DNA of 64,000 bases from Fodinibius halophilus (GTDB lineage Bacteria > Bacteroidota > Rhodothermia > Balneolales > Balneolaceae), in contig NZ_JAALLS010000022.1 in NCBI RefSeq assembly GCF_011059105.1, positions 1-64,000 of the forward strand, in the 5' to 3' direction. Shown here piece by piece: positions 1 to 64,000 of the stretch. The position numbers and the translations under genes are program-made. The first letter of the stretch is position 1, and each line of letters starts with the position of its first letter. The notes below the pieces were generated by a model that was not told the DNA's origin, searched no databases, and saw only the letters and a program-made list of their open reading frames with translations.

Positions 1-3000
1 TCTGTTTCAGCTTCCTATAAAGAAAATTGGGGAGAGGCCCCCAACGGAAAGGGCACTCCCGGCACGGCGAATACCATTACGACGGATAACGATGCCCCGC
101 AACTGGCAAACTTTATTATTCAAGATAGTAACACCCTGGTTCTACAGTTTTCAGAACAGCTTAAACAGTCTTCCGTTACCAATACCAGCCAATACAGTAT
201 CACAGGCTCCCTTTCTGTCAATAATGTCCAGTTTTCCTCACCCGATAGTGTGTTCTTAACTCTCGACAGTGATCTGCTAAATGCCACAGAATATACGCTT
301 TCAGCCTCAGGCATTAGCGATATTTTTGATAATGCCATCAGCTCCATAGACACAACCTTTACTTTTTATGAAGTATCTGCTGTTGACTCCGGCGAGGTAT
401 ACGTCAATGAATTTAGTGCTATTCCGGCATCAGAAAGTACCGAATATATTGAGATCTACAATCCCACATCAAAATCATTTGACCTCCGCAACTGGACCAT
501 AAGCGATAGCCGGCAGAACCCGGCTACGATCACCGAATCTCAGTTCATAGTACCGCCCGACAGTTTTGTAGTTGTTGCTCCTGATAATACGCTTTTAACC
601 AATAATCCGAACATTGCATTAATCTCCATGGGGTCCGACTTCCCATCCCTAAATAATAGTGATGATCAAATAATTCTGAGAGATGATAAGCAGATACTGT
701 TGGATTCTCTGCAATATGATAACTCCTGGAATCTTTCTGAGGGTTCTCTCGAACGACGCCAACCAACCATCTCCGCTTACTATAAAGGAAACTGGGAATA
801 TTCCGAAATCACCGGCAGTACTACACCGGGTATGGCAAACACCGTTACCCAAGACCAAAACCCTCCACAGTTTACCGGCTTTAAAATACTGTCATCCAAT
901 AAATTACAAGTTAGCTTTGATGAACAAATAACAGAAACGACCGCCGCTAATACCACTAACTTCGATCTATCCGGAAATGTGATAACCTCAGCAACCGCCA
1001 CCGCAGCTGACACCGTAGAGCTGGATCTTAAATCTGCCTTACAAAATGCCCAGGATTATACGTTAACCATTACCGGCCCCGAAGATATTTTTGGCAATAG
1101 TATGCCCAAAACAGACAGTACCTTTACCTATTATGAACTATCGTCTGTCACGGCCGATGATATTTTCATCAATGAATTTAGTTACGATCCCGCTTCAGGC
1201 GAAACGGAATACATTGAAATTATTAATACCTCCTCAAAATCCTTTGACTTACAACATTGGTTGCTAAACGACAATTCAGGATCACCCGCATCGATCTCTG
1301 ATACCCCTTTTATTATCCCGCCCGATAGCTTTGCCGTTATTGCCCCGGACAACACCCTGCTTACCCATTATCCTGGTATTTCTCTCGTAGCTATGGGCAG
1401 TAACTTTCCTTCACTCAACAACAGCGGAGACGATATTATATTACGAGACGGCAACGGAACTACCCTCGATTCTTTGCGTTTTACTTCGGAATGGGGCGGC
1501 AATGAAATAGCCCTGGAACGTCGAACCACCTCACTTGCCGGTATTTATGACGAAAACTGGGGAGAGGCACCCATAGCACCCGGCACTCCGGGATCAGCTA
1601 ATAATATTGCTGATGATAATACCGCTCCTGAATTAAAATCGCTCTCTTTTACAGACGCCTCTACGCTTCAACTCATATTTTCAGAACATCTGGAATCGAC
1701 TTCTGCTGCCAATAAAAACAATTATTCGATAAGCCCGACGCGCGGCATTCAGCTGGTAGCAGTCAATGAAGATACGGTATCTCTGTTCCTTGACCAGGAT
1801 ATGAATTCCGGGGAGACCTATTCGGTTACTGCTTCAACTATTAACGACCTATTTGGCAATACCCTGGGTTCTGCAACCAAAGAAATTGAATACCTGAAGG
1901 TTGATAACGCCCAAACCACTGATATTGTGATCAATGAAATTTTATATGATCCCGGCGACACCGGTCAGGCAGATTTTATTGAACTGTACAATACCACCAC
2001 CAAAAACTTTGACTTAAAAGATTGGCTTGTTGGGGATGCCAGCGGCGAAACCTCCATCTCGTCCCGCCTCACCATCAGGGCCGAGGAATACCTGGTATTA
2101 ACCGGAGACAGAACCTTTGCCGGCAGTTCTGAAAAGATCAAATATGTCAGTGGTTTCCCTTCTTTAAATAATTCCACGCCGGATGCGGTATACCTTAAAA
2201 CAGATAACGGCACCACCATTGATTCGCTCCACTACTCCCAACATTGGGGCACTCATAAAGAGGGCGCTTCCCTTGAGCGAAAAGATCCCCTGGCGGCCTC
2301 AAATGATGCTTCCAACTGGAAAACAAGTGGTGGAGATTCAGGTAGTTCTGCCGGAGAACAAAACATCAGCTTTCAATCTGATGATGCTGCCCCAGAGATT
2401 GTCTTCTCCAAAGCGTTGGAAAACAATCATTTCGAAGTACAGTTCAATGAATTCATAAAAATTACGAACGACCTCAACTTTTTAATCGATGGTCAACCAC
2501 TCGAAATAGCTTCCTTCGATTCTACACAAGCAAATATAATCAGCCTGCGAACTCCAAAAGCAAAGAAAAAAGCACCGGCAAACATCGCAATTACCGCTCA
2601 AAACCTAACCGATGTAAAAGGAAATACAGCTTCAAAATCGGAACTGCCTGTGGCCTATCCCATGCGTTCAACCGATACAGATTTGGTAATTAATGAGATC
2701 ATGTATAATCCCCTGGCCGAAGATGATGACAACCTACCCGACCAAAGTGAATATATTGAACTCCGTAACACCGCAGATTATGCTATCTCCCTCGAAGGCC
2801 TGGTACTGCACGACGCGCCGGATGAGGATGGCAACATCCGAGAGTTACAACCGGTAAGCAGTACCGCCAAGTGGGTGCCAGCCCAAGGGAATGCACTTTT
2901 CCATGCCGACAATGCCTCCCTCTTTTCTGAAAGCAAGATCGCCACATTTTTTGACCTTGCCCCTTCATCACAACACGCTATCATGCGCGCCGACCGTTCC

Positions 3001-3576
3001 AGCCTTAGCCTGGCCTCTTCCGGCGATGCCATATATGTGGCAGACAGCACCGGGGCTACAATCGACTCTGTCCATTATAGTGAAAGCTGGCAAAATCCCA
3101 ATATTATTGATACCCGTGGTATTGCCCTGGAACGGATATCTCCCAAGGGACCCAGTAATGATCAATCGAACTGGGGCTCCAGTGTGAATGCCAAGGGCGG
3201 AACCCCCAATGCCGAAAACTCGATCTATCAGGCCCAGGGAGAAGCTCCTCAAGAAACAGGAATCAGCTTTACCCCCAACCCCTTCACCCCCGATGGCAAT
3301 GGCGAAAAAGAGAACCTGTTTATAAACTACAAGCTGGATCAACAAGATTACCTGATCAAAGTCCATATTTATGACCGCTACGGGCGGCTCGTGAAAGAAC
3401 TGGCCGACGGTAAGCCGGCCGGGCTGCAGGGGCAACTTATTTGGGACGGCCGAAAAGATGATGGCAGTCGCAACCGAATCGGCATCTATATTGTGGTATT
3501 TGAGGCCTATGACAGTGCCTCCGGTAAAGATAAAGCCTTTAAGAAAACCGTTGTACTTGCACGCCCGCTGAAATAA
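1..3576 (+). CDS. Modular surface protein with lamin-tail domains, 5' partial
   Basis: The frame is open from base 1, so the start lies outside the window; 1191 residues are visible. The chain alternates Ig-like domains of the Big_5/SbsA type (motif DAPQL/DNTAPEL, ending near DIFGN) with lamin-tail domains that begin INEF or INEI followed by EYIEIYN and a FDL-x-x-W motif. The lamin-tail domains begin near residues 133, 388, 643 and 896, a very regular spacing of about 255. The last 100 residues, from TPNPFTPDGNGE onward, form a FlgD-like Ig domain (YDRYGRLVKEL, WDGRKDDG), common at the C-terminus of exported Bacteroidota-type proteins. It is probably exported and surface bound or secreted, perhaps by type IX secretion, which is inference. 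No catalytic domain is visible in this part. An intergenic gap of 160 bases separates it from murI. Confidence 0.85.
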   Translation, partial: SVSASYKENWGEAPNGKGTPGTANTITTDNDAPQLANFIIQDSNTLVLQFSEQLKQSSVTNTSQYSITGSLSVNNVQFSSPDSVFLTLDSDLLNATEYTLSASGISDIFDNAISSIDTTFTFYEVSAVDSGEVYVNEFSAIPASESTEYIEIYNPTSKSFDLRNWTISDSRQNPATITESQFIVPPDSFVVVAPDNTLLTNNPNIALISMGSDFPSLNNSDDQIILRDDKQILLDSLQYDNSWNLSEGSLERRQPTISAYYKGNWEYSEITGSTTPGMANTVTQDQNPPQFTGFKILSSNKLQVSFDEQITETTAANTTNFDLSGNVITSATATAADTVELDLKSALQNAQDYTLTITGPEDIFGNSMPKTDSTFTYYELSSVTADDIFINEFSYDPASGETEYIEIINTSSKSFDLQHWLLNDNSGSPASISDTPFIIPPDSFAVIAPDNTLLTHYPGISLVAMGSNFPSLNNSGDDIILRDGNGTTLDSLRFTSEWGGNEIALERRTTSLAGIYDENWGEAPIAPGTPGSANNIADDNTAPELKSLSFTDASTLQLIFSEHLESTSAANKNNYSISPTRGIQLVAVNEDTVSLFLDQDMNSGETYSVTASTINDLFGNTLGSATKEIEYLKVDNAQTTDIVINEILYDPGDTGQADFIELYNTTTKNFDLKDWLVGDASGETSISSRLTIRAEEYLVLTGDRTFAGSSEKIKYVSGFPSLNNSTPDAVYLKTDNGTTIDSLHYSQHWGTHKEGASLERKDPLAASNDASNWKTSGGDSGSSAGEQNISFQSDDAAPEIVFSKALENNHFEVQFNEFIKITNDLNFLIDGQPLEIASFDSTQANIISLRTPKAKKKAPANIAITAQNLTDVKGNTASKSELPVAYPMRSTDTDLVINEIMYNPLAEDDDNLPDQSEYIELRNTADYAISLEGLVLHDAPDEDGNIRELQPVSSTAKWVPAQGNALFHADNASLFSESKIATFFDLAPSSQHAIMRADRSSLSLASSGDAIYVADSTGATIDSVHYSESWQNPNIIDTRGIALERISPKGPSNDQSNWGSSVNAKGGTPNAENSIYQAQGEAPQETGISFTPNPFTPDGNGEKENLFINYKLDQQDYLIKVHIYDRYGRLVKELADGKPAGLQGQLIWDGRKDDGSRNRIGIYIVVFEAYDSASGKDKAFKKTVVLARPLK

Positions 3577-3736
3577 TACTCATATAGGCTATACCACAGC
3601 AGCCTCGGGCTACCGGGGCTCCATCCCTTTTCGGCAATCCTCATAGTTCAATGGATATATTGGGGAACAATCTCCCTTGTTCATAAGCCTACTGTTCAAT
3701 ACCTTTTCTCATTCCTTTTAACTTCAACTAATATTG

Positions 3737-4543
3737 ATGGATCCTTCCTCTCCTATTGGAATTTTTGACTCCGGTATCGGTGGCCTAACTGTTGTAAAGG
3801 CGGTTCGCAATGTCCTGCCTGATGAAGATATCATTTACTTTGGCGATACCGCTCGGGTACCTTACGGGATAAAGTCCGAACAAACGGTCCGCAGCTATGC
3901 CCTGCAGATTACAGATTTCCTGATGGAACGAAACGTAAAAATGATTCTTATCGCCTGTAACACGGTTTCTGCATCTGCGCGGGATGAAATCCAGGAGGCG
4001 GCCGGTGATATCCCGGTCCTCGATGTTATTACAGCAGGCAGCAAAGCCGCCATGCAGTTCCCGCATCACAAGCATATTGGTGTGATCGGTACCCTCGCTA
4101 CCATCGGCTCAAAAGCTTATGAAAAAGCTATTCGACAATACAACGGGGAAGTTAAAATCACAGCCGAAGCATGTCCTATGCTGGTTCCTTTGGCTGAAGA
4201 GGGATGGACCGACAATGATATCGCAGAACAGATCGTAAGAAAGTATCTGCAACAGTTTGGAGGTAGCGATATTGACAGCCTCATTTTGGGGTGCACGCAC
4301 TACCCACTGTTTACGAATACCATCCGCAAGGTCCTGCATGATTCAAGTATAGAAATTGTGGACTCTGCCCTTTCCATTGCCTCCATGGCAAAGAACAAGC
4401 TGGGGAACCTCCAGCTACTGAACAACAAACAGTCTGGTGATTTTCAATGCTTTGTCAGTGATCGCCCTCAACGTTTCCAGGAGCTGGCAGAACGCTTCCT
4501 GGGCCACGACATCCCCAATGTACATATAGCACAAATACAGTAA
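3737..4543 (+). CDS. murI: Glutamate racemase
   Basis: Converts L-glutamate to D-glutamate for the peptidoglycan peptide; cytoplasmic. The 268 residues match the usual length. Family motifs are present: DSGIGGLTV from Asp11, the two catalytic cysteines in ACNTVSA (Cys74) and LGCTHYP (Cys186), with His188 beside the second. I start at the ATG at 3737; a TTG lies directly in front of it at 3734 and could be read as start, but adds only one residue. The stop codon shares a base with the ATG of the next gene (TAATG), so the two are likely translationally coupled. The L-Ala-D/L-Glu epimerase at 57.7 kb acts on the same D-Glu pool. Confidence 0.97.
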   Translation: MDPSSPIGIFDSGIGGLTVVKAVRNVLPDEDIIYFGDTARVPYGIKSEQTVRSYALQITDFLMERNVKMILIACNTVSASARDEIQEAAGDIPVLDVITAGSKAAMQFPHHKHIGVIGTLATIGSKAYEKAIRQYNGEVKITAEACPMLVPLAEEGWTDNDIAEQIVRKYLQQFGGSDIDSLILGCTHYPLFTNTIRKVLHDSSIEIVDSALSIASMAKNKLGNLQLLNNKQSGDFQCFVSDRPQRFQELAERFLGHDIPNVHIAQIQ

Positions 4544-5790
4544 TGGACAGCCCATCTTCCCAACAATCACTCGCTGTTATTGGTGGCGGAGCGGCAGGCT
4601 TTTTTGCTGCTGTCAATGCTGGCCGGCGTTATCCTGAGCTATCAGTTACCATTTTTGAAAAGAGCCGTGAAGTGCTTTCCAAAGTTCGTATTTCGGGCGG
4701 TGGCCGATGTAATGTTACCCATAACTGCTTTGACCCGGAGGTTTTCTCTCAAGCTTATCCGCGGGGCTCTAAAGAGCTGCGATGGGCTTTTGAACAGTTC
4801 CAGGCCAAAGATACGGTTGCCTGGTTCGAAGATCGCGATATAGATCTCAAGGCTGAAAGTGACGGGCGCATGTTCCCGACCACAGATGATTCAGCAACCA
4901 TCATCAACTGCCTAAAACGGGAAGCCAATCAACACGGGGTTACCGTACAGACCAAAAGTCGGGTTGAAGTAATCGAAGAAATAGGTCAAGGAACATCTAA
5001 ATACAAGCTGAGAGTGCGCGGCCAGTCGGATCAACTTTTTGATGCTGTAGTTGTTGCCACCGGGGGTTCTAACCGACGCAGCACCTATGAGTGGCTTACC
5101 GAGCTGGGGCACAGTATTACTGACCCCGTTCCTTCGCTGTTTACCTTTAATTTCCGGGATAAGATATTCAAAGACCTGGCCGGTATTTCTGTAGAAAATG
5201 GTTCTGTTTCTATCGAAGGTACTTCCTATCAGCATACAGGCCCCATCTTAATTACACACTGGGGCTTAAGTGGTCCGGCTGTTCTTAAAACTTCGTCCTG
5301 GGCAGCCCGCTACCTTTATGATAATGAGTATCGATTCACGATACGGGTCAACTGGGTTCATCCCAAAAATGAACAGGAAACTCGTAAAATATTGCAGGAG
5401 TTGCGCCAGGACAATGCCGCAAAGAATGCTGACAAACAAGATCGATTTAGACTGCCCAATCGTCTTTGGAAACGCCTGCTGAAACTAACCGACATCGCCC
5501 CCGACAGCCGGTGGGCAGAGCTTTCGAATCAACAGCTCCACGAGCTTGCTCAGGAGCTCACAGGAGCAACCTATGAAATACAGGGCAAAACCACTTTTAA
5601 AGAGGAGTTTGTAACAAGCGGCGGGATTCCCCTCAATGAAGTGAATATGGGAACGATGGAAAGTAAAAAGTGCCCGAACCTCTATTTTGCGGGCGAAGTA
5701 CTGAATATCGACGGCATCACGGGCGGATTCAACTTTCAATCGGCCTGGACAACCGGATGGATCGCTGCCCAGCATCTCGATATTGGATAA
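4543..5790 (+). CDS. BaiN/HI0933-family NAD(P)/FAD-dependent oxidoreductase
   Basis: A 415-residue flavoprotein of the HI0933/YhiN/BaiN family. The FAD-binding Rossmann motif GGGAAG sits at residues 14-19, followed by the family hallmark KVRISGGGRCNVTH near residue 50. The C-terminal FAD motif FAGEVLNIDGITGGFNFQ precedes the final helix. The family has few characterised members; BaiN of gut clostridia reduces bile-acid intermediates, but most bacterial homologues have no known substrate, so I give no reaction. It overlaps murI by one base (TAATG) and so is probably cotranscribed with it. It ends 16 bases before a strong palindrome that separates it from the convergent ABC transporter genes. 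Confidence 0.9.
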   Translation: MDSPSSQQSLAVIGGGAAGFFAAVNAGRRYPELSVTIFEKSREVLSKVRISGGGRCNVTHNCFDPEVFSQAYPRGSKELRWAFEQFQAKDTVAWFEDRDIDLKAESDGRMFPTTDDSATIINCLKREANQHGVTVQTKSRVEVIEEIGQGTSKYKLRVRGQSDQLFDAVVVATGGSNRRSTYEWLTELGHSITDPVPSLFTFNFRDKIFKDLAGISVENGSVSIEGTSYQHTGPILITHWGLSGPAVLKTSSWAARYLYDNEYRFTIRVNWVHPKNEQETRKILQELRQDNAAKNADKQDRFRLPNRLWKRLLKLTDIAPDSRWAELSNQQLHELAQELTGATYEIQGKTTFKEEFVTSGGIPLNEVNMGTMESKKCPNLYFAGEVLNIDGITGGFNFQSAWTTGWIAAQHLDIG

Positions 5791-5806
5791 TTTTCAATTA
5801 CTAAAT

Positions 5807-5831
5807 CCCCGGCACTTTAAAAGTGCCGGGG
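5807..5831. terminator. Bidirectional hairpin between convergent genes
   Basis: A perfect inverted repeat with 12-base arms (CCCCGGCACTTT and its complement) around one base lies between the flavoprotein gene and the convergent ABC ATPase gene. It lacks a long T tract on either side, so it may act as a factor-assisted or weak terminator. A degenerate relative of this sequence lies at about 7513-7550. Confidence 0.65.
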
Positions 5832-5850
5832 ACTCAGATAGCACTTAAAA

Positions 5851-6537
5851 TCACAATAGCTTGTCAGCTAAATTTATTGCTTCCTCAACCTCTGACTTGC
5901 GATACTTTTCCTTCCACTGCTCAAAATTGCTTCGCTCAATGGGCTCTCCCAGCTGTCCATTCTGAAGAGGATAAATAGTATCACAAACTGTTGTTAGTAC
6001 CTCAACAAAATGACTACTCAACACAATAATCTTTCCCTTATCTGCCAACAGGCGCAGCAGCTGTGCCACAAACTGATTAGCTTCCAGGTCCAGGTTGTTG
6101 AAGGGTTCGTCCAAGAGCATGATGGGACGATCCAGGCAGATCATCCCCATAATAGCCAGTTTTTTCTTCATACCGCTCGAATAGCTGTCCACCAACTGGT
6201 AGAGCGGAAGATTAAAAATCTCGTTCCATTCGTCAATTTTGAAATCGGGATTCCTGACCTGATGCAGCTGTAAGTATTCTGCCCCGGTCATTCGAGGATA
6301 AAAATAGGGGACTGTCTCCAGGTATCCTATATCGTGTATTGATATCGATTCTCCTTGGTAGTTAAGTACACCATCCTGCAAAGATTGGCGGCCTGCAATA
6401 ACCTCAAACAAAGTTGTTTTTCCGGCCCCATTGGGCCCCAAAATACCATACACCTTTCCCACATTCAGTTGAACACTGATATCTTCCAATACCGGGACTT
6501 TATCATAATTGAATGTTAGATTTTTAAGCTCGAGCAT
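5851..6537 (-). CDS. ABC transporter ATP-binding protein
   Basis: A 228-residue nucleotide-binding subunit that would power the membrane protein encoded just upstream. Walker A GPNGAGKT is at residues 34-41, the signature SSGMK at 120-124, Walker B LLDEP at 141-145, the D-loop NNLD at 147-150 and the H-loop in LSSHFVE. The signature has SSGM rather than LSGG, as in many ABC-2-type exporters of the CcmA/NatA class. Its start overlaps the 3' end of the permease gene by 14 bases, which points to translational coupling. The substrate cannot be told from sequence. Confidence 0.92.
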   Translation of the reverse strand: MLELKNLTFNYDKVPVLEDISVQLNVGKVYGILGPNGAGKTTLFEVIAGRQSLQDGVLNYQGESISIHDIGYLETVPYFYPRMTGAEYLQLHQVRNPDFKIDEWNEIFNLPLYQLVDSYSSGMKKKLAIMGMICLDRPIMLLDEPFNNLDLEANQFVAQLLRLLADKGKIIVLSSHFVEVLTTVCDTIYPLQNGQLGEPIERSNFEQWKEKYRKSEVEEAINLADKLL

Positions 6538-7486
6538 ATACTTTTTTGTTAAGGCGTCGTTTAGCTTTTATCCAGAGAAAGATGGCAATAAACGGTACTC
6601 CGATTTGCAAATATGGGACAAATAGGAAAAAGGATAATACGATAAAATATGTGGCAATCGGTAATTCGATAGATCTTTTAGGCTGATACAAAGTGTATTT
6701 TGCCAGTAAAACCATTGCCAATAAAATGGTATTAAGTAACAAAAATAATAGTGTATACAGGTACCGATCGGGATATAGCATAATACAACTCCCCCATATA
6801 GGAAGGCTTATTATACTGTATAAAGCTAATTCTCTGGTTATCTTTTTAATCAAAAAAGAAGTTGAATGGTCAGCAATTAAAGTGATAAATCGAATCGATT
6901 CATTCTCAGCATAGAAACCAGTAATGATAGCTGTAATACAAAATAGGGTTACCAATCCCGCTACAAAGTTTAGGTATGTCAATATGATTCCACCAGCCAA
7001 TACTATTAATACCAACCACCACATATTCCGGAGGCCTCCGATCCATTCAAAAGAAGGTATTAAAAAGGAAGTAGAAAAGGCCTCACTATTGATAATATGG
7101 CTATCCCCTCTCCTCCTAAATATCAACGGCCAACCTGCTGCAAATGCCAGCACTACTGCTACTCCCGGCATAAATTGATTGTACAGTAAAAAGATAAGTA
7201 AAGGCAAAAAAGCCACGAAATATTCTATCGTGACAACAAGATAAGGTTTAGGACTAATCGAGTATAGAAAACCGATATCACTACGCCTGCTATGAATACC
7301 GGCAATAATACTACAAGCTGTCACCACCAGGGCCCAAAGTCCGGCCGGATCTCTAACATAGGTGAGCTGACCTACTCCTATCCCCATTAACACCAACAAC
7401 AAAACAGAGCGCAGCCAACCCAGCTCAGTAAATAACCGGCTCACCATTTTAACACGGAGACGTAACAGGCATCCAATCTGCGTCAT
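6524..7486 (-). CDS. ABC transporter permease-like membrane protein
   Basis: A 320-residue hydrophobic protein with about eight predicted membrane helices and short polar loops, and a basic C-terminus (IKAKRRLNKKVYARA). It has no diagnostic motif; the permease role is inferred from its overlap with the downstream ATP-binding subunit and its helix pattern. The ATG at 7486 gives an N-terminus of polar residues (MTQIGCLLRLRVK) before MVSRLF, so an internal start 13 codons later is possible. With the ATPase it forms a two-gene unit of ABC-2 type. A gap of about 80 bases separates it from the end of phoH, so it may have its own promoter. Confidence 0.75.
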   Translation of the reverse strand: MTQIGCLLRLRVKMVSRLFTELGWLRSVLLLVLMGIGVGQLTYVRDPAGLWALVVTACSIIAGIHSRRSDIGFLYSISPKPYLVVTIEYFVAFLPLLIFLLYNQFMPGVAVVLAFAAGWPLIFRRRGDSHIINSEAFSTSFLIPSFEWIGGLRNMWWLVLIVLAGGIILTYLNFVAGLVTLFCITAIITGFYAENESIRFITLIADHSTSFLIKKITRELALYSIISLPIWGSCIMLYPDRYLYTLLFLLLNTILLAMVLLAKYTLYQPKRSIELPIATYFIVLSFFLFVPYLQIGVPFIAIFLWIKAKRRLNKKVYARA

Positions 7487-7567
7487 ATACTTTGGTCTAT
7501 CTAATGATCTAGCAAATCCCCTGACTTTTTAAATGCCGGGAATATGGGAGGCACTTCTAGAAAACGA

Positions 7568-8896
7568 TTACAACAACTTGCTTGCCAGGTTGGCCAGCTC
7601 CGAACGTTCCCCTTTCTCCAGGTTGATATGGGCGTAAAGATCGTTATCATGCATACGATCCACCAAAAATGAGAGGCCGTTACTCTGGGTATCCAGGTAA
7701 GGAGTATCGATCTGATAAATATCCCCGGTAAAGATAATCTTGGTATTTTCGCCGGCCCGCGTGATGATGGTTTTTACTTCATGGGGCGTCAGGTTCTGTG
7801 CCTCATCCACAATAAAAATAATGTTCGACAAGCTTCGCCCGCGAATATATGCTAAAGGGACAATACGCAGCTTATCGGTTTCCAGCATCTTTTCTACATG
7901 CTGATATTTCTTACTGGTCTCGGGGAACTGGTTTTTAATGAATGACAAGTTATCCCAAAGTGGCTGCATATAGGGATCGATTTTGGCAGTAATATCTCCC
8001 GGAAGAAAACCGATATCATTGTTGCTCAACGGCACAATAGGTCGGGCCAGGTAGATCTGCTGAAAATTCCGGCGTTGTTCCAGTGCCCCGGCCAGAGCCA
8101 ACAGCGTTTTACCGGTACCGGCCGCCCCCGTAATGGTAACCAGCAAGTTGTTGGGATTCATAATAGCCTGCAGGGCAAAAGTTTGTTCAGCATTACGCGG
8201 GGTTACCCCGTAAGCGGTACTGCGATGTACCGGTTCAATAAGATCTTTTTGGGGATTATAATAACCCAGTGCCGAACTGGAGTGATTCTTTAAAATATAG
8301 AAATGATTACTAGTAGGTTTCTCATCGGTTATTTCGCTGGGTTCCAGCTTCCCTTCCTCGTAAAGGCGATCAATAAATTCCGAACTCTCATACTTTATTT
8401 CTGTCTTTCCTTTATAGAGGTGATCGATATCTTTAATGCGCATCGTTTCATAATCTTCGGCCTCGATATTTAATGCCCGTGCTTTAATGCGCAGATTAAT
8501 ATCTTTTGAAACCAAAATAACCTTTCGGTCCGTCTCCTCCATTAATTTGAGAACCGAATTGAGTATCCGATGATCATTTTTCTTTTTCCCGAAGATATCG
8601 GAAGAATCCACCTCACTGTCTTCATCATTAAGAACCCGTAGCTTTCCGTGGGTTTTCCCATTCAGTGGGATCCATTTCTGAAGCATATTTTTGTCAGAAA
8701 TTTTATCGAGGTAACGGCTGAACTCACGGGCATGCAGATTGATAACATCATTTCCTTTTTTAAAGGTATCGATCTCTTCCAATACCGTAATAGGAATGGC
8801 AATATCGTTTTTCTGGAAGTTTTTTACTGCATCAGAGTCATATAAAAGGACGGACGTGTCAAGAACAAAGATTTTTTTTTGCTTAGCTTCGGCCAT
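7568..8896 (-). CDS. phoH: PhoH-family protein with PIN domain
   Basis: A 442-residue PIN-PhoH fusion. Residues 8-140 form a PIN nuclease domain (FVLDTSVLLYD with Asp13, the acidic VLEEID, then the NDHRILN and SKDINLR motifs). The PhoH ATPase domain follows, with Walker A GAAGTGKT at 257-264 and Walker B FIVDEAQN. PIN-PhoH proteins are proposed to be RNA helicase-nucleases, with an unwinding and cleaving activity reported for mycobacterial homologues; the cellular role here is unknown. Start at the ATG at 8896. It is transcribed away from the 470-base AT-rich region that separates it from the GLPGLI/TonB locus. It is intact, with no odd features. Confidence 0.93.
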   Translation of the reverse strand: MAEAKQKKIFVLDTSVLLYDSDAVKNFQKNDIAIPITVLEEIDTFKKGNDVINLHAREFSRYLDKISDKNMLQKWIPLNGKTHGKLRVLNDEDSEVDSSDIFGKKKNDHRILNSVLKLMEETDRKVILVSKDINLRIKARALNIEAEDYETMRIKDIDHLYKGKTEIKYESSEFIDRLYEEGKLEPSEITDEKPTSNHFYILKNHSSSALGYYNPQKDLIEPVHRSTAYGVTPRNAEQTFALQAIMNPNNLLVTITGAAGTGKTLLALAGALEQRRNFQQIYLARPIVPLSNNDIGFLPGDITAKIDPYMQPLWDNLSFIKNQFPETSKKYQHVEKMLETDKLRIVPLAYIRGRSLSNIIFIVDEAQNLTPHEVKTIITRAGENTKIIFTGDIYQIDTPYLDTQSNGLSFLVDRMHDNDLYAHINLEKGERSELANLASKLL

Positions 8897-9050
8897 AAAG
8901 CATCAATTTAGATTTTAAAGAACATCTATTTCTAAAACCTTCTCTATTCAACGTTATTGAATAGCCTGCCCAGAAGCAATTTTTAATGGAAATATTTGGA
9001 ACAAAAAAATACCCCTCCTGCACTATTCAAAAACAGGTGGAATTCATTTG

Positions 9051-9062
9051 TTGACATGTCAA
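9051..9062. promoter_or_regulatory. Perfect palindrome TTGACATGTCAA
   Basis: A 12-base perfect palindrome in the phoH/GLPGLI divergent intergenic region. It has the size and symmetry of a dimeric repressor site. No regulator can be assigned. Confidence 0.35.
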
Positions 9063-9199
9063 AAACCAGAAATTTCATTTCTAGATAATCCCCCCCAAAT
9101 TTTGTATTAGAAAGAATTACTCTATACCTCCCCATTCTTTACCCCTATGATCTAAAAATTAGATTCATATAACACTTTCAATAAAATTTTTATACCTGT

Positions 9200-9225
9200 C
9201 CTAGTACTACTATAATAGTATTAGG
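9200..9225. promoter_or_regulatory. Dyad operator candidate upstream of GLPGLI gene
   Basis: CCTAGTACTA and TAGTATTAGG form 10-base arms with one mismatch around a 6-base centre, about 140 bases upstream of the GLPGLI start. It could be an operator for the GLPGLI/TonB locus. A neighbouring helical form as RNA is also possible. Confidence 0.4.
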
Positions 9226-9366
9226 CGTATTACTTATTTTAGAAATACCCAATGGGGTAGAAAAATTGCCCTATACCTTGATCTAATCTTGACCCGAAGT
9301 ACTAAAGAGAGCTCATATACAATTACCCGTTGCCTGCTTATTGCAATACCATATTGAACCCAAAGA

Positions 9367-10191
9367 ATGAGTCTTATGTATAAGTTTTTACTCTTAATCT
9401 TACCTTTGACTATTCAATCAGTTTATGGCAAACAGCATATTACTACCGCTGACTCCTTAACAGGAATGGTTATTTATTCTCAAAGAATTTCCCTCAGAAC
9501 ACCTGTTTTTACTACTGACACCCTAAAGTTTAACCGTCAAAGATCCATTTTCTCGTGGAATTTATATAATGATGATAACAAGTTGCCCGATGAGATTAAA
9601 AAAAGATTTCCCTCAGCTCAAATCCCTGAGGATGTCTCCGTATCTCGCAAAACGGGGCAAACAAACTATTATGATGCGATAAAGGATAGTTTATTCTCTC
9701 GGAAAAGCATGCGTCATATAAATAAAGTGCTTTACCTGCAGGAGAAAAAACCAACAATAAGCTGGAATATATCTGACAGTACCAAAAAAATTGGCAACTA
9801 TACTGTCCAAAAGGCAACTGCAAGTTTCCGTGGCAGATCCTATACGGCTTGGTTTACCCCCGAAATTCCGGTGCCCTTTGGGCCATGGAAACTAAATGGA
9901 CTGCCCGGGTTAATTTTAGAGGCCTATGATCAAAGTGGGAATATTTATTTTAGTGCCACTACTATCACATTTACGGATGTGGGGCCCATTGATCCCATCC
10001 AACGTAATGGGAAAGAACAGGTGGTCACCTTAGATCAGTACAAAAAAATTATGCAGAACTTCAGAAAAGAGATGCGGAATAAGGTAGTAAAAAAAGCAAG
10101 AGCCGTACTAAGTCAACAAGAGATAGCAAATATGAAGATAAACCTGCCGGATATAGAACTAATGGAAACTTTTGATAACGATACCCCCTAG
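9367..10191 (+). CDS. GLPGLI family protein
   Basis: A 274-residue protein with an N-terminal signal peptide (YKFLLLILPLTIQSVYG). It carries the family name motif in GPWKLNGLPGLILEAYD near residue 180, preceded by a DSTKKIGNYTVQKA segment and FTPEIPVPFGP, which fix the family. GLPGLI proteins are exported beta-rich proteins of Bacteroidota, often encoded beside outer membrane TonB-type receptors; their function is not established. The next gene is such a receptor, 125 bases downstream in the same direction. The ATG at 9367 and the one at 9376 are both plausible starts; the later one gives a tighter signal peptide. A dyad lies upstream. Confidence 0.88.
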   Translation: MSLMYKFLLLILPLTIQSVYGKQHITTADSLTGMVIYSQRISLRTPVFTTDTLKFNRQRSIFSWNLYNDDNKLPDEIKKRFPSAQIPEDVSVSRKTGQTNYYDAIKDSLFSRKSMRHINKVLYLQEKKPTISWNISDSTKKIGNYTVQKATASFRGRSYTAWFTPEIPVPFGPWKLNGLPGLILEAYDQSGNIYFSATTITFTDVGPIDPIQRNGKEQVVTLDQYKKIMQNFRKEMRNKVVKKARAVLSQQEIANMKINLPDIELMETFDNDTP

Positions 10192-10316
10192 TGTACACCA
10201 CTATTTAGAACTCACTCTGCCAAGATAAAATATTGGGTTAAGGGCAAATATAGGAATTATTTACCTGTTAAAAGCTTTAGCCAGTTTTTAAGAACTTAAT
10301 CTTTTGCGAAAGTTAT

Positions 10317-12970
10317 ATGCGTATTTACCACTTTGTTTGTCTTTGTATTCTTATCCTCTTGAGCACAGGCGTTTGTCAGGCCCAAGTTATGATCCAAGGC
10401 ACTGTTACTGACAGCCTGCATAACCCAATATCCAACGTCAATATTTATGCCACCGGCCCGGATTCGACAAGCGTAAAAGCTTTTGACTACTCAGATTCCA
10501 AAGGAGAATTTACATTACAGCTAAATCTGCACCAATCCTATTTAATCCAGGTCAGTTCTCTCGGTTATAAAAAACGGGTTATCAAACTACCGGTATATAC
10601 TACCCTCGATACCCTACACAAGCATTTTGTATTACAAACTGAAACTACCAAACTGAAGGAACTGGTTGTCAAAGAAAAAAGGGATCCTATCTCCATTAGA
10701 GAGGATACCGTCATTTTTAATACTGATGCCTTTAAGCAGGCAATGAAGAGAATGTAGAAGATCTGCTCAAGCAACTTCCGGGTATTTCTGTCAATAGTCA
10801 GGGCGGCATTAAAGCATACGGTAAAACAGTTTCTAAGCTATTGATTGAGGGGGATGATCTATTTGGACGCAACTACCAGCTGCTATCAAAAAATTTCACG
10901 GCCGATGCCATTGAAACAGTAAGCTTATATGACAACTATAAAGAAAACGAGATACTGAAAGAGATTAGTGAATCCGACGAAACCGTACTTAATTTAGCCT
11001 TAAAGGATGAATTCAAAGTTGACTTCTTTGGTACGCTTACCGCCCAATATGACGGAGATAAAAATTATGAACTGGATGGCAACCTGATCTCTATTACCAA
11101 AAAATTTAAGGGCTACCTGTTTGAAAATGCTAATAATATAGGTGCAGACCCTTCCGGCAATATTTATAACCTTCTGCGAACAGGCAGCAGTTTGCCCTTT
11201 CAAAACTCAACGCCCCTGGGCAGTAAGGCTTCGACAGAATTATTTGTATCAGAAACCGCTTACCGGGTATCGCAACTCGACCAACAACAGTACCTGAATA
11301 ACCAGACCACTTTCCATGCTTCAGGGGGCATTTATAGCCCTACTGACAACCTTAAAATAAAGGGGGTAGGATATTTTCTACTGGCCAACCGCAGTATCCG
11401 CCAAGAGTTTCGTACTCGCTATGATCCATCTTTAGGGCTCCCTGATTTGGAACGTTCTAAAAAGACTGAAAAAAGTTTTGATGCCGCGTTTGGAAAGCTC
11501 AATGCCAAATACACTTTTTCCAAAAAAAGTAATCTTCGCTACGAAGGAATATATAAGTCCCAACCGAGCAGCAATCAAAGTGACAGGCAGTTTCGAGATC
11601 AGCCTCTTCTCACAACGTTAAAAACCAAGAAGCGTTTGTGGAATCAGCATCTGCGTTTCACTCACAAAATAGCAGATAAAAAAGCTTTGAGACTTCGAAT
11701 TCGATATAAAAATGAGGATGGCGAGCAAAACTTCTCAATTACCCCTCCCCTTGCAAATGGTCCCTTTGGTAATAGCGATTCCACCAAAGCCTTACTTCAA
11801 CAAACAGAAGCCCACACCTCCTATACGGGTGCTGATATAACTTATTGGGACCGTACCACCAAGAGCCTGTTTTCGATCCGTTCCGGCGCCGGGTATACTG
11901 CCACGACCCTCCAAAACCAAATTGAACAACAAGCGGACTTCACAGCTAAGTATTCATGGGATCGTTTACGCGCATTTTCAACACTCAGCTATCAGCATAC
12001 GATCGGCAAGGGCTTAAAAGCTGAGACTCAACTCACAGGCAACGTTATCTGGAATTATACGAATCTGGAGCCTGCCATCGATGAATCCCTTTTTTACTTG
12101 GCACCGGGTGCCTCAATCACCTATGAGCCCAACGACAAAAATGAACTAACAATACGATATCAGTTTAACCGGGAACAACCCAACTTCCATACATTATTCA
12201 ACGGTTTGCGTTTATCGAGCTATCAATCTGTTGTACAGGGCACCTCTGATTTTACCCTTTTACCCCAACACATCTTTTCCACTTCGTACCGCTATGGCAA
12301 CTGGTCAGACGACTTCGTTTTAAACACCTTCTTCCGTATTTCTCATTCCGATAAAAACTATACGAAAGCTACTACTATTACTCCCACCTATAACTACGGT
12401 ACATATCGTTTGCAGCGTAACCGTCGTATGTTAACCTCTCGTTTTGAAGTCAACCAATTTTTAAACGTTCTACAATCCAACCTTGCTGCCGAATACACAT
12501 TTACCAATGCCTCATTCACTCGTTTCTTTAATAACCAATCCTATAATATTCGTTCTAATTCACATCTTATAAAGTCCTATTTGCGAACTGCTTTTGTCGG
12601 CCCAGTTAATGGGTCAATAGGCCTAAGATACAACCTCTCAGAATCAACGAACCGGATTAATAATTATAGAAGCCAGTATACCTATCTCTCAGCTTTTGCC
12701 AATACTACATTAAATATTAGTGATAAATTTCAGCTCTCTGCCGAATACACCTTTTATCAGATCGAAAATGCCGGCCATTATCACTTCCTAAATACATCTC
12801 TGGAATTTGAAACCATAGAAGATAAACTGACCTTGTACCTAGATGGACGCAATTTACTTGACCAAACGACTTTTAAATCGGTCAGTGCAGGAAGCTACAG
12901 CCAAAGTGAACAGTACGATACTTTAAACCCTCGCTTTGTGTTAGTCGGTGTCAAACTAGAGATCCGGTAA
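10317..12970 (+). pseudogene. TonB-type outer membrane receptor, frameshifted
   Basis: Two adjoining open frames are pieces of one gene. The first, 10317-10757, has a signal peptide (IYHFVCLCILILLSTGVCQAQ) and a carboxypeptidase-regulatory-like domain (GTVTDSLHNPISNVNIY), then LKELVVKEKRDPISIREDTVIFNTDAF. The second is open from about 10742 and runs to 12970, starting NEENVEDLLKQLPGISVN and GKTVSKLLIEGDDLF, then a long beta-barrel ending in FVLVGVKLEIR. Adding one base at about 10739-10741 (CAGGCAAT to CAGGGCAAT) joins the frames and restores the family sequence. The intact product would be about 884 residues, an outer membrane receptor of the GLPGLI-associated type. An ATG at 10841 could give a barrel without signal peptide, which would not be exported. 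A sequencing error is possible, since the change is one G in a short run. Confidence 0.88.
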
Positions 12971-12988
12971 ATGCCTACCATACCTGTT

Positions 12989-13009
12989 GACTAGTAGAAT
13001 AACCTAGTC
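12989..13009. terminator. Weak hairpin after receptor gene
   Basis: GACTAG and CTAGTC pair around nine bases between the convergent receptor and methyltransferase genes, followed on the plus strand by a pyrimidine-rich stretch with TTTTCTTTTTT. The stem is short, so this is a weak call. Confidence 0.3.
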
Positions 13010-13036
13010 TTGCTTACTCTTCCCCACTTTTCTTTT

Positions 13037-13822
13037 TTAGGTCAATGCATAAAGGGCAATTGAGGTAGCTATTGCTGCATTTAAGCTCTCAACCTTGCGA
13101 TTTTCCCCGACTGAGGGAATTTTCACTGTTTGCCTGTCACCGGTAATGAGCTCCGGGCGAACCCCGTGGGCTTCATTGCCTACTACGATGACGGATTTAC
13201 CAAGTGAACTGACCTCTTTAAGTGGTATGGCCCCGGGGCCCGCATCCAACAAATAGATGGACCATCCCTGTGTTTCCAGCTCATCTAAAGCGGGAGAAAG
13301 CGGTCCATTTTTGTATGGGATACTGCAGGTAGCGCCCGCCGTAGCCCGAACAACCTTGGGATGAAAGAGATCAACCGTTCCCTTTCCCGAGATAATACCA
13401 CGGGCTCCAAACCAGGATGCCGTTCGAATAATGGTTCCCAGGTTTCCGGGATCCTGTACTGCATCAAGAGCAATAATAATTCCGCCCCCCTCAACCAGCT
13501 TCTCCTGCGAGATTTCCGCGGGCATTCGGCACATTGCCAAAACGCCCTGTGGGTTGTCCGTATCAGACACCTCTGCAAAAAGTTCTTCGTCCAGTACGGC
13601 CCCCTCTACCTTTGCCAGTGCCTCTTGCCATTGTTGTTGATTCCAATACTGTTGGGATTCATCAAAAAAGAGATGCTGAACTGAAACTGAACTATTTGCC
13701 AGTACTTGCTCTACAGCACGTGCCCCCTCAATCAAAAAAAGCTGTTCTTTCGTGCGATACTTTTTCTTATTCAATTTGCGTAAAAGGGTAGCCTGTCTAT
13801 TGGAGACCGGTCTGGGAATCAT
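13037..13822 (-). CDS. TrmH/SpoU-family RNA 2'-O-methyltransferase
   Basis: A 261-residue SPOUT-class enzyme that would methylate ribose 2'-hydroxyls of rRNA or tRNA using S-adenosylmethionine. The three SpoU motifs are clear: DPGNLGTIIRTA (motif 1, with the conserved Asn and Arg), VVGNEAHGV (motif 2) and VESLNAAIATSI (motif 3, forming the trefoil knot). The N-terminal 90 residues (RQATLLRKLNKKKYRTKEQLFLIEG) are the substrate-binding domain typical of RlmB-like and TsnR-like members. The exact target nucleotide is not readable. It is divergent from the aldehyde dehydrogenase gene across 120 bases. Confidence 0.93.
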   Translation of the reverse strand: MIPRPVSNRQATLLRKLNKKKYRTKEQLFLIEGARAVEQVLANSSVSVQHLFFDESQQYWNQQQWQEALAKVEGAVLDEELFAEVSDTDNPQGVLAMCRMPAEISQEKLVEGGGIIIALDAVQDPGNLGTIIRTASWFGARGIISGKGTVDLFHPKVVRATAGATCSIPYKNGPLSPALDELETQGWSIYLLDAGPGAIPLKEVSSLGKSVIVVGNEAHGVRPELITGDRQTVKIPSVGENRKVESLNAAIATSIALYALT

Positions 13823-13944
13823 ACTTTTTATACCTCTTTAATTGCACAACGCATATTTTTACATTAATCAAATACGCACTGCGGAAAACTCATTAACAAT
13901 ACTTATTTTACGATCAAAATTTAACAAATCAACGAACCAATTTT

Positions 13945-15474
13945 ATGGATTTTCTTAAGAAACTAGGTATTGAAGGAACAAACCTCGGTACAAGTACCGG
14001 GCAACAATTTTTAGGGGATGAAGGAGCAGAAACTATTTCGAGCCATACGCCTATTGACGGCTCACAAATTGCCGACACTACTGTAACCACTCGCGAAGAG
14101 TACGACAAAGTGGTGGCACAAGCACAAGAGGCTTTTAAAGAATGGCGAATGGTTCCGGCCCCCAAACGCGGAGAGATTGTGCGCCAGATCGGACTGGAAC
14201 TTCGCAAGCACAAAGAAGACCTGGGACGTCTTGTAACTTATGAAATGGGCAAAATCTACCAGGAAGGTCTGGGCGAAGTACAGGAGATGATCGATATCTG
14301 TGATTTTGCGGTAGGTCAGTCTCGCATGCTCTATGGTAAAACGATGCAATCAGAACGTCCCGAGCATCGTATGTATGAGCAGTGGCAACCCCTTGGTATT
14401 ACCGGAATTATTTCTGCTTTTAATTTTCCCGTGGCTGTTTACAGTTGGAATGCGATGATTGCTGCTATTTGTGGAAATGTAATGATCTGGAAGGGGTCCG
14501 AAAAGACGCCATTATGCGGTATTGCCGTGCAGAATATCACGGCGAAGGTATTAAAGCGTAACGATCTACCCGAAGGCATTTTTAATCTCGTTACCGGCGG
14601 ACGCGAAGTAGGAGAATGGATGACCGAGGATGAGCGCCTGCCCCTGATTTCTGCTACCGGTTCTATCCGTATGGGTAAAGAAGTTGCTAAAACCGTAGGT
14701 GCACGCCTGGGTAAAACTATTTTAGAACTGGGCGGCAATAATGCGATCATCGTTTCCGAAAATGCTGACCTTGAAATGGCCGCTCGGGCAACGGTATTTG
14801 GCTCAGTAGGCACCTGTGGCCAGCGTTGTACCTCGACTCGTCGTCTGATCGTTCATGAAGATGTATTTGATGAGCTCAAAGACAGGCTGATTGAAATTTA
14901 TGACGACGTCAATATTGGTAACCCGCTGGATGAAGATACCCTGGTTGGTCCCCTTATTGATGAACAGGCAACTGAAAATATGCAAAAAGCCCTTAAGGAA
15001 GTTGAAAAAGCCGGCGGAGAAGTTATTTATGGCGGTGAAGAACTGGACGACACCAAATTAAAGGACGGCCAATATGTGCGTCCCGCTATTGCAGTAGCAG
15101 AAAACGATTTCGATATCGTACAGGAAGAAACCTTTGCTCCTATCTTGTATCTCTTGAAGTACAGTGATCTGGATGAAGCTATTTCCAAACACAACGGCGT
15201 AAAGCAAGGACTCAGCTCTTCGATCTTTACCCTCAACATACGCGAAGCCGAAACCTTCTTAAGTGCCCGCGGCTCTGACTGTGGTATTGCCAACGTCAAC
15301 GTAGGCACCAGTGGTGCTGAGATTGGCGGAGCATTCGGTGGTGAAAAAGAGACCGGCGGTGGCCGCGAATCGGGATCTGATGCCTGGAAAGCGTATATGC
15401 GTCGTCAAACCAACACCATCAACTGGAGCGACGAGATGCCACTGGCTCAGGGTATTGAGTTCGATGTAGATTAG
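13945..15474 (+). CDS. Aldehyde dehydrogenase (ALDH7-like, aminoadipate semialdehyde type)
   Basis: A 509-residue NAD(P)-dependent aldehyde dehydrogenase. The N-terminus (FLKKLGIEGTNLGTSTG) and the overall sequence fit the ALDH7/antiquitin group, whose members oxidise L-2-aminoadipate-6-semialdehyde in lysine breakdown. Family motifs: cofactor region FNFPVAVYSWN, catalytic Glu in LELGGNNAIIV, nucleophile Cys in GQRCTSTRR, and the C-terminal AFGGEKETGGGRESGSDAWKAYMRRQTNTIN. The substrate assignment rests on similarity alone. No other lysine catabolic gene is adjacent. A strong bidirectional terminator follows. Confidence 0.9.
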   Translation: MDFLKKLGIEGTNLGTSTGQQFLGDEGAETISSHTPIDGSQIADTTVTTREEYDKVVAQAQEAFKEWRMVPAPKRGEIVRQIGLELRKHKEDLGRLVTYEMGKIYQEGLGEVQEMIDICDFAVGQSRMLYGKTMQSERPEHRMYEQWQPLGITGIISAFNFPVAVYSWNAMIAAICGNVMIWKGSEKTPLCGIAVQNITAKVLKRNDLPEGIFNLVTGGREVGEWMTEDERLPLISATGSIRMGKEVAKTVGARLGKTILELGGNNAIIVSENADLEMAARATVFGSVGTCGQRCTSTRRLIVHEDVFDELKDRLIEIYDDVNIGNPLDEDTLVGPLIDEQATENMQKALKEVEKAGGEVIYGGEELDDTKLKDGQYVRPAIAVAENDFDIVQEETFAPILYLLKYSDLDEAISKHNGVKQGLSSSIFTLNIREAETFLSARGSDCGIANVNVGTSGAEIGGAFGGEKETGGGRESGSDAWKAYMRRQTNTINWSDEMPLAQGIEFDVD

Positions 15475-15499
15475 TTCGATCTTCAAAAAATCACACAAT

Positions 15500-15528
15500 A
15501 AAAAAGCCCCGGTTCCCGGGGCTTTTTT
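15500..15528. terminator. Bidirectional intrinsic terminator
   Basis: Perfect hairpin with arms AAAAAAGCCCCGG and CCGGGGCTTTTTT around three bases. The A tract and T tract make it work in both directions, as expected between the convergent aldehyde dehydrogenase and DUF3078 genes. Confidence 0.93.
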
Positions 15529-15549
15529 GTTTCAGTATATATCGCAAAC

Positions 15550-16497
15550 CTATAAAATACTGTATGAGATACCGGCTGAAAGTACCTGCTTAATCTGTAC
15601 CTCTCGGGAAAAGTCACTGTCATAGATCATCACAAACTGAACTGACATATTCATGACATCATTAATTTTACCAATAAGCTCATTTGAGAAATTTACATCC
15701 GTATTGTCTACATGCCGCTGCAGGTTTGTGAATGTCTCAACCGAACTAATCAACTTTACATTTGAAAAGACTTTGCGCTCAAAACTCATTGCAACCGAAT
15801 AACCGGGCTCAAACCGAAACTGCTCTCCCACTTCCAGGCCATAACGCGTCGACAAGGTCGTATCAGAAACAATCGTTTGTTTTAATGCCATACCCGCTTC
15901 CGCTGTAAAATAATCGGTAGGATTATAAGCAATACCGGCAATTTGTGTAAAGTAAGCCGGGGCAAAGAACTTTGATATAAGCTTGGGGTCCTCATCCTCG
16001 GGCACATTATAGTCATAGCCCTGGTCGAACTGGGTACTAAAATTAATATTTGCAAAAGCACTCCATCGCTCATCCTCAAAAAGGTAACTAAACTTATTAT
16101 TTACAGCGATCCGATCATCTGTTTTTCGGGTGCCTTCACCTTCAAGACGGGCCTTACCATATTTAAAGTTCGTTGCCAAAGCATAGGCAAACTGATTTTT
16201 GCGAAACTTGGCATCAAAAACGGTAGAAGCCGTAACACTAATGGTATTAACACCACCCTGACTCCAATTGTCATAGGAAGCTTGGGCACCATTGAGCCCA
16301 CTTACCCAATCGAGCTGCCAACCTTTGAGGGAATCAGCTACAACAACTTTTCGATTAATCCGCGACATATCTCTAACTGATATATCACTTTTATCTTCGA
16401 GCAGGTCACTAATTTCAATTGCCTCCTGCCCTGTAGCCTGGAAAGTTGATATAAAGAAGAACAAAGAGAGGAGTAATAAGGGGAATATCCGTTGCAT
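15550..16497 (-). CDS. DUF3078 domain-containing outer membrane protein
   Basis: A 315-residue exported protein with a signal peptide (RIFPLLLLSLFFFISTFQATGQ) and repeated aromatic-alternating beta strands. The opening GWQLDWVSGLNGAQASYDNWSQGGVNTIS is the hallmark of DUF3078, a family restricted to Bacteroidota and relatives and predicted to form an outer membrane beta-barrel. The last residues, QVLSAGISYSIL, look like a closing barrel strand. Function is unknown. It ends against the shared terminator at 15.5 kb and begins 75 bases after the end of pyrR on the same strand, so the two may be cotranscribed. Confidence 0.82.
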   Translation of the reverse strand: MQRIFPLLLLSLFFFISTFQATGQEAIEISDLLEDKSDISVRDMSRINRKVVVADSLKGWQLDWVSGLNGAQASYDNWSQGGVNTISVTASTVFDAKFRKNQFAYALATNFKYGKARLEGEGTRKTDDRIAVNNKFSYLFEDERWSAFANINFSTQFDQGYDYNVPEDEDPKLISKFFAPAYFTQIAGIAYNPTDYFTAEAGMALKQTIVSDTTLSTRYGLEVGEQFRFEPGYSVAMSFERKVFSNVKLISSVETFTNLQRHVDNTDVNFSNELIGKINDVMNMSVQFVMIYDSDFSREVQIKQVLSAGISYSIL

Positions 16498-16572
16498 TTT
16501 TTGCAGATTTGGTCAATAATTTGAGGGTTATGGAAAATATCACATATTTACTAAATAATAAACTGCCTCGCG

Positions 16573-17079
16573 TTACACTTTTTCTAAAGTTACTTCTTTT
16601 ACCTCCATATCTTCTACAATAACAGAAACGTGTTCATTAACTTTTGTAGGCAGTTCCATACCGCAAAACTGAGCCTGAATAGGAAATTTTCTATGTCCCC
16701 GGTCAATCATCACAGCCGTATGTATTTCGGATGGCTGCATCTCATCTGCTATGATATTGAGCGCCTGAAACATTGTATGACCGGAAAAAATAACGTCATC
16801 GACAAGAACAATCAGCTTATCTTGCACCTCTGAAGTATCGATATCATCACTCCCTGCCAGAGATTCCGCTTCAAGCAACAGCTGTGCGGAGCTGACCTTC
16901 ACCTCAGCAATATCCGACAGCAAACGGCTGAGTTTTTGGGCCACAGCATATCCGCGCTCATTGATACCAAATAAAAATATTTCATTATCCTCTGTATTCC
17001 GCTCTAAAATCTCATACGCCATTCTCTTGGCCGAACGATTAATGCGCTGCGTATCCATCAATACCAATGGAGTATCCAT
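16573..17079 (-). CDS. pyrR: PyrR-like phosphoribosyltransferase / pyrimidine regulator
   Basis: A 168-residue type I phosphoribosyltransferase. The PRPP-binding motif VLVDDVIFSGHT lies at residues 92-102, and RAVMIDRGH-like sequence (TAVMIDRGHRKFP) plus GMELPTKVNEHVSV follow, which match PyrR. PyrR proteins in Firmicutes bind pyr mRNA and attenuate transcription in response to UMP; many also have uracil phosphoribosyltransferase activity. Whether this one binds RNA is unknown: no pyr biosynthetic operon lies next to it, and pyrF is 11 kb away. A related small phosphoribosyltransferase function cannot be excluded. Confidence 0.82.
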   Translation of the reverse strand: MDTPLVLMDTQRINRSAKRMAYEILERNTEDNEIFLFGINERGYAVAQKLSRLLSDIAEVKVSSAQLLLEAESLAGSDDIDTSEVQDKLIVLVDDVIFSGHTMFQALNIIADEMQPSEIHTAVMIDRGHRKFPIQAQFCGMELPTKVNEHVSVIVEDMEVKEVTLEKV

Positions 17080-17217
17080 ATCCTTTTATGATCTGATTAA
17101 TATTAAAAATAAATGCCGAATTAAGACTAACTTATTTATAAACTGGCAAAGGCTTTGTACATTACATTATAAATAAGGCCAGAACTTACAAATCTTTATA
17201 TAAAAGGGAGAACTTAT

Positions 17218-17520
17218 ATGGGACGAAAAGAAACAACAAACTCTATCATACTTCTTACCACCTCCTTTATAGGCGGAGTTGCCGCCGGGCTCTTACTTGC
17301 ACCCAAAAGCGGGGCTCGAAATCGAGCATGGTTAACAAAACGAGTAAATGAACTCACCCATTGGGTTAATGACCAACGGAAGTCGGCCCGCCGGCTTAGT
17401 AAAAAAGAGATCCACAAATTCCACCGCCATGTCCAGCAAGGAGTTCGCCAAAATGTTCCCGATCTCTACGATGCCACCGAGGATATTGAACTGAGTGAAC
17501 AAGATCTTAACGGTGAGTAA
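17218..17520 (+). CDS. YtxH-like small membrane protein
   Basis: A 100-residue protein with one N-terminal membrane helix (SIILLTTSFIGGVAAGLLLAP) followed by the YtxH signature APKSGA and a basic, helical tail of about 70 residues, probably coiled coil. A purine-rich ribosome site, AAAAGGGAG, lies eight bases before the ATG. YtxH-type proteins are general-stress-associated membrane proteins of unknown role. The gene overlaps the following DUF2851 gene by 26 bases if the GTG at 17495 is used. Confidence 0.75.
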   Translation: MGRKETTNSIILLTTSFIGGVAAGLLLAPKSGARNRAWLTKRVNELTHWVNDQRKSARRLSKKEIHKFHRHVQQGVRQNVPDLYDATEDIELSEQDLNGE

Positions 17521-18700
17521 ATCGAAGCCACCATATCACGAAGAACTACTGCACTGGATTTGGGAGCAAAAGCATGTTGCCCGGCATCAGTTATCTACCA
17601 CCGATGGTAAAGAAGTTATTATCCATCACCCCGGGCAGCTCAACCGGTCCGATGGCCCTGATTTTACAAATGCAGAAATCACCATTGGTAACCTGCGCTG
17701 GTTTGGGGATGTCGAAATCCATTGGACCCCACCCGACTGGCATGCCCATGGGCACCACCAAGACCCCAACTATGAACAGGTTATTCTTCATGTGGTATTT
17801 CAGGATTGCGGCAAACGAATTAGGCGAAGTAACGGCTCTGTAATACCTGCCTTTTGTTTATCATCTCATTTGGAGAAACCCCTGCAGGCTTTTTTAGAAC
17901 AGTATCGCCAGCAACCTAAACTACCCTGTTCCGGCCAGTACTCCTTTATTTCAGAAGAGGCATTTAAACAGCAGCTGGAGCAAGCTCACAAAGAATATTT
18001 TGAACAGAAGGTTGATGATCTCCTTGAATATTATGATCCGACCCTTGCTCCTTCAGCGGCATGGCAAAAAATGCTGAGCATTGCCCTCTTTGACGGCTTG
18101 GGAATCTCACATAACCGCCGCCCCATGCGCAGGCTGGGTAAGCAGCTGTTCCCCCAGGTCAAAGACTGTAACTCCCCGCATCAGCTTAAAGAAAAAGCGG
18201 TACAGCTTTCAGGTCTGGAAAGCCAAACACGGGCCACCCCTTCGTTTACCTGGAAACATCGTGGTGTACGTCCCGGCAACCATCCGCGGGCTCGCATTCA
18301 GCAAGGGGCCGAATGCCTCTGGTTCATCGTTAACCAGCCATTCCAAACCTGGCTACGCTGCAATCCCAAATCGTTTTGGGCCCAAATGCGAAATTCTATC
18401 ACTACAACCCCCTCGCTGGGCCGCGAACGATCCGACATTCTTTTCGGCACCGTATTTCTTCCGGCCCTATATTCTCTGGGTAATCTCTTTTTTTGCAAGC
18501 GTCTAAAAACCCAAAGTTGGGAACTTTGGAAAACCCATAAAGTCACCCTTCCGAGCTCACTTTTGGGCCTACTCGAACAAACAGCCCTCCCCCCTTCCCT
18601 TTATGCCCATCGTCTGGGTACCATCCATCAGCTTCGCAGCTACTGTAAACCCAAGAAATGCCAAAACTGCAATGTATTTAAAAATGTAATTTCTTCTTGA
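17495..18700 (+). CDS. DUF2851 family protein
   Basis: A protein of about 400 residues belonging to DUF2851, a family typical of Bacteroidota. The diagnostic start is present: PYHEELLHWIWEQK, then the HPGQLNRSDGPDFTNAEI segment, GDVEIHW and DWHAHGHHQDPNYEQVILHVVF, followed by a helical region and a cysteine-bearing tail (CKPKKCQNCNVF). The conserved His and Asp residues suggest a metal-dependent enzyme, but no activity is known. No ATG is available near the start; GTG at 17495 (weak GAGGA 11 bases upstream) and GTG at 17513 are the options. Both overlap the YtxH-like gene, so the pair is probably coupled. Confidence 0.85.
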   Translation: MNKILTVSKSKPPYHEELLHWIWEQKHVARHQLSTTDGKEVIIHHPGQLNRSDGPDFTNAEITIGNLRWFGDVEIHWTPPDWHAHGHHQDPNYEQVILHVVFQDCGKRIRRSNGSVIPAFCLSSHLEKPLQAFLEQYRQQPKLPCSGQYSFISEEAFKQQLEQAHKEYFEQKVDDLLEYYDPTLAPSAAWQKMLSIALFDGLGISHNRRPMRRLGKQLFPQVKDCNSPHQLKEKAVQLSGLESQTRATPSFTWKHRGVRPGNHPRARIQQGAECLWFIVNQPFQTWLRCNPKSFWAQMRNSITTTPSLGRERSDILFGTVFLPALYSLGNLFFCKRLKTQSWELWKTHKVTLPSSLLGLLEQTALPPSLYAHRLGTIHQLRSYCKPKKCQNCNVFKNVISS

Positions 18701-18752
18701 TTCGTATTCAGGAAATCCCTATTATCTGAATCTGTTAAAAACGGCACAACAT

Positions 18753-18823
18753 TGCCCGGTCGTCTAATGGCAGGACAGCGGTTTTTGGTACCGTCAGTGG
18801 GGGTTCGAGTCCTCCCCGGGCAA
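18753..18823 (+). tRNA. tRNA-Gln (anticodon TTG)
   Basis: A complete cloverleaf: acceptor TGCCCGG with CCGGGCA, D arm around CTAATGGCAGGA, anticodon stem GCGGT/ACCGT with loop TTTTGGT giving anticodon TTG, T arm GGGGGTTCGAGTCCTCC (TTCGAGTC loop), and discriminator A. CCA is not encoded. An intrinsic terminator follows within 20 bases. Confidence 0.96.
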
Positions 18824-18842
18824 CACTTGATAATTAACTACG

Positions 18843-18880
18843 AAAGGATGACTGAAAAGCCATCCTTTTCTTTTATTTTT
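18843..18880 (+). terminator. Intrinsic terminator after tRNA-Gln
   Basis: AAAGGATG and CATCCTTT form an 8-base stem with a 10-base loop, followed by TCTTTTATTTTT. It ends the tRNA-Gln transcript 20 bases past the tRNA and sits directly before prs. Confidence 0.85.
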
Positions 18881-18902
18881 AAATTCCTGAATCTTCGCTT
18901 CG

Positions 18903-19835
18903 TTGGATACTCCCTTAGCCATATTTGCCGGACGCAGCAACCTCGCTCTTTCACGTGCCATTGCAGAAAGTTACGGTACCGATCTTGGAGAGGTTACCAT
19001 TAAGCCGTTTTCGGATGGCGAACTGTATGCGAAGTACGAACAGAGTATCCGCGGTGAAGATGTATTTGTAGTTCAGTCTACCCCACCGCCCGGTGATAAT
19101 ATTATGGAACTGCTGCTATTGTTAGATGCAGCCAAGCGGGCGTCAGCAAAGCGTGTTACCGCAGTAATGCCCTATTTTGGGTATGCACGCCAGGATCGCA
19201 AAGATCAGCCAAGAGTTTCCATTGCTTCGAAACTGATGGCGAATCTTTTAACCGAAGCAGGGGCAGATCGAATATTAACCATGGATCTGCATGCTGCACA
19301 GATACAGGGATTTTTTGATATTCCGCTGGATCACTTATATGCCAGCAGGTTATTTATTGATCATTTTAGTGAACATCCGATAGAAAACCTGGTCGTTGTT
19401 GCTCCTGATGTGGGCAGCTTGAAGATGGCTCGATCGTATGCCAAGCGGCTGGGTGCCCGACTTGCTTTTATCGACAAACGCAGGCCCAAACAGAACGTGG
19501 CCGAAGTCATGAACATTGTCGGTGAAGTAGAAGGGAAAAATGTGCTTATCGTCGATGATCTTATCGACACAGCCGGCACACTCACTAATGCCGCTTCCGC
19601 ACTAAAAGAACGCGGGGCACTAAACATTACTGCAACATGTACGCATCCCATATTATCAGGGCCCGCGTACCAACGCATTGAAGATTCACCTATTGATCAA
19701 TTACTGGTGACCGATACGGTACCGCTTCGCAAACCTTCGAGCAAAATCAAGGTATTGAGCGTTGCAGGTATTTTTGCTGAAGCAATACAACGTATCCACA
19801 CCAACGATACCATAAGTGCACTTTTTGACGATTAA
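18903..19835 (+). CDS. prs: Ribose-phosphate pyrophosphokinase (PRPP synthase)
   Basis: Makes 5-phosphoribosyl 1-diphosphate from ribose 5-phosphate and ATP, feeding nucleotide, histidine and NAD synthesis. The 310 residues are of normal length. Motifs: FAGRSNLALS, FSDGELYAKYEQSIRGEDVFVVQST, the flexible-loop YARQDRKDQPR, MDLHAAQIQGFFDIP and the PRPP-binding VDDLIDTAGT. An in-frame TGA at 18888-18890 leaves only a TTG at 18903 as a sensible start; it places MDTPLAIFAGRS exactly where the family begins. No good ribosome site is seen. The transcript must start in or after the tRNA-Gln terminator, or read through it. rplY and pth follow on the same strand. Confidence 0.96.
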   Translation: MDTPLAIFAGRSNLALSRAIAESYGTDLGEVTIKPFSDGELYAKYEQSIRGEDVFVVQSTPPPGDNIMELLLLLDAAKRASAKRVTAVMPYFGYARQDRKDQPRVSIASKLMANLLTEAGADRILTMDLHAAQIQGFFDIPLDHLYASRLFIDHFSEHPIENLVVVAPDVGSLKMARSYAKRLGARLAFIDKRRPKQNVAEVMNIVGEVEGKNVLIVDDLIDTAGTLTNAASALKERGALNITATCTHPILSGPAYQRIEDSPIDQLLVTDTVPLRKPSSKIKVLSVAGIFAEAIQRIHTNDTISALFDD

Positions 19836-19841
19836 ATTTGT

Positions 19842-19918
19842 AACCACAGGAACACGAACACACTGAAGTTTATTACCACACTCTTTGCATTTTAATGTTT
19901 TGTGCTTTCGTGGTAAAA
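19842..19918. repeat. Imperfect inverted repeat between prs and rplY
   Basis: The arms, about 19842-19863 and 19898-19918, share the pattern ACCAC-x-x-x-A-x-CAC and its complement (for example ending CTTTCGTGGTAA). A shorter perfect pair TTACCAC/GTGGTAA lies at 19873-19879 and 19910-19916. Sequences of this kind occur as dispersed intergenic repeats in many bacteria. Confidence 0.45.
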
Positions 19919-19937
19919 AAATCAACAACATAGAATT

Positions 19938-20648
19938 ATGACTACTCCAGAAGTTGTAGAGCTTGAAGGAAAAATTAGAGAAACAGGACGCAATGCAGCC
20001 AAGAAACTTCGCGACGCGATGCGAGTTCCTGCTGTATTATACGGCCCAAAAGTAGATGAAAACGTTCATTTCTCTATTGATGAGCTTGAACTCGAAAAAA
20101 TATTATCGGTAAGTAAGCGGCAAATTATCAATATCTCCATTGATGGAGAAACTCATGAGACGCTGCTTAAAGAGGTTGAATTTCATCCTATTACGGATCG
20201 TCCGGTACACGTAGACTTCTACGCTCTTGCTGAAGACCACGAAGTGACACTGAGCGTGCCCATCAAACTTGAAGGAACACCTGTTGGTGTTACCGAAGGT
20301 GGTGGTCGTATCTTCAAGCCAATGCAAATTCTCCGTATCCGCGTTACTCCTGACCTTATCCCCGGTGAATACTCCGTGGATATCAGTGAACTGGAAATTG
20401 GTGACAATCTCCACGTTCGGGATCTCGAATTGGAAGGAATTATTCCTCTCGATGATCTCAGCAGAACGCTTGTTACTATTCGTCCTCCAAAATCCGAAGC
20501 TCTGCTTACTTCTTCTCTCATTTCCGAGGAACCAAGCGAAGAAGAGCTCGAAGAAGGCGAACTGCCAGAAGGCGAAGAAGGCGAATTGGCCGAAGGAGAA
20601 GAAGCAGAAGGCGAGGAAGCCGAAGAAGACGAAGAAACAACCGAATAA
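19938..20648 (+). CDS. rplY: 50S ribosomal protein L25 (CTC type)
   Basis: A 236-residue member of the long L25/CTC form, which binds 5S rRNA in the large subunit. The N-terminal L25 domain (about 1-95: RNAAKKLRDAMRVPAVLYG, EVEFHPITDRPVHVDFYAL) is followed by the C-terminal CTC beta domain (VPIKLEGTPVGVTEGGGR, IPGEYSVDISELEIGDNLHVRDL). The last 45 residues are an extreme Glu-rich, low-complexity tail, longer than in most homologues. It is typically placed before pth, as here (39 bases apart), which supports the assignment. Confidence 0.95.
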   Translation: MTTPEVVELEGKIRETGRNAAKKLRDAMRVPAVLYGPKVDENVHFSIDELELEKILSVSKRQIINISIDGETHETLLKEVEFHPITDRPVHVDFYALAEDHEVTLSVPIKLEGTPVGVTEGGGRIFKPMQILRIRVTPDLIPGEYSVDISELEIGDNLHVRDLELEGIIPLDDLSRTLVTIRPPKSEALLTSSLISEEPSEEELEEGELPEGEEGELAEGEEAEGEEAEEDEETTE

Positions 20649-20687
20649 TTTGCACAAAAATACTGACTTAACCAGCGTAACTGCTTT

Positions 20688-21245
20688 ATGCCGTTAATCA
20701 TTGGCTTGGGTAATCCCGGAAGTAAATACGCTGGTACACGTCACAATATAGGTTTTGAATTAATTGATACACTGGCACAATCGCTGTCAGTACGACTAGG
20801 GCCCGGCAAGGGCCCTTTTCATGTGGGAAAAGGAAATCATGCAGGGCAGCCACTTTACCTCATCAAGCCCACCACATACATGAATAATAGCGGTAAAGCT
20901 GTACGCCAGGCCATAAATTGGTACAAAAAAGAGATCGATCATTGCCTGGTATGTTATGACGATTTGGCTTTAGAGGTAGGAACTATACGTCTGCGACCAA
21001 ACGGAAGTGCAGGCGGACACAACGGAATAAAAGATATTATTCAACAACTGGGTACGAACGCTTTTCCACGCTTGCGAATCGGGATTGGAAGCGACTTTCC
21101 AAAAGGACAACAAGTACAACATGTACTCTCCCCTTTTACTGATAAAGAGCGTACCGTTCTTAACCCTACTTTGGATAAAGCCGCCGATGCAACCTTCTGC
21201 TTTATTCGCGAAGGTATTGAAGAGGCAATGAACAAGTTTAATTGA
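20688..21245 (+). CDS. pth: Peptidyl-tRNA hydrolase
   Basis: Cleaves peptidyl-tRNA dropped from stalled ribosomes, recycling tRNA. The 185-residue protein has the family start IIGLGNPGSKYAGTRHNIGFE with catalytic His19, the tRNA-binding KPTTYMNNSGKAV, CYDDLALEVGTIRLRPNGSAGGHNGIKDII with the catalytic Asp and the conserved glycines, and RLRIGIG. It follows rplY and precedes hppA by 36 bases, all in one direction, so a cotranscribed group is likely. Confidence 0.97.
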   Translation: MPLIIGLGNPGSKYAGTRHNIGFELIDTLAQSLSVRLGPGKGPFHVGKGNHAGQPLYLIKPTTYMNNSGKAVRQAINWYKKEIDHCLVCYDDLALEVGTIRLRPNGSAGGHNGIKDIIQQLGTNAFPRLRIGIGSDFPKGQQVQHVLSPFTDKERTVLNPTLDKAADATFCFIREGIEEAMNKFN

Positions 21246-21281
21246 TCAATTAATAACGCTTACAACTAACCAATAATTAAT

Positions 21282-23483
21282 ATGGATACCTTAATAACCT
21301 ACTTAGTTCCCCTTGCGGGAGTTCTGGGCTTATTATATACCCTGATTAAATCTTCATGGGTTTCTAAGCAAGACACCGGAACTAAAAAAATGGCCGAAAT
21401 AAGCGAACACATCCAACGTGGTGCTATGGCTTTTCTTAAAGCAGAGTACAAAGTACTTTCTATTTTTGTTCTCTCTGTTGCCATTCTTCTCGGTGTTACC
21501 GCAAATGCTCAGACCTCTCACTGGCTCGTTTCTGTTTCATTTATTATTGGAGCCTTCTGCTCTGGCTTAGCCGGTTTTATTGGAATGCGCGTTGCTACAA
21601 AAGCAAATGTACGAACTACCAATGCTGCTCGCGAAGGACTTGGAAAAGGCTTAAATATTGCCTTTGCCGGTGGTTCTGTTATGGGACTCGGCGTTGTAGG
21701 CTTAGGCGTTCTCGGACTTGGTTCTCTGTTTCTGATCTTTGGCGATATGTTCGGTACTGGAACAGCGGCTGATGTCAACAAAGTATTAGCTGTTGTTACC
21801 GGTTTCTCTTTTGGTGCTTCTTCTATTGCGCTCTTTGCTCGTGTAGGTGGGGGTATTTATACCAAGGCCGCTGATGTTGGGGCCGACCTTGTAGGTAAAG
21901 TTGAGGCTGGTATTCCGGAAGATCACCCACTCAATCCCGCTACTATTGCCGATAACGTAGGTGATAATGTCGGAGATGTTGCAGGAATGGGAGCCGATCT
22001 CTTTGAATCTTATGTAGGCTCTATTATTGGTACAATGGTATTGGGTGCTGCTTTTATGGCGAACCCAGAATGGGCAGATAACTTCAATGGATTATCTGCA
22101 GTACTGCTTCCCCTCGTATTAGCCGGCACCGGAATTGTTACATCGATCATCGGTACCTTCTTTGTACGCGTTAAAGAAGGTGGAAACCCACAAACTGCAC
22201 TTAATATTGGTGAATTTGTTTCTGCCATTATTATGTTGATTGCCTCTTACCTGCTTATCCAATGGATGTTGCCTGCAAGTTGGGCACATACAACTATTTT
22301 TGGTGATGAACTTACAATTACAAGTATGGGCGTTTTCTGGGCCACCATCTTTGGCCTTGCTGCCGGTCTGCTTATCGGACTTATTACGGAACACTACACC
22401 GGAACCGGAACCGGCCCGGTTAAGTCCATTGTTCGTCAATCTTCCACCGGAGCAGCTACAAATATCATTGCCGGTGTGGGAGTAGGGATGATTTCTACTG
22501 CCATTCCCATCGTAATTATTGCTATTGCAATGATCGCTTCATATGAATTTGCCGGCTTATATGGAATTGCTATTGCCGCTGTTGGAATGCTCTCAAACAC
22601 CGGTATCCAGCTGGCTGTTGATGCTTACGGTCCTATTTCAGATAACGCCGGCGGAATTGCCGAAATGTCTGAACTTCCAAGTGAAGTACGCGACCGTACC
22701 GATAAACTGGATGCGGTAGGTAATACTACAGCAGCCATTGGTAAAGGCTTTGCAATCGGATCTGCAGCTTTAACTGCCCTTGCACTCTTTGCTGCATTCA
22801 TTACATCTTACAATGCAACACACGCTACAAATTTATCTGGAATTAATATTACCCAACCTACAGTAATGGCTGCACTCTTTATTGGAGCCATGCTTCCCTT
22901 CCTGTTCTCTGCACTTTCCATGAATGCTGTGGGACGTGCTGCGATGTCAATGATTGAGGAAGTTCGTCGCCAGTTCAATGATATTCCGGAACTGCGTGCC
23001 GGTCTTGATGCCATGGGGCGCAACGAAGGTGAAAAACTGGAAAACTGGTCTGAAGAAGATCAGGAAATATTTGAAACAGCTACCGGTAAAGCAGAGTATG
23101 AGAAATGTGTTGAAATTTCTACCACTGCTTCATTGCGTGAAATGATTGCACCTGGTGTACTGGCTGTAGCCGTTCCGGTAGCATTTGGATTTATCGGAGG
23201 CCCGGAGATGCTGGGTGGACTACTTGCCGGCGTTACGGCTTCTGGTGTACTGATGGCCCTGTTCCAATCCAACGCAGGCGGTGCCTGGGACAATGCTAAG
23301 AAAATGATTGAAGAAGGCTTTGAGCACGAAGGAGAAATGCTTGAAAAAGGCTCCGAAGCTCACAAAGCATCTGTTGTTGGCGATACCGTTGGCGATCCAT
23401 TCAAGGATACTTCCGGTCCTTCTCTCAACATTCTTATTAAGCTGATGTCAGTTGTTGCACTCGTTATTGCAACCATGATCTAA
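21282..23483 (+). CDS. hppA: K+-dependent membrane-bound pyrophosphatase (H+ or Na+ pump)
   Basis: A 733-residue integral membrane protein with about 16 helices that couples pyrophosphate hydrolysis to cation export. Catalytic motifs are intact: [40 protein letters not shown] and the C-terminal [18 protein letters not shown]. The segment [18 protein letters not shown] has Ala where K+-independent enzymes have Lys, which places it in the K+-dependent class. Whether it moves H+ or Na+ cannot be decided by eye. It would use pyrophosphate from biosynthetic reactions, several of which are encoded nearby. An intrinsic terminator follows. Confidence 0.96.
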
Positions 23484-23506
23484 GTCTTACACAATATCTT
23501 GATCTT

Positions 23507-23540
23507 AAAGCCCTGCAGCATAAAGCTGTAGGGCTTTTTT
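23507..23540 (+). terminator. Intrinsic terminator after hppA
   Basis: AAAGCCCTGCAGC and GCTGTAGGGCTTT form a 13-base stem with one G-T wobble and a 5-base loop, followed by TTTTTT. It lies 23 bases after the hppA stop. Confidence 0.93.
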
Positions 23541-23559
23541 AATAGTTATAGCACTTGTC

Positions 23560-23588
23560 TTCCTGAACTTGTTTCAGGATCTTACCGT
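23560..23588. repeat. REP-like palindrome (TCCTGAACTTGTTTCAGGA)
   Basis: A short palindrome with TCCTGAA and TTCAGGA arms. Related sequences occur at about 30014-30042 and 36891-36947, so it is a dispersed element within this window. Confidence 0.6.
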
Positions 23589-23633
23589 ACTGCCCAGAGC
23601 AATTACAACCTTCGTTAGACAGCAATTTCACAG

Positions 23634-24296
23634 ATGGATATTTTCAAACTGTTTTTCAATCACGACCAGCGCCTGGATAAACTGGCCAAGCGCAATGCCA
23701 ATAAAACCAAAGAAGAGATTGAGGCAAGCCTGGCAGATTTTATGTCGCCGGACCCTACCTATTCTAAATTTTATATTACCGGCACCCGGCTCGAAAATGA
23801 ACAATTTGGCCTTAATACCTTATCCAAATATGAAGCTGTTGTTCAACAACTGAATAGAACATTTACCGATCGCACCATTCATACAGCTTTAGGCCGATTC
23901 GATTCATTACCGAAAGCTATCAATAATATTGATATAGGTCAGATAGTAATACTAAGTTCAGAAGCTGAAAGTGAATACAACTTTGATGTATTAGAGATAG
24001 ATGAAGATTCGAATGTAGGCCATAAAAAAGAAGCGCTAAGTGAGGTCTTAAAAGAGGGAGATTACGTACTTTATAAAGAACAAGCCCACCATGGCTTCGA
24101 CCTGCACCTGTTTTCCATGGAAAATATTTATCCTATCCTATTTGAGCACTTGCAACCATTGGTGGATAATGATTTTCGTTTCTTTAGTATTAACAGCAAG
24201 CGCATGGGCTCAGAGCGCCATTTCTATTTTGAGACATGGACCCTGGACCATCCGCCACACGGAGCTGAAGAGGTCTTCGCTAAAACAAAAATATAG
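23634..24296 (+). CDS. Hypothetical protein
   Basis: A 220-residue soluble, acidic protein that I do not recognise. No signal peptide or membrane helix is visible. The start is helical and charged (KLAKRNANKTKEEIEASLADFM), followed by mixed alpha/beta sequence with phrases such as RFDSLPKAINNIDIGQIVILSS and EGDYVLYKEQAHHGFDLHLFS, and ends HFYFETWTLDHPPHGAEEVF. It stands alone between the hppA terminator and a convergent methyltransferase gene. Codon use and length support a real gene. Confidence 0.65.
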   Translation: MDIFKLFFNHDQRLDKLAKRNANKTKEEIEASLADFMSPDPTYSKFYITGTRLENEQFGLNTLSKYEAVVQQLNRTFTDRTIHTALGRFDSLPKAINNIDIGQIVILSSEAESEYNFDVLEIDEDSNVGHKKEALSEVLKEGDYVLYKEQAHHGFDLHLFSMENIYPILFEHLQPLVDNDFRFFSINSKRMGSERHFYFETWTLDHPPHGAEEVFAKTKI

Positions 24297-24363
24297 ACTA
24301 CCAGCAGATCTGTATGTAAGGGCCGGCGCGCCCTATTATGAAATAGAAACCATCAATATTGAA

Positions 24364-25110
24364 TTATTCATGTAGCAACTGACATATCATCAAAAGTCGA
24401 GGGCTGGTCTCGGGATCAAAATCACTTCCTCTATAATCTCCTTTCACATCTAGGATCTCAAGGTTTCGCTTATCCATCTCACTTTTAAACCAGGGTAAGC
24501 CATAGAGTTTTACCCGTTCAGAGTAAGAACGAGGCTCATCAAGCCCCTCCCCATCAAATACAATATCTTTGTGGATAGCCCCATTTTCTACATATCGTTT
24601 AATACGATAATGAATATCATGAAATTCCCCCTGGTCTTCAGGGCTGTATTCCCGTTTTACTTTTTCCGCATTTAAATAATCTAAAACAAATAGCCCGTTG
24701 GGATTCAACATTTTTACCACACTGTCAAGCACCGATGCATTTTCACCATCATGCTCAAAATATCCAAAAGTGGTAAACAGGTTTACAACAGCATCAAACG
24801 ACTGATCCAGCGGGTCACGCATATCCCCAACTTCAAAAGAGACATTATCGAGTTCCAGCTCTTCGGCTTTTTTTCTGGCTGTTTTAATCGCTTGGGGAGA
24901 CAGATCAATTCCCTTTACCGTATATCCTTTTTTACCGAGACTTATAGAGTGACGTCCACGTCCGCATCCCAAATCAAGAATTGAGGTACAACTATTTTGC
25001 AGAAATTTTTGTTCTAAAAAATCAATAAGCTGCCGTGCTTCTTCCTCATCACGGTTAGCGTATAACTTTTCATATAATGGACTATCAAACCACTTTTCGA
25101 ACCAACCCAT
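24364..25110 (-). CDS. Class I SAM-dependent methyltransferase
   Basis: A 248-residue Rossmann-fold methyltransferase. Motif I is ILDLGCGRGRHSISLGKKG followed by the acidic VKGIDLS; motif post-I and II are FEVGDMRDPLDQSFDAVVNLFTTFGYF. This VNLFTTFGYF pattern is typical of small-molecule methyltransferases of the Methyltransf_25 type. The substrate is not readable. It is convergent with the hypothetical gene before it and divergent from fadL across a 243-base region with nested palindromes. Confidence 0.88.
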   Translation of the reverse strand: MGWFEKWFDSPLYEKLYANRDEEEARQLIDFLEQKFLQNSCTSILDLGCGRGRHSISLGKKGYTVKGIDLSPQAIKTARKKAEELELDNVSFEVGDMRDPLDQSFDAVVNLFTTFGYFEHDGENASVLDSVVKMLNPNGLFVLDYLNAEKVKREYSPEDQGEFHDIHYRIKRYVENGAIHKDIVFDGEGLDEPRSYSERVKLYGLPWFKSEMDKRNLEILDVKGDYRGSDFDPETSPRLLMICQLLHE

Positions 25111-25205
25111 ATAAAATCTGTTTCTATATTGACTATTAACTGCACGGAATGAATCAAAATTGCCGGATTATTCCAAACTTTTGCTTTTATCTTTCCTAAG
25201 CTTTT

Positions 25206-25236
25206 AATTAGTTATGATTAACAGTGTTAACTAATT
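25206..25236. promoter_or_regulatory. Nested palindromes upstream of fadL
   Basis: AATTAGTTA and TAACTAATT form perfect 9-base outer arms around 13 bases. Inside the span is a second perfect palindrome, TTAACA-G-TGTTAA, at 25218-25230. The arrangement is that of overlapping operator half-sites, about 120 bases before the fadL start and 95 bases before the methyltransferase start. Confidence 0.45.
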
Positions 25237-25353
25237 TTCCTCAATAGACAAATAATTTAAACTATTGATCAAATTGAAGTTAGAACACGAGTACTATTAA
25301 AACAGTAGACCCTGCTTAGATTTTTAAAATTAATAATTAAACCCGGAGAACTT

Positions 25354-26607
25354 ATGCGAAGACTAATAGCTACAATATGTTTAATATTCTTATGTTCGGG
25401 ATCTGCTCTCGCCAGCGGATTCTCAATATATGAAGCAAGTGTACGCGCAAATGGCATGCTCGGTGCCTTTTCTGCTTATGCTGATCATGTTTCTACCATT
25501 TATTATAACCCGGCCGGTTTGGGCGGTATGGATGGATTACGTGTTAGTGGTGGAGCTACCATTATTGCTCCTCGTTCTACGTTCCGTAATCTATCGTCCC
25601 TTGCTCCACGAGGGCAAAAGACAAGTATGGAAAAACAGAACTTTTTGGTTCCCAATTTTTACGGTTCTTATCAAGTAACAGATAAGCTTACGGCCGGTAT
25701 TGGAGTTTATGCTCCCTTTGGCCTGGGCACAAAGTGGCCCTCCGACTGGGTAGGTCGTGGCTCGGCGATAGAGACAAGTATTGAAACAATTTTTGTCTCA
25801 CCTTCCGTCGGATACCAATTACCCGATTTCGGCATCGGAAAAATTAAGATTGGTGCAGGTGTCCGTATTGCCGCTCATGGTGAGGTAAAATTGCAACGTG
25901 CAGTAGCTTCATTCTCCCCCGAAGGGACCTTTACACTCAATGGTGAGCTCGAAAAACCGGCCTATGGATACCATGCCGGCATACTGTATGAACCGGTCAA
26001 AGATGTAACCCTTGGCTTTACCTATCGCAGCGAAGTTACCACAACGTTTGAAGGGGATGCTACTTTTGAAAACCTCAATGTTGGTTTCCCTTCCGAAGCC
26101 AAAGGAAGTGCAGAAATAACCATGCCTTCCAGCTATGTTATTGCCTTAAATGTTAAGCCTATTGACGGACTCTCTACCGAACTTGATTACGTCTGGTGGG
26201 GATGGTCAAGTTATGATGAACTAGCTATTAATTTTGACCAGTCAATTCCTGCACTCGGAGGTAGTACTATCGTTAATGAACGAAACTACAACAATTCCTG
26301 GCAGCTTCGTTTTGGGGCAGAGTATACAAAGATTGGTGTAGAAGGGCTCACTCTTCGCGGAGGTATTGCCTATGATGAAAATCCCATTAAGGATCGATAC
26401 GTAGATCCCACCCTCCCCGACTCCGATCGCTGGCTCTTTTCCGGCGGTGTTAGCTATAACCTGACTGATTATCTGGCCATTGATGCTGCATATATCTTTA
26501 TCCGTGCCAATCAACGCAAGGTTACTAACACTCATGAAGGGGGCATTGATGGGGTCTATACGACCTACGCAAACCTTCCGAGCCTGGGCTTCACTCTGAA
26601 TTTATAA
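25354..26607 (+). CDS. FadL/OmpP1-family outer membrane transporter
   Basis: A 417-residue outer membrane beta-barrel with a signal peptide (RLIATICLIFLCSGSALA). The mature N-terminus SGFSIYEASVRANGMLGAFSAYADHVSTIYYNPAGL is the FadL family signature, with the NPA motif of the N-terminal hatch. The ending LPSLGFTLNL is a typical terminal barrel strand. FadL proteins admit long-chain fatty acids or other hydrophobic molecules. A good ribosome site (GGAG) precedes the ATG. The next gene, 20 bases downstream, encodes an SGNH-type lipoprotein, so the pair may release and import lipid. Confidence 0.92.
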   Translation: MRRLIATICLIFLCSGSALASGFSIYEASVRANGMLGAFSAYADHVSTIYYNPAGLGGMDGLRVSGGATIIAPRSTFRNLSSLAPRGQKTSMEKQNFLVPNFYGSYQVTDKLTAGIGVYAPFGLGTKWPSDWVGRGSAIETSIETIFVSPSVGYQLPDFGIGKIKIGAGVRIAAHGEVKLQRAVASFSPEGTFTLNGELEKPAYGYHAGILYEPVKDVTLGFTYRSEVTTTFEGDATFENLNVGFPSEAKGSAEITMPSSYVIALNVKPIDGLSTELDYVWWGWSSYDELAINFDQSIPALGGSTIVNERNYNNSWQLRFGAEYTKIGVEGLTLRGGIAYDENPIKDRYVDPTLPDSDRWLFSGGVSYNLTDYLAIDAAYIFIRANQRKVTNTHEGGIDGVYTTYANLPSLGFTLNL

Positions 26608-26627
26608 ATAATTAAGGATATTACGTT

Positions 26628-28007
26628 ATGAGTTATTTTAAAAAATATATTAAAGGAATACTCTCGCTGGCGTTTTTGCTGGCACTTGTAACAGGCTGTA
26701 AAGATTACAACGATCTAGATCCTGCTGCTAATAATTCGGGAGATGCTGATTTTTCTTCTTATGTAGCCGTTGGTAACAGTCTAACAGCGGGCTTGCAAAA
26801 TGGAGCACTATACGAATCAGCACAAAAGTACTCTTTCCCCAAACTTTTGGCACGCCAGATGAACAAATCTGAAAGTTTTGAGCAACCCCTTATCAGTAAT
26901 CCGGGAATTGGTTCCGGGGGACGTATAGAGCTTTCCAACCTTGATCCTCTGGTTACAACCCGTAACTCCAATCAGGGCAATCCAATAAACCAAGAAGATA
27001 AACCCTTCTCAAATCTGGGAGTTCCGGGAGCTGTTTTGGTTGATTATATGAATCCCAACAATGCTGGAAATCTAAAAGAACGGGCTACCGATCAAAGTAA
27101 CCCTGCTTTTAATCCATTCTACAAGGTAGCAATGGAACAGGCCGAACTGGCTAAATCTGCTCCAAATCTTCATAACCAGGTTGCTAAACAAAATCCTACT
27201 TTTATTACCTTTTGGTTGGGCAACAATGATGTGCTCGGTTATGTCACATCAGGTGGCGAAGGCCAATCAATCACACCTGCAGCAAACTTTTCTCAACTCT
27301 ACCAAGCTTCGGCCCAGGGTTTAGCAGCAACTGGTGCCGATGTAATGGTATATACGATTCCGGATGTTACCAATATTCCCTTTGTCTTTTACCTCCGAAC
27401 ACAACTGGAACAACAAGGGGCTATAACCTTTAACTCAAGTAGTCAAACCTATCAGCTTGTTACTGAAAACGGTAACTTTGATATCTATATTGAGGTTGAC
27501 GGCAATGCTGAAAAAATGCGTCAAGATGACTTTCCTTTGCTAAGTGCTCAATCGTACTTTGCCAGAGTACAGAATGGTCAGGTACCACCTCCTATTCAAC
27601 CTCAAAGTGCCATCCCGGATGAACTCGTACTAGACGGAAACCTGGCCACTCAGGATGCCTCAGATTCTGAGCTTGAACAAGCAGCTGCCGCTGTTGCACA
27701 ATATAACGGCACAATTTCTTCAGTCGCATCGTCCAATAACTTTACAGTTGTAGATATCAATAAAGTTTTCAAAGATATCTTTACTACCTTCCAAAGTTCT
27801 CAAGGACAAAATGGATACCAGACTGATGGCTTAAATTTACGTCCCGTCCCGGGTGAACTGTTTAGCTTCGATGGCGTCCATCCCACAAACCGGGGAGCAG
27901 CTGTTATTGCAAACAAATCTATTGATGCAATTAACAGTGCCTATAATGCTAACCTCGACAAGATCAATGTAGCGAAAATACCTGAGGGGTTTCCAGTGGC
28001 TAATTAA
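26628..28007 (+). CDS. SGNH/GDSL-like hydrolase lipoprotein
   Basis: A 459-residue lipoprotein: the signal peptide ends in LALVTGC with the lipid-carrying Cys24. Block I reads VGNSLTAG with Ser51 as the presumed nucleophile (GNSL instead of GDSL), block III is WLGNNDVLGY, and block V is DGVHPTNRG, giving the Asp-His pair. These support an esterase or lipase of the SGNH fold. The protein carries a long insert between blocks III and V. It follows fadL by 20 bases with an AAGGA ribosome site, and this fadL-SGNH pair is seen across Bacteroidota; the joint role in lipid uptake is inference. Confidence 0.88.
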   Translation: MSYFKKYIKGILSLAFLLALVTGCKDYNDLDPAANNSGDADFSSYVAVGNSLTAGLQNGALYESAQKYSFPKLLARQMNKSESFEQPLISNPGIGSGGRIELSNLDPLVTTRNSNQGNPINQEDKPFSNLGVPGAVLVDYMNPNNAGNLKERATDQSNPAFNPFYKVAMEQAELAKSAPNLHNQVAKQNPTFITFWLGNNDVLGYVTSGGEGQSITPAANFSQLYQASAQGLAATGADVMVYTIPDVTNIPFVFYLRTQLEQQGAITFNSSSQTYQLVTENGNFDIYIEVDGNAEKMRQDDFPLLSAQSYFARVQNGQVPPPIQPQSAIPDELVLDGNLATQDASDSELEQAAAAVAQYNGTISSVASSNNFTVVDINKVFKDIFTTFQSSQGQNGYQTDGLNLRPVPGELFSFDGVHPTNRGAAVIANKSIDAINSAYNANLDKINVAKIPEGFPVAN

Positions 28008-28032
28008 AATCTAACTTATCTTTTTGTATTGT

Positions 28033-28063
28033 AAGCGGAGGAAGCGATTCCTCCGCTTTTTTT
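28033..28063 (+). terminator. Intrinsic terminator after SGNH gene
   Basis: AAGCGGAGGAA and TTCCTCCGCTT form a perfect 11-base stem closed by a GCGA tetraloop, followed by a run of seven Ts. It ends the fadL-SGNH transcript. Confidence 0.95.
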
Positions 28064-28130
28064 ATGGGATAATGATTTCGAATCACACAAGGCAGTTTGT
28101 ATCTTTTGCTGAAATTAAAACAACATACAC

Positions 28131-28973
28131 ATGGATTTCAGAACGAAACTTAAAAAAGCGGTTCGTAGCAATAACTCTACGGTTTGTGTGGGGCTGGACC
28201 CCAATCTACAGCTGCTACCGGCCGAATTAACCAAAATTAAAGACCCTGCCAAACGGGTTGACCATTTTCTTAAGCAGGTTATTGATGCCACCCGGCAACA
28301 CTGTGCGGCATATAAACCGAACCTCGGCTTCTTTGAAGCCCTGGGCGCTGACGGCTGGGATACTTTTGAAAGTGTATTGGATTACATCCCCGATGATAAA
28401 ATCATTATTGCCGATGCAAAGCGAGGTGATATCAGCTCTACGGCCGAGCATTATGCAAAAGCTTTTTTTGAGACTCATGATGTGGACGCCGTTACATTAA
28501 ACCCGTTAATGGGATTTGAAACACTGGAGCCATTCCTGGGTAATCCGGCAAAAAGTATCTATGTACTTACCCTCACCTCAAATCCCGGGGCTCAAGATAT
28601 TTTGTTGCAACAATTAGACAGTGGCGAAACTCTTTCTACCTTCATCGCCAAGAGACTGCAAAAGCAGCAACAAGATCATCCAACTGCGATAGGAATGGTC
28701 GTAGGAGCCACAAAAGCGAAAGAGCTGGAACCGGTGATTTCTCACTTTACGGAATCCCCTCTATTGATACCGGGGGTTGGCAAACAGGGAGGATCGGTCA
28801 GTGAACTTTCTGAGTCCCTTAAAGAGCATACTGCTGTTCCGCTTGTGAACTCGAGCAGAAGTATTATTTATGCCGGTAATGATTCCCCGGACTGGAAACA
28901 AGCAGTAGCTCAATCAGCATTAGATCTCAAAGAACGTTTAGCCCCAATAACAGCTCGATATGTCAAAGGATAA
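28131..28973 (+). CDS. pyrF: Orotidine 5'-phosphate decarboxylase
   Basis: Converts OMP to UMP, the last step of de novo UMP synthesis. The 280-residue length and sequence fit the longer, type 2 (PyrF-UMPS-like) group. Motifs: CVGLDPNLQLLP at the start, KPNLGFFEALG, the catalytic IIADAKRGDISSTAEHYA with its Lys-Asp pair, and the phosphate-binding PGVGKQGGS. The last 14 bases overlap the start of rnhA. No other pyr gene is adjacent; pyrR and prs lie 10 kb upstream. Confidence 0.95.
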   Translation: MDFRTKLKKAVRSNNSTVCVGLDPNLQLLPAELTKIKDPAKRVDHFLKQVIDATRQHCAAYKPNLGFFEALGADGWDTFESVLDYIPDDKIIIADAKRGDISSTAEHYAKAFFETHDVDAVTLNPLMGFETLEPFLGNPAKSIYVLTLTSNPGAQDILLQQLDSGETLSTFIAKRLQKQQQDHPTAIGMVVGATKAKELEPVISHFTESPLLIPGVGKQGGSVSELSESLKEHTAVPLVNSSRSIIYAGNDSPDWKQAVAQSALDLKERLAPITARYVKG

Positions 28974-29412
28974 GCAAAAAACGGTTATTGTATTTACGGA
29001 TGGCGCCTGCAGTGGAAACCCCGGTCCTGGTGGTTGGGGCGTGCTGTTGCAATGGAACGGCGTTGAAAAGGAACTGACCGGAGGTGCTTCGCATACCACT
29101 AATAATCGTATGGAGATGCGCGCCGTTATTGAAGCATTAAATGCCATCACACAACCCTGCCACGTTAAAATTCATAGTGACAGTGCTCTTATTGTAAACG
29201 CCTTTAAACAAAATTGGATTAAGAGCTGGAAAAAACGGGGCTGGAAAACGGCAAACAAAAAACCGGTAAAAAACAAGGATCTTTGGGAAGAGATGCTGGA
29301 AGCAATGAAACCCCACAAGGTTGAATGGATTAAAGTGAAAGGCCACTCCGATAATGTCCGCAATAACCGGGTGGATCGTCTGGCTGTAGAAGCTTCCAAA
29401 AAATATCAGTAA
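28960..29412 (+). CDS. rnhA: Ribonuclease HI
   Basis: Cleaves RNA in RNA/DNA hybrids. The 150-residue protein has the acidic active site in FTDGACSGNPGPGGWG (Asp14), NNRMEMRAVIEAL (catalytic Glu), IHSDSALIVNAF (Asp) and HSDNVRNNRVDRLA (final Asp), plus the basic handle region IKSWKKRGWKTANKKPVKNKDLW. Its ATG lies 14 bases before the pyrF stop, so translation is probably coupled to pyrF. It is followed by a gene-free, repeat-rich region. Confidence 0.96.
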   Translation: MSKDKQKTVIVFTDGACSGNPGPGGWGVLLQWNGVEKELTGGASHTTNNRMEMRAVIEALNAITQPCHVKIHSDSALIVNAFKQNWIKSWKKRGWKTANKKPVKNKDLWEEMLEAMKPHKVEWIKVKGHSDNVRNNRVDRLAVEASKKYQ

Positions 29413-29431
29413 TTATTTTATTAGTGCGTTG

Positions 29432-29535
29432 AAAGCAGGCTGGCGAACAGCTTAACCGGGGCTACTGAAAAGTAGAAATCCGATAGCTCCAAGGGAGTTG
29501 TACTCCCGTAGCGCTGGTTCTATTCGCCTGCTTTT
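29432..29535 (+). other. Structured palindromic element (ncRNA or dispersed hairpin repeat)
   Basis: A 104-base element starting 20 bases after rnhA. The outer stem AAAGCAGGC/GCCTGCTTT (29432-29440 and 29526-29534) is perfect. Inside it, GAA-CAGC pairs with GCTG-TTC (29445-29451 and 29513-29520). Two further hairpins lie within: GGGGCTA/TAGCTCC (29458-29464 and 29484-29490, one G-T) and GGGAGT/ACTCCC (29493-29498 and 29502-29507). The result is a three-way junction. An alternative CTAC/GTAG hairpin and a GCTAC/GTAGC pairing are also possible. It ends in TTTT but lacks a strong T tract. It matches no RNA family I know; a dispersed palindrome is the main alternative, as the next 500 bases are full of repeats. 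Confidence 0.5.
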
Positions 29536-29658
29536 AAACTACAGGTAGACAGATAATAAGTTGTGCTTACATTTATATTTCCTGCTGATCACCCTCCGCC
29601 ACTACGTTAAAACTTTGAGGCACATAGCTGCACCTCCTACCGTTCACACTATCAACGT

Positions 29659-29762
29659 CTGTCATCGCGAGCGGAGGGGAACGCAGCGCGGCGATCTCCC
29701 TAAAAAAACCAGTTGATGTATGAGGGCTGCTCTTTGGTTCTACGCATACCTACGCCGAGATG
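29659..29762 (+). repeat. Repeat copy A (CTGTCATCGCGAGCGG type)
   Basis: Begins CTGTCATCGCGAG and continues through CGGCGATCTCCCT, AACCAGTTGATGTATGAGG and TTGGTTCTACGC. It aligns along its length with copy B at 29902-30018 with scattered differences and small insertions. Confidence 0.75.
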
Positions 29763-29901
29763 AACTCTGTTGAAGCTTTTTTGAAGAATGGCTTCGGCGC
29801 ACTTCGCGAACTAAGAACAGGAGACTGCCGCGGTCTTCCGGAAAATCGCCGGAATCCCTCCCCGCCAAACGGGGAGTGACACTGCTTTTTTTAATCAACG
29901 G

Positions 29902-30018
29902 CTGTCATTGTGAGGAGTGCCGTGGGTTGGCGGAACGACGCGGCAATCTCCCTGAAGAAACCGCTTGATGTATAAGAGGCTGCCCTTTAGGTTCTACGCG
30001 AACTTATACATGGAGATC
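29902..30018 (+). repeat. Repeat copy B (CTGTCATTGTGAGGAG type)
   Basis: Begins CTGTCATTGTGAGG, then CGGCAATCTCCCT, AACCGCTTGATGTATAAGAGG and TAGGTTCTACGCG. Diverged copy of the element at 29659, in the same orientation and about 243 bases away. Confidence 0.75.
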
Positions 30019-30140
30019 CTGAAACGAGTTCAGGATGACATTGCTTCTAATATTCTTTTAGAACTTACTTTGGCATTTGGGCGCCAGGTATACCGATGAG
30101 ATTTCTCACCGCATTGCAACCATTCGAAATGAGCTGTGGC

Positions 30141-31142
30141 TTATTTTCTACTGCTCAAACTGGCAAAAGGCTTTAGTTCCATATCAGAATACATATCCCG
30201 CTCAGCCATCATCCCCCCCGTTATTGCGATCATGGCCGCATTATCGGTACAATAAGCTAGCTTGGGAATATGCAGCCTACAGTCCATCTCCTTCGTTAAT
30301 TCACGGGCCTTTCGACGTAACATTGAATTAGCAGAAACGCCTCCTGCCAACACCACACTTTCAACGCCCGTATGTTCCATAGCATTACGTAGTTTCTTCA
30401 CCAACACTTCAGTAATAGCATATGAAACGCTGGCACAGATTTCATCCAGGTGATCCTCTAAAAATTGCTCTTTGTCTTCTTGATCTTCTAGAAAATATTT
30501 AACCGATGTTTTAAGTCCCGAAAAGCTAAACTCAAAGTTATTATCTAACATCGCCTGCGGGAAGTCATGAAAACGGGGATCCCCATCTTTGGCACGCTCA
30601 TCAATCACCGGCCCAGCCGGATAAGGCAAGCCCAGTATCTTACCGATCTTATCAAAAGCCTCTCCAGCTGCATCATCCCGTGTTTCGCCCAACAGCTTGT
30701 GTTCAAAAGGAGCCGTCACGTGCACCAGTTGTGTATGTCCCCCCGATACGGTAAGTGCTACAAAAGGATAAGCAGGCGTTTCATCAATAAAGTTGGCATA
30801 GATATGAGCATCCATATGGTTGACCCCCACAAGTGGAATATCCCGTGACAAGGATAACCCTTTGGCAAAACAGAGCCCAACCAACAACGATCCCATAAGA
30901 CCGGGCCCCTGGGTAACAGCGATAGCATCAATTTCATTTATATGAACCCCTGCCTCATCCAGAGATTGCTGTACCGTGCGCCATATCGTCTTATGATGAG
31001 CGCGAGATGCCAATTCGGGGACTACCCCTCCATACTGCTCGTGCACCGCTTGTGAGGCAATAACATTCGACTCCATGCCTTTGCCGGTATAAACAGCAGC
31101 TGCTGTCTCATCACATGAGGACTCAATACCAAGTATCTTCAT
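30141..31142 (-). CDS. tsaD: tRNA N6-threonylcarbamoyladenosine transferase TsaD
   Basis: The catalytic subunit that, with TsaB, TsaE and TsaC, makes t6A37 in ANN-decoding tRNAs; essential in most bacteria. The 333-residue ASKHA-fold protein begins ILGIESSCDETAAAVY, has YGGVVPELASRAHH, AVTQGPGLMGSLLVG, the metal-binding VNHMDAHIYAN (His-x-x-x-His), ALTVSGGHTQLV and GGVSANSMLRR. It is the last gene of a group read nadB-nadC-nadA-tsaD, 48 bases after nadA. Its 3' end abuts the repeat-rich stretch. Confidence 0.96.
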   Translation of the reverse strand: MKILGIESSCDETAAAVYTGKGMESNVIASQAVHEQYGGVVPELASRAHHKTIWRTVQQSLDEAGVHINEIDAIAVTQGPGLMGSLLVGLCFAKGLSLSRDIPLVGVNHMDAHIYANFIDETPAYPFVALTVSGGHTQLVHVTAPFEHKLLGETRDDAAGEAFDKIGKILGLPYPAGPVIDERAKDGDPRFHDFPQAMLDNNFEFSFSGLKTSVKYFLEDQEDKEQFLEDHLDEICASVSYAITEVLVKKLRNAMEHTGVESVVLAGGVSANSMLRRKARELTKEMDCRLHIPKLAYCTDNAAMIAITGGMMAERDMYSDMELKPFASLSSRK

Positions 31143-31190
31143 TTTTGATCAATAAAAAGTGGTCTTAAAGACCAGGTTTAAACACTACTG

Positions 31191-32132
31191 TTAGGCGATA
31201 CTTAACATGCGTTCGATCGGCAGATGGGCACGCTCGGCCAACTCTTCATCTACTTTTACCTCATGCTGCTCATGCTTCAGTGAATCATATAACTTCTCAA
31301 GGGTAATCATCTTCATGAATTCACATACCGCATTTTCATTAGCCGGGTGGAATTTTTTACCCGGATTTTCTTTGCGCATCCGGTGCAGAATCCCTGTCTC
31401 GGTAGCAACCACAAACTCATCGGCATCCGACTCTTGAGCACGGTTCAGCATACCACTTGTGGAATGGATATGTCCATCCTCACAATCAAAATACATCGCT
31501 GATTTCATCATGCACGAGGTTGAGCAACCACATTCGGGATGAATCAACATTTCAGCTTCGGGATATTCTTCCTGCTTTTCAGAGAGGTTCAGCTCCCCAA
31601 TCTTTTCGTGAACATGGCAAGCCCCATCCCAGATATTGAGCTCACGACCGGTAACCATCTCAATATATCCGCCCAAAAACTTATCCGGCAAAAACAAGAT
31701 CTCCTTATCTTCCGGTATCGTATTAATAACATCCACCGCATTTGAGGAAGTGCAGCAGTAGTCGCACTCCGCTTTTACCGCAGCCGTAGTATTGATATAG
31801 GTTACCGTAACAGCATCAGGATGCTCAGCTTTCCACTCGCGCAGCTGCTCGGCGGTAATACTGTCGGCCAGTGAGCAACCGGCTTCTAAATCCGGGATGA
31901 GCACCTTTTTATCCGGCGAAATGATTGAGGCTGTTTCTGCCATAAAGTGGACGCCGCAAAAGATAATCATCTCGGCATCGGTATCTGCTGCCTGGTGCGA
32001 CAATCCCAGAGAATCACCGATATAATCGGCGATATCCTGTACTTCGGGCACCATATAATTATGGCCCAGAATCACGGCATTTTTTTCTTCTTTTAGTTCT
32101 TTTATCCCATCAATTAACTCTTGGGTATTCAT
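31191..32132 (-). CDS. nadA: Quinolinate synthase A
   Basis: Condenses iminoaspartate, made by NadB, with dihydroxyacetone phosphate to quinolinate; a [4Fe-4S] enzyme. The 313-residue protein starts with AVILGHNYMVPEVQDIADYIGDS, and has FCGVHFMAETASI, the cluster cysteine region ECDYCCTSSNAV, WDGACHVHEKI and HPECGCSTSCMM, and the C-terminal ENAVCEFMKMITLEKL. It lies 21 bases after nadC in the same direction, completing a nadB-nadC-nadA operon for NAD synthesis from aspartate. Confidence 0.96.
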   Translation of the reverse strand: MNTQELIDGIKELKEEKNAVILGHNYMVPEVQDIADYIGDSLGLSHQAADTDAEMIIFCGVHFMAETASIISPDKKVLIPDLEAGCSLADSITAEQLREWKAEHPDAVTVTYINTTAAVKAECDYCCTSSNAVDVINTIPEDKEILFLPDKFLGGYIEMVTGRELNIWDGACHVHEKIGELNLSEKQEEYPEAEMLIHPECGCSTSCMMKSAMYFDCEDGHIHSTSGMLNRAQESDADEFVVATETGILHRMRKENPGKKFHPANENAVCEFMKMITLEKLYDSLKHEQHEVKVDEELAERAHLPIERMLSIA

Positions 32133-32153
32133 AATAACTATTCCGTTTTCATT

Positions 32154-33017
32154 CTATTTATAAATTTCTTGTAGCTGCTGGCTGATATCAAACGCGGTTA
32201 CTGAATGCGTTAACGCTCCAACAGAAATGAAGTCAACCCCCGTAGAGGCTACTTCTGCAACTCTGTCCAGAGTAATATTACCCGAAGCTTCAGTTTCAGC
32301 TTGTCCATTTATCAATTTCACTGCCTCTTTCATTTTAGCGGCACTCATATTATCGAGCATAATGATATCAGCACCGGCGGCCAAAGCTTTTTTGACCTCA
32401 TCTAAACAGCTCGTTTCAACTTCAATACGTACAGCTGGGGCATTTTTACGAACACGCTGCATAGCGGCCTCAATACTTCCTGCTGCTACTATATGATTAT
32501 CTTTAATCATCGCCAGATCAAAAAGTCCCATGCGATGATTCGTTCCCCCACCGGCAGCAACGGCCTGCTTATCGAGCAATCGCAGCCCCGGCACTGTTTT
32601 ACGCGTATCTAATATCTTGGTATTCAGTACCCCGATTTCTTCAATATATCGTCGGGTCGTTGTTGCAATGCCTGACATACGCTGGGCAATATTCAAGGCG
32701 ATCCGTTCGGCAGTTAACATAGCCCGGGCATTCCCCTTTATAGTGACCAACTTTGTTTTCTCAGAAACGTTTTCGCCATCGCTAACATGCGGGCTCCAAA
32801 GGATATCAGAGTCCAGCTTTTCAAACACGCGCCGGGCAATATCAACACCGGCTATAATACCCTCTTCTTTGGCAACCCAAATCGCCTCGGCCTTATAATC
32901 TTCATCCACAACAGAGTTGGTCGTAATATCACCGCTTCGTACATCTTCTTCAAAAGCACGTTTTATAAGTGCTTCAATGGCATCATCTTTTTCTATTGTT
33001 TTTTCCAGATCCTTCAT
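32154..33017 (-). CDS. nadC: Quinolinate phosphoribosyltransferase (nicotinate-nucleotide pyrophosphorylase)
   Basis: Turns quinolinate and PRPP into nicotinate mononucleotide. The 287-residue protein has AFEEDVRSGDITTNSV near the start, the substrate-binding AERIALNIAQRMSGIATTTRRY, the family motif DTRKTVPGLRLLDKQAVAAGGGTNHRMGLFD, KDNHI, and the phosphate-binding IMLDNM and DFISVGALTHS. It is spaced 11 bases after nadB and 21 before nadA. PRPP for the reaction would come from the prs product. Confidence 0.97.
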   Translation of the reverse strand: MKDLEKTIEKDDAIEALIKRAFEEDVRSGDITTNSVVDEDYKAEAIWVAKEEGIIAGVDIARRVFEKLDSDILWSPHVSDGENVSEKTKLVTIKGNARAMLTAERIALNIAQRMSGIATTTRRYIEEIGVLNTKILDTRKTVPGLRLLDKQAVAAGGGTNHRMGLFDLAMIKDNHIVAAGSIEAAMQRVRKNAPAVRIEVETSCLDEVKKALAAGADIIMLDNMSAAKMKEAVKLINGQAETEASGNITLDRVAEVASTGVDFISVGALTHSVTAFDISQQLQEIYK

Positions 33018-33028
33018 TATTCCGATAT

Positions 33029-34591
33029 CTATACCGAGAGTGTTTTCAAATTTTCTTTCTGGTAGTGGATGGGAGCTGATGACGGCTGCAACTCAGGGAA
33101 ATCACTGCGCGTATGAACACCCCTGCTTTCTTCTCTTTCTAAAGCAGAACGGCTTATCAATTTTGCAATCCGGATCAACCCTTTGGAACGCAGGTAATAA
33201 TATTCGTTATCTACCGGCGTCAACTTATTTTCCAAAACTTCCAATTCTTTTAATGCCTTCTTTAATCTTTCTTTGCTGCGTCTTATTCCCACATAATTAC
33301 TCAACAATTCTGCTACCTGCTGCTGTAGTTCAGTAAATGAACTTTCCTGCTCATCATCAACTTTAAACTCCGTTGAAGCTGTTTGTTTGTCTACCGATAT
33401 ATCATTTTCCGCAGCAACATCAACAGCTCGCTTACTAAATACCAGGCATTCCAGCAACGAATTACTGGCCAAACGATTAGCCCCATGAATACCTGTTGCT
33501 GCTACTTCGCCACAGGCGTATAATCCTTCTATGGATGTCCGTGCATGAAGATCCGTTTCGATGCCCCCGATACAGTAATGCGCAGCAGGAGCTACCGGGA
33601 TTCCTTTATTCCGCAGGTCAATCCCCTGCTCTTCTATACGCCGAATTAGCGTTGGAAAATGGTTGCGCAGCTTATCAATATCAAGATGACTGACATCCAG
33701 GTAAACATGGTCTGTTTTCTGATGCTGTATCTGCCTGAAAATCTCTTGGGAGACGATATCCCGCGGGGCCAATTCTTGCTGGGAGTATTTGGCCATGAAA
33801 CGCTCACCGGCTTCATTAAACAATCGCGCCCCTTCACCTCGTACCGCTTCACTAATTAAAAAGGTAGATCCATCTCCCGTATAAAAAGCCGTGGGATGAA
33901 ACTGAATAAATTCGAGATCACGTAGTGTAGCTCCAATATTATATCCCAGCCACAAGCCATCTCCTGTAGAAGTATGCGGATTGGTGCTTCGTTGATAAAG
34001 TCCCGAATACCCGCCGGTAGCTAAAATAGTAACCGGGCTCTGAACCGTTAACAACTGCTCTTCTTGATACAGATAAGTGCTGGCCCCCGTACATTGCTCA
34101 CCGTCGGTACACAATTCATAGGCAAAAGCATGCTCAAGAACTTTGATATTTGACTGTTGCTGTACCAGTTCTGCAAGAAATTCAACCAATGCTTTTCCGG
34201 TAGCAGCACCATTAGCATGAAGAACTCGTCGGTTAGAGTGCCCCCCTTCCAGACCAAGTTCAATATCTCCGTTTTCCATATCGAACGGCATCCCACGCTC
34301 AATAAGTTCTTGAACTCGCTTGGCCCCTTCCTTGACAAGAATATCAACAGCCTGCTTATTACAAATACCGCGCCCAGCCTCCAGGGTATCATTCTTATGG
34401 CTTTCAAAGCTGTCCTGATCATTCAAAACAGCAGCAATACCCCCTTGTGCCCAATAACTACTACTGGCTTCAAGGCTGGATTTTGTAACAAGCGTTACAT
34501 TTCCGTATTGACTGGCATGCCAGGCCGCATGCAGGCCTGCTGCACCACTGCCAATGATGAGAAAATCGGTTATTGAGGTGTTACTGTTCAC
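33029..34591 (-). CDS. nadB: L-aspartate oxidase
   Basis: A flavoprotein that oxidises L-aspartate to iminoaspartate, the first step of NAD synthesis. The 520-residue chain begins DFLIIGSGAAGLHAAWHA (FAD motif), then SSYWAQGGIAAVL, EGGHSNRRVLHANGAATGKALV, LEFIQFHPTAFY, RGEGARLFNEAGERF, and CGEVAATGIHGANRLASNSLLEC at the C-terminal FAD site; a helical fumarate-reductase-type C-terminal domain follows. The best start is the GTG at 34591, since the next ATG would remove the FAD motif. It is the first gene of the nad operon; its upstream region of 260 bases also holds the dnaK terminator. Confidence 0.96.
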   Translation of the reverse strand: MNSNTSITDFLIIGSGAAGLHAAWHASQYGNVTLVTKSSLEASSSYWAQGGIAAVLNDQDSFESHKNDTLEAGRGICNKQAVDILVKEGAKRVQELIERGMPFDMENGDIELGLEGGHSNRRVLHANGAATGKALVEFLAELVQQQSNIKVLEHAFAYELCTDGEQCTGASTYLYQEEQLLTVQSPVTILATGGYSGLYQRSTNPHTSTGDGLWLGYNIGATLRDLEFIQFHPTAFYTGDGSTFLISEAVRGEGARLFNEAGERFMAKYSQQELAPRDIVSQEIFRQIQHQKTDHVYLDVSHLDIDKLRNHFPTLIRRIEEQGIDLRNKGIPVAPAAHYCIGGIETDLHARTSIEGLYACGEVAATGIHGANRLASNSLLECLVFSKRAVDVAAENDISVDKQTASTEFKVDDEQESSFTELQQQVAELLSNYVGIRRSKERLKKALKELEVLENKLTPVDNEYYYLRSKGLIRIAKLISRSALEREESRGVHTRSDFPELQPSSAPIHYQKENLKTLSV

Positions 34592-34787
34592 TTCTTGGGA
34601 TAACTAAAATTCATTCAAATATAAGGCATTATATGCATCTCACCTAACATCCTTGCCGGTTTACTCTAGTTTGTTAGATGGGGTAGCTCATCGCTTTCAT
34701 TCTCACATTTTCTCGCTGCATTTATACCCACTGTTAGGCCGAGTAGTATGCTCATTTGGACCAACGAAAATAATAAGTCTCTATTAT

Positions 34788-34822
34788 AAAAAGAAAGCCC
34801 CCCATCGATAAGATGGAGGGCC
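34788..34822 (-). terminator. Intrinsic terminator after dnaK
   Basis: Read on the minus strand, GCCCTCCATC pairs with GATGGGGGGC (one U-G wobble) around TTATC, followed by TTTCTTTTTATAA. It lies 32 bases after the dnaK stop. The rest of the 34592-34853 interval holds the nad promoter region, where I see no gene or known riboswitch. Confidence 0.88.
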
Positions 34823-34853
34823 CAAAGACTAATGATAAACCATCAGCTGATGA

Positions 34854-36830
34854 TTACTCTTTGTCTTCATCATCAACAACTTCGAAGTCTGCATCTACCG
34901 CATCTTCGTCGTCATCCTGCTCGGCACCAGCATCGGCAGCACCGTTAGGAGCACCTGCTCCAGCGGCAGCGCCAGCTGCAGCACCACCCGGTCCGGCAGC
35001 TCCGGGTCCGGGCTGTCCTTCACCTTGAGCAGCAGATTGATAGATCTCTTGCGAAGCTTCTGACCATGCGTTATTAAGTTCTTCCATTGCATCATCGAGC
35101 TCATCCACTTTTTCTTGATCGTGGAGTTCTTTCACTTTCTCAAGTGCTTCTTCGATCTTCTCTTTATTCTCATCAGAGATCTTATCTTCATGTTCATCAA
35201 GCTGCTTGCGCGTAGAGAATACAAGACTGTCCGCTTTGTTAAGCTTCTCTGCTCTTTCGCGGATACGCTCGTCTTCCTCTTCGTGCTTCTCAGCTTCTTC
35301 TTTCATCTTCTCTATTTCTTCCTCAGAAAGACCGGAAGAAGATTCGATGCGAATGCTCTGCTCTTTACCTGTTCCTTTATCTTTGGCGCTTACATTGAGT
35401 ACACCGTCAGCATCAATATCAAAGCTTACCTCAATTTGAGGTACACCGCGTGGGGCGGGTGGAATACCATCCAAGTGGAAGCGTCCCAGTGTTCGGTTAT
35501 CCTGTGCTTTGGCACGCTCACCCTGCAGTACGTGAATTTCTACGCTGGTTTGGTTGTCAGCAGCAGTAGAGAATGTTTCGGTCTTGCTTGTAGGGATGGT
35601 GGTATTTGCTTCAATAAGCTGTGTGGAAACGCCACCCAGTGTTTCAATACCGAGAGACAGTGGAGTAACGTCGAGCAGTACTACATCATCAACATCACCA
35701 GACATTACACCACCCTGGATTGCAGCACCAACGGCTACAACTTCATCAGGGTTAACGCCCTTACTTGGATCTTTACCGAAGAAATCTTTTACAACTTCCT
35801 GGATCTTTGGAATTCGAGTAGATCCACCAACCAAGATAACCTGGTCGATATCGTTCTTCGTCATATCCGCATCGCCCAGAGCTTTCTTGCAAGGATCGAT
35901 CGTTTTTTGCACCAAGTCATCAATCAGTTTCTCGAACTCGGAACGACTGATGTCAACATCCAAGTGCTTGGGACCAGAATCAGTAGCCGTAATAAATGGC
36001 AGGTTCACATTTGTTTTCTGTGAGCTGGAAAGCTCAATTTTTGCCTTTTCAGCAGCATCTTTCAGTCGCTGCATCGCCATCGGATCTTCACGGAGATCGA
36101 TGCCTTGATCTTTTTTGAATTCTTTGGCCAGGTGATCAATCAGACGCGAGTCAAAGTCATCTCCGCCGAGGTGCGTATCACCACTTGTGGATTTCACTTC
36201 AAAAACGCCATCACCGAGCTCCAGAATAGAGATATCGAAGGTACCGCCACCGAGGTCATATACTGCGATAGTCTGGTCTTGATCTTTCTTATCCAGACCG
36301 TATGCCAATGAAGCAGCCGTTGGCTCGTTAATAATTCGTTTAACATCGATGCCTGCAATTTCACCTGCTTCTTGCGTAGCTTTACGCTGTGCATCATTAA
36401 AATAAGCAGGAACCGTAATTACGGCTTCTTCAACATCTTCGCCGAGATACTCTTCAGCTGTCTGCTTCATCTTTTGAAGCACCATCGCAGAGATCTCCTG
36501 AGGAGCATACTTGCGATCTTCAATCTGCACACGAGCGGTATCGTCATCGCCCTTCACAATCTCATATGAAGCCTGGTGCGTCTCTTCTTCTACCTCATTA
36601 TACAGACGCCCCATAAAGCGCTTGATAGAAGAAATCGTTTTTTCTGGATTCGTTATTGCTTGTCGTTTAGCGGGTGCACCAACTAAGCGTTCGCCGTCTT
36701 TGGAAAATGCCACAACCGATGGGGTTGTTCGGCCACCTTCAGAGTTTTGAATCACTGTAGGTTCATTACCCTCCATAACAGCAACGCAGGAGTTGGTAGT
36801 ACCCAAGTCAATTCCTATAATTTTTCCCAT
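34854..36830 (-). CDS. dnaK: Chaperone protein DnaK (Hsp70)
   Basis: The ATP-dependent Hsp70 chaperone. 658 residues: ATPase domain with [16 protein letters not shown], the [17 protein letters not shown] and [14 protein letters not shown] motifs, [14 protein letters not shown]; substrate-binding domain ([16 protein letters not shown], linker nearby); helical lid; and a tail of about 60 residues rich in Gly, Ala and Pro ending in acidic EVVDDEDKE, similar to the EEVKD end. It is about 20 residues longer than the E. coli protein because of that tail. dnaJ and grpE are not adjacent. hsp20 lies upstream on the same strand, with a REP-like dimer between them. No CIRCE element is visible ahead of it. 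Confidence 0.98.
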
Positions 36831-36890
36831 AATAGTTATTTGGTCTTTTTTGTTAGTTATTTAATTCTTTGTGCAATTTCTTGTTGTACC

Positions 36891-36947
36891 TGTCATCCCG
36901 AACTTGATTCGGGAGCAATCAGGTGCTGAAGCAAGTTCAGCATGACA
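36891..36947. repeat. REPIN-like inverted pair between hsp20 and dnaK
   Basis: TGTCATCCCGAACTTG at 36891-36906 faces CAAGTTCAGCATGACA at 36932-36947, a 16-base inverted pair with two mismatches. Each half also forms its own small palindrome (CCCGAACTTGATTCGGG and TGCTGAAGCAAGTTCAGCA). Related to the palindromes at 23560 and 30018. Confidence 0.7.
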
Positions 36948-36952
36948 AGTAA

Positions 36953-37378
36953 TTATTTAATTGGTATCGACTGTGCATCATTAAGCACCTCTGATTTGGG
37001 CATGGTAATTGTTAATACTCCATTGCGAAACAGGGCATCTGTTTCGGCAGTATTAACATTTTCCGGCAGCGCAAACGAGCGAGAAAAAACTCCCGTTGAC
37101 CGCTCTTGACGGCGGAACACTTCCTCATCATCAAGTTTGGTAACTCGTTCGCCCTTCACCGTTAATACATGCTCTTTCAGAGCGATATTAATCTCTTTCT
37201 TTGACAAACCCGGCAGATCCAGCTTAATGACAAATTCTTCATCGCTTTCAATAATATCACACGATGGAGTAAAATCATGCCCACGATCTTCAAGCGGTAC
37301 AATGCGCTCTACAAAATCCTGGATATCTTTGCCCAGCTTCGTTAGCTGTTTTTCAATATCAATTGCGAAATCATTCAT
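36953..37378 (-). CDS. Small heat-shock protein, Hsp20/alpha-crystallin family
   Basis: An ATP-independent holdase chaperone of 141 residues. The alpha-crystallin domain runs from about residue 40 to 130: FVIKLDLPGLSKKEINIALKEHVLTVKGER, then the ERSTGVFSRSFALPENVNTAETDALFRNGVLTITMPK block with its conserved GVL motif. The N-terminal arm is short, and the C-terminal SIPIK carries the I-x-I anchor used for oligomer assembly. It lies between aroA and dnaK, read in the same direction. The 138-base space upstream holds interleaved dyads that may be control sites. Confidence 0.94.
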   Translation of the reverse strand: MNDFAIDIEKQLTKLGKDIQDFVERIVPLEDRGHDFTPSCDIIESDEEFVIKLDLPGLSKKEINIALKEHVLTVKGERVTKLDDEEVFRRQERSTGVFSRSFALPENVNTAETDALFRNGVLTITMPKSEVLNDAQSIPIK

Positions 37379-37423
37379 AGATCCACCGGTCTAATTCAAG
37401 TTCACTATAGTATGAGCAATGAC

Positions 37424-37478
37424 AATGCCAAGCTTAATAGGCAGGATACATTTATGACGTATTGGCATTATTACGTCA
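37424..37478. promoter_or_regulatory. Interleaved dyads upstream of hsp20
   Basis: TGACGTA (37455-37461) and TACGTCA (37472-37478) form a perfect 7-base pair with a 10-base spacer. AATGCCAA (37424-37431) and TTGGCATT (37462-37469) form a second pair, interleaved with the first. They lie 46-100 bases upstream of the hsp20 start, the right place for an operator. Confidence 0.45.
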
Positions 37479-37516
37479 GCACCGAATAGGATTTGTCAGA
37501 TTTGCGTAAAAGGAGA

Positions 37517-38806
37517 TCAATTCGTCAGGGTTCGAAGGTCTTCCCAAAAGGTGGGGTACGAAATGGCAGTACACTCGGCTTCGGTAACCCGACAGGTATT
37601 TTCTGCCATTAACCCCAACACAGCAGCCGACATTGCTATGCGATGATCATCATAACTGCTAAATGTTGACGGCTGGGGTGAAAACTGAGGATCCCCGTGG
37701 ATTTCCAACCCATCCTCATATTCCGTAAAATCGGCTCCTGCTTTTGTCAACATATCTGCCATAGCAGTAAGGCGATCCGTTTCTTTATGACGTAACTCCT
37801 CGGCCCCCGAGATACGAGATACTCCATCAGCAAACAGCATAGCAACCGCTAGAATGGGTATTTCATCAATACAATTGGGGACGATATCTTCGGTTATTGT
37901 GATGGGTTGCAAGGCTGAACTGGAGACCGACAGGTCTGCTACGGGTTCTGCTCCCTCGCTGCCCGTATTGGATACGGTAACAGAAGCCCCCATCTTTTTT
38001 AAAATATCCAGTGCCCCCGTTCGCGTGGGATTCATACCAACTTTAGGTAATGTAATTTCAGCTTCAGGATGTATGGCTCCCGCAACTAACCAAAAAGCAG
38101 CTGCTGAAAAATCATTAGGGATGCGATACGACTGTTCCGGTATTTCATCACTTCGGGAGGAAGTTATAATCTTCTTTCCATTTTCTTTTTGTATGGGAAG
38201 ATTTAACAAACGCTCGGTATGGTCACGACTGGGTAATGTTTCTATCACTTCGGTCTCCTCATCCCCAAACAAACCGGCCAATAATACGCATGATTTAAGC
38301 TGCGCACTGGCGATAGGTAACGGAAAATGCAAGGGGGCTATGGGACCGTTTCGGCTGATAGCCAAAGGCGCATAATCATCTTTGCGGGCATCGATATTGG
38401 CCCCCATCTCGGAAAGGGGATCTATAATACGTTTCATCGTGCGGGCCGACAAGGATTCATCACCGGTAAGCCGCGCCGGAACTCCTGACCCTGCAATAAT
38501 ACCGCTAAGCAATCGCATTGTAGTACCCGAGTTACCACAGTCCAAATCATCTGAGGGGGTCTCTAATCCATCACGCCCCACTCCTTCTACCTCAATAGTA
38601 TTGTCACCCAACTCGCGAATAGCAACACCCAACCGCCTCATACAATCTAATGTGCTGTGCGGGTCGGCTGCTGTCGAGAAATTGTTAATTGTTGAAGTGC
38701 CCTCATGAAGAGATGCAAACATCGCAGAACGATGGGAAATCGATTTATCAGCAGGCAGTTTAAGAGTTCCTTGTAATACTTTCGCAGGTGTAACGTCTTG
38801 GTTCAT
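37517..38806 (-). CDS. aroA: 3-phosphoshikimate 1-carboxyvinyltransferase (EPSP synthase)
   Basis: The sixth step of the shikimate pathway: joins shikimate 3-phosphate and phosphoenolpyruvate. 429 residues, with LPADKSISHRSAMFASLHEGTSTINNF, DCGNSGTTMRLLSGIIAG, the LTGDESLSARTMKRIIDPL block, and the active-site DEIPILAVAMLFADGVSRISGAEELRHKETDRL near the C-terminus. Active-site signature positions look intact. The ATG is three bases after the stop of the TPR gene on the same strand, so the two are probably cotranscribed. Confidence 0.96.
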   Translation of the reverse strand: MNQDVTPAKVLQGTLKLPADKSISHRSAMFASLHEGTSTINNFSTAADPHSTLDCMRRLGVAIRELGDNTIEVEGVGRDGLETPSDDLDCGNSGTTMRLLSGIIAGSGVPARLTGDESLSARTMKRIIDPLSEMGANIDARKDDYAPLAISRNGPIAPLHFPLPIASAQLKSCVLLAGLFGDEETEVIETLPSRDHTERLLNLPIQKENGKKIITSSRSDEIPEQSYRIPNDFSAAAFWLVAGAIHPEAEITLPKVGMNPTRTGALDILKKMGASVTVSNTGSEGAEPVADLSVSSSALQPITITEDIVPNCIDEIPILAVAMLFADGVSRISGAEELRHKETDRLTAMADMLTKAGADFTEYEDGLEIHGDPQFSPQPSTFSSYDDHRIAMSAAVLGLMAENTCRVTEAECTAISYPTFWEDLRTLTN

Positions 38807-38809
38807 TTC

Positions 38810-41800
38810 TTACGATTGGTCCAGTAAGCGTTGCGCTTCTTGTGATTGTGGTGTATCGGGATAATCTTTAATCAGTTTTTGCAGAGCTGATCGGGCCTCC
38901 CCTCGTTGCCCCAGCTGAATATAACATTTTGCTTTGCCAAGTAACGACTTAGCAACCCATTTGTCAAAAGCCTGGTACAGTACATTCACGTTGGAATAAG
39001 CCTTGACTGCAGCTTGATACGATTTTTGTAATTGCAATACTTCGCCCAACAGGTATTGTGCTTCTGCACCAATCTCAGTGGTATTCGATTCTGCGACTAG
39101 GCTCAATAAATCCTTAGCCTGTTGATAATTTTCTTTTTGTATCGCCACCTTCGCCATTCCCACTTTTGCCGGGGCGTATTCCTGATTGTTATTGAGTGCT
39201 GCCTGGTAATGCTTTCCAGCTTTATCAATGTTTTTCATTGCAAGCTGAGCATCGCCCATCCCTATTAATGCTTCCTGCCTATATTGGCTAGTCTTGTTTA
39301 AAAGCTGTTCAAAATAATTGAATGACTCTTGGTACTTGGCCTGATCGTAGGCAATTCGTCCTAATGCAGCAAGTGATGGTGCCAGCCTTTCAGCGTTAGG
39401 GAAGTCAGAGACAATGGTCTGATATTCTTGTACCGCCTTATCCATCTGGTTGGTCTGTTCATAGGCATTGGCCAGGTTAAAGTGAGCGTCCGGCTGTAAT
39501 TCTTCGTTATTGGTGATACGTAGGTATTGTTGGAACTCTTTAATTGCCCCTCGGTAATCACCCGTCTGCATACGGTTATCAGCCTGTCGAAACCGCAGTC
39601 GGTCGGCCATAGAAGTTTGTGGATGCTCTGCCAGAAAATCCTCTAACACAGCTGAGCTGGAATCGGCTTTTCCACTCGACATCTGAGCATACTGAATACC
39701 GTTGACCGCCTCTATGATATACTCACTTCGAGGATACTTCTTCATTACTTTTTTATAAGCATTAATAGCTTTTTTGTAATCCCCGGCATTGTAGTAGGTA
39801 TCACCAATATTATACTGCGAACGAGCTGCCCAACTGGTGTTGGGATATTTATTAATAACGGTCTGGAACTCCTCTACTGCCTGCGTGTAGTTCCCGGTAT
39901 TCAGATATATGTAAGCAATATTATATTGGGCCTGTTCTCGTAAACGGCTGTAAGGATAAATACGCAAGAATCGACGAAAAGTCGTTACGGCCTCATAGGT
40001 TTGTTCATTGCGATAATGACTGTTCGCAACCTGGAACATAGCATAATCTCCACCGGGCTCGGCTCCAATAGCCTGCTGATAATATTTTATGGCATTTTCA
40101 TAGTCGCTGATAGCGTAATAAGAATCCCCGATACGTAATTGCGTGTCGGTATCATAGGGATAAAGCGCTATTTCCGGGGCTTCGTATTTGTTTTTGAAGC
40201 TGATAAACGGCTCTATTGCTTTTTGGTAATCACCCATTTTAAAATGGCTCCATCCCAACGAGTAGTTCGCCGGTCCCACCAATTTATGTTCGGGATAGCG
40301 TTGAATAAATTCCGCAAATTGTGCCCTGGCCGGTCCATAATCCTCCAGGTGATAATAAGCATCGGCACTCCAGAACAGTGCTTCTTTGCCTAGCTTAGAA
40401 TCCGGGTATTCTTCATTAAGCGACTCAAAGATAGGTTGTGCCTGCTTGTACGCCTGATTACTGTACTGGACCCAAGCTTTTTGAAACTGTGCTTGGCGTT
40501 TTATCGCAGGAGCTACATCCGTTACTTTTTCTGCCTCATTAAAAGCCTGTAGGGCCCGTGTATATTCTTCATTGGCAAAATAAGCTTCTCCTAACAGCGT
40601 AAATACCTTACCCTTCCATTCCAGTTCGGCATCACTACGGACCAGCGGTAATAACACCTCAATAGTTTCACTGTAACGCCCTATCTCATAAGCCGTGATG
40701 GCCCATTCATAATACGCTTTTTCCACCCAAAGGCCCTCTTCAAACCGATCGCCAAAAGTCCGAAAACTTTCAATCGCCTCTCGGTACCGAGACCCCAGTT
40801 TTTCATTCACAGCTTTATAGTAGAGGCCTTTGCGTGCCAGTTCATCCCTTCCTTTAGCAGCTTTTCCAAACTCTTCGGCCGCCCAGTGGTAGATCTCCTG
40901 CTTATGATAGACCCATCCTAAGCCATAGTGCGCGGCACGTACCTTATCCGTACCCTTGGTTCTGTTTATGTATTGCTTGTAATAGGTTGACGCATTATCA
41001 AACTTATTTAAATAGTTATAACTTTCGGCAATCAATAAAACAGCCTTCGTTTCCAGTTCTTCATCCAGGTGTGGAATGGCATTTTTGAACGCTTTGATCG
41101 CTTCTTTATATCGGCCTTGTTGGTAGTATGATTCTCCGAGAGCAGTTCCAATACGTCGGGTCATTTCATCACGGGGATAGCGTTCTTTTAGTAACTCAAA
41201 TGCTACTGTAGAAGAATCATATTTATTTTCACTCAGGTATAACCGTCCCCGGGTATATAACGCTTTGGGAGCCCAATCAGAATCAGGGTATTTATCCGCT
41301 AATGTGAGAAAATAGGTGCGCGCCTGGCTATTATTATCATTGTCAGCGGCCGCCTCCCCCATCCAATAATAGGTGCGAGATGCCTTTTTATTATTGAGTC
41401 CAAGTTTTATAGCCCGATCGTAATAGGTTATTGCTTTATCGAACTGCTCCTCTTTTTCTGCCTGTTGTCCCAGCTCAAATAAAAGCTTTGAGGAAAACGG
41501 ACTTTGAGGGTATTTACTGATAAATGTCTCATAATGCGCGACCGTATTGGCAGAATCTACTTTTGCTTTAGCACGAACCAAGTAAAAACCGGCGGAAGGC
41601 TGCAAGTTGTGACGCCTGTTATCCGATATAAACTGATTCAATTCATCTATCGCTTCTTCATACAATCCCCGGTCAAACAGTGTAATACCATCTTGATAGT
41701 CTTTGGTAGCTGGAGACTGGATTTGCTGGGCTTGCAGTGGAGTAGCAATGGAAACAAAGAGAAATAGGGACAGACCAAAAATTACACGCGTATTTAACAT
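38810..41800 (-). CDS. Large exported TPR-repeat protein
   Basis: A 996-residue protein with a signal peptide (VIFGLSLFLFVSIATPLQAQ) followed almost entirely by tetratricopeptide repeats. Typical repeat phrases are DGITLFDRGLYEEAIDELNQFI, YYDRAIKLGLNNKKASRTYYWMGEA and NIAYIYLNTGNYTQAVEEFQTVINKYPN; the spacing of about 34-37 residues is kept to the C-terminus. It is probably periplasmic and acts as a protein-interaction scaffold. The partner is unknown; YbgF/BamD-like outer membrane assembly roles are possible. It sits between the CBS-domain gene and aroA. Confidence 0.88.
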   Translation of the reverse strand: MLNTRVIFGLSLFLFVSIATPLQAQQIQSPATKDYQDGITLFDRGLYEEAIDELNQFISDNRRHNLQPSAGFYLVRAKAKVDSANTVAHYETFISKYPQSPFSSKLLFELGQQAEKEEQFDKAITYYDRAIKLGLNNKKASRTYYWMGEAAADNDNNSQARTYFLTLADKYPDSDWAPKALYTRGRLYLSENKYDSSTVAFELLKERYPRDEMTRRIGTALGESYYQQGRYKEAIKAFKNAIPHLDEELETKAVLLIAESYNYLNKFDNASTYYKQYINRTKGTDKVRAAHYGLGWVYHKQEIYHWAAEEFGKAAKGRDELARKGLYYKAVNEKLGSRYREAIESFRTFGDRFEEGLWVEKAYYEWAITAYEIGRYSETIEVLLPLVRSDAELEWKGKVFTLLGEAYFANEEYTRALQAFNEAEKVTDVAPAIKRQAQFQKAWVQYSNQAYKQAQPIFESLNEEYPDSKLGKEALFWSADAYYHLEDYGPARAQFAEFIQRYPEHKLVGPANYSLGWSHFKMGDYQKAIEPFISFKNKYEAPEIALYPYDTDTQLRIGDSYYAISDYENAIKYYQQAIGAEPGGDYAMFQVANSHYRNEQTYEAVTTFRRFLRIYPYSRLREQAQYNIAYIYLNTGNYTQAVEEFQTVINKYPNTSWAARSQYNIGDTYYNAGDYKKAINAYKKVMKKYPRSEYIIEAVNGIQYAQMSSGKADSSSAVLEDFLAEHPQTSMADRLRFRQADNRMQTGDYRGAIKEFQQYLRITNNEELQPDAHFNLANAYEQTNQMDKAVQEYQTIVSDFPNAERLAPSLAALGRIAYDQAKYQESFNYFEQLLNKTSQYRQEALIGMGDAQLAMKNIDKAGKHYQAALNNNQEYAPAKVGMAKVAIQKENYQQAKDLLSLVAESNTTEIGAEAQYLLGEVLQLQKSYQAAVKAYSNVNVLYQAFDKWVAKSLLGKAKCYIQLGQRGEARSALQKLIKDYPDTPQSQEAQRLLDQS

Positions 41801-41899
41801 CAGGTAGATAAACAGTTAGCGTTTCAGTTATTACTGAATATATCAAGAAATGTCTTTTTGTTCCGAAAAAAAAGGAAGGAAGTCAGATTGAACAGCTAT

Positions 41900-42568
41900 T
41901 TACATATCGATGTAATTTAACAATTCATCTGCTCGATTTTCCAGGTCTTCTCCGAAAACGGTACTCTTCGATTCAGCAAGTACCGTATACTCATATCGGC
42001 GAAGGGCTGCCACTACTCGCGAAACATCTTTGAGATTTAGTTTAAAAGAAACCTCAAACTTCTTGTCCGCCTCTGCAGGAGTTTCAACGGTAACCCCCAA
42101 AATATTTGCCCCTTCGGTCTCAATAATTTGGACAATTTCAGATATTGAGAAGTTAATTTTGCTAAGCTCCACAGTAATAACCGATCCAAAAGAAGCCAGA
42201 TTAAGCATACGTGATAGCGATTCCAGTACTTTCTCTTTCGTAAGCACCCCAATATAGGTCCACTCTTTATCAACCACCGGCAGCAGATGTAATTCATGTT
42301 GTAACATGAGACGAGCGGCCTCAAAAATATGCTGCCCCTGGTAAATCTTTACGGCTTCATCCAGTTCCAGATCTGATACAGGTGCTTCATCACTCATATC
42401 CTCGATCTGGTCTCTGTTTATCTGACCAATCAGCTTTTGGGTAACCTGGTTAACAACAGGCAACGTATTATAACGCTCCTGATCCATACGCTCCTTTATC
42501 CTTTTGACCTGATCGGACCCTTCCAACGGCTCAAACTTTTGCTTGACTATCGATTTGTTTGCCAACAT
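41900..42568 (-). CDS. CBS domain-containing protein
   Basis: A 222-residue protein with a CBS pair in residues 1-120 (ERMDQERYNTLPVVNQVTQKLIGQINRDQI and ALMLQHELHLLPVVDKEWTYIGVLTKEKVLE-like second repeat). CBS pairs bind adenine nucleotides. The C-terminal 100 residues, VITVELSKINFSISEIVQIIETEGANILGVTVETP, resemble an ACT-like regulatory domain, as in AcuB-type proteins. No catalytic domain is present. It lies 23 bases after hflX and 100 before the TPR gene, all on the minus strand. Confidence 0.83.
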   Translation of the reverse strand: MLANKSIVKQKFEPLEGSDQVKRIKERMDQERYNTLPVVNQVTQKLIGQINRDQIEDMSDEAPVSDLELDEAVKIYQGQHIFEAARLMLQHELHLLPVVDKEWTYIGVLTKEKVLESLSRMLNLASFGSVITVELSKINFSISEIVQIIETEGANILGVTVETPAEADKKFEVSFKLNLKDVSRVVAALRRYEYTVLAESKSTVFGEDLENRADELLNYIDM

Positions 42569-42591
42569 AGTTTTAATCTTTGAGGGTTTTC

Positions 42592-43881
42592 TTATGCAAC
42601 TGACTCTGCGGCATCATTATTATCCAATAATGTTTCCAAGCGCATTAAATCAGGTTTATCAATACTAAACGTAAGCTCAACATCGGCACCAACATATTTC
42701 TTTTCTATAATATTCGCTTCGCGATGTAAAAAAGCGACTCCTTCATACTTTGCAGCAGGTATCTTCATAGTTTTTGTTACGTAATCCTCCTCAATAAGTT
42801 CCGTAATCTCATCCTCAAGTTTAGCCAATCCAATATTCCGTTCTGCAGAAACAAATACGGCATCGGGATATCTATGCTTGAGCTCTGTTATCTTATGCGA
42901 ATCCAACAGGTCTACCTTATTAAAAACGAGTACACTTTTCTTATCGTCTACATCCATATCTTCGAGTGTATCTTCCACCACGTCGATATAATCCTGGGTC
43001 ATACGGGAAGATGCATCTACCACATGAAGCAAAATATCGCACTCACGCACTTCATCAAGTGTAGACTTAAAGCTTTCAATAAGATCGTGAGGCAACTTTC
43101 TTATAAAACCAACGGTATCCGATAGCAGAATATCATGATTCTCGATCTCATATTGCCGAACGGTTGAATCTAGCGTAGCGAACAATCGATTTTCGGCTAG
43201 GACCTCCGTTTCAGTAAGGGCATTCATCAACGTAGACTTACCGGCATTGGTATATCCAACAAGAGAAACGCGATTCTTTTTAGATCGGCCTTTCCGTTGG
43301 GTTTGGCGCTGTTGATCTATTTTTTCCAACTTATCTTTTAGCGTAGCAATACGCTTATCGATCATACGACGGTCCATCTCAATCTGTGATTCACCGGGAC
43401 CTCGCGTGCCAATACCTCCCTGCTGGCGAGATAAGTGAGTCCAAAACCGTGTTAGTCGGGGCAACAGATACTGCAGTTGTGCCAATTCAACCTGTGTCTT
43501 TGCAGCTGCCGTTTTAGCCCGGGAAGCAAAGATATCTAAAATAAGGCCACTGCGATCCAACACTTTGGCCTTGGTTCCCTTTTCGATATTACGAATCTGA
43601 GTCGGAGAAAGGTCGTCATCAAAAATGAGGGTATCAATATTCTTTTCACCGGCCATACGCTTGAGTTCACGCAATTTTCCCGAGCCTACATAGGTTGAAG
43701 CATCGGGATGCATTCGATTCTGCAAGACCTTATCTACAGTTACACCGCCGGCAGTATATGTTAATAACTCAAGCTCATCTAAATATTCTTCGGCCTGTAC
43801 ACGCGGAGTGCCGGGACCATAGACTGCCACAAGGAGTGCTCGCTCTTGGACAATATCAGAATTTCGTATCTCTTCAAACAA
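42592..43881 (-). CDS. hflX: GTPase HflX
   Basis: A ribosome-associated GTPase that splits stalled or heat-damaged 70S ribosomes. 429 residues: N-terminal HflX domain (RALLVAVYGPGTPRVQAEEYLDELELL, STYVGSGKLRELK), the TRFWTHLSRQQGGIGTRGPGESQIEMDRR linker signature, and a G domain with Walker A VGYTNAGKSTLMNAL, LFATLDSTVR, DTVGFIRKLPHDLIESFKSTL and NKVD. No ATG is available: an in-frame stop lies seven codons upstream and TTG at 43881 is the only start that keeps the family N-terminus. The gene lies between the CBS gene and a small membrane protein gene. Confidence 0.94.
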   Translation of the reverse strand: MFEEIRNSDIVQERALLVAVYGPGTPRVQAEEYLDELELLTYTAGGVTVDKVLQNRMHPDASTYVGSGKLRELKRMAGEKNIDTLIFDDDLSPTQIRNIEKGTKAKVLDRSGLILDIFASRAKTAAAKTQVELAQLQYLLPRLTRFWTHLSRQQGGIGTRGPGESQIEMDRRMIDKRIATLKDKLEKIDQQRQTQRKGRSKKNRVSLVGYTNAGKSTLMNALTETEVLAENRLFATLDSTVRQYEIENHDILLSDTVGFIRKLPHDLIESFKSTLDEVRECDILLHVVDASSRMTQDYIDVVEDTLEDMDVDDKKSVLVFNKVDLLDSHKITELKHRYPDAVFVSAERNIGLAKLEDEITELIEEDYVTKTMKIPAAKYEGVAFLHREANIIEKKYVGADVELTFSIDKPDLMRLETLLDNNDAAESVA

Positions 43882-43923
43882 ATGACTACTGGTAAAAAGT
43901 TAAAAATTATGCGATCACAACAG

Positions 43924-44505
43924 TTATTCGAACTGTTCTACATTAATGTCACCCTTCATATAACAACGAATGCGTCGTCCGAGTTTATGAGAAATCAATT
44001 TTTGGAAGGATTCTCTTTTTTTATGCGGCACATCAAGTTCTAATCGGATCAGATTATACTTATCGTCCGTTTCTTGCAGACTATAAATAAAGATATATCG
44101 TGTGTTCTCCTCAGTTTCTTTTTCGACAAAATCTCTGATCTGGTGCCATGCTACTGTCTGAGAGGGCTTATTTACGTTTTTAACGATGCCGTGATCAGTA
44201 ATAAATCGTTTCGTTACCAGGTAACTTGTTGTAAACCAGCAAAATCCCAACCATATATAAAAGCCGGCAGCTATCATTTCAGCAGTTTCGGCCCTAAACG
44301 TTGCAATACCGCCTACAAGAAGTCCCGATATTAAAAACAAGGTTGAAAATAAGGGATAACCATACATTTTGCCAGTTTTCCAGCTCAATCTCACATTTCG
44401 TAACCGCAAGACATTTACCAAGGCCATGGTTGCCAACACTGCCGCTCCAAAGGTAGTAGGAACAAGTATCAGCCAAAGTACGATATTTTCAGTGAGTTGA
44501 ATCAT
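43924..44505 (-). CDS. Membrane protein, PH-like soluble tail
   Basis: A 193-residue protein with about four membrane helices: VLWLILVPTTFGAAVLATMALVN, PLFSTLFLISGLLVGGIATF and MIAAGFYIWLGFCWFTTSYLV are clear. The last 90 residues are soluble and beta-rich (KRFITDHGIVKNVNKPSQTVAWHQIRDFVEKE), reminiscent of bacterial PH or DUF304 domains, in which a strand-turn 'TDHGIV...W..I..' pattern is common. Function unknown. It starts four bases after the stop of the BatA-type gene, so it is probably in the same operon, and ends 42 bases before hflX. Confidence 0.65.
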   Translation of the reverse strand: MIQLTENIVLWLILVPTTFGAAVLATMALVNVLRLRNVRLSWKTGKMYGYPLFSTLFLISGLLVGGIATFRAETAEMIAAGFYIWLGFCWFTTSYLVTKRFITDHGIVKNVNKPSQTVAWHQIRDFVEKETEENTRYIFIYSLQETDDKYNLIRLELDVPHKKRESFQKLISHKLGRRIRCYMKGDINVEQFE

Positions 44506-44509
44506 AGAA

Positions 44510-46645
44510 TCAAGATACGGATTCTGCTTTATATATCCGCGTAATAACAGTTTCTAATATTAAAAAAAGCAAAGCTAACCAAATAAACCAGCTCCATATT
44601 TCTTGACCGAACATACTGGCACTCAATTTTTCATCGAGTTCTTCTGCCGACCACTGCCCGGCCTTAATCCCTTTATTAACACTTAAGGCGTTAGACGAAA
44701 TCATTTCTTGCCAGGCTGTACTCTCTAACGAACCAAACCGCGATTCAAGTATATTTTGATTTACAGCAATTTTATATGACTCTTTCCCCGCTTTTATTGT
44801 CAGTATCCCGGGCTCCCACTCTTGCCCGCTATAAGAAATACGAACTCCGTATGCCGCTTGTTCAACCTTTGGTCTATATTCCGACCCATCGAGTTCCAAC
44901 TTAACATCAGACGATTGTAATGCATGCTCCCATCGAAATGCTTTACCCAGTTCATATTTCTGCAAACCGGCTTTTTGGGATGATGAAGCATAAAGTATAC
45001 TTCGGTAATAGAGGGGCGCAAATATCGGATTCACCGGCAAGTTAGACCAACCGGGATCTGTTCCTAATGTCGAAATCAAGAACACCCCCTCACCAAACTG
45101 CTGTTCCGTTAGCAGGGGATCTTCATTGGTTGCTTTTAGAATATCGATCGATCCTGCGTTCCCAGAATTCCGATATCGGTAATAGTAATAAAGAGAGGGT
45201 AACTCAATATTTATATCTTCATCCCCTTTTTTGGCAAACACATTTTCTAACACGGGGTGGCCTTCTTCGATTTCTGCCATCTTTATTACTTGTTCAAAAG
45301 AACCGTACTCCCCTACAATATTTGTGAATTTCCCCGCATTAAAAAGCGATAAAAATCGGTTATAATTTTCGATAGCTCCTTTTTCTGATGGAAAAAACAG
45401 CAGGCCATTACCATTTTGCACATATCGCTGCATATCCTGAAACCAGTAATCCGGAATTTGTTCAATACCGTCCAGCACTATGGCGTCATAATTTGGCCAT
45501 TGTGAAGGCGTAACTTGATTCGGTTGCTGTACTTTAAATGATAGTTGTGCACGTGATTGCTTTGCAGCTTCAAGAACAGATTGGAGGTATGAGGAGAAAG
45601 GGGAGTCGGCCTCTTCTTTTTTTACTAATAATACTGAGCGTTCTTCGGGAATATTAACCACAAAGTAACGGCGGTTGTCATAATCCACCTCATCTCCTTC
45701 TATTATAATGCGCCCAGTTAAATTACCTGTCTGTCCCGGCACCGCCTGAAACAAAAACTCTTTCGACTCCCCAGGCTCTAGTGCTACTTCATGTTGCCCC
45801 AACAGCTCTCCATCCACTTCCAGGGATACGAACTGATTCGTCACGGCAGCATCGCCCACATTTTCTACATCTACCGCTAAAGTGATAGGCGTACCCTGGC
45901 TTATCATCTGATTTTTTAAGGTGATCGAAGAAACTGCTACATTTTGTTGTTTCCCCTTTTCCAGGCTAATGGGCTGTATTGTAACCGGCTTTTGTGCATT
46001 ATCTTTTCGTTGAATGCTGAGATCTTTTAGGTCTAGCATCTGGCTTTTCTGTCCATCTGATATAATATATATCATCGCCTGAGCCTGGGGCGCACCTTGC
46101 AGTTGTTGATAGGCTTTTAAAAAACGCTCTTTAGTATAATGCCCACTATTTTGGGGCTCAATATCAGATATGATCTCATTGCTTCTCTTTTTGTCCAACA
46201 ATCGATCTTGTGAAAACGAATCCCCGTTTGTGGTGGTAATATAAAATTTATCATCCGAGTTTGCGTTTTGTATAATACGGCCAGCTACTTTTTTGGCTTG
46301 CTCTATAAGAGGCCCCCGGCTGCCGATGCGATTCATGCTGGCACTGTTGTCTAATACAATAGCCACTACTTTAGGCTCCGTGGAACTTGTTGGGCCCGTT
46401 ATCGTTGGAGGTAAAAAGGGACGGGCCAAAGCCAGTGCTAAAAACAGTAACGCTAACACTCTTAGTGCCATTAACAGATACTGCTTGATGCGTATTCTAC
46501 GGATGGTTGTTTTACGAAGCTCATTAAAAAACGACAACGTCGAAAATGCAACTTTCTTTGGTCGCTGCAAATTGATGAGATGAATAATAACCGGTATGGC
46601 TACGGCTAGTAATCCGAATAAGAAAAATGGATTTAAGAAGTTCAT
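44510..46645 (-). CDS. BatA-type protein with vWA domain
   Basis: A 711-residue membrane protein. Residues 1-80 are the BatA N-terminal domain (FLNPFFLFGLLAVAIPVIIHLINLQRPKKVAFSTLSF, with two membrane helices). A von Willebrand A domain follows, with the MIDAS motif LDNSAS at residues 98-103. The middle holds a CARDB-like Ig domain (VAVSSITLKNQMISQGTPITLAVDVENVGDAAVT), then a glutamine-amidotransferase-like region (YDAIVLDGIEQIPDYW), and the protein ends with a membrane helix (IWSWFIWLALLFLILETVIT). Related Bat proteins in Bacteroides affect oxygen tolerance, but the exact role is unknown and no MoxR ATPase is adjacent. It is divergent from the lipoprotein gene at 46760. Confidence 0.86.
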   Translation of the reverse strand: MNFLNPFFLFGLLAVAIPVIIHLINLQRPKKVAFSTLSFFNELRKTTIRRIRIKQYLLMALRVLALLFLALALARPFLPPTITGPTSSTEPKVVAIVLDNSASMNRIGSRGPLIEQAKKVAGRIIQNANSDDKFYITTTNGDSFSQDRLLDKKRSNEIISDIEPQNSGHYTKERFLKAYQQLQGAPQAQAMIYIISDGQKSQMLDLKDLSIQRKDNAQKPVTIQPISLEKGKQQNVAVSSITLKNQMISQGTPITLAVDVENVGDAAVTNQFVSLEVDGELLGQHEVALEPGESKEFLFQAVPGQTGNLTGRIIIEGDEVDYDNRRYFVVNIPEERSVLLVKKEEADSPFSSYLQSVLEAAKQSRAQLSFKVQQPNQVTPSQWPNYDAIVLDGIEQIPDYWFQDMQRYVQNGNGLLFFPSEKGAIENYNRFLSLFNAGKFTNIVGEYGSFEQVIKMAEIEEGHPVLENVFAKKGDEDINIELPSLYYYYRYRNSGNAGSIDILKATNEDPLLTEQQFGEGVFLISTLGTDPGWSNLPVNPIFAPLYYRSILYASSSQKAGLQKYELGKAFRWEHALQSSDVKLELDGSEYRPKVEQAAYGVRISYSGQEWEPGILTIKAGKESYKIAVNQNILESRFGSLESTAWQEMISSNALSVNKGIKAGQWSAEELDEKLSASMFGQEIWSWFIWLALLFLILETVITRIYKAESVS

Positions 46646-46727
46646 TTACATCAAAAATTGTTACTTTGGGCGGGTTGTCCCCCAGATTGATTAAGACAAC
46701 ACTAAGCTATAAAATTAACAGCGTTTT

Positions 46728-46742
46728 AGTAATAATATTACT
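46728..46742. promoter_or_regulatory. Small dyad in BatA/lipoprotein divergent region
   Basis: AGTAAT-AAT-ATTACT, a perfect 6-base dyad, lies 17 bases before the lipoprotein start in the 114-base divergent region. AT-rich and short, so chance is a fair alternative. Confidence 0.3.
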
Positions 46743-46759
46743 GAGAAATTTACCCATTC

Positions 46760-49399
46760 ATGACACGACTGAAACTTCCGGGCTTATTTCTATTAATTTT
46801 TACCTTATTCACAGCCTGTTCATCCATTCCAGACCGGCCATGGTCCGATGCCATTCCCGAAAACGCACCCTTTGTTATCATCCCTGCTGAGGGGGCAACG
46901 CTAAATTCTGTTTTAGCATCATCCTATACTCCTTTTCTGGATGACGTAACCTCTTCTGCCGTCCAGCTGTTGTCCAGGGTAGATTCAACGGCATCTCAGT
47001 CGATCCCTTTACAGGCAATTATGCTTTACACCGGTTCAAACGACCAGCTTGAAACCGTCTGGATGGCCGATGCAGAACCGAATATATTACGTAAGCTTAC
47101 AGATCATTTTTATCAGCGCTTTTCACAAAATGAATATTTTTTCCAGGATGTAACCATTCACAAACTTCGTATGCAAGACCGTACGCTTTTTGCGGCTCAA
47201 ATGCATGAGCACCTGTTAATATCTGAATCCAGTCTCGGTATTGAAGATGCCATCCGTGCCTATCTGGGAAGTTCACCACGTGCAGACTTATCCGACCTAT
47301 CACTGGCACCCGGGAATATCGTAATGAATACCCCATCACTTGACGAATGGCTTCGCCAACTTACTTCTGTTACTTACCGCCCTCAAATAAAGAATGCATT
47401 AAAAGGGACAAAGCCTTCTTTACTCTCCGCTAACAGGAAGAGCGACAAAACACAAGAAGTTGCGTTTTCGGGCACTCTTCCTCTATCTAAAGAGATTCCT
47501 ACAGATCTTGTGGCCTCATTTTCCAGTATCAATGCTCCTATTTCTCTTGATCGGTATATCTCATCGAATGCAGCAGCATTTGTTCTTCTACGCCTCTCCC
47601 CGAGAATGGCTCCTCCTACAAGCATAAATAATCCTACCAAACTGGATTCAACTTTACTGGCCGACCAGTATCAATACACAGAAATAGCACAAACTCTCGA
47701 TCCTGAATTTGCCATGGTTACCTATGCACAATCAGGATTTTTATCTACGGGGGAACACCTTTTTATTCGCAAAGTTTCTGAACCGGCTACCCTGAGACAG
47801 CAGCTTCGGCAGTTAACACAAGATGATCTAATCCAAAGAAAAGATGGCACCTACTTTGTTCAAAGTCCTACAATTGCAAAACTTGTTGGTAGCAGCCTCT
47901 GTTCTTTTCGTGACTTTTATCTCGACGTCACCGGAAATGCTGTTATAATTTCCAAAAGAAAAGGATTGGTTGAGATGGTATCATCAGATCGCAACCGGCG
48001 AAGAACGATGTACTATGAACAACATTTCCGCGATATTAAAAATGACCTTTCGGATCAAATAAGTGGACTGTTTGTAACCGGCGAAGACTTTTACCCATTT
48101 ATAAAGCCCTTTTTAGCTCCTGATAACTATCTGGATGCGATCACATCAAAATTTAATACATTCACTGCCTCAGCTACTCTCAACGATAATAAAGATGAGC
48201 TGGCATTTGAATTTCAGACCTATCAAGCTGAAGATCGCAGTGCCCCCTATCGTGAAAAGTGGATTTTTCCAACTGGCGCTGAACTCTCCGGGAAACCGGT
48301 AATGGCAGACATCGGCGGCAGTGACCAAGAAGAGATTATTTTTGCCACAAAATCGGGTAACCTTTATGCCCTGGCTGCCGATGGTACCGTGGTACTGCAA
48401 GCCAATACCGGCTCCGATGAACCTTTGGGATCTCCTGTCATCTATGACTGGTACTCGACCAACCAGAACGTGATTTTAATTGCGGCCGGAGATAAAATAT
48501 ACGGTTGGAATGATAATGGTCAGCCTCTGCCGAAGTTCCCTTTTAGACTAAACGAAAAAATAACGTCCCCATTGCAAGTAGATGATATTGATCGCAATGG
48601 ATTACCAAACGCAATTGTCGCTACTAGCGATCGTAACCTCCACGCTTTAAATGGGCGTGGAAAAAATATCGGTGGATGGCCTGTAACCACAAATGCTAAA
48701 ATTCGCACACAACCTGTCGTTGAAGAGTACCGGGGTGATCGCTCTGTATTGGCTTTTTCAGAAAACGCTGTTCACAGCTGGTCGGCAGACGGAAACCAGC
48801 GCAACGGATTTCCGAAATTTGTTAATGCCTCGCTTAACGGGTCTCCTCTAATTCATGAAAACCACATCCTGGCAAATGCTGCGGATGGCTACCTTTATGC
48901 TGTTGGCCCTAAGAAACTTTTTGCCGACTCACTAAATGTACTTGAGACCACCTCAGAATCCTCAGGCATCGAAGCTGTTTATGCCTCCAGCAGTGCACTC
49001 ATGGGTACACCTTCTGTTCATAATATGCGCTTGCGTGCCAACGAACAAACCTATCGCGAAGATATGATATTGACGATAAGTAACAATGGATCCATCTTCC
49101 TGCTTAATACCAAAGGGCAACTTCGATTTACTCAAAACATGGGGCAACCTGCCGCTTCTTCATTCTCTCCCTTTATTACCGACATTAATAATGATAACCT
49201 TGATGATATCGTAGCGTTGGCTAATTTTGGACGGCTTTATATTTGGGAGGCGTATAGTGGAGAACGTATCTATTCTGTTCCCACCTCTGCTATGGCCTAT
49301 CCGAAAATCGCGGATATCGATGGAGATGGTTATAAAGAACTCATGGCCCAAACCCGTGAAGGACTTCGCTGCTGGACGATATTCGGTGAGGATAAGTAA
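46760..49399 (+). CDS. Lipoprotein with C-terminal beta-propeller-like repeats
   Basis: An 879-residue lipoprotein: signal peptide LPGLFLLIFTLFTAC with lipid Cys20. The first 500 residues form a domain I do not recognise, with a DUF3352-like flavour (PENAPFVIIPAEGATLNSVLASSYTPFLDD, IPLDRY, MVTYAQSG). From about residue 500 there are repeats of the VCBS/FG-GAP or PQQ-propeller type: MADIGGSDQEEIIFATKSGNLYALAADG, VDDIDRNGLPNAIVATSDRNLHALNGRG, ITDINNDNLDDIVALANFGRLYIW and IADIDGDGYKELMAQTREGLRCW. These D-x-D-x-(D/N)-G-like loops may bind calcium. It is probably on the cell surface or in the periplasm; no enzyme motif is visible. It is divergent from the BatA-type gene. Confidence 0.82.
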   Translation: MTRLKLPGLFLLIFTLFTACSSIPDRPWSDAIPENAPFVIIPAEGATLNSVLASSYTPFLDDVTSSAVQLLSRVDSTASQSIPLQAIMLYTGSNDQLETVWMADAEPNILRKLTDHFYQRFSQNEYFFQDVTIHKLRMQDRTLFAAQMHEHLLISESSLGIEDAIRAYLGSSPRADLSDLSLAPGNIVMNTPSLDEWLRQLTSVTYRPQIKNALKGTKPSLLSANRKSDKTQEVAFSGTLPLSKEIPTDLVASFSSINAPISLDRYISSNAAAFVLLRLSPRMAPPTSINNPTKLDSTLLADQYQYTEIAQTLDPEFAMVTYAQSGFLSTGEHLFIRKVSEPATLRQQLRQLTQDDLIQRKDGTYFVQSPTIAKLVGSSLCSFRDFYLDVTGNAVIISKRKGLVEMVSSDRNRRRTMYYEQHFRDIKNDLSDQISGLFVTGEDFYPFIKPFLAPDNYLDAITSKFNTFTASATLNDNKDELAFEFQTYQAEDRSAPYREKWIFPTGAELSGKPVMADIGGSDQEEIIFATKSGNLYALAADGTVVLQANTGSDEPLGSPVIYDWYSTNQNVILIAAGDKIYGWNDNGQPLPKFPFRLNEKITSPLQVDDIDRNGLPNAIVATSDRNLHALNGRGKNIGGWPVTTNAKIRTQPVVEEYRGDRSVLAFSENAVHSWSADGNQRNGFPKFVNASLNGSPLIHENHILANAADGYLYAVGPKKLFADSLNVLETTSESSGIEAVYASSSALMGTPSVHNMRLRANEQTYREDMILTISNNGSIFLLNTKGQLRFTQNMGQPAASSFSPFITDINNDNLDDIVALANFGRLYIWEAYSGERIYSVPTSAMAYPKIADIDGDGYKELMAQTREGLRCWTIFGEDK

Positions 49400-49474
49400 G
49401 TATATATTTTAAAGTGCATGAGTAGTTGGCTCATGTGCTTAACTTATCTTTTTTGTCTCGTTCTCTTTGCCCCC

Positions 49475-49505
49475 CCTCCTTCCGGAGCGGAGCACCGGAA
49501 GGAGG
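49475..49505. repeat. Perfect hairpin 1
   Basis: 11-base perfect inverted repeat with a 9-base loop. Read on the plus strand it is preceded by a run of Cs, not followed by Ts, so a terminator role is unlikely. Confidence 0.7.
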
Positions 49506-49523
49506 ATGTTGCGAGTAATGACC

Positions 49524-49562
49524 AAGTACTGTTTCCGTCGCTCTGCCGCGGAAACAGTACTT
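49524..49562. repeat. Perfect hairpin 2
   Basis: 14-base perfect inverted repeat with an 11-base loop (TCGCTCTGCCG-like centre), 18 bases after hairpin 1. Confidence 0.72.
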
Positions 49563-49857
49563 GGGAGATAGTCAGCTGATTCCCCAACACCAATAGCGCG
49601 AGTATACGAGATGCTGAAAGAGAAACTTCGACAGGCCATCCTATGCCAAGGTTTAATCTACCGAAATACAACCTACGTAGCCGAAAACTGCTTCAGTCTC
49701 TTATGCTCCATAGCTTCAGCGACGGAGCACGCAGTAGACCCTTGAGCGCAGGCATAGCTTCGTAGCACAAGTTCACTTTTTTAGAAAGAAGGACAACCAC
49801 TTGACATCAAGGTTGTGAGAGTGTTGTCCGGCTCAACATAATTAACAGACTACAATG

Positions 49858-50754
49858 TTATAAAATATCGGCCAGGGCTTCTTGTAAATAGGGGAAGCGA
49901 AACTCAAAGCCGTGTTGCTGCAGCTTTTTAGGTTGTAGGCGTTTACTCGTTAAAATCGGATCAGCCGCCTCTCCCAGTACTAACTTTAACACTGATCCCG
50001 GGACTTTAAACAGCGACGGACGATTGAGCTGTGCCGCCAACTCGTTGGCAAATGTTCGCATGGTAACCGGGTTGGGGGCGCTCAAATTATAAGCTCCCGT
50101 AAAATCTTCGTTATGGATTGCAAAAACGATGCCTCTGCATAGGTCATACATATGTATCCAGGGAAAATACTGGCCTCCACTACCAATGGGACCACCTACA
50201 CACAGCTTGAAGGGGGTTAACATTTGCTCCAAGGCTCCGCCATCTTTTTCTAAGACAACAGCAATGCGCGGAATAGCCAACCGAACGTCTAAAGCGGTAA
50301 CCAGCTCTGCTGCCTGTTCCCAATCCACACAAACCTTGGACAGAAATCCCTCGCCCGATTCCTCTGTTTCATCCAGTACCTTGTCCCCACAATCTCCATA
50401 GTAGTCTGCTCCCGACGCTGAAACCATTACGGAAGGACGATTATCGGCTTGCTCAATTGCACTTACGAGCTGGGTGGTTGTCTCAATTCTACTGGAATAT
50501 ATTTTTCTTTTAACTTCTTCGGTCCATCGCTGCCCAAAAATGGAGGCTCCTGCCAAATTAATAACGGCATCAGCCTGTTCCATTTCAGCTGCAAGATTGT
50601 CATCCCATGACACAAATTGCTGGTTCTCAGCTTTTTCTTCTTCATACTTCTTAGGATTACGTGTTACAATGGTCAAAAGATGTCCCTCACGAAGCAGCAT
50701 GCTTCGAAGATAAGAACCAACAAAGCCTGTAGCACCTGATAAAAAAATCTTCAT
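49858..50754 (-). CDS. TIGR01777/YfcH-type NAD-dependent epimerase-like protein
   Basis: A 298-residue extended short-chain dehydrogenase of the TIGR01777 (YfcH/SulA) group. The Rossmann motif SGATGFVGSYLRS is at residues 6-18; INLAGASIFGQRWTEEVKRKIYSSRIETTTQLV is the diagnostic block, then VSASGADYYGDCGDKVLDE, the GGPIGSGGQYFPWIHMYDLC block and YNLSAPNPVTMRTFANELA. The C-terminal DUF1731 segment (LGEAADPILTSKRLQPKKLQQHGFEFRFP) is present. Substrate unknown. It is divergent from the MauE/DoxX gene. Confidence 0.93.
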   Translation of the reverse strand: MKIFLSGATGFVGSYLRSMLLREGHLLTIVTRNPKKYEEEKAENQQFVSWDDNLAAEMEQADAVINLAGASIFGQRWTEEVKRKIYSSRIETTTQLVSAIEQADNRPSVMVSASGADYYGDCGDKVLDETEESGEGFLSKVCVDWEQAAELVTALDVRLAIPRIAVVLEKDGGALEQMLTPFKLCVGGPIGSGGQYFPWIHMYDLCRGIVFAIHNEDFTGAYNLSAPNPVTMRTFANELAAQLNRPSLFKVPGSVLKLVLGEAADPILTSKRLQPKKLQQHGFEFRFPYLQEALADIL

Positions 50755-50833
50755 AAAAATAATTTCATTTTTTTGGTAGCTATCAATTACATTAGTAATC
50801 GACTAATCATTCCAGAGTTAAGGTAATGTAACA

Positions 50834-51289
50834 ATGATGAACCCAAAATATCGACGTTATTCCATATTAACCATAAGAATTATTTTAGGACTACTGTTCC
50901 TGATTTCGGGGGTGGGCAAACTCATCAACGGGGCCGACGCACGCTACCTGGTAGAACTGCTGGCTACAGAATATTTTTGGCTTATTGAGTATGCATCAGC
51001 AATAGTGACAGGAACTTCTATACTGGAGTTAGTGCTCGCCGTTTTTTTACTCTGGGGAAAATACCTGAAGTGGGCTCTTTCGGTTACCCTGCTCATGCTA
51101 ATCGGCTTTTCGTCGGTACTGGGGTATTTTTATCTGCAGGGAATGAATGTTGACAGTTGCGGTTGTTTTGGGGCTTTTGGCTTTGCTTCGGGATTGGAGT
51201 TTACGCTAATACGAAACGCGGTACTTATTACAATGATCTTAGGGGCTTATCTACTAATGAGTTCCAACGATAACAGCTGGCAAAAGTAG
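50834..51289 (+). CDS. MauE/DoxX-family redox membrane protein
   Basis: A 151-residue protein with four membrane helices. The first holds RIILGLLFLISGVGKL, the DoxX/MauE signature; the loop between helices 3 and 4 carries DSCGCFG at residues 107-113, with two cysteines spaced CxC as in MauE-type proteins. Such proteins are thought to pass electrons to or from periplasmic thiol-disulfide partners. No partner gene is adjacent. The start has two tandem ATGs. It is isolated between the epimerase and the ABC genes, with 140 bases of AT-rich space after it that holds nothing clear. Confidence 0.83.
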   Translation: MMNPKYRRYSILTIRIILGLLFLISGVGKLINGADARYLVELLATEYFWLIEYASAIVTGTSILELVLAVFLLWGKYLKWALSVTLLMLIGFSSVLGYFYLQGMNVDSCGCFGAFGFASGLEFTLIRNAVLITMILGAYLLMSSNDNSWQK

Positions 51290-51429
51290 CCGTACGATCC
51301 ATCGCAAACAAGCGGACCAACTGCTGAAATTTCTGATCGATTATAATATGCTATGCTTCATAAGACTATAAAGTATACTTCTGTATAAGGGATGACATTT
51401 TTACTCATAAAATTATAAAGAAATCATTT

Positions 51430-52215
51430 TTATAACCACGAAAGCTTCTTACTTCCCTTTTTAGTATCCTTAGTGGAAACAGCATCTATAAATATTTCTT
51501 CCAGAGATTCATAAGTCTCTTTGGTTAACTCATTTTTTATTTTTGCTCGTATCTTTTGTGTCTTACACTGAAAAACAAGCTTTCCTTTATCAATGATTGC
51601 CACTTCATCACAGAATTTTTCTACCGCATCAAGATTATGAGAACTAAGTATCACCGTAACCCCCTTTTCGGCCATTAAGCGCAATGTATCCTTGATCTGT
51701 TTTACAGCAACAGGGTCAATCCCTTCCAGCGGTTCATCCAGTATAAGCAGTTTCGGTTGATGTATCATTGCCGCTGCCAGAGACACTTTTTTCTTCATAC
51801 CTTTTGAACAGAATTCAATTCGCTCATCTTTCTTTTCATCTAACTCAAAAAAATGCAATAGTTCTGAGACACGCATTTCAATTTCCTTTGCCGGCAGTTC
51901 ATACATCGCAGCACAAAAATTCAGGTAGTCTATTACGGATAGCTTTTCAATATAATGAGGTTTATCAAGTACGAACCCAACCTCTCTTTTGTATTCGTAA
52001 CCTCCTTTTTTAATCTGTTTCCCAAGAATTGTAAAACTTCCTTCTGTTTTATTGATAACTCCTGCAAGAATGTTCATAACGGTTGATTTACCCGCTCCAT
52101 TGGGACCTACAATGCCGAAAATGGAGGATGAGGGAATGGCCAAAGAGAAATCATCAACAGCACAAATAGATTTCTTATACTTTTTTGTAAGGTTGTTTAT
52201 TTCAATCGCATTCAT
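51430..52215 (-). CDS. ABC transporter ATP-binding protein
   Basis: A 261-residue ATPase subunit. Walker A GPNGAGKST near residue 37, Q-loop VLDKPHYIEK, signature SKGMKKKVSLA, Walker B LLILDEPLEGIDP and H-loop ILSSHNLDAV are all present. The sequence type (SKGM signature, 'LEGIDPVAVKQIKDTL') resembles exporters of the CcmA/NatA group. It is the last gene of a three-gene unit read permease-permease-ATPase, two bases after the second permease gene. Substrate unknown; antibiotic or peptide export is a common role of this type. Confidence 0.92.
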   Translation of the reverse strand: MNAIEINNLTKKYKKSICAVDDFSLAIPSSSIFGIVGPNGAGKSTVMNILAGVINKTEGSFTILGKQIKKGGYEYKREVGFVLDKPHYIEKLSVIDYLNFCAAMYELPAKEIEMRVSELLHFFELDEKKDERIEFCSKGMKKKVSLAAAMIHQPKLLILDEPLEGIDPVAVKQIKDTLRLMAEKGVTVILSSHNLDAVEKFCDEVAIIDKGKLVFQCKTQKIRAKIKNELTKETYESLEEIFIDAVSTKDTKKGSKKLSWL

Positions 52216-52217
52216 AT

Positions 52218-52868
52218 CTAACTGATTTTATAAAAAACGGTTTGGAAGTTTCTCTCCGCCCAGGGGAGTTCATAGAAGTACCACACAAAGCAAGAAACAC
52301 AGAAAAATAAGACACACAACGTCCAGCTTCCCATCCAGCTTTTAAATATCAGGTATGGAACAGGAGAAACAGCAACAATGAGCCATTGAAGGGGAGAAAA
52401 CCCCAGACGTTCTGATGACATAATATTTTTTGAAATACTAACAACATTTCCCAATAGTAGACATACCGATATTGAGGTAATAAAATATAGCGCCATATCT
52501 ATATAGTCCTGCGCGGCAATAGGAACAAAAAATGAGGCTGCTACCAGCATAGGCAGGGGCACTGCTGCTGATAATAAAAGCAAGGCAATATTTTTCGACA
52601 GAATAACAGACCGCAGAAACCAGGGAGTGAGCATATAACCCTGTATTTCGTTCTTTTTTTCGCAAAACAGACGTCCAAATAATCCTCCCGTGAAAGAAAT
52701 AGCTAATGCAACACTAATTAACGGAATATTGATAGCGTAGGATCGACTAAAGTCTACCAGGATGATCCCTGAGAGTATATAAAACAGAACTAAACCAATA
52801 GTCAGATTCAAGTAACGATTCATTATTTTTAGCTGAACCTGAATATATTTCAAACGATCCATGTACAT
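52218..52868 (-). CDS. ABC-2-type permease-like membrane protein
   Basis: A 216-residue hydrophobic protein with about six membrane helices (for example LTIGLVLFYILSGIILVDF, PLISVALAISFTGGLFGRLF and LLGNVVSISKNIM in the loop). No motif is diagnostic. It lies 15 bases after the other permease gene and two bases before the ATPase gene, so it is assigned as a transporter subunit from context. ATG at 52868; the ATG at residue 3 is an equal choice. Confidence 0.7.
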   Translation of the reverse strand: MYMDRLKYIQVQLKIMNRYLNLTIGLVLFYILSGIILVDFSRSYAINIPLISVALAISFTGGLFGRLFCEKKNEIQGYMLTPWFLRSVILSKNIALLLLSAAVPLPMLVAASFFVPIAAQDYIDMALYFITSISVCLLLGNVVSISKNIMSSERLGFSPLQWLIVAVSPVPYLIFKSWMGSWTLCVLFFCVSCFVWYFYELPWAERNFQTVFYKIS

Positions 52869-52883
52869 CTATTTTTATTGATT

Positions 52884-53603
52884 CTAGCCCAATCTTGAAA
52901 TTACAAGTAGCAAGATTAATGGCAGACCTAAACTGCCCAACAATATTGGAAAGTTCTCCCACACTAGTTGCGGGCTCTCTGTCCAGAGTCCATATAAAGT
53001 AGCTCCAGCCTGTTTCAGTACAGGAATTTTAACCATAAAATCATCTATAAACTCTTCCATACCTGTAAGAACGACGATGAAAAAAACCGCTATATACTGA
53101 ATATTATTTCCCATTTTATCTAAGTATTTCCCAAAAAGGCTATAGAACAGAGCTGTCCAAGCTAAAATAATGCTTAATAAAAGAAACCATACGATCACGC
53201 TTAAAAATGCCCCTGTATACAGTGATTGTTGCACAAACAAAACTACAAAGCAGACCATCGATGATAGGTATATCAACGATTTGTAATCCAACAGCAAAAT
53301 TGCAAAATGGAATAGAGTTTTTTTCCATTTACTGATTGGAAAGATCGCCAGTTGATAAGGCTCGATAAATGCCCTGTTTGTAATTCGAGCTATGATTGCA
53401 ATTATATCAAAAACAGCAACAAAGTAAGCCACCACTATAAACGAATCTCGATCTGTATAATCTTTAAACAACGTCACTGATATCATTGAAATAACTGCCA
53501 CACAAAATATACCAATCACGAAAAAATAGAGCCATGGGTTTTGGCGAATACTTTTGGAGAGTTTTTTATTGACTTTATATAGCTCTTTGGTAGTAGTTAG
53601 CAT
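52884..53603 (-). CDS. ABC-2-type permease-like membrane protein
   Basis: A 240-residue protein with about six membrane helices: PWLYFFVIGIFCVAVISMISVTLF, SFIVVAYFVAVFDIIAIIARI, DYKSLIYLSSMVCFVVLFV, AFLSVIVWFLLLSIILAWTALFYSLF, NIQYIAVFFIVVLTG and FPILLGSLGLPLILLLVISRL. The frame can be read back to a TTG at 53681, but that start lies inside the end of the IS5-type element; the ATG at 53603 (MLTTTKELYKVNKK) is more credible. It is the first gene of the ABC unit, directly next to the element, so its native promoter may have been replaced or lost. With the next two genes it forms one transporter. Confidence 0.72.
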   Translation of the reverse strand: MLTTTKELYKVNKKLSKSIRQNPWLYFFVIGIFCVAVISMISVTLFKDYTDRDSFIVVAYFVAVFDIIAIIARITNRAFIEPYQLAIFPISKWKKTLFHFAILLLDYKSLIYLSSMVCFVVLFVQQSLYTGAFLSVIVWFLLLSIILAWTALFYSLFGKYLDKMGNNIQYIAVFFIVVLTGMEEFIDDFMVKIPVLKQAGATLYGLWTESPQLVWENFPILLGSLGLPLILLLVISRLG

Positions 53604-53725
53604 TACTTGTGTTTTATTAGGGGGCTTTGAATTACTTGCTCTTTTCGAGTTTTTCTCAATTTGGGATTTTGCAGACTCCAAAAATGTATAAATAGTCGAT
53701 AATCATAGTCATTTCTGTTGTTATT

Positions 53726-53785
53726 GGCCCGAAAATCGGGCCAGCGAGGCCGATTCGGCCTCTGATGGGTACAGCTCACCCATCA
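53726..53785. repeat. Three tandem hairpins at the transposase 3' end
   Basis: GGCCCGA-AAA-TCGGGCC at 53726-53742, GAGGCCG-ATT-CGGCCTC at 53746-53762, and TGATGGGT/ACCCATCA at 53763-53785. All are perfect; the third includes the transposase stop codon. They follow one another with almost no gap. Confidence 0.85.
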
Positions 53786-54844
53786 GGTGACCGCTGCCGG
53801 CAGCAGGGGCGAGCCGGATTTGGCCCAGCTGATGCTGCGTTCGATATTCCAACAGATCGCACTCATGATAAACCGGGCCTTGTTGCGAAGTTTGGTCTTG
53901 GCGGAGGCAGTAGCCATTCCGTAGCGGTTTTTAATGGCCGCGAAGGGATGTTCCCCGTAGCGGCGGACCCGCCGCTTGCGGGTGTTTCGGGCTTTCTGGG
54001 ATGAGCTCAGCGGGCTGTTCCGGTAGGCTTTATCGAGTATGCCATAGTAGATTCCCTGCTGGCGGCAGGTGACCTTCAGGTCCTTGCTGGGATAGGCCTT
54101 GTCGCCGAAGATCGCCCGTTCGTCGCCACTGAGCAGGTTCTCCAGTTGGGTAGAGTCATGCGGGGAGGCCGTCGTAAAGCTCACCCGGCGAATCAGCTTG
54201 CTGCCCACGTCCATCCCAATATGGCCTTTGTAGCCAAAGTAGTGGGTCCCGCCTTTTTGGGTGGAGTCGGCGTCGGTGTCGATTTGGGCCGAAGGCTGCT
54301 GTTCTAATCCCCTGCATTTATCGTCGCTAAGCGGGCGTCCCGCTGATTCGATAATGCTCGCATCGACGACCGTCCCGCGCTTCAGGATCAACCCCTTGGC
54401 CTCCAGCTGACCGGTTACCTCCCCGAACAGATCCTCCAGGTGGCCGCCCTCGGCCAGGGCCTCGCGAAACCGCCAGAAGGTACTGAAGTCTGGGACCTTC
54501 TGGTCCAGGGGGAGCCTAGCGAAGCGGCGAAAACTCAGCCGATCGATGAGCTGATCCTCCAATTGTGGATCGCTAAGCTGGTACAGGTGCTGCAGAAACA
54601 GCCCGCGGATCATCCATCGAACCGGTTTGCGGGGCTGCCCGCCCTGGGGGCCCGTTTTGTCGATGCGGCGGCCAATCTCGTAGAGCGGAGCCCAGTCGAT
54701 CCACTCGTCTATTTCGGCCAGCCGTTCGGTTGAACGGCTAATTTGACCAGATTGGGTGGCCCATTGATCCAACATGCTGAGTTGGTGGCGTTTGTCCGAG
54801 ATAACAAAACAATATGAGGTGAAAAATTGGTGATGTTCAGTCAA
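53783..54844 (-). CDS. IS5-family transposase
   Basis: A 353-residue DDE transposase. Landmarks: SRSTERLAEIDEWIDWAPLYEIGRRI near the start, GQPRKPVRWMIRGLFLQHLYQLSDPQLEDQLIDRLSFRRF (helical DNA-binding part), FWRFREAL, the first Asp in RGTVVDASIIESAG, KGGTHYFGYKGHIGMDV, the second Asp in FGDKAYPSK, and the Glu in RYGEHPFAAIKNRYG. The protein looks complete, so the copy may be active. The upstream start is a TTG at 54844; an ATG 23 codons in (MLDQWATQ) is the first alternative. GC content is higher than in neighbouring genes. Confidence 0.9.
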   Translation of the reverse strand: MTEHHQFFTSYCFVISDKRHQLSMLDQWATQSGQISRSTERLAEIDEWIDWAPLYEIGRRIDKTGPQGGQPRKPVRWMIRGLFLQHLYQLSDPQLEDQLIDRLSFRRFARLPLDQKVPDFSTFWRFREALAEGGHLEDLFGEVTGQLEAKGLILKRGTVVDASIIESAGRPLSDDKCRGLEQQPSAQIDTDADSTQKGGTHYFGYKGHIGMDVGSKLIRRVSFTTASPHDSTQLENLLSGDERAIFGDKAYPSKDLKVTCRQQGIYYGILDKAYRNSPLSSSQKARNTRKRRVRRYGEHPFAAIKNRYGMATASAKTKLRNKARFIMSAICWNIERSISWAKSGSPLLPAAVT

Positions 54845-55032
54845 ATCTACCTATTTTGAGTAAAAATCGCTAAATCAGGGGGTTCTGCAAAGCTCCCTAT
54901 TAAAAAGAAATAGATTCCTAGCTCCATTTTTCTATATAGCATTGATAAAATTTTCTTCCTTTTCTTGAGTATTTATCTTAAATTTTTTGATGGAATTATG
55001 ATAGGCTATTTAAAACCAGAGTTCAAATAATA

Positions 55033-55632
55033 TGTGCAATAAGGCGGACATATTCTGGTTCTCAAAACCAACATTCCAACTCAGCCATGAGAATCGTCAT
55101 CAAATAAACGCCTTGTTAGATGAGGGTCTTAACCAAAACGAAATTACCCGGACTATCGACGTGCCCTGATTGCCCATCTCTTCTGAGCTTAAAGGCAATG
55201 TAGCCAATAATGCCCAATCAAACCTTACACCCGGAGGTCGCCCAGCAACTGACCAATCAGCGCCACCAGAATAAACCTAAACACCACCGGCCACGTCTAA
55301 ACTATAATCGATTAGCTCTTCGTAACTCCACCTGCATTCATCAACTCCTGACCTTTGACAATGACAAAGCTTTTGCCCCAGCATAAAGTCACTGAGGCCT
55401 TAGGGCTGATACCTATTTTACGCATCCGTATACTTCTCCAAGACAACTGGAGCGTGGGAATTTTCATTTAGGTCACAGCAAATCTTTCTAAAGAGTCAAA
55501 ACATGTAAGGATATCCAAGCAGCGCACCAAAAGCTCAAACAATACCTGATCGTTCGTCCCATTCGGGGATTTGATTACCTTTTTCCTTTCCAAAAATCCT
55601 AAAACACCACTGTGCTGCATTGTTCAGTTGAA
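55033..55632 (+). pseudogene. IS30-family transposase relic
   Basis: No long frame remains, but pieces in shifting frames match an IS30 transposase in order. At 55074-55166 the HTH start QLSHENRHQINALLDEGLNQ-NEITRTIDV is followed by a stop. At about 55227-55300 HPEVAQQLTNQRHQNKPKHHR is readable. At 55345-55380 the core TFDNDKAFAPA is the equivalent of TSDNGKEFA. After a frameshift, ADTYFTHPYTS at 55407-55440 matches ADIYFAHPYAS. At 55510-55625 the C-terminal IQAAHQKLKQ and TTVLHC appear. The centre of the gene is deleted. Boundaries are approximate, as no clean terminal repeats are left. Confidence 0.8.
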
Positions 55633-55689
55633 CACGGCATAACATTATTTTTCATAACTTTTAAGTTTAAGTTTTAAATGGAATGACTT

Positions 55690-56010
55690 CTAAAAGCCGT
55701 AAAGCCATATAATGGCTACCATTGAACCAACAATACCCAATGAGGTAAAAACATTTTTTTTGTCTTCTTTAAAACGAATATAGGTGTAATACGTCCAAAT
55801 AGGTACACAAAATATTGATATAAGAATAAGATATTGAATATCAGGCCCTATGTATAGTAAAGAAGTGATGTATATCCCCATCAAGATAGATGAGAAATAG
55901 CCTAGCAGCTTAGTTTTTTCGCTTAATTCAGTTTTTTTCAAACTTAAGAGTTCATAAATAACATAAAGTACTAAAACGCCAGTTATTATATATGAAAAAT
56001 CAGAATCCAT
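55690..56010 (-). CDS. Small membrane protein of unknown function
   Basis: A 106-residue protein with four hydrophobic helices: SYIITGVLVLYVIYELLSL, LLGYFSSILMGIYITSLLYIG, YLILISIFCVPIWTYYTYI and VFTSLGIVGSMVAIIWLYGF. There is a charged break SLKKTELSEKTK after the first helix. No family is recognised. The gene is AT-rich, starts with ATG at 56010, and follows the lipoprotein gene by 90 bases on the same strand. It could be an immunity-type or sensor protein, but nothing in the sequence shows that. Confidence 0.55.
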   Translation of the reverse strand: MDSDFSYIITGVLVLYVIYELLSLKKTELSEKTKLLGYFSSILMGIYITSLLYIGPDIQYLILISIFCVPIWTYYTYIRFKEDKKNVFTSLGIVGSMVAIIWLYGF

Positions 56011-56100
56011 AGTTCATGTCTTAAAGATAAAAACTGAGTTCTAAATGTGATCAAGGTTTTACTTTTCCCAGATCACATTCATTATTTTATTTATTAAGAT

Positions 56101-56726
56101 TCATTCAGCCATACAGGCATTATAATCATCTATTGCAGTAGCTACAGCTAATGTTGCATTATAAACTGCCCCCGCAGCACAAGTGGCATAACCACCAGGG
56201 CCAGTTCTTAACCCTATTATTGTACATCCGTAATAGATCATAAAATCATATGTACGATGAGCGCTTTGTATGTCTTCCTCAAATTGCGCTTGACAGTTAT
56301 TGCTTTTGTTTAAAGTATTGTTGTTCGAAGTCGAAATATTGTGAAGTATTTTGAATAGTTGTCTTACCTCTACTTCAGGACGCTTACTAAGCTCGAATTG
56401 TTCTTTTAAGTAATTGACCTTCTCCATAATAAGAATTTTTCTTTCTTCCCAATATTCTTGATTTAATCCGATTTGGTTTAAAACATCTTCTTTTGATTGA
56501 TTCTTAGAAAATGAAGTTTTCCGATTCATCATCTTTTTTCTAATCTGACTAAATTGATTAGTAGTTTTCTTATTGAGTTCAACATATACAGAATCCTTGG
56601 AAATTTCCTTTGCTAATTCTTGCACCGATAAGCTGCTAAAATCAATACTTTTGGTATTACTAACCTGTTCTTGACACCCCCAAAGAAAAGAACCAAACAT
56701 ACACTAATTGAAAGTAAAGTTTTCAT
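56101..56726 (-). pseudogene. Cysteine-containing lipoprotein, signal peptide frameshifted
   Basis: The frame 56101-56700 begins MFGSFLWGCQEQVSN, which is not a signal peptide. The ATG at 56726, in another frame, reads MKTLLSISVCLVLFFGG, a clear lipoprotein signal. Adding one G to the G5 run (CCCCC at 56677-56681 on the plus strand) would join them as CLVLFFGGCQEQ, a good lipobox. The mature part has about 190 residues: a long charged, coiled-coil-like helix region, then a C-terminal part with four cysteines (NNCQ, YYGC, YATC, YNAC) rich in Ala. The last 30 residues, from GGYATCAAG to NACMAE, look like a helical hairpin tied by disulfides. Function unknown. The short frame itself may still be translated. 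Confidence 0.6.
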
Positions 56727-57018
56727 AATTATTTTTTTGTTTTATATTTTCTCATCCAAAAAGCCAACGTACTAACCTATTTCAATGAGGTGCTCTCTTA
56801 GCCCTTTTAATGAATGCCTTTCCAATATCATGAATGGGATTAAGCCCGTCAATATTGAACTGTATCCCATTTGTTTTCTGTCTATCCGTTTTGTTTGATG
56901 CCGATTTTAGGAGCCAAGATACAAGATATTAGGATCCCGGAAATTTGTTAATTCCATAACTGATTAGTGTTTTCATCTTCGACAGTAAAAGATAACCGAC
57001 ATAAGTCTAACTCTTTGC
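56727..57018. other. AT-rich intergenic region
   Basis: About 290 bases with no recognised gene. A 36-codon stretch on the minus strand (56760-56900) is open but has no start or family match. I see no convincing promoter or terminator. Confidence 0.5.
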
Positions 57019-57387
57019 TTAGTTGTTATACTCTTTATCATATAAGAGCTTCTCTCTAAGCTCGGTAAAATTCGTTTCGTAGTGTCGTTTAAGAAACTTG
57101 TATAGGGCTTGCTCATCTTTTAAGCCGATCTCCGCAGCGATAGCCCGACTTGTTTTGTAAGGATACTGTAAAGTCGCTTTGTGTAGTTGGGTATATCGTA
57201 CTCTGCAAAGACATTTATATGGCGTCTCACCGAAGTGCTCTGAAAAAGAAGTCGAAAAATAACTTCTCGAATATCCCATGTACCGGGCCCAATCTTGTAC
57301 GCTTGTTATTTGCTTTAAATTCTTTTTTAGAATATTGAGTGATAATTTTAAGTGAATAGGTTTATAGCAATATTTTTTCTCTTGCAT
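57019..57387 (-). CDS. AraC-type helix-turn-helix protein
   Basis: A 122-residue protein that is essentially only the AraC DNA-binding domain. It has the two HTH units: SVQDWARYMGYSRSYFSTSFSEHFGETPYKCL (first, with the GYSRSYFSTSF recognition helix) and TSRAIAAEIGLKDEQALYKFLKRHYETNFTELREKL (second, with the conserved helix-turn-helix and the F-x-x-x-F-x-x-x-x-E-x-R pattern). There is no sensor domain of the usual AraC proteins, so it may act without a ligand or in a partner complex. It lies upstream of the lipoprotein gene on the same strand and may control the small-gene island. It is AT-rich compared with core genes. Confidence 0.8.
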   Translation of the reverse strand: MQEKKYCYKPIHLKLSLNILKKNLKQITSVQDWARYMGYSRSYFSTSFSEHFGETPYKCLCRVRYTQLHKATLQYPYKTSRAIAAEIGLKDEQALYKFLKRHYETNFTELREKLLYDKEYNN

Positions 57388-57685
57388 ATCTAGCCGAGTT
57401 ATATTTCTATTATGATACTTTATATCAAGAGCTTCAGCCGATACTTTTGTTACATTAGAACCCTTTAATTGTTATAGAACTAATAATTTTTCAAATATGG
57501 CTTCTGCCAGTATCATTTTACAGTATGCTTGTAAGCCAACTATTTCAATGAGAATTCGAAGAACAAATATTGTAAAAGAACTTCTATGTTATAACGAGTA
57601 GGGGGAATACTAGAAGTTTGACGTGGGGAACAACAAACCCCGACCCCGAATCCACCGGGCTCGTGATGGCAGCTATTAAGGGATT
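57388..57685. other. AT-rich intergenic region
   Basis: About 300 bases between the AraC-type gene and the epimerase gene. A GGGGTTTG/CCCC palindrome near 57626-57645 could serve as a weak terminator for the epimerase gene on the minus strand. No gene is seen. Confidence 0.45.
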
Positions 57686-58726
57686 TTAAACCATCTTGTT
57701 ATTATTTCGAAAAACACCCAACCCGGGCTGATCACTTAATACAAGCTTTTTATCTTCGGTAAGTGCTACCCCTTCAAAAGGATCATCCTTAATCAACAAA
57801 AAACCATCCAGGTCCACATAATCAGCCCATGTCCCGATCAGGGCTCCGGCGGAAATGGCCAGCGAACTCTCAATCATACAGCCCACCATTACGCTTAAAT
57901 CATACTTTTGAGCCTGTGCAATTACATTTCGTGCTTTAACCAGGCTCCCTATTTTCATCAGCTTGATGTTGATGCCGTGAAAAGCCCGGGACATCTGCTT
58001 CAGGTTTTCGTTCCCCTTAAAACTTTCATCGGCCATAAGGGGCAACGGCGACCACTGTTTTAAGGCTATCATCTCATCAAACATGGCCGACGGCATCGGC
58101 TGCTCTACCAGTTCTATATTTTGATCCGCTAAGAAGGTGATCTGTTTCTTGGCCTCATTGACGTTCTTCCACCCTTCGTTGGCATCTACGCGAATAGGCT
58201 TATCCGTAATTTCCCGTATGCCCCGAATAATATCACGGTCACGCTCGGTACCCAGCTTTACTTTCAGGATGGGATATTCTTCTGCTTCACGAACTTTCTG
58301 TTGCATCACTTCAATGCTGTCCAAGCCGATGGTAAAGGATGTGGAAGGAGTTATATTTGAAGGAGCATTCCAACATTTCCATAGCGGCTGCTCTTCTGAT
58401 TTGGCCCACCAATCCAACCATGCCATCTCGAGCGCTGCCAATGCAGCATATACCGGGGAATCCAAGCTTGCTAATTTTTGAGCCACGGCATCCGGACTAT
58501 CCAAGTCGTCAAAAAAACCTTCTCCAAGATCATCAATGAAGTTGATAACTGTTTCGGCATCTTCAGCATAGCGTCGATTGGGCCCTGCTTCTCCCCAACC
58601 GGTAATGCCGTCGGCCGTAAGGCTGACCACCACATTGCGCACTGTTTCTTTGGTACCGCGGGCAATAGTAAATGGATTGGTTAATGTGAGTTCACTGACT
58701 TGGCACTCAATATTAAAATGAGACAT
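57686..58726 (-). CDS. L-Ala-D/L-Glu (dipeptide) epimerase
   Basis: A 346-residue member of the enolase superfamily, muconate lactonising group. It has a cap domain at the N-terminus, then the catalytic barrel: the K-x-K motif in PILKVKLGTERD, the metal ligands in RVDANEGW, LVEQPMP and MADESFKG, and the second Lys in GINIKLMKIG. The arrangement fits the dipeptide epimerases that turn L-Ala-D-Glu to L-Ala-L-Glu in peptidoglycan recycling. I use the ATG at 58726; the upstream TTG adds two residues. The start overlaps the cdsA stop by 14 bases. Confidence 0.88.
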   Translation of the reverse strand: MSHFNIECQVSELTLTNPFTIARGTKETVRNVVVSLTADGITGWGEAGPNRRYAEDAETVINFIDDLGEGFFDDLDSPDAVAQKLASLDSPVYAALAALEMAWLDWWAKSEEQPLWKCWNAPSNITPSTSFTIGLDSIEVMQQKVREAEEYPILKVKLGTERDRDIIRGIREITDKPIRVDANEGWKNVNEAKKQITFLADQNIELVEQPMPSAMFDEMIALKQWSPLPLMADESFKGNENLKQMSRAFHGINIKLMKIGSLVKARNVIAQAQKYDLSVMVGCMIESSLAISAGALIGTWADYVDLDGFLLIKDDPFEGVALTEDKKLVLSDQPGLGVFRNNNKMV

Positions 58727-59534
58727 ACCCAATAACTTTCAAGAAATAGAGGTAACAATAAAAAGCCGGTGCTGCTAAGATAAGGGCATCAAATCGATCG
58801 AAGACACCACCATGTCCCGGCAGTATGTTAGAAGCGTCTTTTACATTTGCTGCCCGCTTGAGGCGACTTGCTGTTAAATCACCAATAGGGCCAAAAATAC
58901 TAACAAATACGGCAGCAGGAGCTATAGCCAGTATAGAGACAGGAAACTCAAAGGGCACAAAATATATGACTAACCCTAATCCTACCAATGCCCCGATGAT
59001 CCCGAAAAAAAAGCCTTCCCAGGTCTTGTTCGGACTAATGGTGGGAGCCAGCTTATTTTTACCAAATGCCTTCCCACCAAAATATGCAAAAACATCATTC
59101 CCCCAGACCATCAGTAGTACGCTTATGGTCAATGCAAAGCCCATTTCACTGCTTCCCATATCACGTATCAAAAGCATCGTTAATAAGCCCAATGGAGCAT
59201 AAATGCCTGCAAAAAAGGTAGATATAAGTTCTTGTAACCCAACATTCCCGGTTTTAAATATTTTAACTGCCACAAAAACCAGAAAAATCCCAATACCTAT
59301 AGGAAAAGCGTGATCCAAAAAAGGGATCAAAAGCACCCATAGTCCAATAGCATAGGGGAAATAAGGATCCGGCTTAAAACCGGATCCTTCACTTAGGGCC
59401 GAGAGTTCATACTGAATAAATAAAGATATAAGTACCACCAACCCTGCAAAGCTCCAACCACCCATCCAGGTAATAAATAAGAATAGAGCCGCAGCTGGCG
59501 CGGCAAAGAGAATACGCTTAGCTAATTCACTCAC
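58713..59534 (-). CDS. cdsA: Phosphatidate cytidylyltransferase
   Basis: Makes CDP-diacylglycerol from phosphatidate and CTP, the branch point for membrane phospholipids. A 273-residue membrane protein with about eight helices. The family signature near the C-terminus reads SRLKRAANVKDASNILPGHGGVFDRFDALI, with the conserved Lys-Asp and Asp-Arg-x-Asp residues. The start is a GTG at 59534, eight bases after the DUF2007 gene stop. The gene overlaps the epimerase gene by 14 bases and reads with the whole minus-strand group 58-64 kb. Confidence 0.95.
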   Translation of the reverse strand: MSELAKRILFAAPAAALFLFITWMGGWSFAGLVVLISLFIQYELSALSEGSGFKPDPYFPYAIGLWVLLIPFLDHAFPIGIGIFLVFVAVKIFKTGNVGLQELISTFFAGIYAPLGLLTMLLIRDMGSSEMGFALTISVLLMVWGNDVFAYFGGKAFGKNKLAPTISPNKTWEGFFFGIIGALVGLGLVIYFVPFEFPVSILAIAPAAVFVSIFGPIGDLTASRLKRAANVKDASNILPGHGGVFDRFDALILAAPAFYCYLYFLKVIGYVSF

Positions 59535-59541
59535 AGCTTAT

Positions 59542-59805
59542 CTACTCTTCCTCCCCTTCATTATTAAGCGCAGTTTCAGCCAGGATTTCACGGGCTTCCT
59601 CTTCATACTCATTTGGTACGTACAGATATACCAAAGCTGTATCTCCTATATTCAAACTTAAGGCAGAGTCGCGCTTCGATAAAATATTAGCCGGTATATC
59701 TTGGTCAGCCAGGTGATCTTTAGCCATTTCAACTTTATACTCTGTTCCTGCCTCCATAACACAGGCCCAATTTTCAATTTCGTTCGGATCGGCTTCATTA
59801 AACAT
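59542..59805 (-). CDS. DUF2007 (putative signal-transducing) protein
   Basis: An 87-residue small protein of the DUF2007 type. It has the usual pattern ENWACVMEAGTEYKVEMAKDHLADQDIPANILSKRDSALSLN followed by the beta strand ALVYLYVPNEYEEEAREIL and an acidic tail. The fold is a small alpha/beta sandwich found beside unrelated genes; some are proposed to sense small molecules, none proven. It lies between cdsA and the CPBP-type protease gene, spaced 7 and 12 bases from them, so it is in one operon. Confidence 0.8.
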   Translation of the reverse strand: MFNEADPNEIENWACVMEAGTEYKVEMAKDHLADQDIPANILSKRDSALSLNIGDTALVYLYVPNEYEEEAREILAETALNNEGEEE

Positions 59806-59817
59806 AGTAACTCCGTT

Positions 59818-60723
59818 TTAGGTTGCCCTTTTGGTGTACTGGTTGTACATGAAATATACAATAAAACCACTTATTAACAGACTCGGAATTACAGCTTCTA
59901 TAGGCGGCATTGATTCGGGTGTAATTTCGGCAAAAGCGGAATCCGGGTAGTAGGTACCTACCAGCACGCTTCCCCCGTTATTCACCAAGTGAGCAACCAT
60001 CGCCGGTAGAATACTGCGTGATGTCCACGTTATAAAAGCAAAAACCATCCCCAGTGTTGCTAGAGGCAACAAGTTTGTAGGCTGTATGTGATACATCCCA
60101 AAGAAGATCCCTGAAACAATAATTGCGGGCCAAATCCCCCAACTTTTCTCCAAAGCTCGCATTACGTAGCCGCGATATAGCACTTCTTCACATACAGCAG
60201 GTACCAGGGCTACATGAAAAAGAGTAAGCCATACCAGGTGATCTCCCTTCAAGAAATCCTCAATCATCTGCATCTGGGTATTTTGCATCTCACTCAGGAA
60301 TTCAGGAGCCGGAACCATGGCATTAAGCCATGATAAGAACCATACAAAAGGTTGTATGGCAAAAATCAATGCAATAGTTAGGACAATCTTTGACGGAGTA
60401 TCGGGGTTGAAGTTAAACCGAAAAAAAGAGGGGCGACCTCTAGAAGAAACATGAAGACGTGCAAAAAACCAGGTAGCTAACCCCAGAAATAGAATTTGGC
60501 CAGTAGAATTGCCAATAAAGAGAAGGTCAATATTCTCTGTAACTAATTTTTCTATCTGGGCAGGATCAAAGGTCCCTCCTTGTTGCCATACTATTAACAG
60601 TATCCCGACAACGTTAGCAGTAACCTGAAACAAAACGAAGGCACCAATAATCCAAAGAATGGCCAGTGCCCAGTCGGCAAAACCGTTTCGTTCTGCCCAT
60701 GAAGTATAATGTTCTTCGCTCAT
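59818..60723 (-). CDS. CPBP-family intramembrane metalloprotease
   Basis: A 301-residue membrane protein of the CPBP/Abi (Rce1-like) group. The motifs are LVPAVCEEVLYRGYVMRAL (Glu-Glu-x-x-x-Arg), GMYHIQPTNL (phenylalanine/His block FGMYH) and MVAHLVNNGG (His near the C-terminus), embedded in about eight membrane helices. Members cleave prenylated or other membrane substrates, or act in peptide-pheromone or bacteriocin immunity; the role here is unknown. It is 12 bases upstream of the DUF2007 gene on the same strand. Confidence 0.88.
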   Translation of the reverse strand: MSEEHYTSWAERNGFADWALAILWIIGAFVLFQVTANVVGILLIVWQQGGTFDPAQIEKLVTENIDLLFIGNSTGQILFLGLATWFFARLHVSSRGRPSFFRFNFNPDTPSKIVLTIALIFAIQPFVWFLSWLNAMVPAPEFLSEMQNTQMQMIEDFLKGDHLVWLTLFHVALVPAVCEEVLYRGYVMRALEKSWGIWPAIIVSGIFFGMYHIQPTNLLPLATLGMVFAFITWTSRSILPAMVAHLVNNGGSVLVGTYYPDSAFAEITPESMPPIEAVIPSLLISGFIVYFMYNQYTKRAT

Positions 60724-60775
60724 TAAAAAATTAAATTCTCAAATTGGCAATATTATTTATTGCCAGAATAAACAA

Positions 60776-61363
60776 TTATCCCTCGTCTTTGCCAAATATT
60801 TTAGCGCCGATCATTCCTGTTATAAGATTTCCAATTCCCAATATTACGGTATTCATTAAAAATCCCTTTGTGATACCCCAAAGGGTATTACTGTTTTTAA
60901 ATTCTGAGGCTATGCTATCAACCATTTGCTGTTTTTGCCCTTCAGGAACTCCTTCCATGGCTTCAAAATTTGCAATCATGCTATCCATAAGACGCTCAGT
61001 ATATGTTGGATCAATGACATTCCAAAATTGGTTCAGGACAGTAACAACAATAGCGGTGGCAATGGCAACATATAGTCCTATTAGAGCTCCCTTTCCAAGC
61101 GTAATAGATAATCCGCCATATGTTTTAGAATAATGCCAAATAGCAAGTATAGCACCACATATACCAACCAAACAAGCGATACTAGAGCTTACCGTCTGAT
61201 TCATATTGCCAAACATAGAACCGGACGGTTCTGAATTAATCATTGCATAACCACCAATTAGTGATATCGCAAAATAAAGAATACCAAAAATAAGTGCAGC
61301 TATACCTACAGATGTCCAATATGACGGCTGTTCGTTAACTGTTTGTTGTTGTGACTCTTCCAT
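60776..61363 (-). CDS. DUF4199 domain-containing membrane protein
   Basis: A 195-residue membrane protein with four helices: SVGIAALIFGILYFAISLIGGY, SIACLVGICGAILAIWHY, LGKGALIGLYVAIATAIVVTVLNQFW and KGFLMNTVILGIGNLITGMIGA. The segment HYSKTYGGLSITLGKGALIGLYVAI and the WNVIDPTY...ERLMDSMIANFEAM loop fit DUF4199, a Bacteroidota family of unknown function. It overlaps the DUF2085 gene at its start by 29 bases, so the two may be coupled, and lies 52 bases upstream of the CPBP gene. Confidence 0.8.
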   Translation of the reverse strand: MEESQQQTVNEQPSYWTSVGIAALIFGILYFAISLIGGYAMINSEPSGSMFGNMNQTVSSSIACLVGICGAILAIWHYSKTYGGLSITLGKGALIGLYVAIATAIVVTVLNQFWNVIDPTYTERLMDSMIANFEAMEGVPEGQKQQMVDSIASEFKNSNTLWGITKGFLMNTVILGIGNLITGMIGAKIFGKDEG

Positions 61364-61835
61364 GATTTATCCCCTTTGATTTGATTGTAGTTAGAAAAAA
61401 GTCTCTTGAAAAGATTAGTGCGCCAGTTGAGCCCAATAGGATCCCCAACACCAATCGCGAGAGAAGCGTATTTTGCCAAAATCCGAGCATATTTCCAACA
61501 ACATCAATAAAATTTAATATAAGTGCTGAAAGTGCTAATTTTTTGGGCGATAGTAAGTTAGGAAAAGTCCATTTAGCCCATAAAGGCATTGTTATCCAGA
61601 ATATGGCAAAGGCCGAATAGATCCCCAAACACCGGCTGCAAACAGCCATGGGTTGTCCATTTATCCAAAATGAACGTTCTGGGAGTTGGTGGCACAGCAT
61701 CTGAAATGCCTGATGTTGCCACTGAAATAGCCAAAAGCCCGATTGATTCCATAATCCACCACCTAATGCCACCAAAACAATGCCGCAAGTTAAAACCAAT
61801 ACTAAAAAGTAAAGTTTTAACTGCTTCGTTTGCAT
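61335..61835 (-). CDS. DUF2085 membrane protein
   Basis: A 166-residue membrane protein with about four helices. The signature CHQLPERSFWINGQPMAVCSRCLGIYSAF at residues 48-76 has the conserved His and three Cys that define DUF2085, suggesting a metal site near the membrane. Function unknown. It lies nine bases after the thioesterase gene and overlaps the DUF4199 gene, all on the minus strand. Confidence 0.85.
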   Translation of the reverse strand: MQTKQLKLYFLVLVLTCGIVLVALGGGLWNQSGFWLFQWQHQAFQMLCHQLPERSFWINGQPMAVCSRCLGIYSAFAIFWITMPLWAKWTFPNLLSPKKLALSALILNFIDVVGNMLGFWQNTLLSRLVLGILLGSTGALIFSRDFFLTTIKSKGINHGRVTTTNS

Positions 61836-61844
61836 AACCTTAAA

Positions 61845-62312
61845 TTAGATCGCAGATTCCAAGTTACTGATAAAATCAGCGGGAGCCCGACACGGTTTCC
61901 GGTTTTCTTCTTTCATAAAACAGAGTGATACCTGTCCAATTATATGAGGTTGTTCCCTCCTTTCAGTATAAACTTCGTAGTACGTTTCGAGTTTTACTGT
62001 AGGAACCTCAAACAGCATCACTTTAATAGTCATTAACTCATCATAGAAAACGGGTGCTTTATAATCAACTTCGGTATGGATAACCGGAAGCATAACGCCG
62101 TTTTCTTCGAGCTTGGTATAGGGAAAGCCCAATGACCGAATCATTTCGGTACGGGACTCCTCAAAATATTCCAGATAGCGTCCATAATAGACATAGCCCA
62201 TCTGGTCGGTTTCTCCATACCGGCTGCGTAGGCTATGAGAGTAACAATAGATCGGGTCTTCTGATGGAATCACAGTGCGATATGTTAGGCCGGCTGGGCA
62301 GCTTGTTCCCAT
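61845..62312 (-). CDS. Hotdog-fold acyl-CoA thioesterase (YbgC/4HBT type)
   Basis: Hydrolyses acyl-CoA thioesters. The hotdog signature [35 protein letters not shown], with the catalytic Asp and the GYVYYGRY helix, is followed by [24 protein letters not shown] and the C-terminal strand pattern. The ATG at 62312 makes 155 residues and overlaps accA by 28 bases; a GTG at 62273 would remove the unusual 13-residue leader ([13 protein letters not shown]) and is about the normal family length, so it may be the true start. It follows accA on the same strand, which fits a role in fatty-acid metabolism. Confidence 0.9.
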
Positions 62313-63250
62313 TCGCCCATATTGGAATACTTTTCAATACGGTTTTCAACCAGTTCTGCGGGCGACATTTTTTTGAGACGCTTTAATGATTCCAGTAGCT
62401 GTTCTTTGACTGCCTTTGCCGATTGATCAGGGTCGCGATGGGCTCCCCCTAGTGGTTCATCAATAATTCCTTCAATAATACCCATATCTTCAAGATCAGG
62501 AGCCGTTAACTTTAGTACCGCTGCGGCCTGTTCTTTATAGTCCCAGGTTTTCCATAAAATTGAAGAACATGATTCGGGAGAAATTACCGAATACCAGGTA
62601 TTTTCCATCATATACACTTCATTACCCATGCCGATACCGATTGCACCACCGCTGGCACCTTCTCCTATCACCACTGAAATAATAGGCACCTTGAGCGTTG
62701 CCATCATCTTTAAATTCTTTGCTATGGCCTCGGCCTGTCCACGTTCTTCGGCTTCTAAGCCAGGATAAGCACCGGGGGTATCTAACAAAGTAATAACCGG
62801 TATATCAAACTTTTCGCCTAGTTTCATAAGGCGATGAGCCTTTCGATATCCTTCAGGGTTTGCCATCCCAAACCGGCGATATTGTCGGCTGTCGGTATCC
62901 CGGCCCTTTTGATGCCCCATGATAACCACTGATTGGCCATCAATTGTTGCAAATCCTCCTACAATAGCTTTATCGTCACTATGGTATCGGTCACCGTGAA
63001 TTTCTACAAAGTTTTCGGTGATTTTATAAATATAATCCAGCGTATAGGGCCGCTCGGGATGACGAGCCAGCTGTACACGCTGCCATCGTGTTAAATTGGA
63101 AAAGATGGATTTTCGCAGTTCATCAACACGCTCTTCAAGTCGTTCGATTTCAGGTGTTAATACATCATCGTCCGTTATCGAAAGCTCGCTGAGCTCTTTA
63201 ATTTTCTTTTCGAGATCAGCAATTGGTTGTTCGAAATCTAAATACTCCAT
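62285..63250 (-). CDS. accA: Acetyl-CoA carboxylase carboxyltransferase subunit alpha
   Basis: With AccD, transfers the carboxyl group from biotin to acetyl-CoA to form malonyl-CoA. The start ATG at 63250 gives [16 protein letters not shown], exactly the family N-terminus; a TTG 33 bases upstream is rejected. 321 residues with [88 protein letters not shown] and [33 protein letters not shown], all conserved. The product is cytoplasmic and joins AccB, AccC and AccD, none of which is in this window. It is followed by a thioesterase gene. Confidence 0.96.
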
Positions 63251-63326
63251 ACCATTTATTTGTCGCTTGAAAATTCCGTTCAAATATAAGAACTAAAGCT
63301 AAGATTTAAGAACTTATCTTAGAGTT

Positions 63327-64000
63327 TTACAGTGTCCCGAAAATACTTTGAAGTTTTAATGTCCAAACCCTCCATATCGCTTCCCAGACAATACCTTTCG
63401 ACATTTTAGACACCCCTTCTTCTCGCTCACGAAAGATAATTGCTACTTCTCTGAGTGTAAACCCTGCTTGCCAAGCTCTAAAATGTAATTCGATCTGGAA
63501 TGCATAGCCATTAGATTTGATCCCATCCACTGGAATATGTTCCAACACATTTCTATGGATACATTTAAAACCGGCGGTAGTATCAAAAATAGGAAGCCCA
63601 GTAATATAACGGGCATACAGATTGGCACTATAAGAGAGAATTAATCGACTCAAAGGCCAATTAATAATGCTGATACCATCAGCATAACGCGACCCAATAG
63701 CCACATCGGCATCACTATTTTTAACTTTATTAACTAAGCGCGGCAGGTCATCAGGATCATGAGAAAAGTCAGCATCCATCTCACATATATAATCGTATTC
63801 ATGCTCCAGGGCATATTTAAATCCTCGCACATAGGCTGTGCCCAATCCCAATTTTCCGGATCGTTCAATTAAATGAAGGCGACCACCATATTGCTCTTGC
63901 TGATCTTTAACGATCTGCGCCGTTCCATCCGGGGATCCATCATCCACAATCAGCAGATGCATAGCCGGGGCTAATCCCATAACCTGCTCAATTAATCGAG
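63327..64000 (-). CDS. Glycosyltransferase family 2, dolichol-phosphate mannosyltransferase-like, 5' partial
   Basis: The frame is open past the right window edge: upstream of the ATG at 63980 it continues RLIEQVMGLAPA, so that Met is internal. About 224 residues are visible. The GT2 motifs are IVDDGSPDGTA, EMDADFSHDPDDLPRLV (the D-x-D metal site) and GSRYADGISIINWPLSRL, then FDTTAGFKCIHR and GYAFQIELHFRAWQAGF, which match the polyprenol-phosphate mannosyltransferase (DPM1) group. It would make lipid-linked sugar for glycosylation at the membrane face. It lacks C-terminal membrane helices in the visible part. It lies 76 bases upstream of accA. Confidence 0.92.
   Translation of the reverse strand, partial: RLIEQVMGLAPAMHLLIVDDGSPDGTAQIVKDQQEQYGGRLHLIERSGKLGLGTAYVRGFKYALEHEYDYICEMDADFSHDPDDLPRLVNKVKNSDADVAIGSRYADGISIINWPLSRLILSYSANLYARYITGLPIFDTTAGFKCIHRNVLEHIPVDGIKSNGYAFQIELHFRAWQAGFTLREVAIIFREREEGVSKMSKGIVWEAIWRVWTLKLQSIFGTL

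Follow-up and report, generated by a model that had tools for sequence, protein, structure and literature searches.

We wondered what kind of element lies between rnhA and tsaD in Fodinibius halophilus, where a 104-nt stretch rich in inverted repeats follows the end of rnhA: a folded RNA, or a repeat that moves as DNA. The host genome comprises 4.19 Mb in 91 contigs, and its genus includes F. salsisoli and F. salipaludis; the window, that is, the whole stretch of host DNA that we analysed, spans 64,000 nt. A sequence-only reading had placed the element after rnhA and proposed a 6S-like or other small RNA or, alternatively, a dispersed palindromic repeat. The upstream gene is indeed rnhA, encoding RNase H (28960-29412, plus strand; PF00075, 153 bits), and the gene converging from the 3′ side is tsaD (30141-31142, minus strand; PF00814, 311 bits).

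The pairings first described in the stretch 29432-29535 (plus strand) are all present: an outer nine-base stem joins AAAGCAGGC (29432-29440) to GCCTGCTTT (29526-29534) with no mismatch, a second stem joins CGAACAGC (29444) to GCTGGTTC (29513), two hairpins are formed by CTACT (29462) with AGTAG (29471) and by GGGAGT (29493) with ACTCCC (29502), and both halves of the alternative pairing, GCTAC (29461) and GTAGC (29508), can be found. The predicted RNA fold has an energy of −39.7 kcal/mol on the plus strand (z −3.1; 1 of 200 shuffles equal or better) and −40.6 kcal/mol on the minus strand (z −4.4; 0 of 200), while the stretch folded as DNA gave z scores of −3.8 and −3.7 on the two strands, with no shuffle among 200 matching either; 6 of 1,229 sliding 104-nt segments, several of them mutually overlapping, folded at least equally well. 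The impression of a folded RNA thus holds for the energy, which beats that of shuffles, and is weaker than claimed for the layout: the window contains 29 perfect inverted repeats of at least 9 bp spanning no more than 104 nt, against 14-24 (mean 19.8) in 20 dinucleotide shuffles, so an outer stem of 9 bp is, taken by itself, little more than chance would give, and the RNA centroid retains this stem, a few inner pairs and one hairpin, and nothing else.

Clear recurrence within the 104 nt is limited to the inner 24 nt at 29485-29508 on the plus strand. This core consists of a foot, AGCTCCAA, a 6-bp hairpin, GGGAGT-TGT-ACTCCC (29493-29507), and a closing G; 20 copies of the core, counted with 22 nt of it, occur in the host at up to three mismatches, the one described here included, whereas a reversed control pattern gave none. 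A 221-base query around the element aligned to nine host places, seven of the eight others by a short piece or part, most commonly 29484-29508. With up to two mismatches allowed, four of the 12 genus genomes (the host's is one of them) contain the core and none of 46 further genomes does. A covariance model of the hairpin, R1, built from 44 copies, has at least 23 host matches and at least 130 across 9 of the 12 genus genomes at E ≤ 0.05; scoring covered the 150 top candidates of a first look in each genome, and the counts may therefore be lower bounds, and matches near the threshold are weak and may be chance. Within the window R1 scores 44.9 bits at 29477-29514, the sole match below E 0.1 with filters off. 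The longest stop-free frame over each of the 20 host copies encodes 22-117 amino acids, none of them long, suggesting that the copies lie mostly between genes. For this inner core, then, the dispersed-repeat alternative of the sequence-only reading was right, given 20 host copies and, in two relatives, a flanked transposase gene described below.

The expectation that the next 500 bases would be rich in repeats was also correct. At least 73 host places, its own included, match 29410-30110 when 40 of 131 candidates are scored; they mark separate dispersed repeats at 29590-30060, 3′ of the core and outside the hairpin family. These repeats hold strings such as CCTCCGCCACTACGTTAAAACTT and GTCATCGCGAG...GGCGATCTCC, which we also noticed near core copies at G000:C67, C19 and C1 (G000 being the host genome).

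The same site in relatives carries no such hairpin. The order pyrF-rnhA-tsaD is kept in all 11 congeners searched, with an rnhA-tsaD gap, measured between tblastn match ends, of 52-203 bp against 734 bp in the host; R1 found no match in the gap of any of the 11. The one further R1 match in these loci (L096, E 0.84) falls where pyrF meets rnhA and not in the gap. Because the hairpin is absent from the gap in every congener, the element is lineage-specific and not an ancestral RNA. By eye, a GCAGGGATTTATTGCAATAAATCCCTGC-type hairpin stands between the convergent genes in 5 of the 11 (L098, L099, L100, L102 and L106); it is probably a shared terminator, and is not in the window as such.

To what extent is the hairpin itself conserved? 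From 53 loci, 84 R1 matches yielded 76 distinct copies, which were fitted to the model structure and include the rows used to build it; in this alignment 97.3% of cells are paired and three of the six base pairs show two-sided changes. Such changes fill 12 cells, against 1.4 in shuffles, with 0 of 500 shuffles as high and at most one when partners are slid, although one measure, the covariation score, rose from 0.118 to 0.164 when the partners were displaced by −2. The first 44 copies (47 collected, minus the out-of-register L067 +830, L076 +759 and L077 +1465) gave a weak signal of a single two-sided change, equalled by 18 of 500 shuffles. The sequence-only reading had coupled many dispersed copies with a lack of covariation as the mark of something other than an RNA: the copies exist, but so does covariation, confined to the small hairpin, as expected for a DNA hairpin read by a transposase. 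The foot is also constrained. Its first position is G in 70 of the 76 copies, its third is T in 74 and its middle one is C or T, so that most feet read [A][G][CT]T and are separated from the stem by three to four bases; a canonical GT[AG]G is present in one copy.

Copies that lie close together are arranged as inverted pairs. Across the genus, two copies whose starts are no more than 120 nt apart point in opposite directions in 23 of 23 cases (16 plus-minus and 7 minus-plus), as in REPINs, and same-orientation neighbours lie further apart (156 nt in G007:C7 and 238 nt in G000:C13). R1 detects no inverted partner for the copy at 29485-29508 within the window, so this copy reads as a solo REP, not a REPIN.

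A transposase gene accompanies the hairpins in two relatives. Open frames for a REP-associated tyrosine transposase (RAYT) of 205 and 182 codons are found in F. salsisoli (genome G007, locus L107) and F. salipaludis (G003, L108, a record under the older name Aliifodinibius), genomes and loci being matched by identical RAYT proteins. The two proteins score 112 and 105 bits against the NCBIfam model NF047646 (REP-associated tyrosine transposase; cut-off 80), fall below the NCBIfam IS200/IS605 cut-off of 55 at 24 and 25 bits, and pass Pfam Y1_Tnp (PF01797); a profile of both with a third, more distant host protein has a sole PDB match at E ≤ 0.01, TnpA-REP 4er8 (E 1.6e-7). R1 matches stand on both sides of each gene, five in F. 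salsisoli and four in F. salipaludis, in the same order of minus, plus, RAYT gene, minus, plus, with the hairpins in inverted pairs; the gene therefore has a plus hairpin before it and a minus hairpin after it, an order also seen, without a gene, in the 16 plus-minus pairs. Among 80 loci around RAYT relatives in named genomes, 76 lack an R1 match at E ≤ 0.05, which indicates a narrow hairpin family: strong matches are confined to the two loci above, a Bacteroidetes MAG (L110, 48% identity) has weak ones beside the gene and L172 has one weak match.

The host itself has a broken Y1-type gene, with a core copy (G000:C11:46433) 90 bp upstream of its start. Contig C9 ends (L010, compared with L011) about 20 nt before the expected RAYT start, so an intact RAYT could be missing from the host assembly, with a hint of a second copy in an assembly gap. 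A 56-aa query from the remnant found no match in G008 or G010, which have 21 and 12 R1 matches; the hairpins there persist, or were found, without a detected enzyme. On a first look, none of the host's eight PF01797 genes had an exact core copy beside it. For two of these, the open RAYT-like genes L092 (G000:C1:324819-325292) and L094 (G000:C5:757-1263), inspection by eye showed different hairpins in the flanks, and the repeated strings there differ too, for instance CTGTTTCCGCAGCAGAGCGACGGAAACAG to the left and right of the C1 gene; several RAYT families thus coexist in the host.

The nearest described system is RAYT subclass 2.6 (group 5). According to a survey of these enzymes, the subclass is mostly found in Bacteroidetes and its gene is flanked by atypical hairpins; these have no GT[AG]G, are repeated at other genomic positions and had been identified manually (PMC6006769). 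The Fodinibius system shares this arrangement of gene, GT[AG]G-less flanking hairpins and copies elsewhere; in the light of subclass 2.6, as covered there, the missing GT[AG]G excludes the canonical REP class only. The survey also gives for the subclass the motifs NH[LIV]H, WQ and YIH[QN]NP, a median length of 179 aa and a median HuH-to-Y distance of 82 (PMC6006769). The Fodinibius proteins have 178-181 aa, and 76-81 residues separate the Y from the final H of HuH; P0002 contains each of the three motifs, whereas P0001 has DHIH and YIHSNP, and P0003 has NHMH and YIHYNP. Given the recurrence of the core, the covariation of its hairpin, its lineage-specific presence, the open RAYT genes flanked on both sides in two relatives and the inverted pairing, we conclude with high confidence that 29485-29508 is a solo REP; the RAYT family to which it belongs resembles subclass 2.6. 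With the GTAG-footed REPs of Escherichia coli and Pseudomonas (subclasses 2.2 and 2.5) it shares a short extragenic hairpin, inverted pairs and a Y1 HuH gene, and it differs from them in lacking GT[AG]G, in having its foot off the stem and in its low copy number (at least 23 host R1 matches). IS200/IS605 ends, according to the survey, are subterminal hairpins read by a Y1 transposase (PMC6006769); the association of hairpins with such a transposase is common to both, but the two cognate proteins lie under the IS200/IS605 cut-off and over that for RAYTs. Among the papers listed in our literature searches, none contained the core sequence or named the genus or family together with RAYT, and two contained a genus name and the phrase 'repetitive extragenic palindromic'; as far as the literature searched indicates, the hairpin of these salt-loving bacteria would be a new sequence family of a known, ordinary kind.

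Other explanations start from the whole 104 nt. Transcription, downstream of rnhA, of a dedicated small RNA with its own structure (6S-like or of another kind) would account for the low folding energy on both strands and for the outer and second stems nested around two hairpins. Yet the two host stretches most similar to the element fold differently, without the three-way layout or the outer stem; the exact outer 9-bp arms accompany none of the other 19 core copies (the flanks of L010 and L012 being cut by contig ends); and all 11 congeners lack the element at the orthologous site. Rfam gave no match at the gathering score at the element, and none at E ≤ 10 in 29300-29700, which leaves 6S, tmRNA, SRP, RNase P and riboswitches all without a match; the sequence-only reading had already placed the element outside the tmRNA, SRP, RNase P and common riboswitch families. 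Promoter-like sites in 781 bases number one, against a shuffle mean of 0.9, that is, chance level. We consider an RNA of this kind highly improbable. The whole stretch might instead be a larger mobile unit (MITE) with the REP as one module: 121 nt around the core (29458-29578, plus strand) recur at one other host place, G000:C67:116921-117041, with 78% identity, and at a third, G000:C19:22132-22235, a partly overlapping stretch (29483-29600) matches at 69%. These two are, however, the only ones among the other 19 core copies for which the search reported anything longer shared downstream, the next longest being a 43-nt match in C9, and the longer matches have differing end points and no outer arms; such a unit seems very unlikely.

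A third possibility is that the REP inserted into a host terminator hairpin and now lies within its loop, so that the outer arms would be the two separated halves of a former rnhA terminator. A GCAGGGATTT...AAATCCCTGC-type hairpin, seen by eye, occupies the gap of 5 of 11 congeners, and the outer arms share GCAGG and CCTGC with it; a second host copy, L009 (G000:C5:74990), is enclosed by a separate 9-bp stem, ATTCCATGT / ACATGGAAT; and enclosing stems of at least 9 bp surround 3 of 50 units, where the controls average 0.60 and 3 of 300 controls are as high. This 9-bp threshold was chosen post hoc, though, and a cluster next to the RAYT gene makes up one of the three cases; from 7 bp upwards the stems do not outnumber those of the controls (8 against 9.9), and true flanks have no folding advantage over mismatched ones (P 0.41). 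The surroundings of the right arm recur at the C67 locus (29458-29578, 78%) and so look like part of the repeat, and the gap nearest by protein identity (G010, L096) has no such terminator. We regard a split terminator at this site as unlikely. A general preference of REPs for hairpin loops was likewise rejected, with no 7-bp excess, no better flank folding and a small post hoc excess at 9 bp. The L009 copy also has a GTGTCTC / GAGACAC stem. In the window, no terminator-like site (a GC stem with a T tract) occurs in 29380-30160, in agreement with the earlier remark that the element is not a simple terminator and has no strong T tract after it. With a solo REP at its centre, we take the 104-nt fold around the core to be incidental, and it may be specific to this locus; its strength is not fully explained by the 24-nt REP alone.

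A REP, on this reading, would be a short DNA hairpin that folds from a single strand, has a conserved 5′ foot and serves as the recognition site of a RAYT (TnpA-REP). The RAYT, an endonuclease of the Y1 HuH type, would bind to the hairpin when the DNA is single-stranded, cleave close to it and join it again at another place, steps for which we draw on the literature on RAYTs and IS200/IS605; single REPs and inverted pairs (REPINs) would thereby spread between genes. One REP, with other repeats, would have entered the rnhA-tsaD gap in the host lineage and persisted as a solo copy, in a genome whose assembly holds no more than a broken copy of the matching RAYT gene. A tempting but rather unlikely proposal is that the guide of the Fodinibius REP family is, instead of GTAG, a foot of the [G][CT]T type standing three to four bases from the stem, and that some copies lie inside host terminator hairpins, perhaps here too; if true, the RAYT would use another DNA-reading rule than the E. 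coli enzyme.

The candidate RNA can thus be struck from the list and explained as mobile-repeat debris, and what replaces it is a clean REP family for which two named species supply open RAYT genes with hairpins on both sides. As the survey describes the subclass 2.6 REPs as atypical and identified manually (PMC6006769), the 76 distinct aligned copies open both the foot and the guide rule of such REPs to testing.
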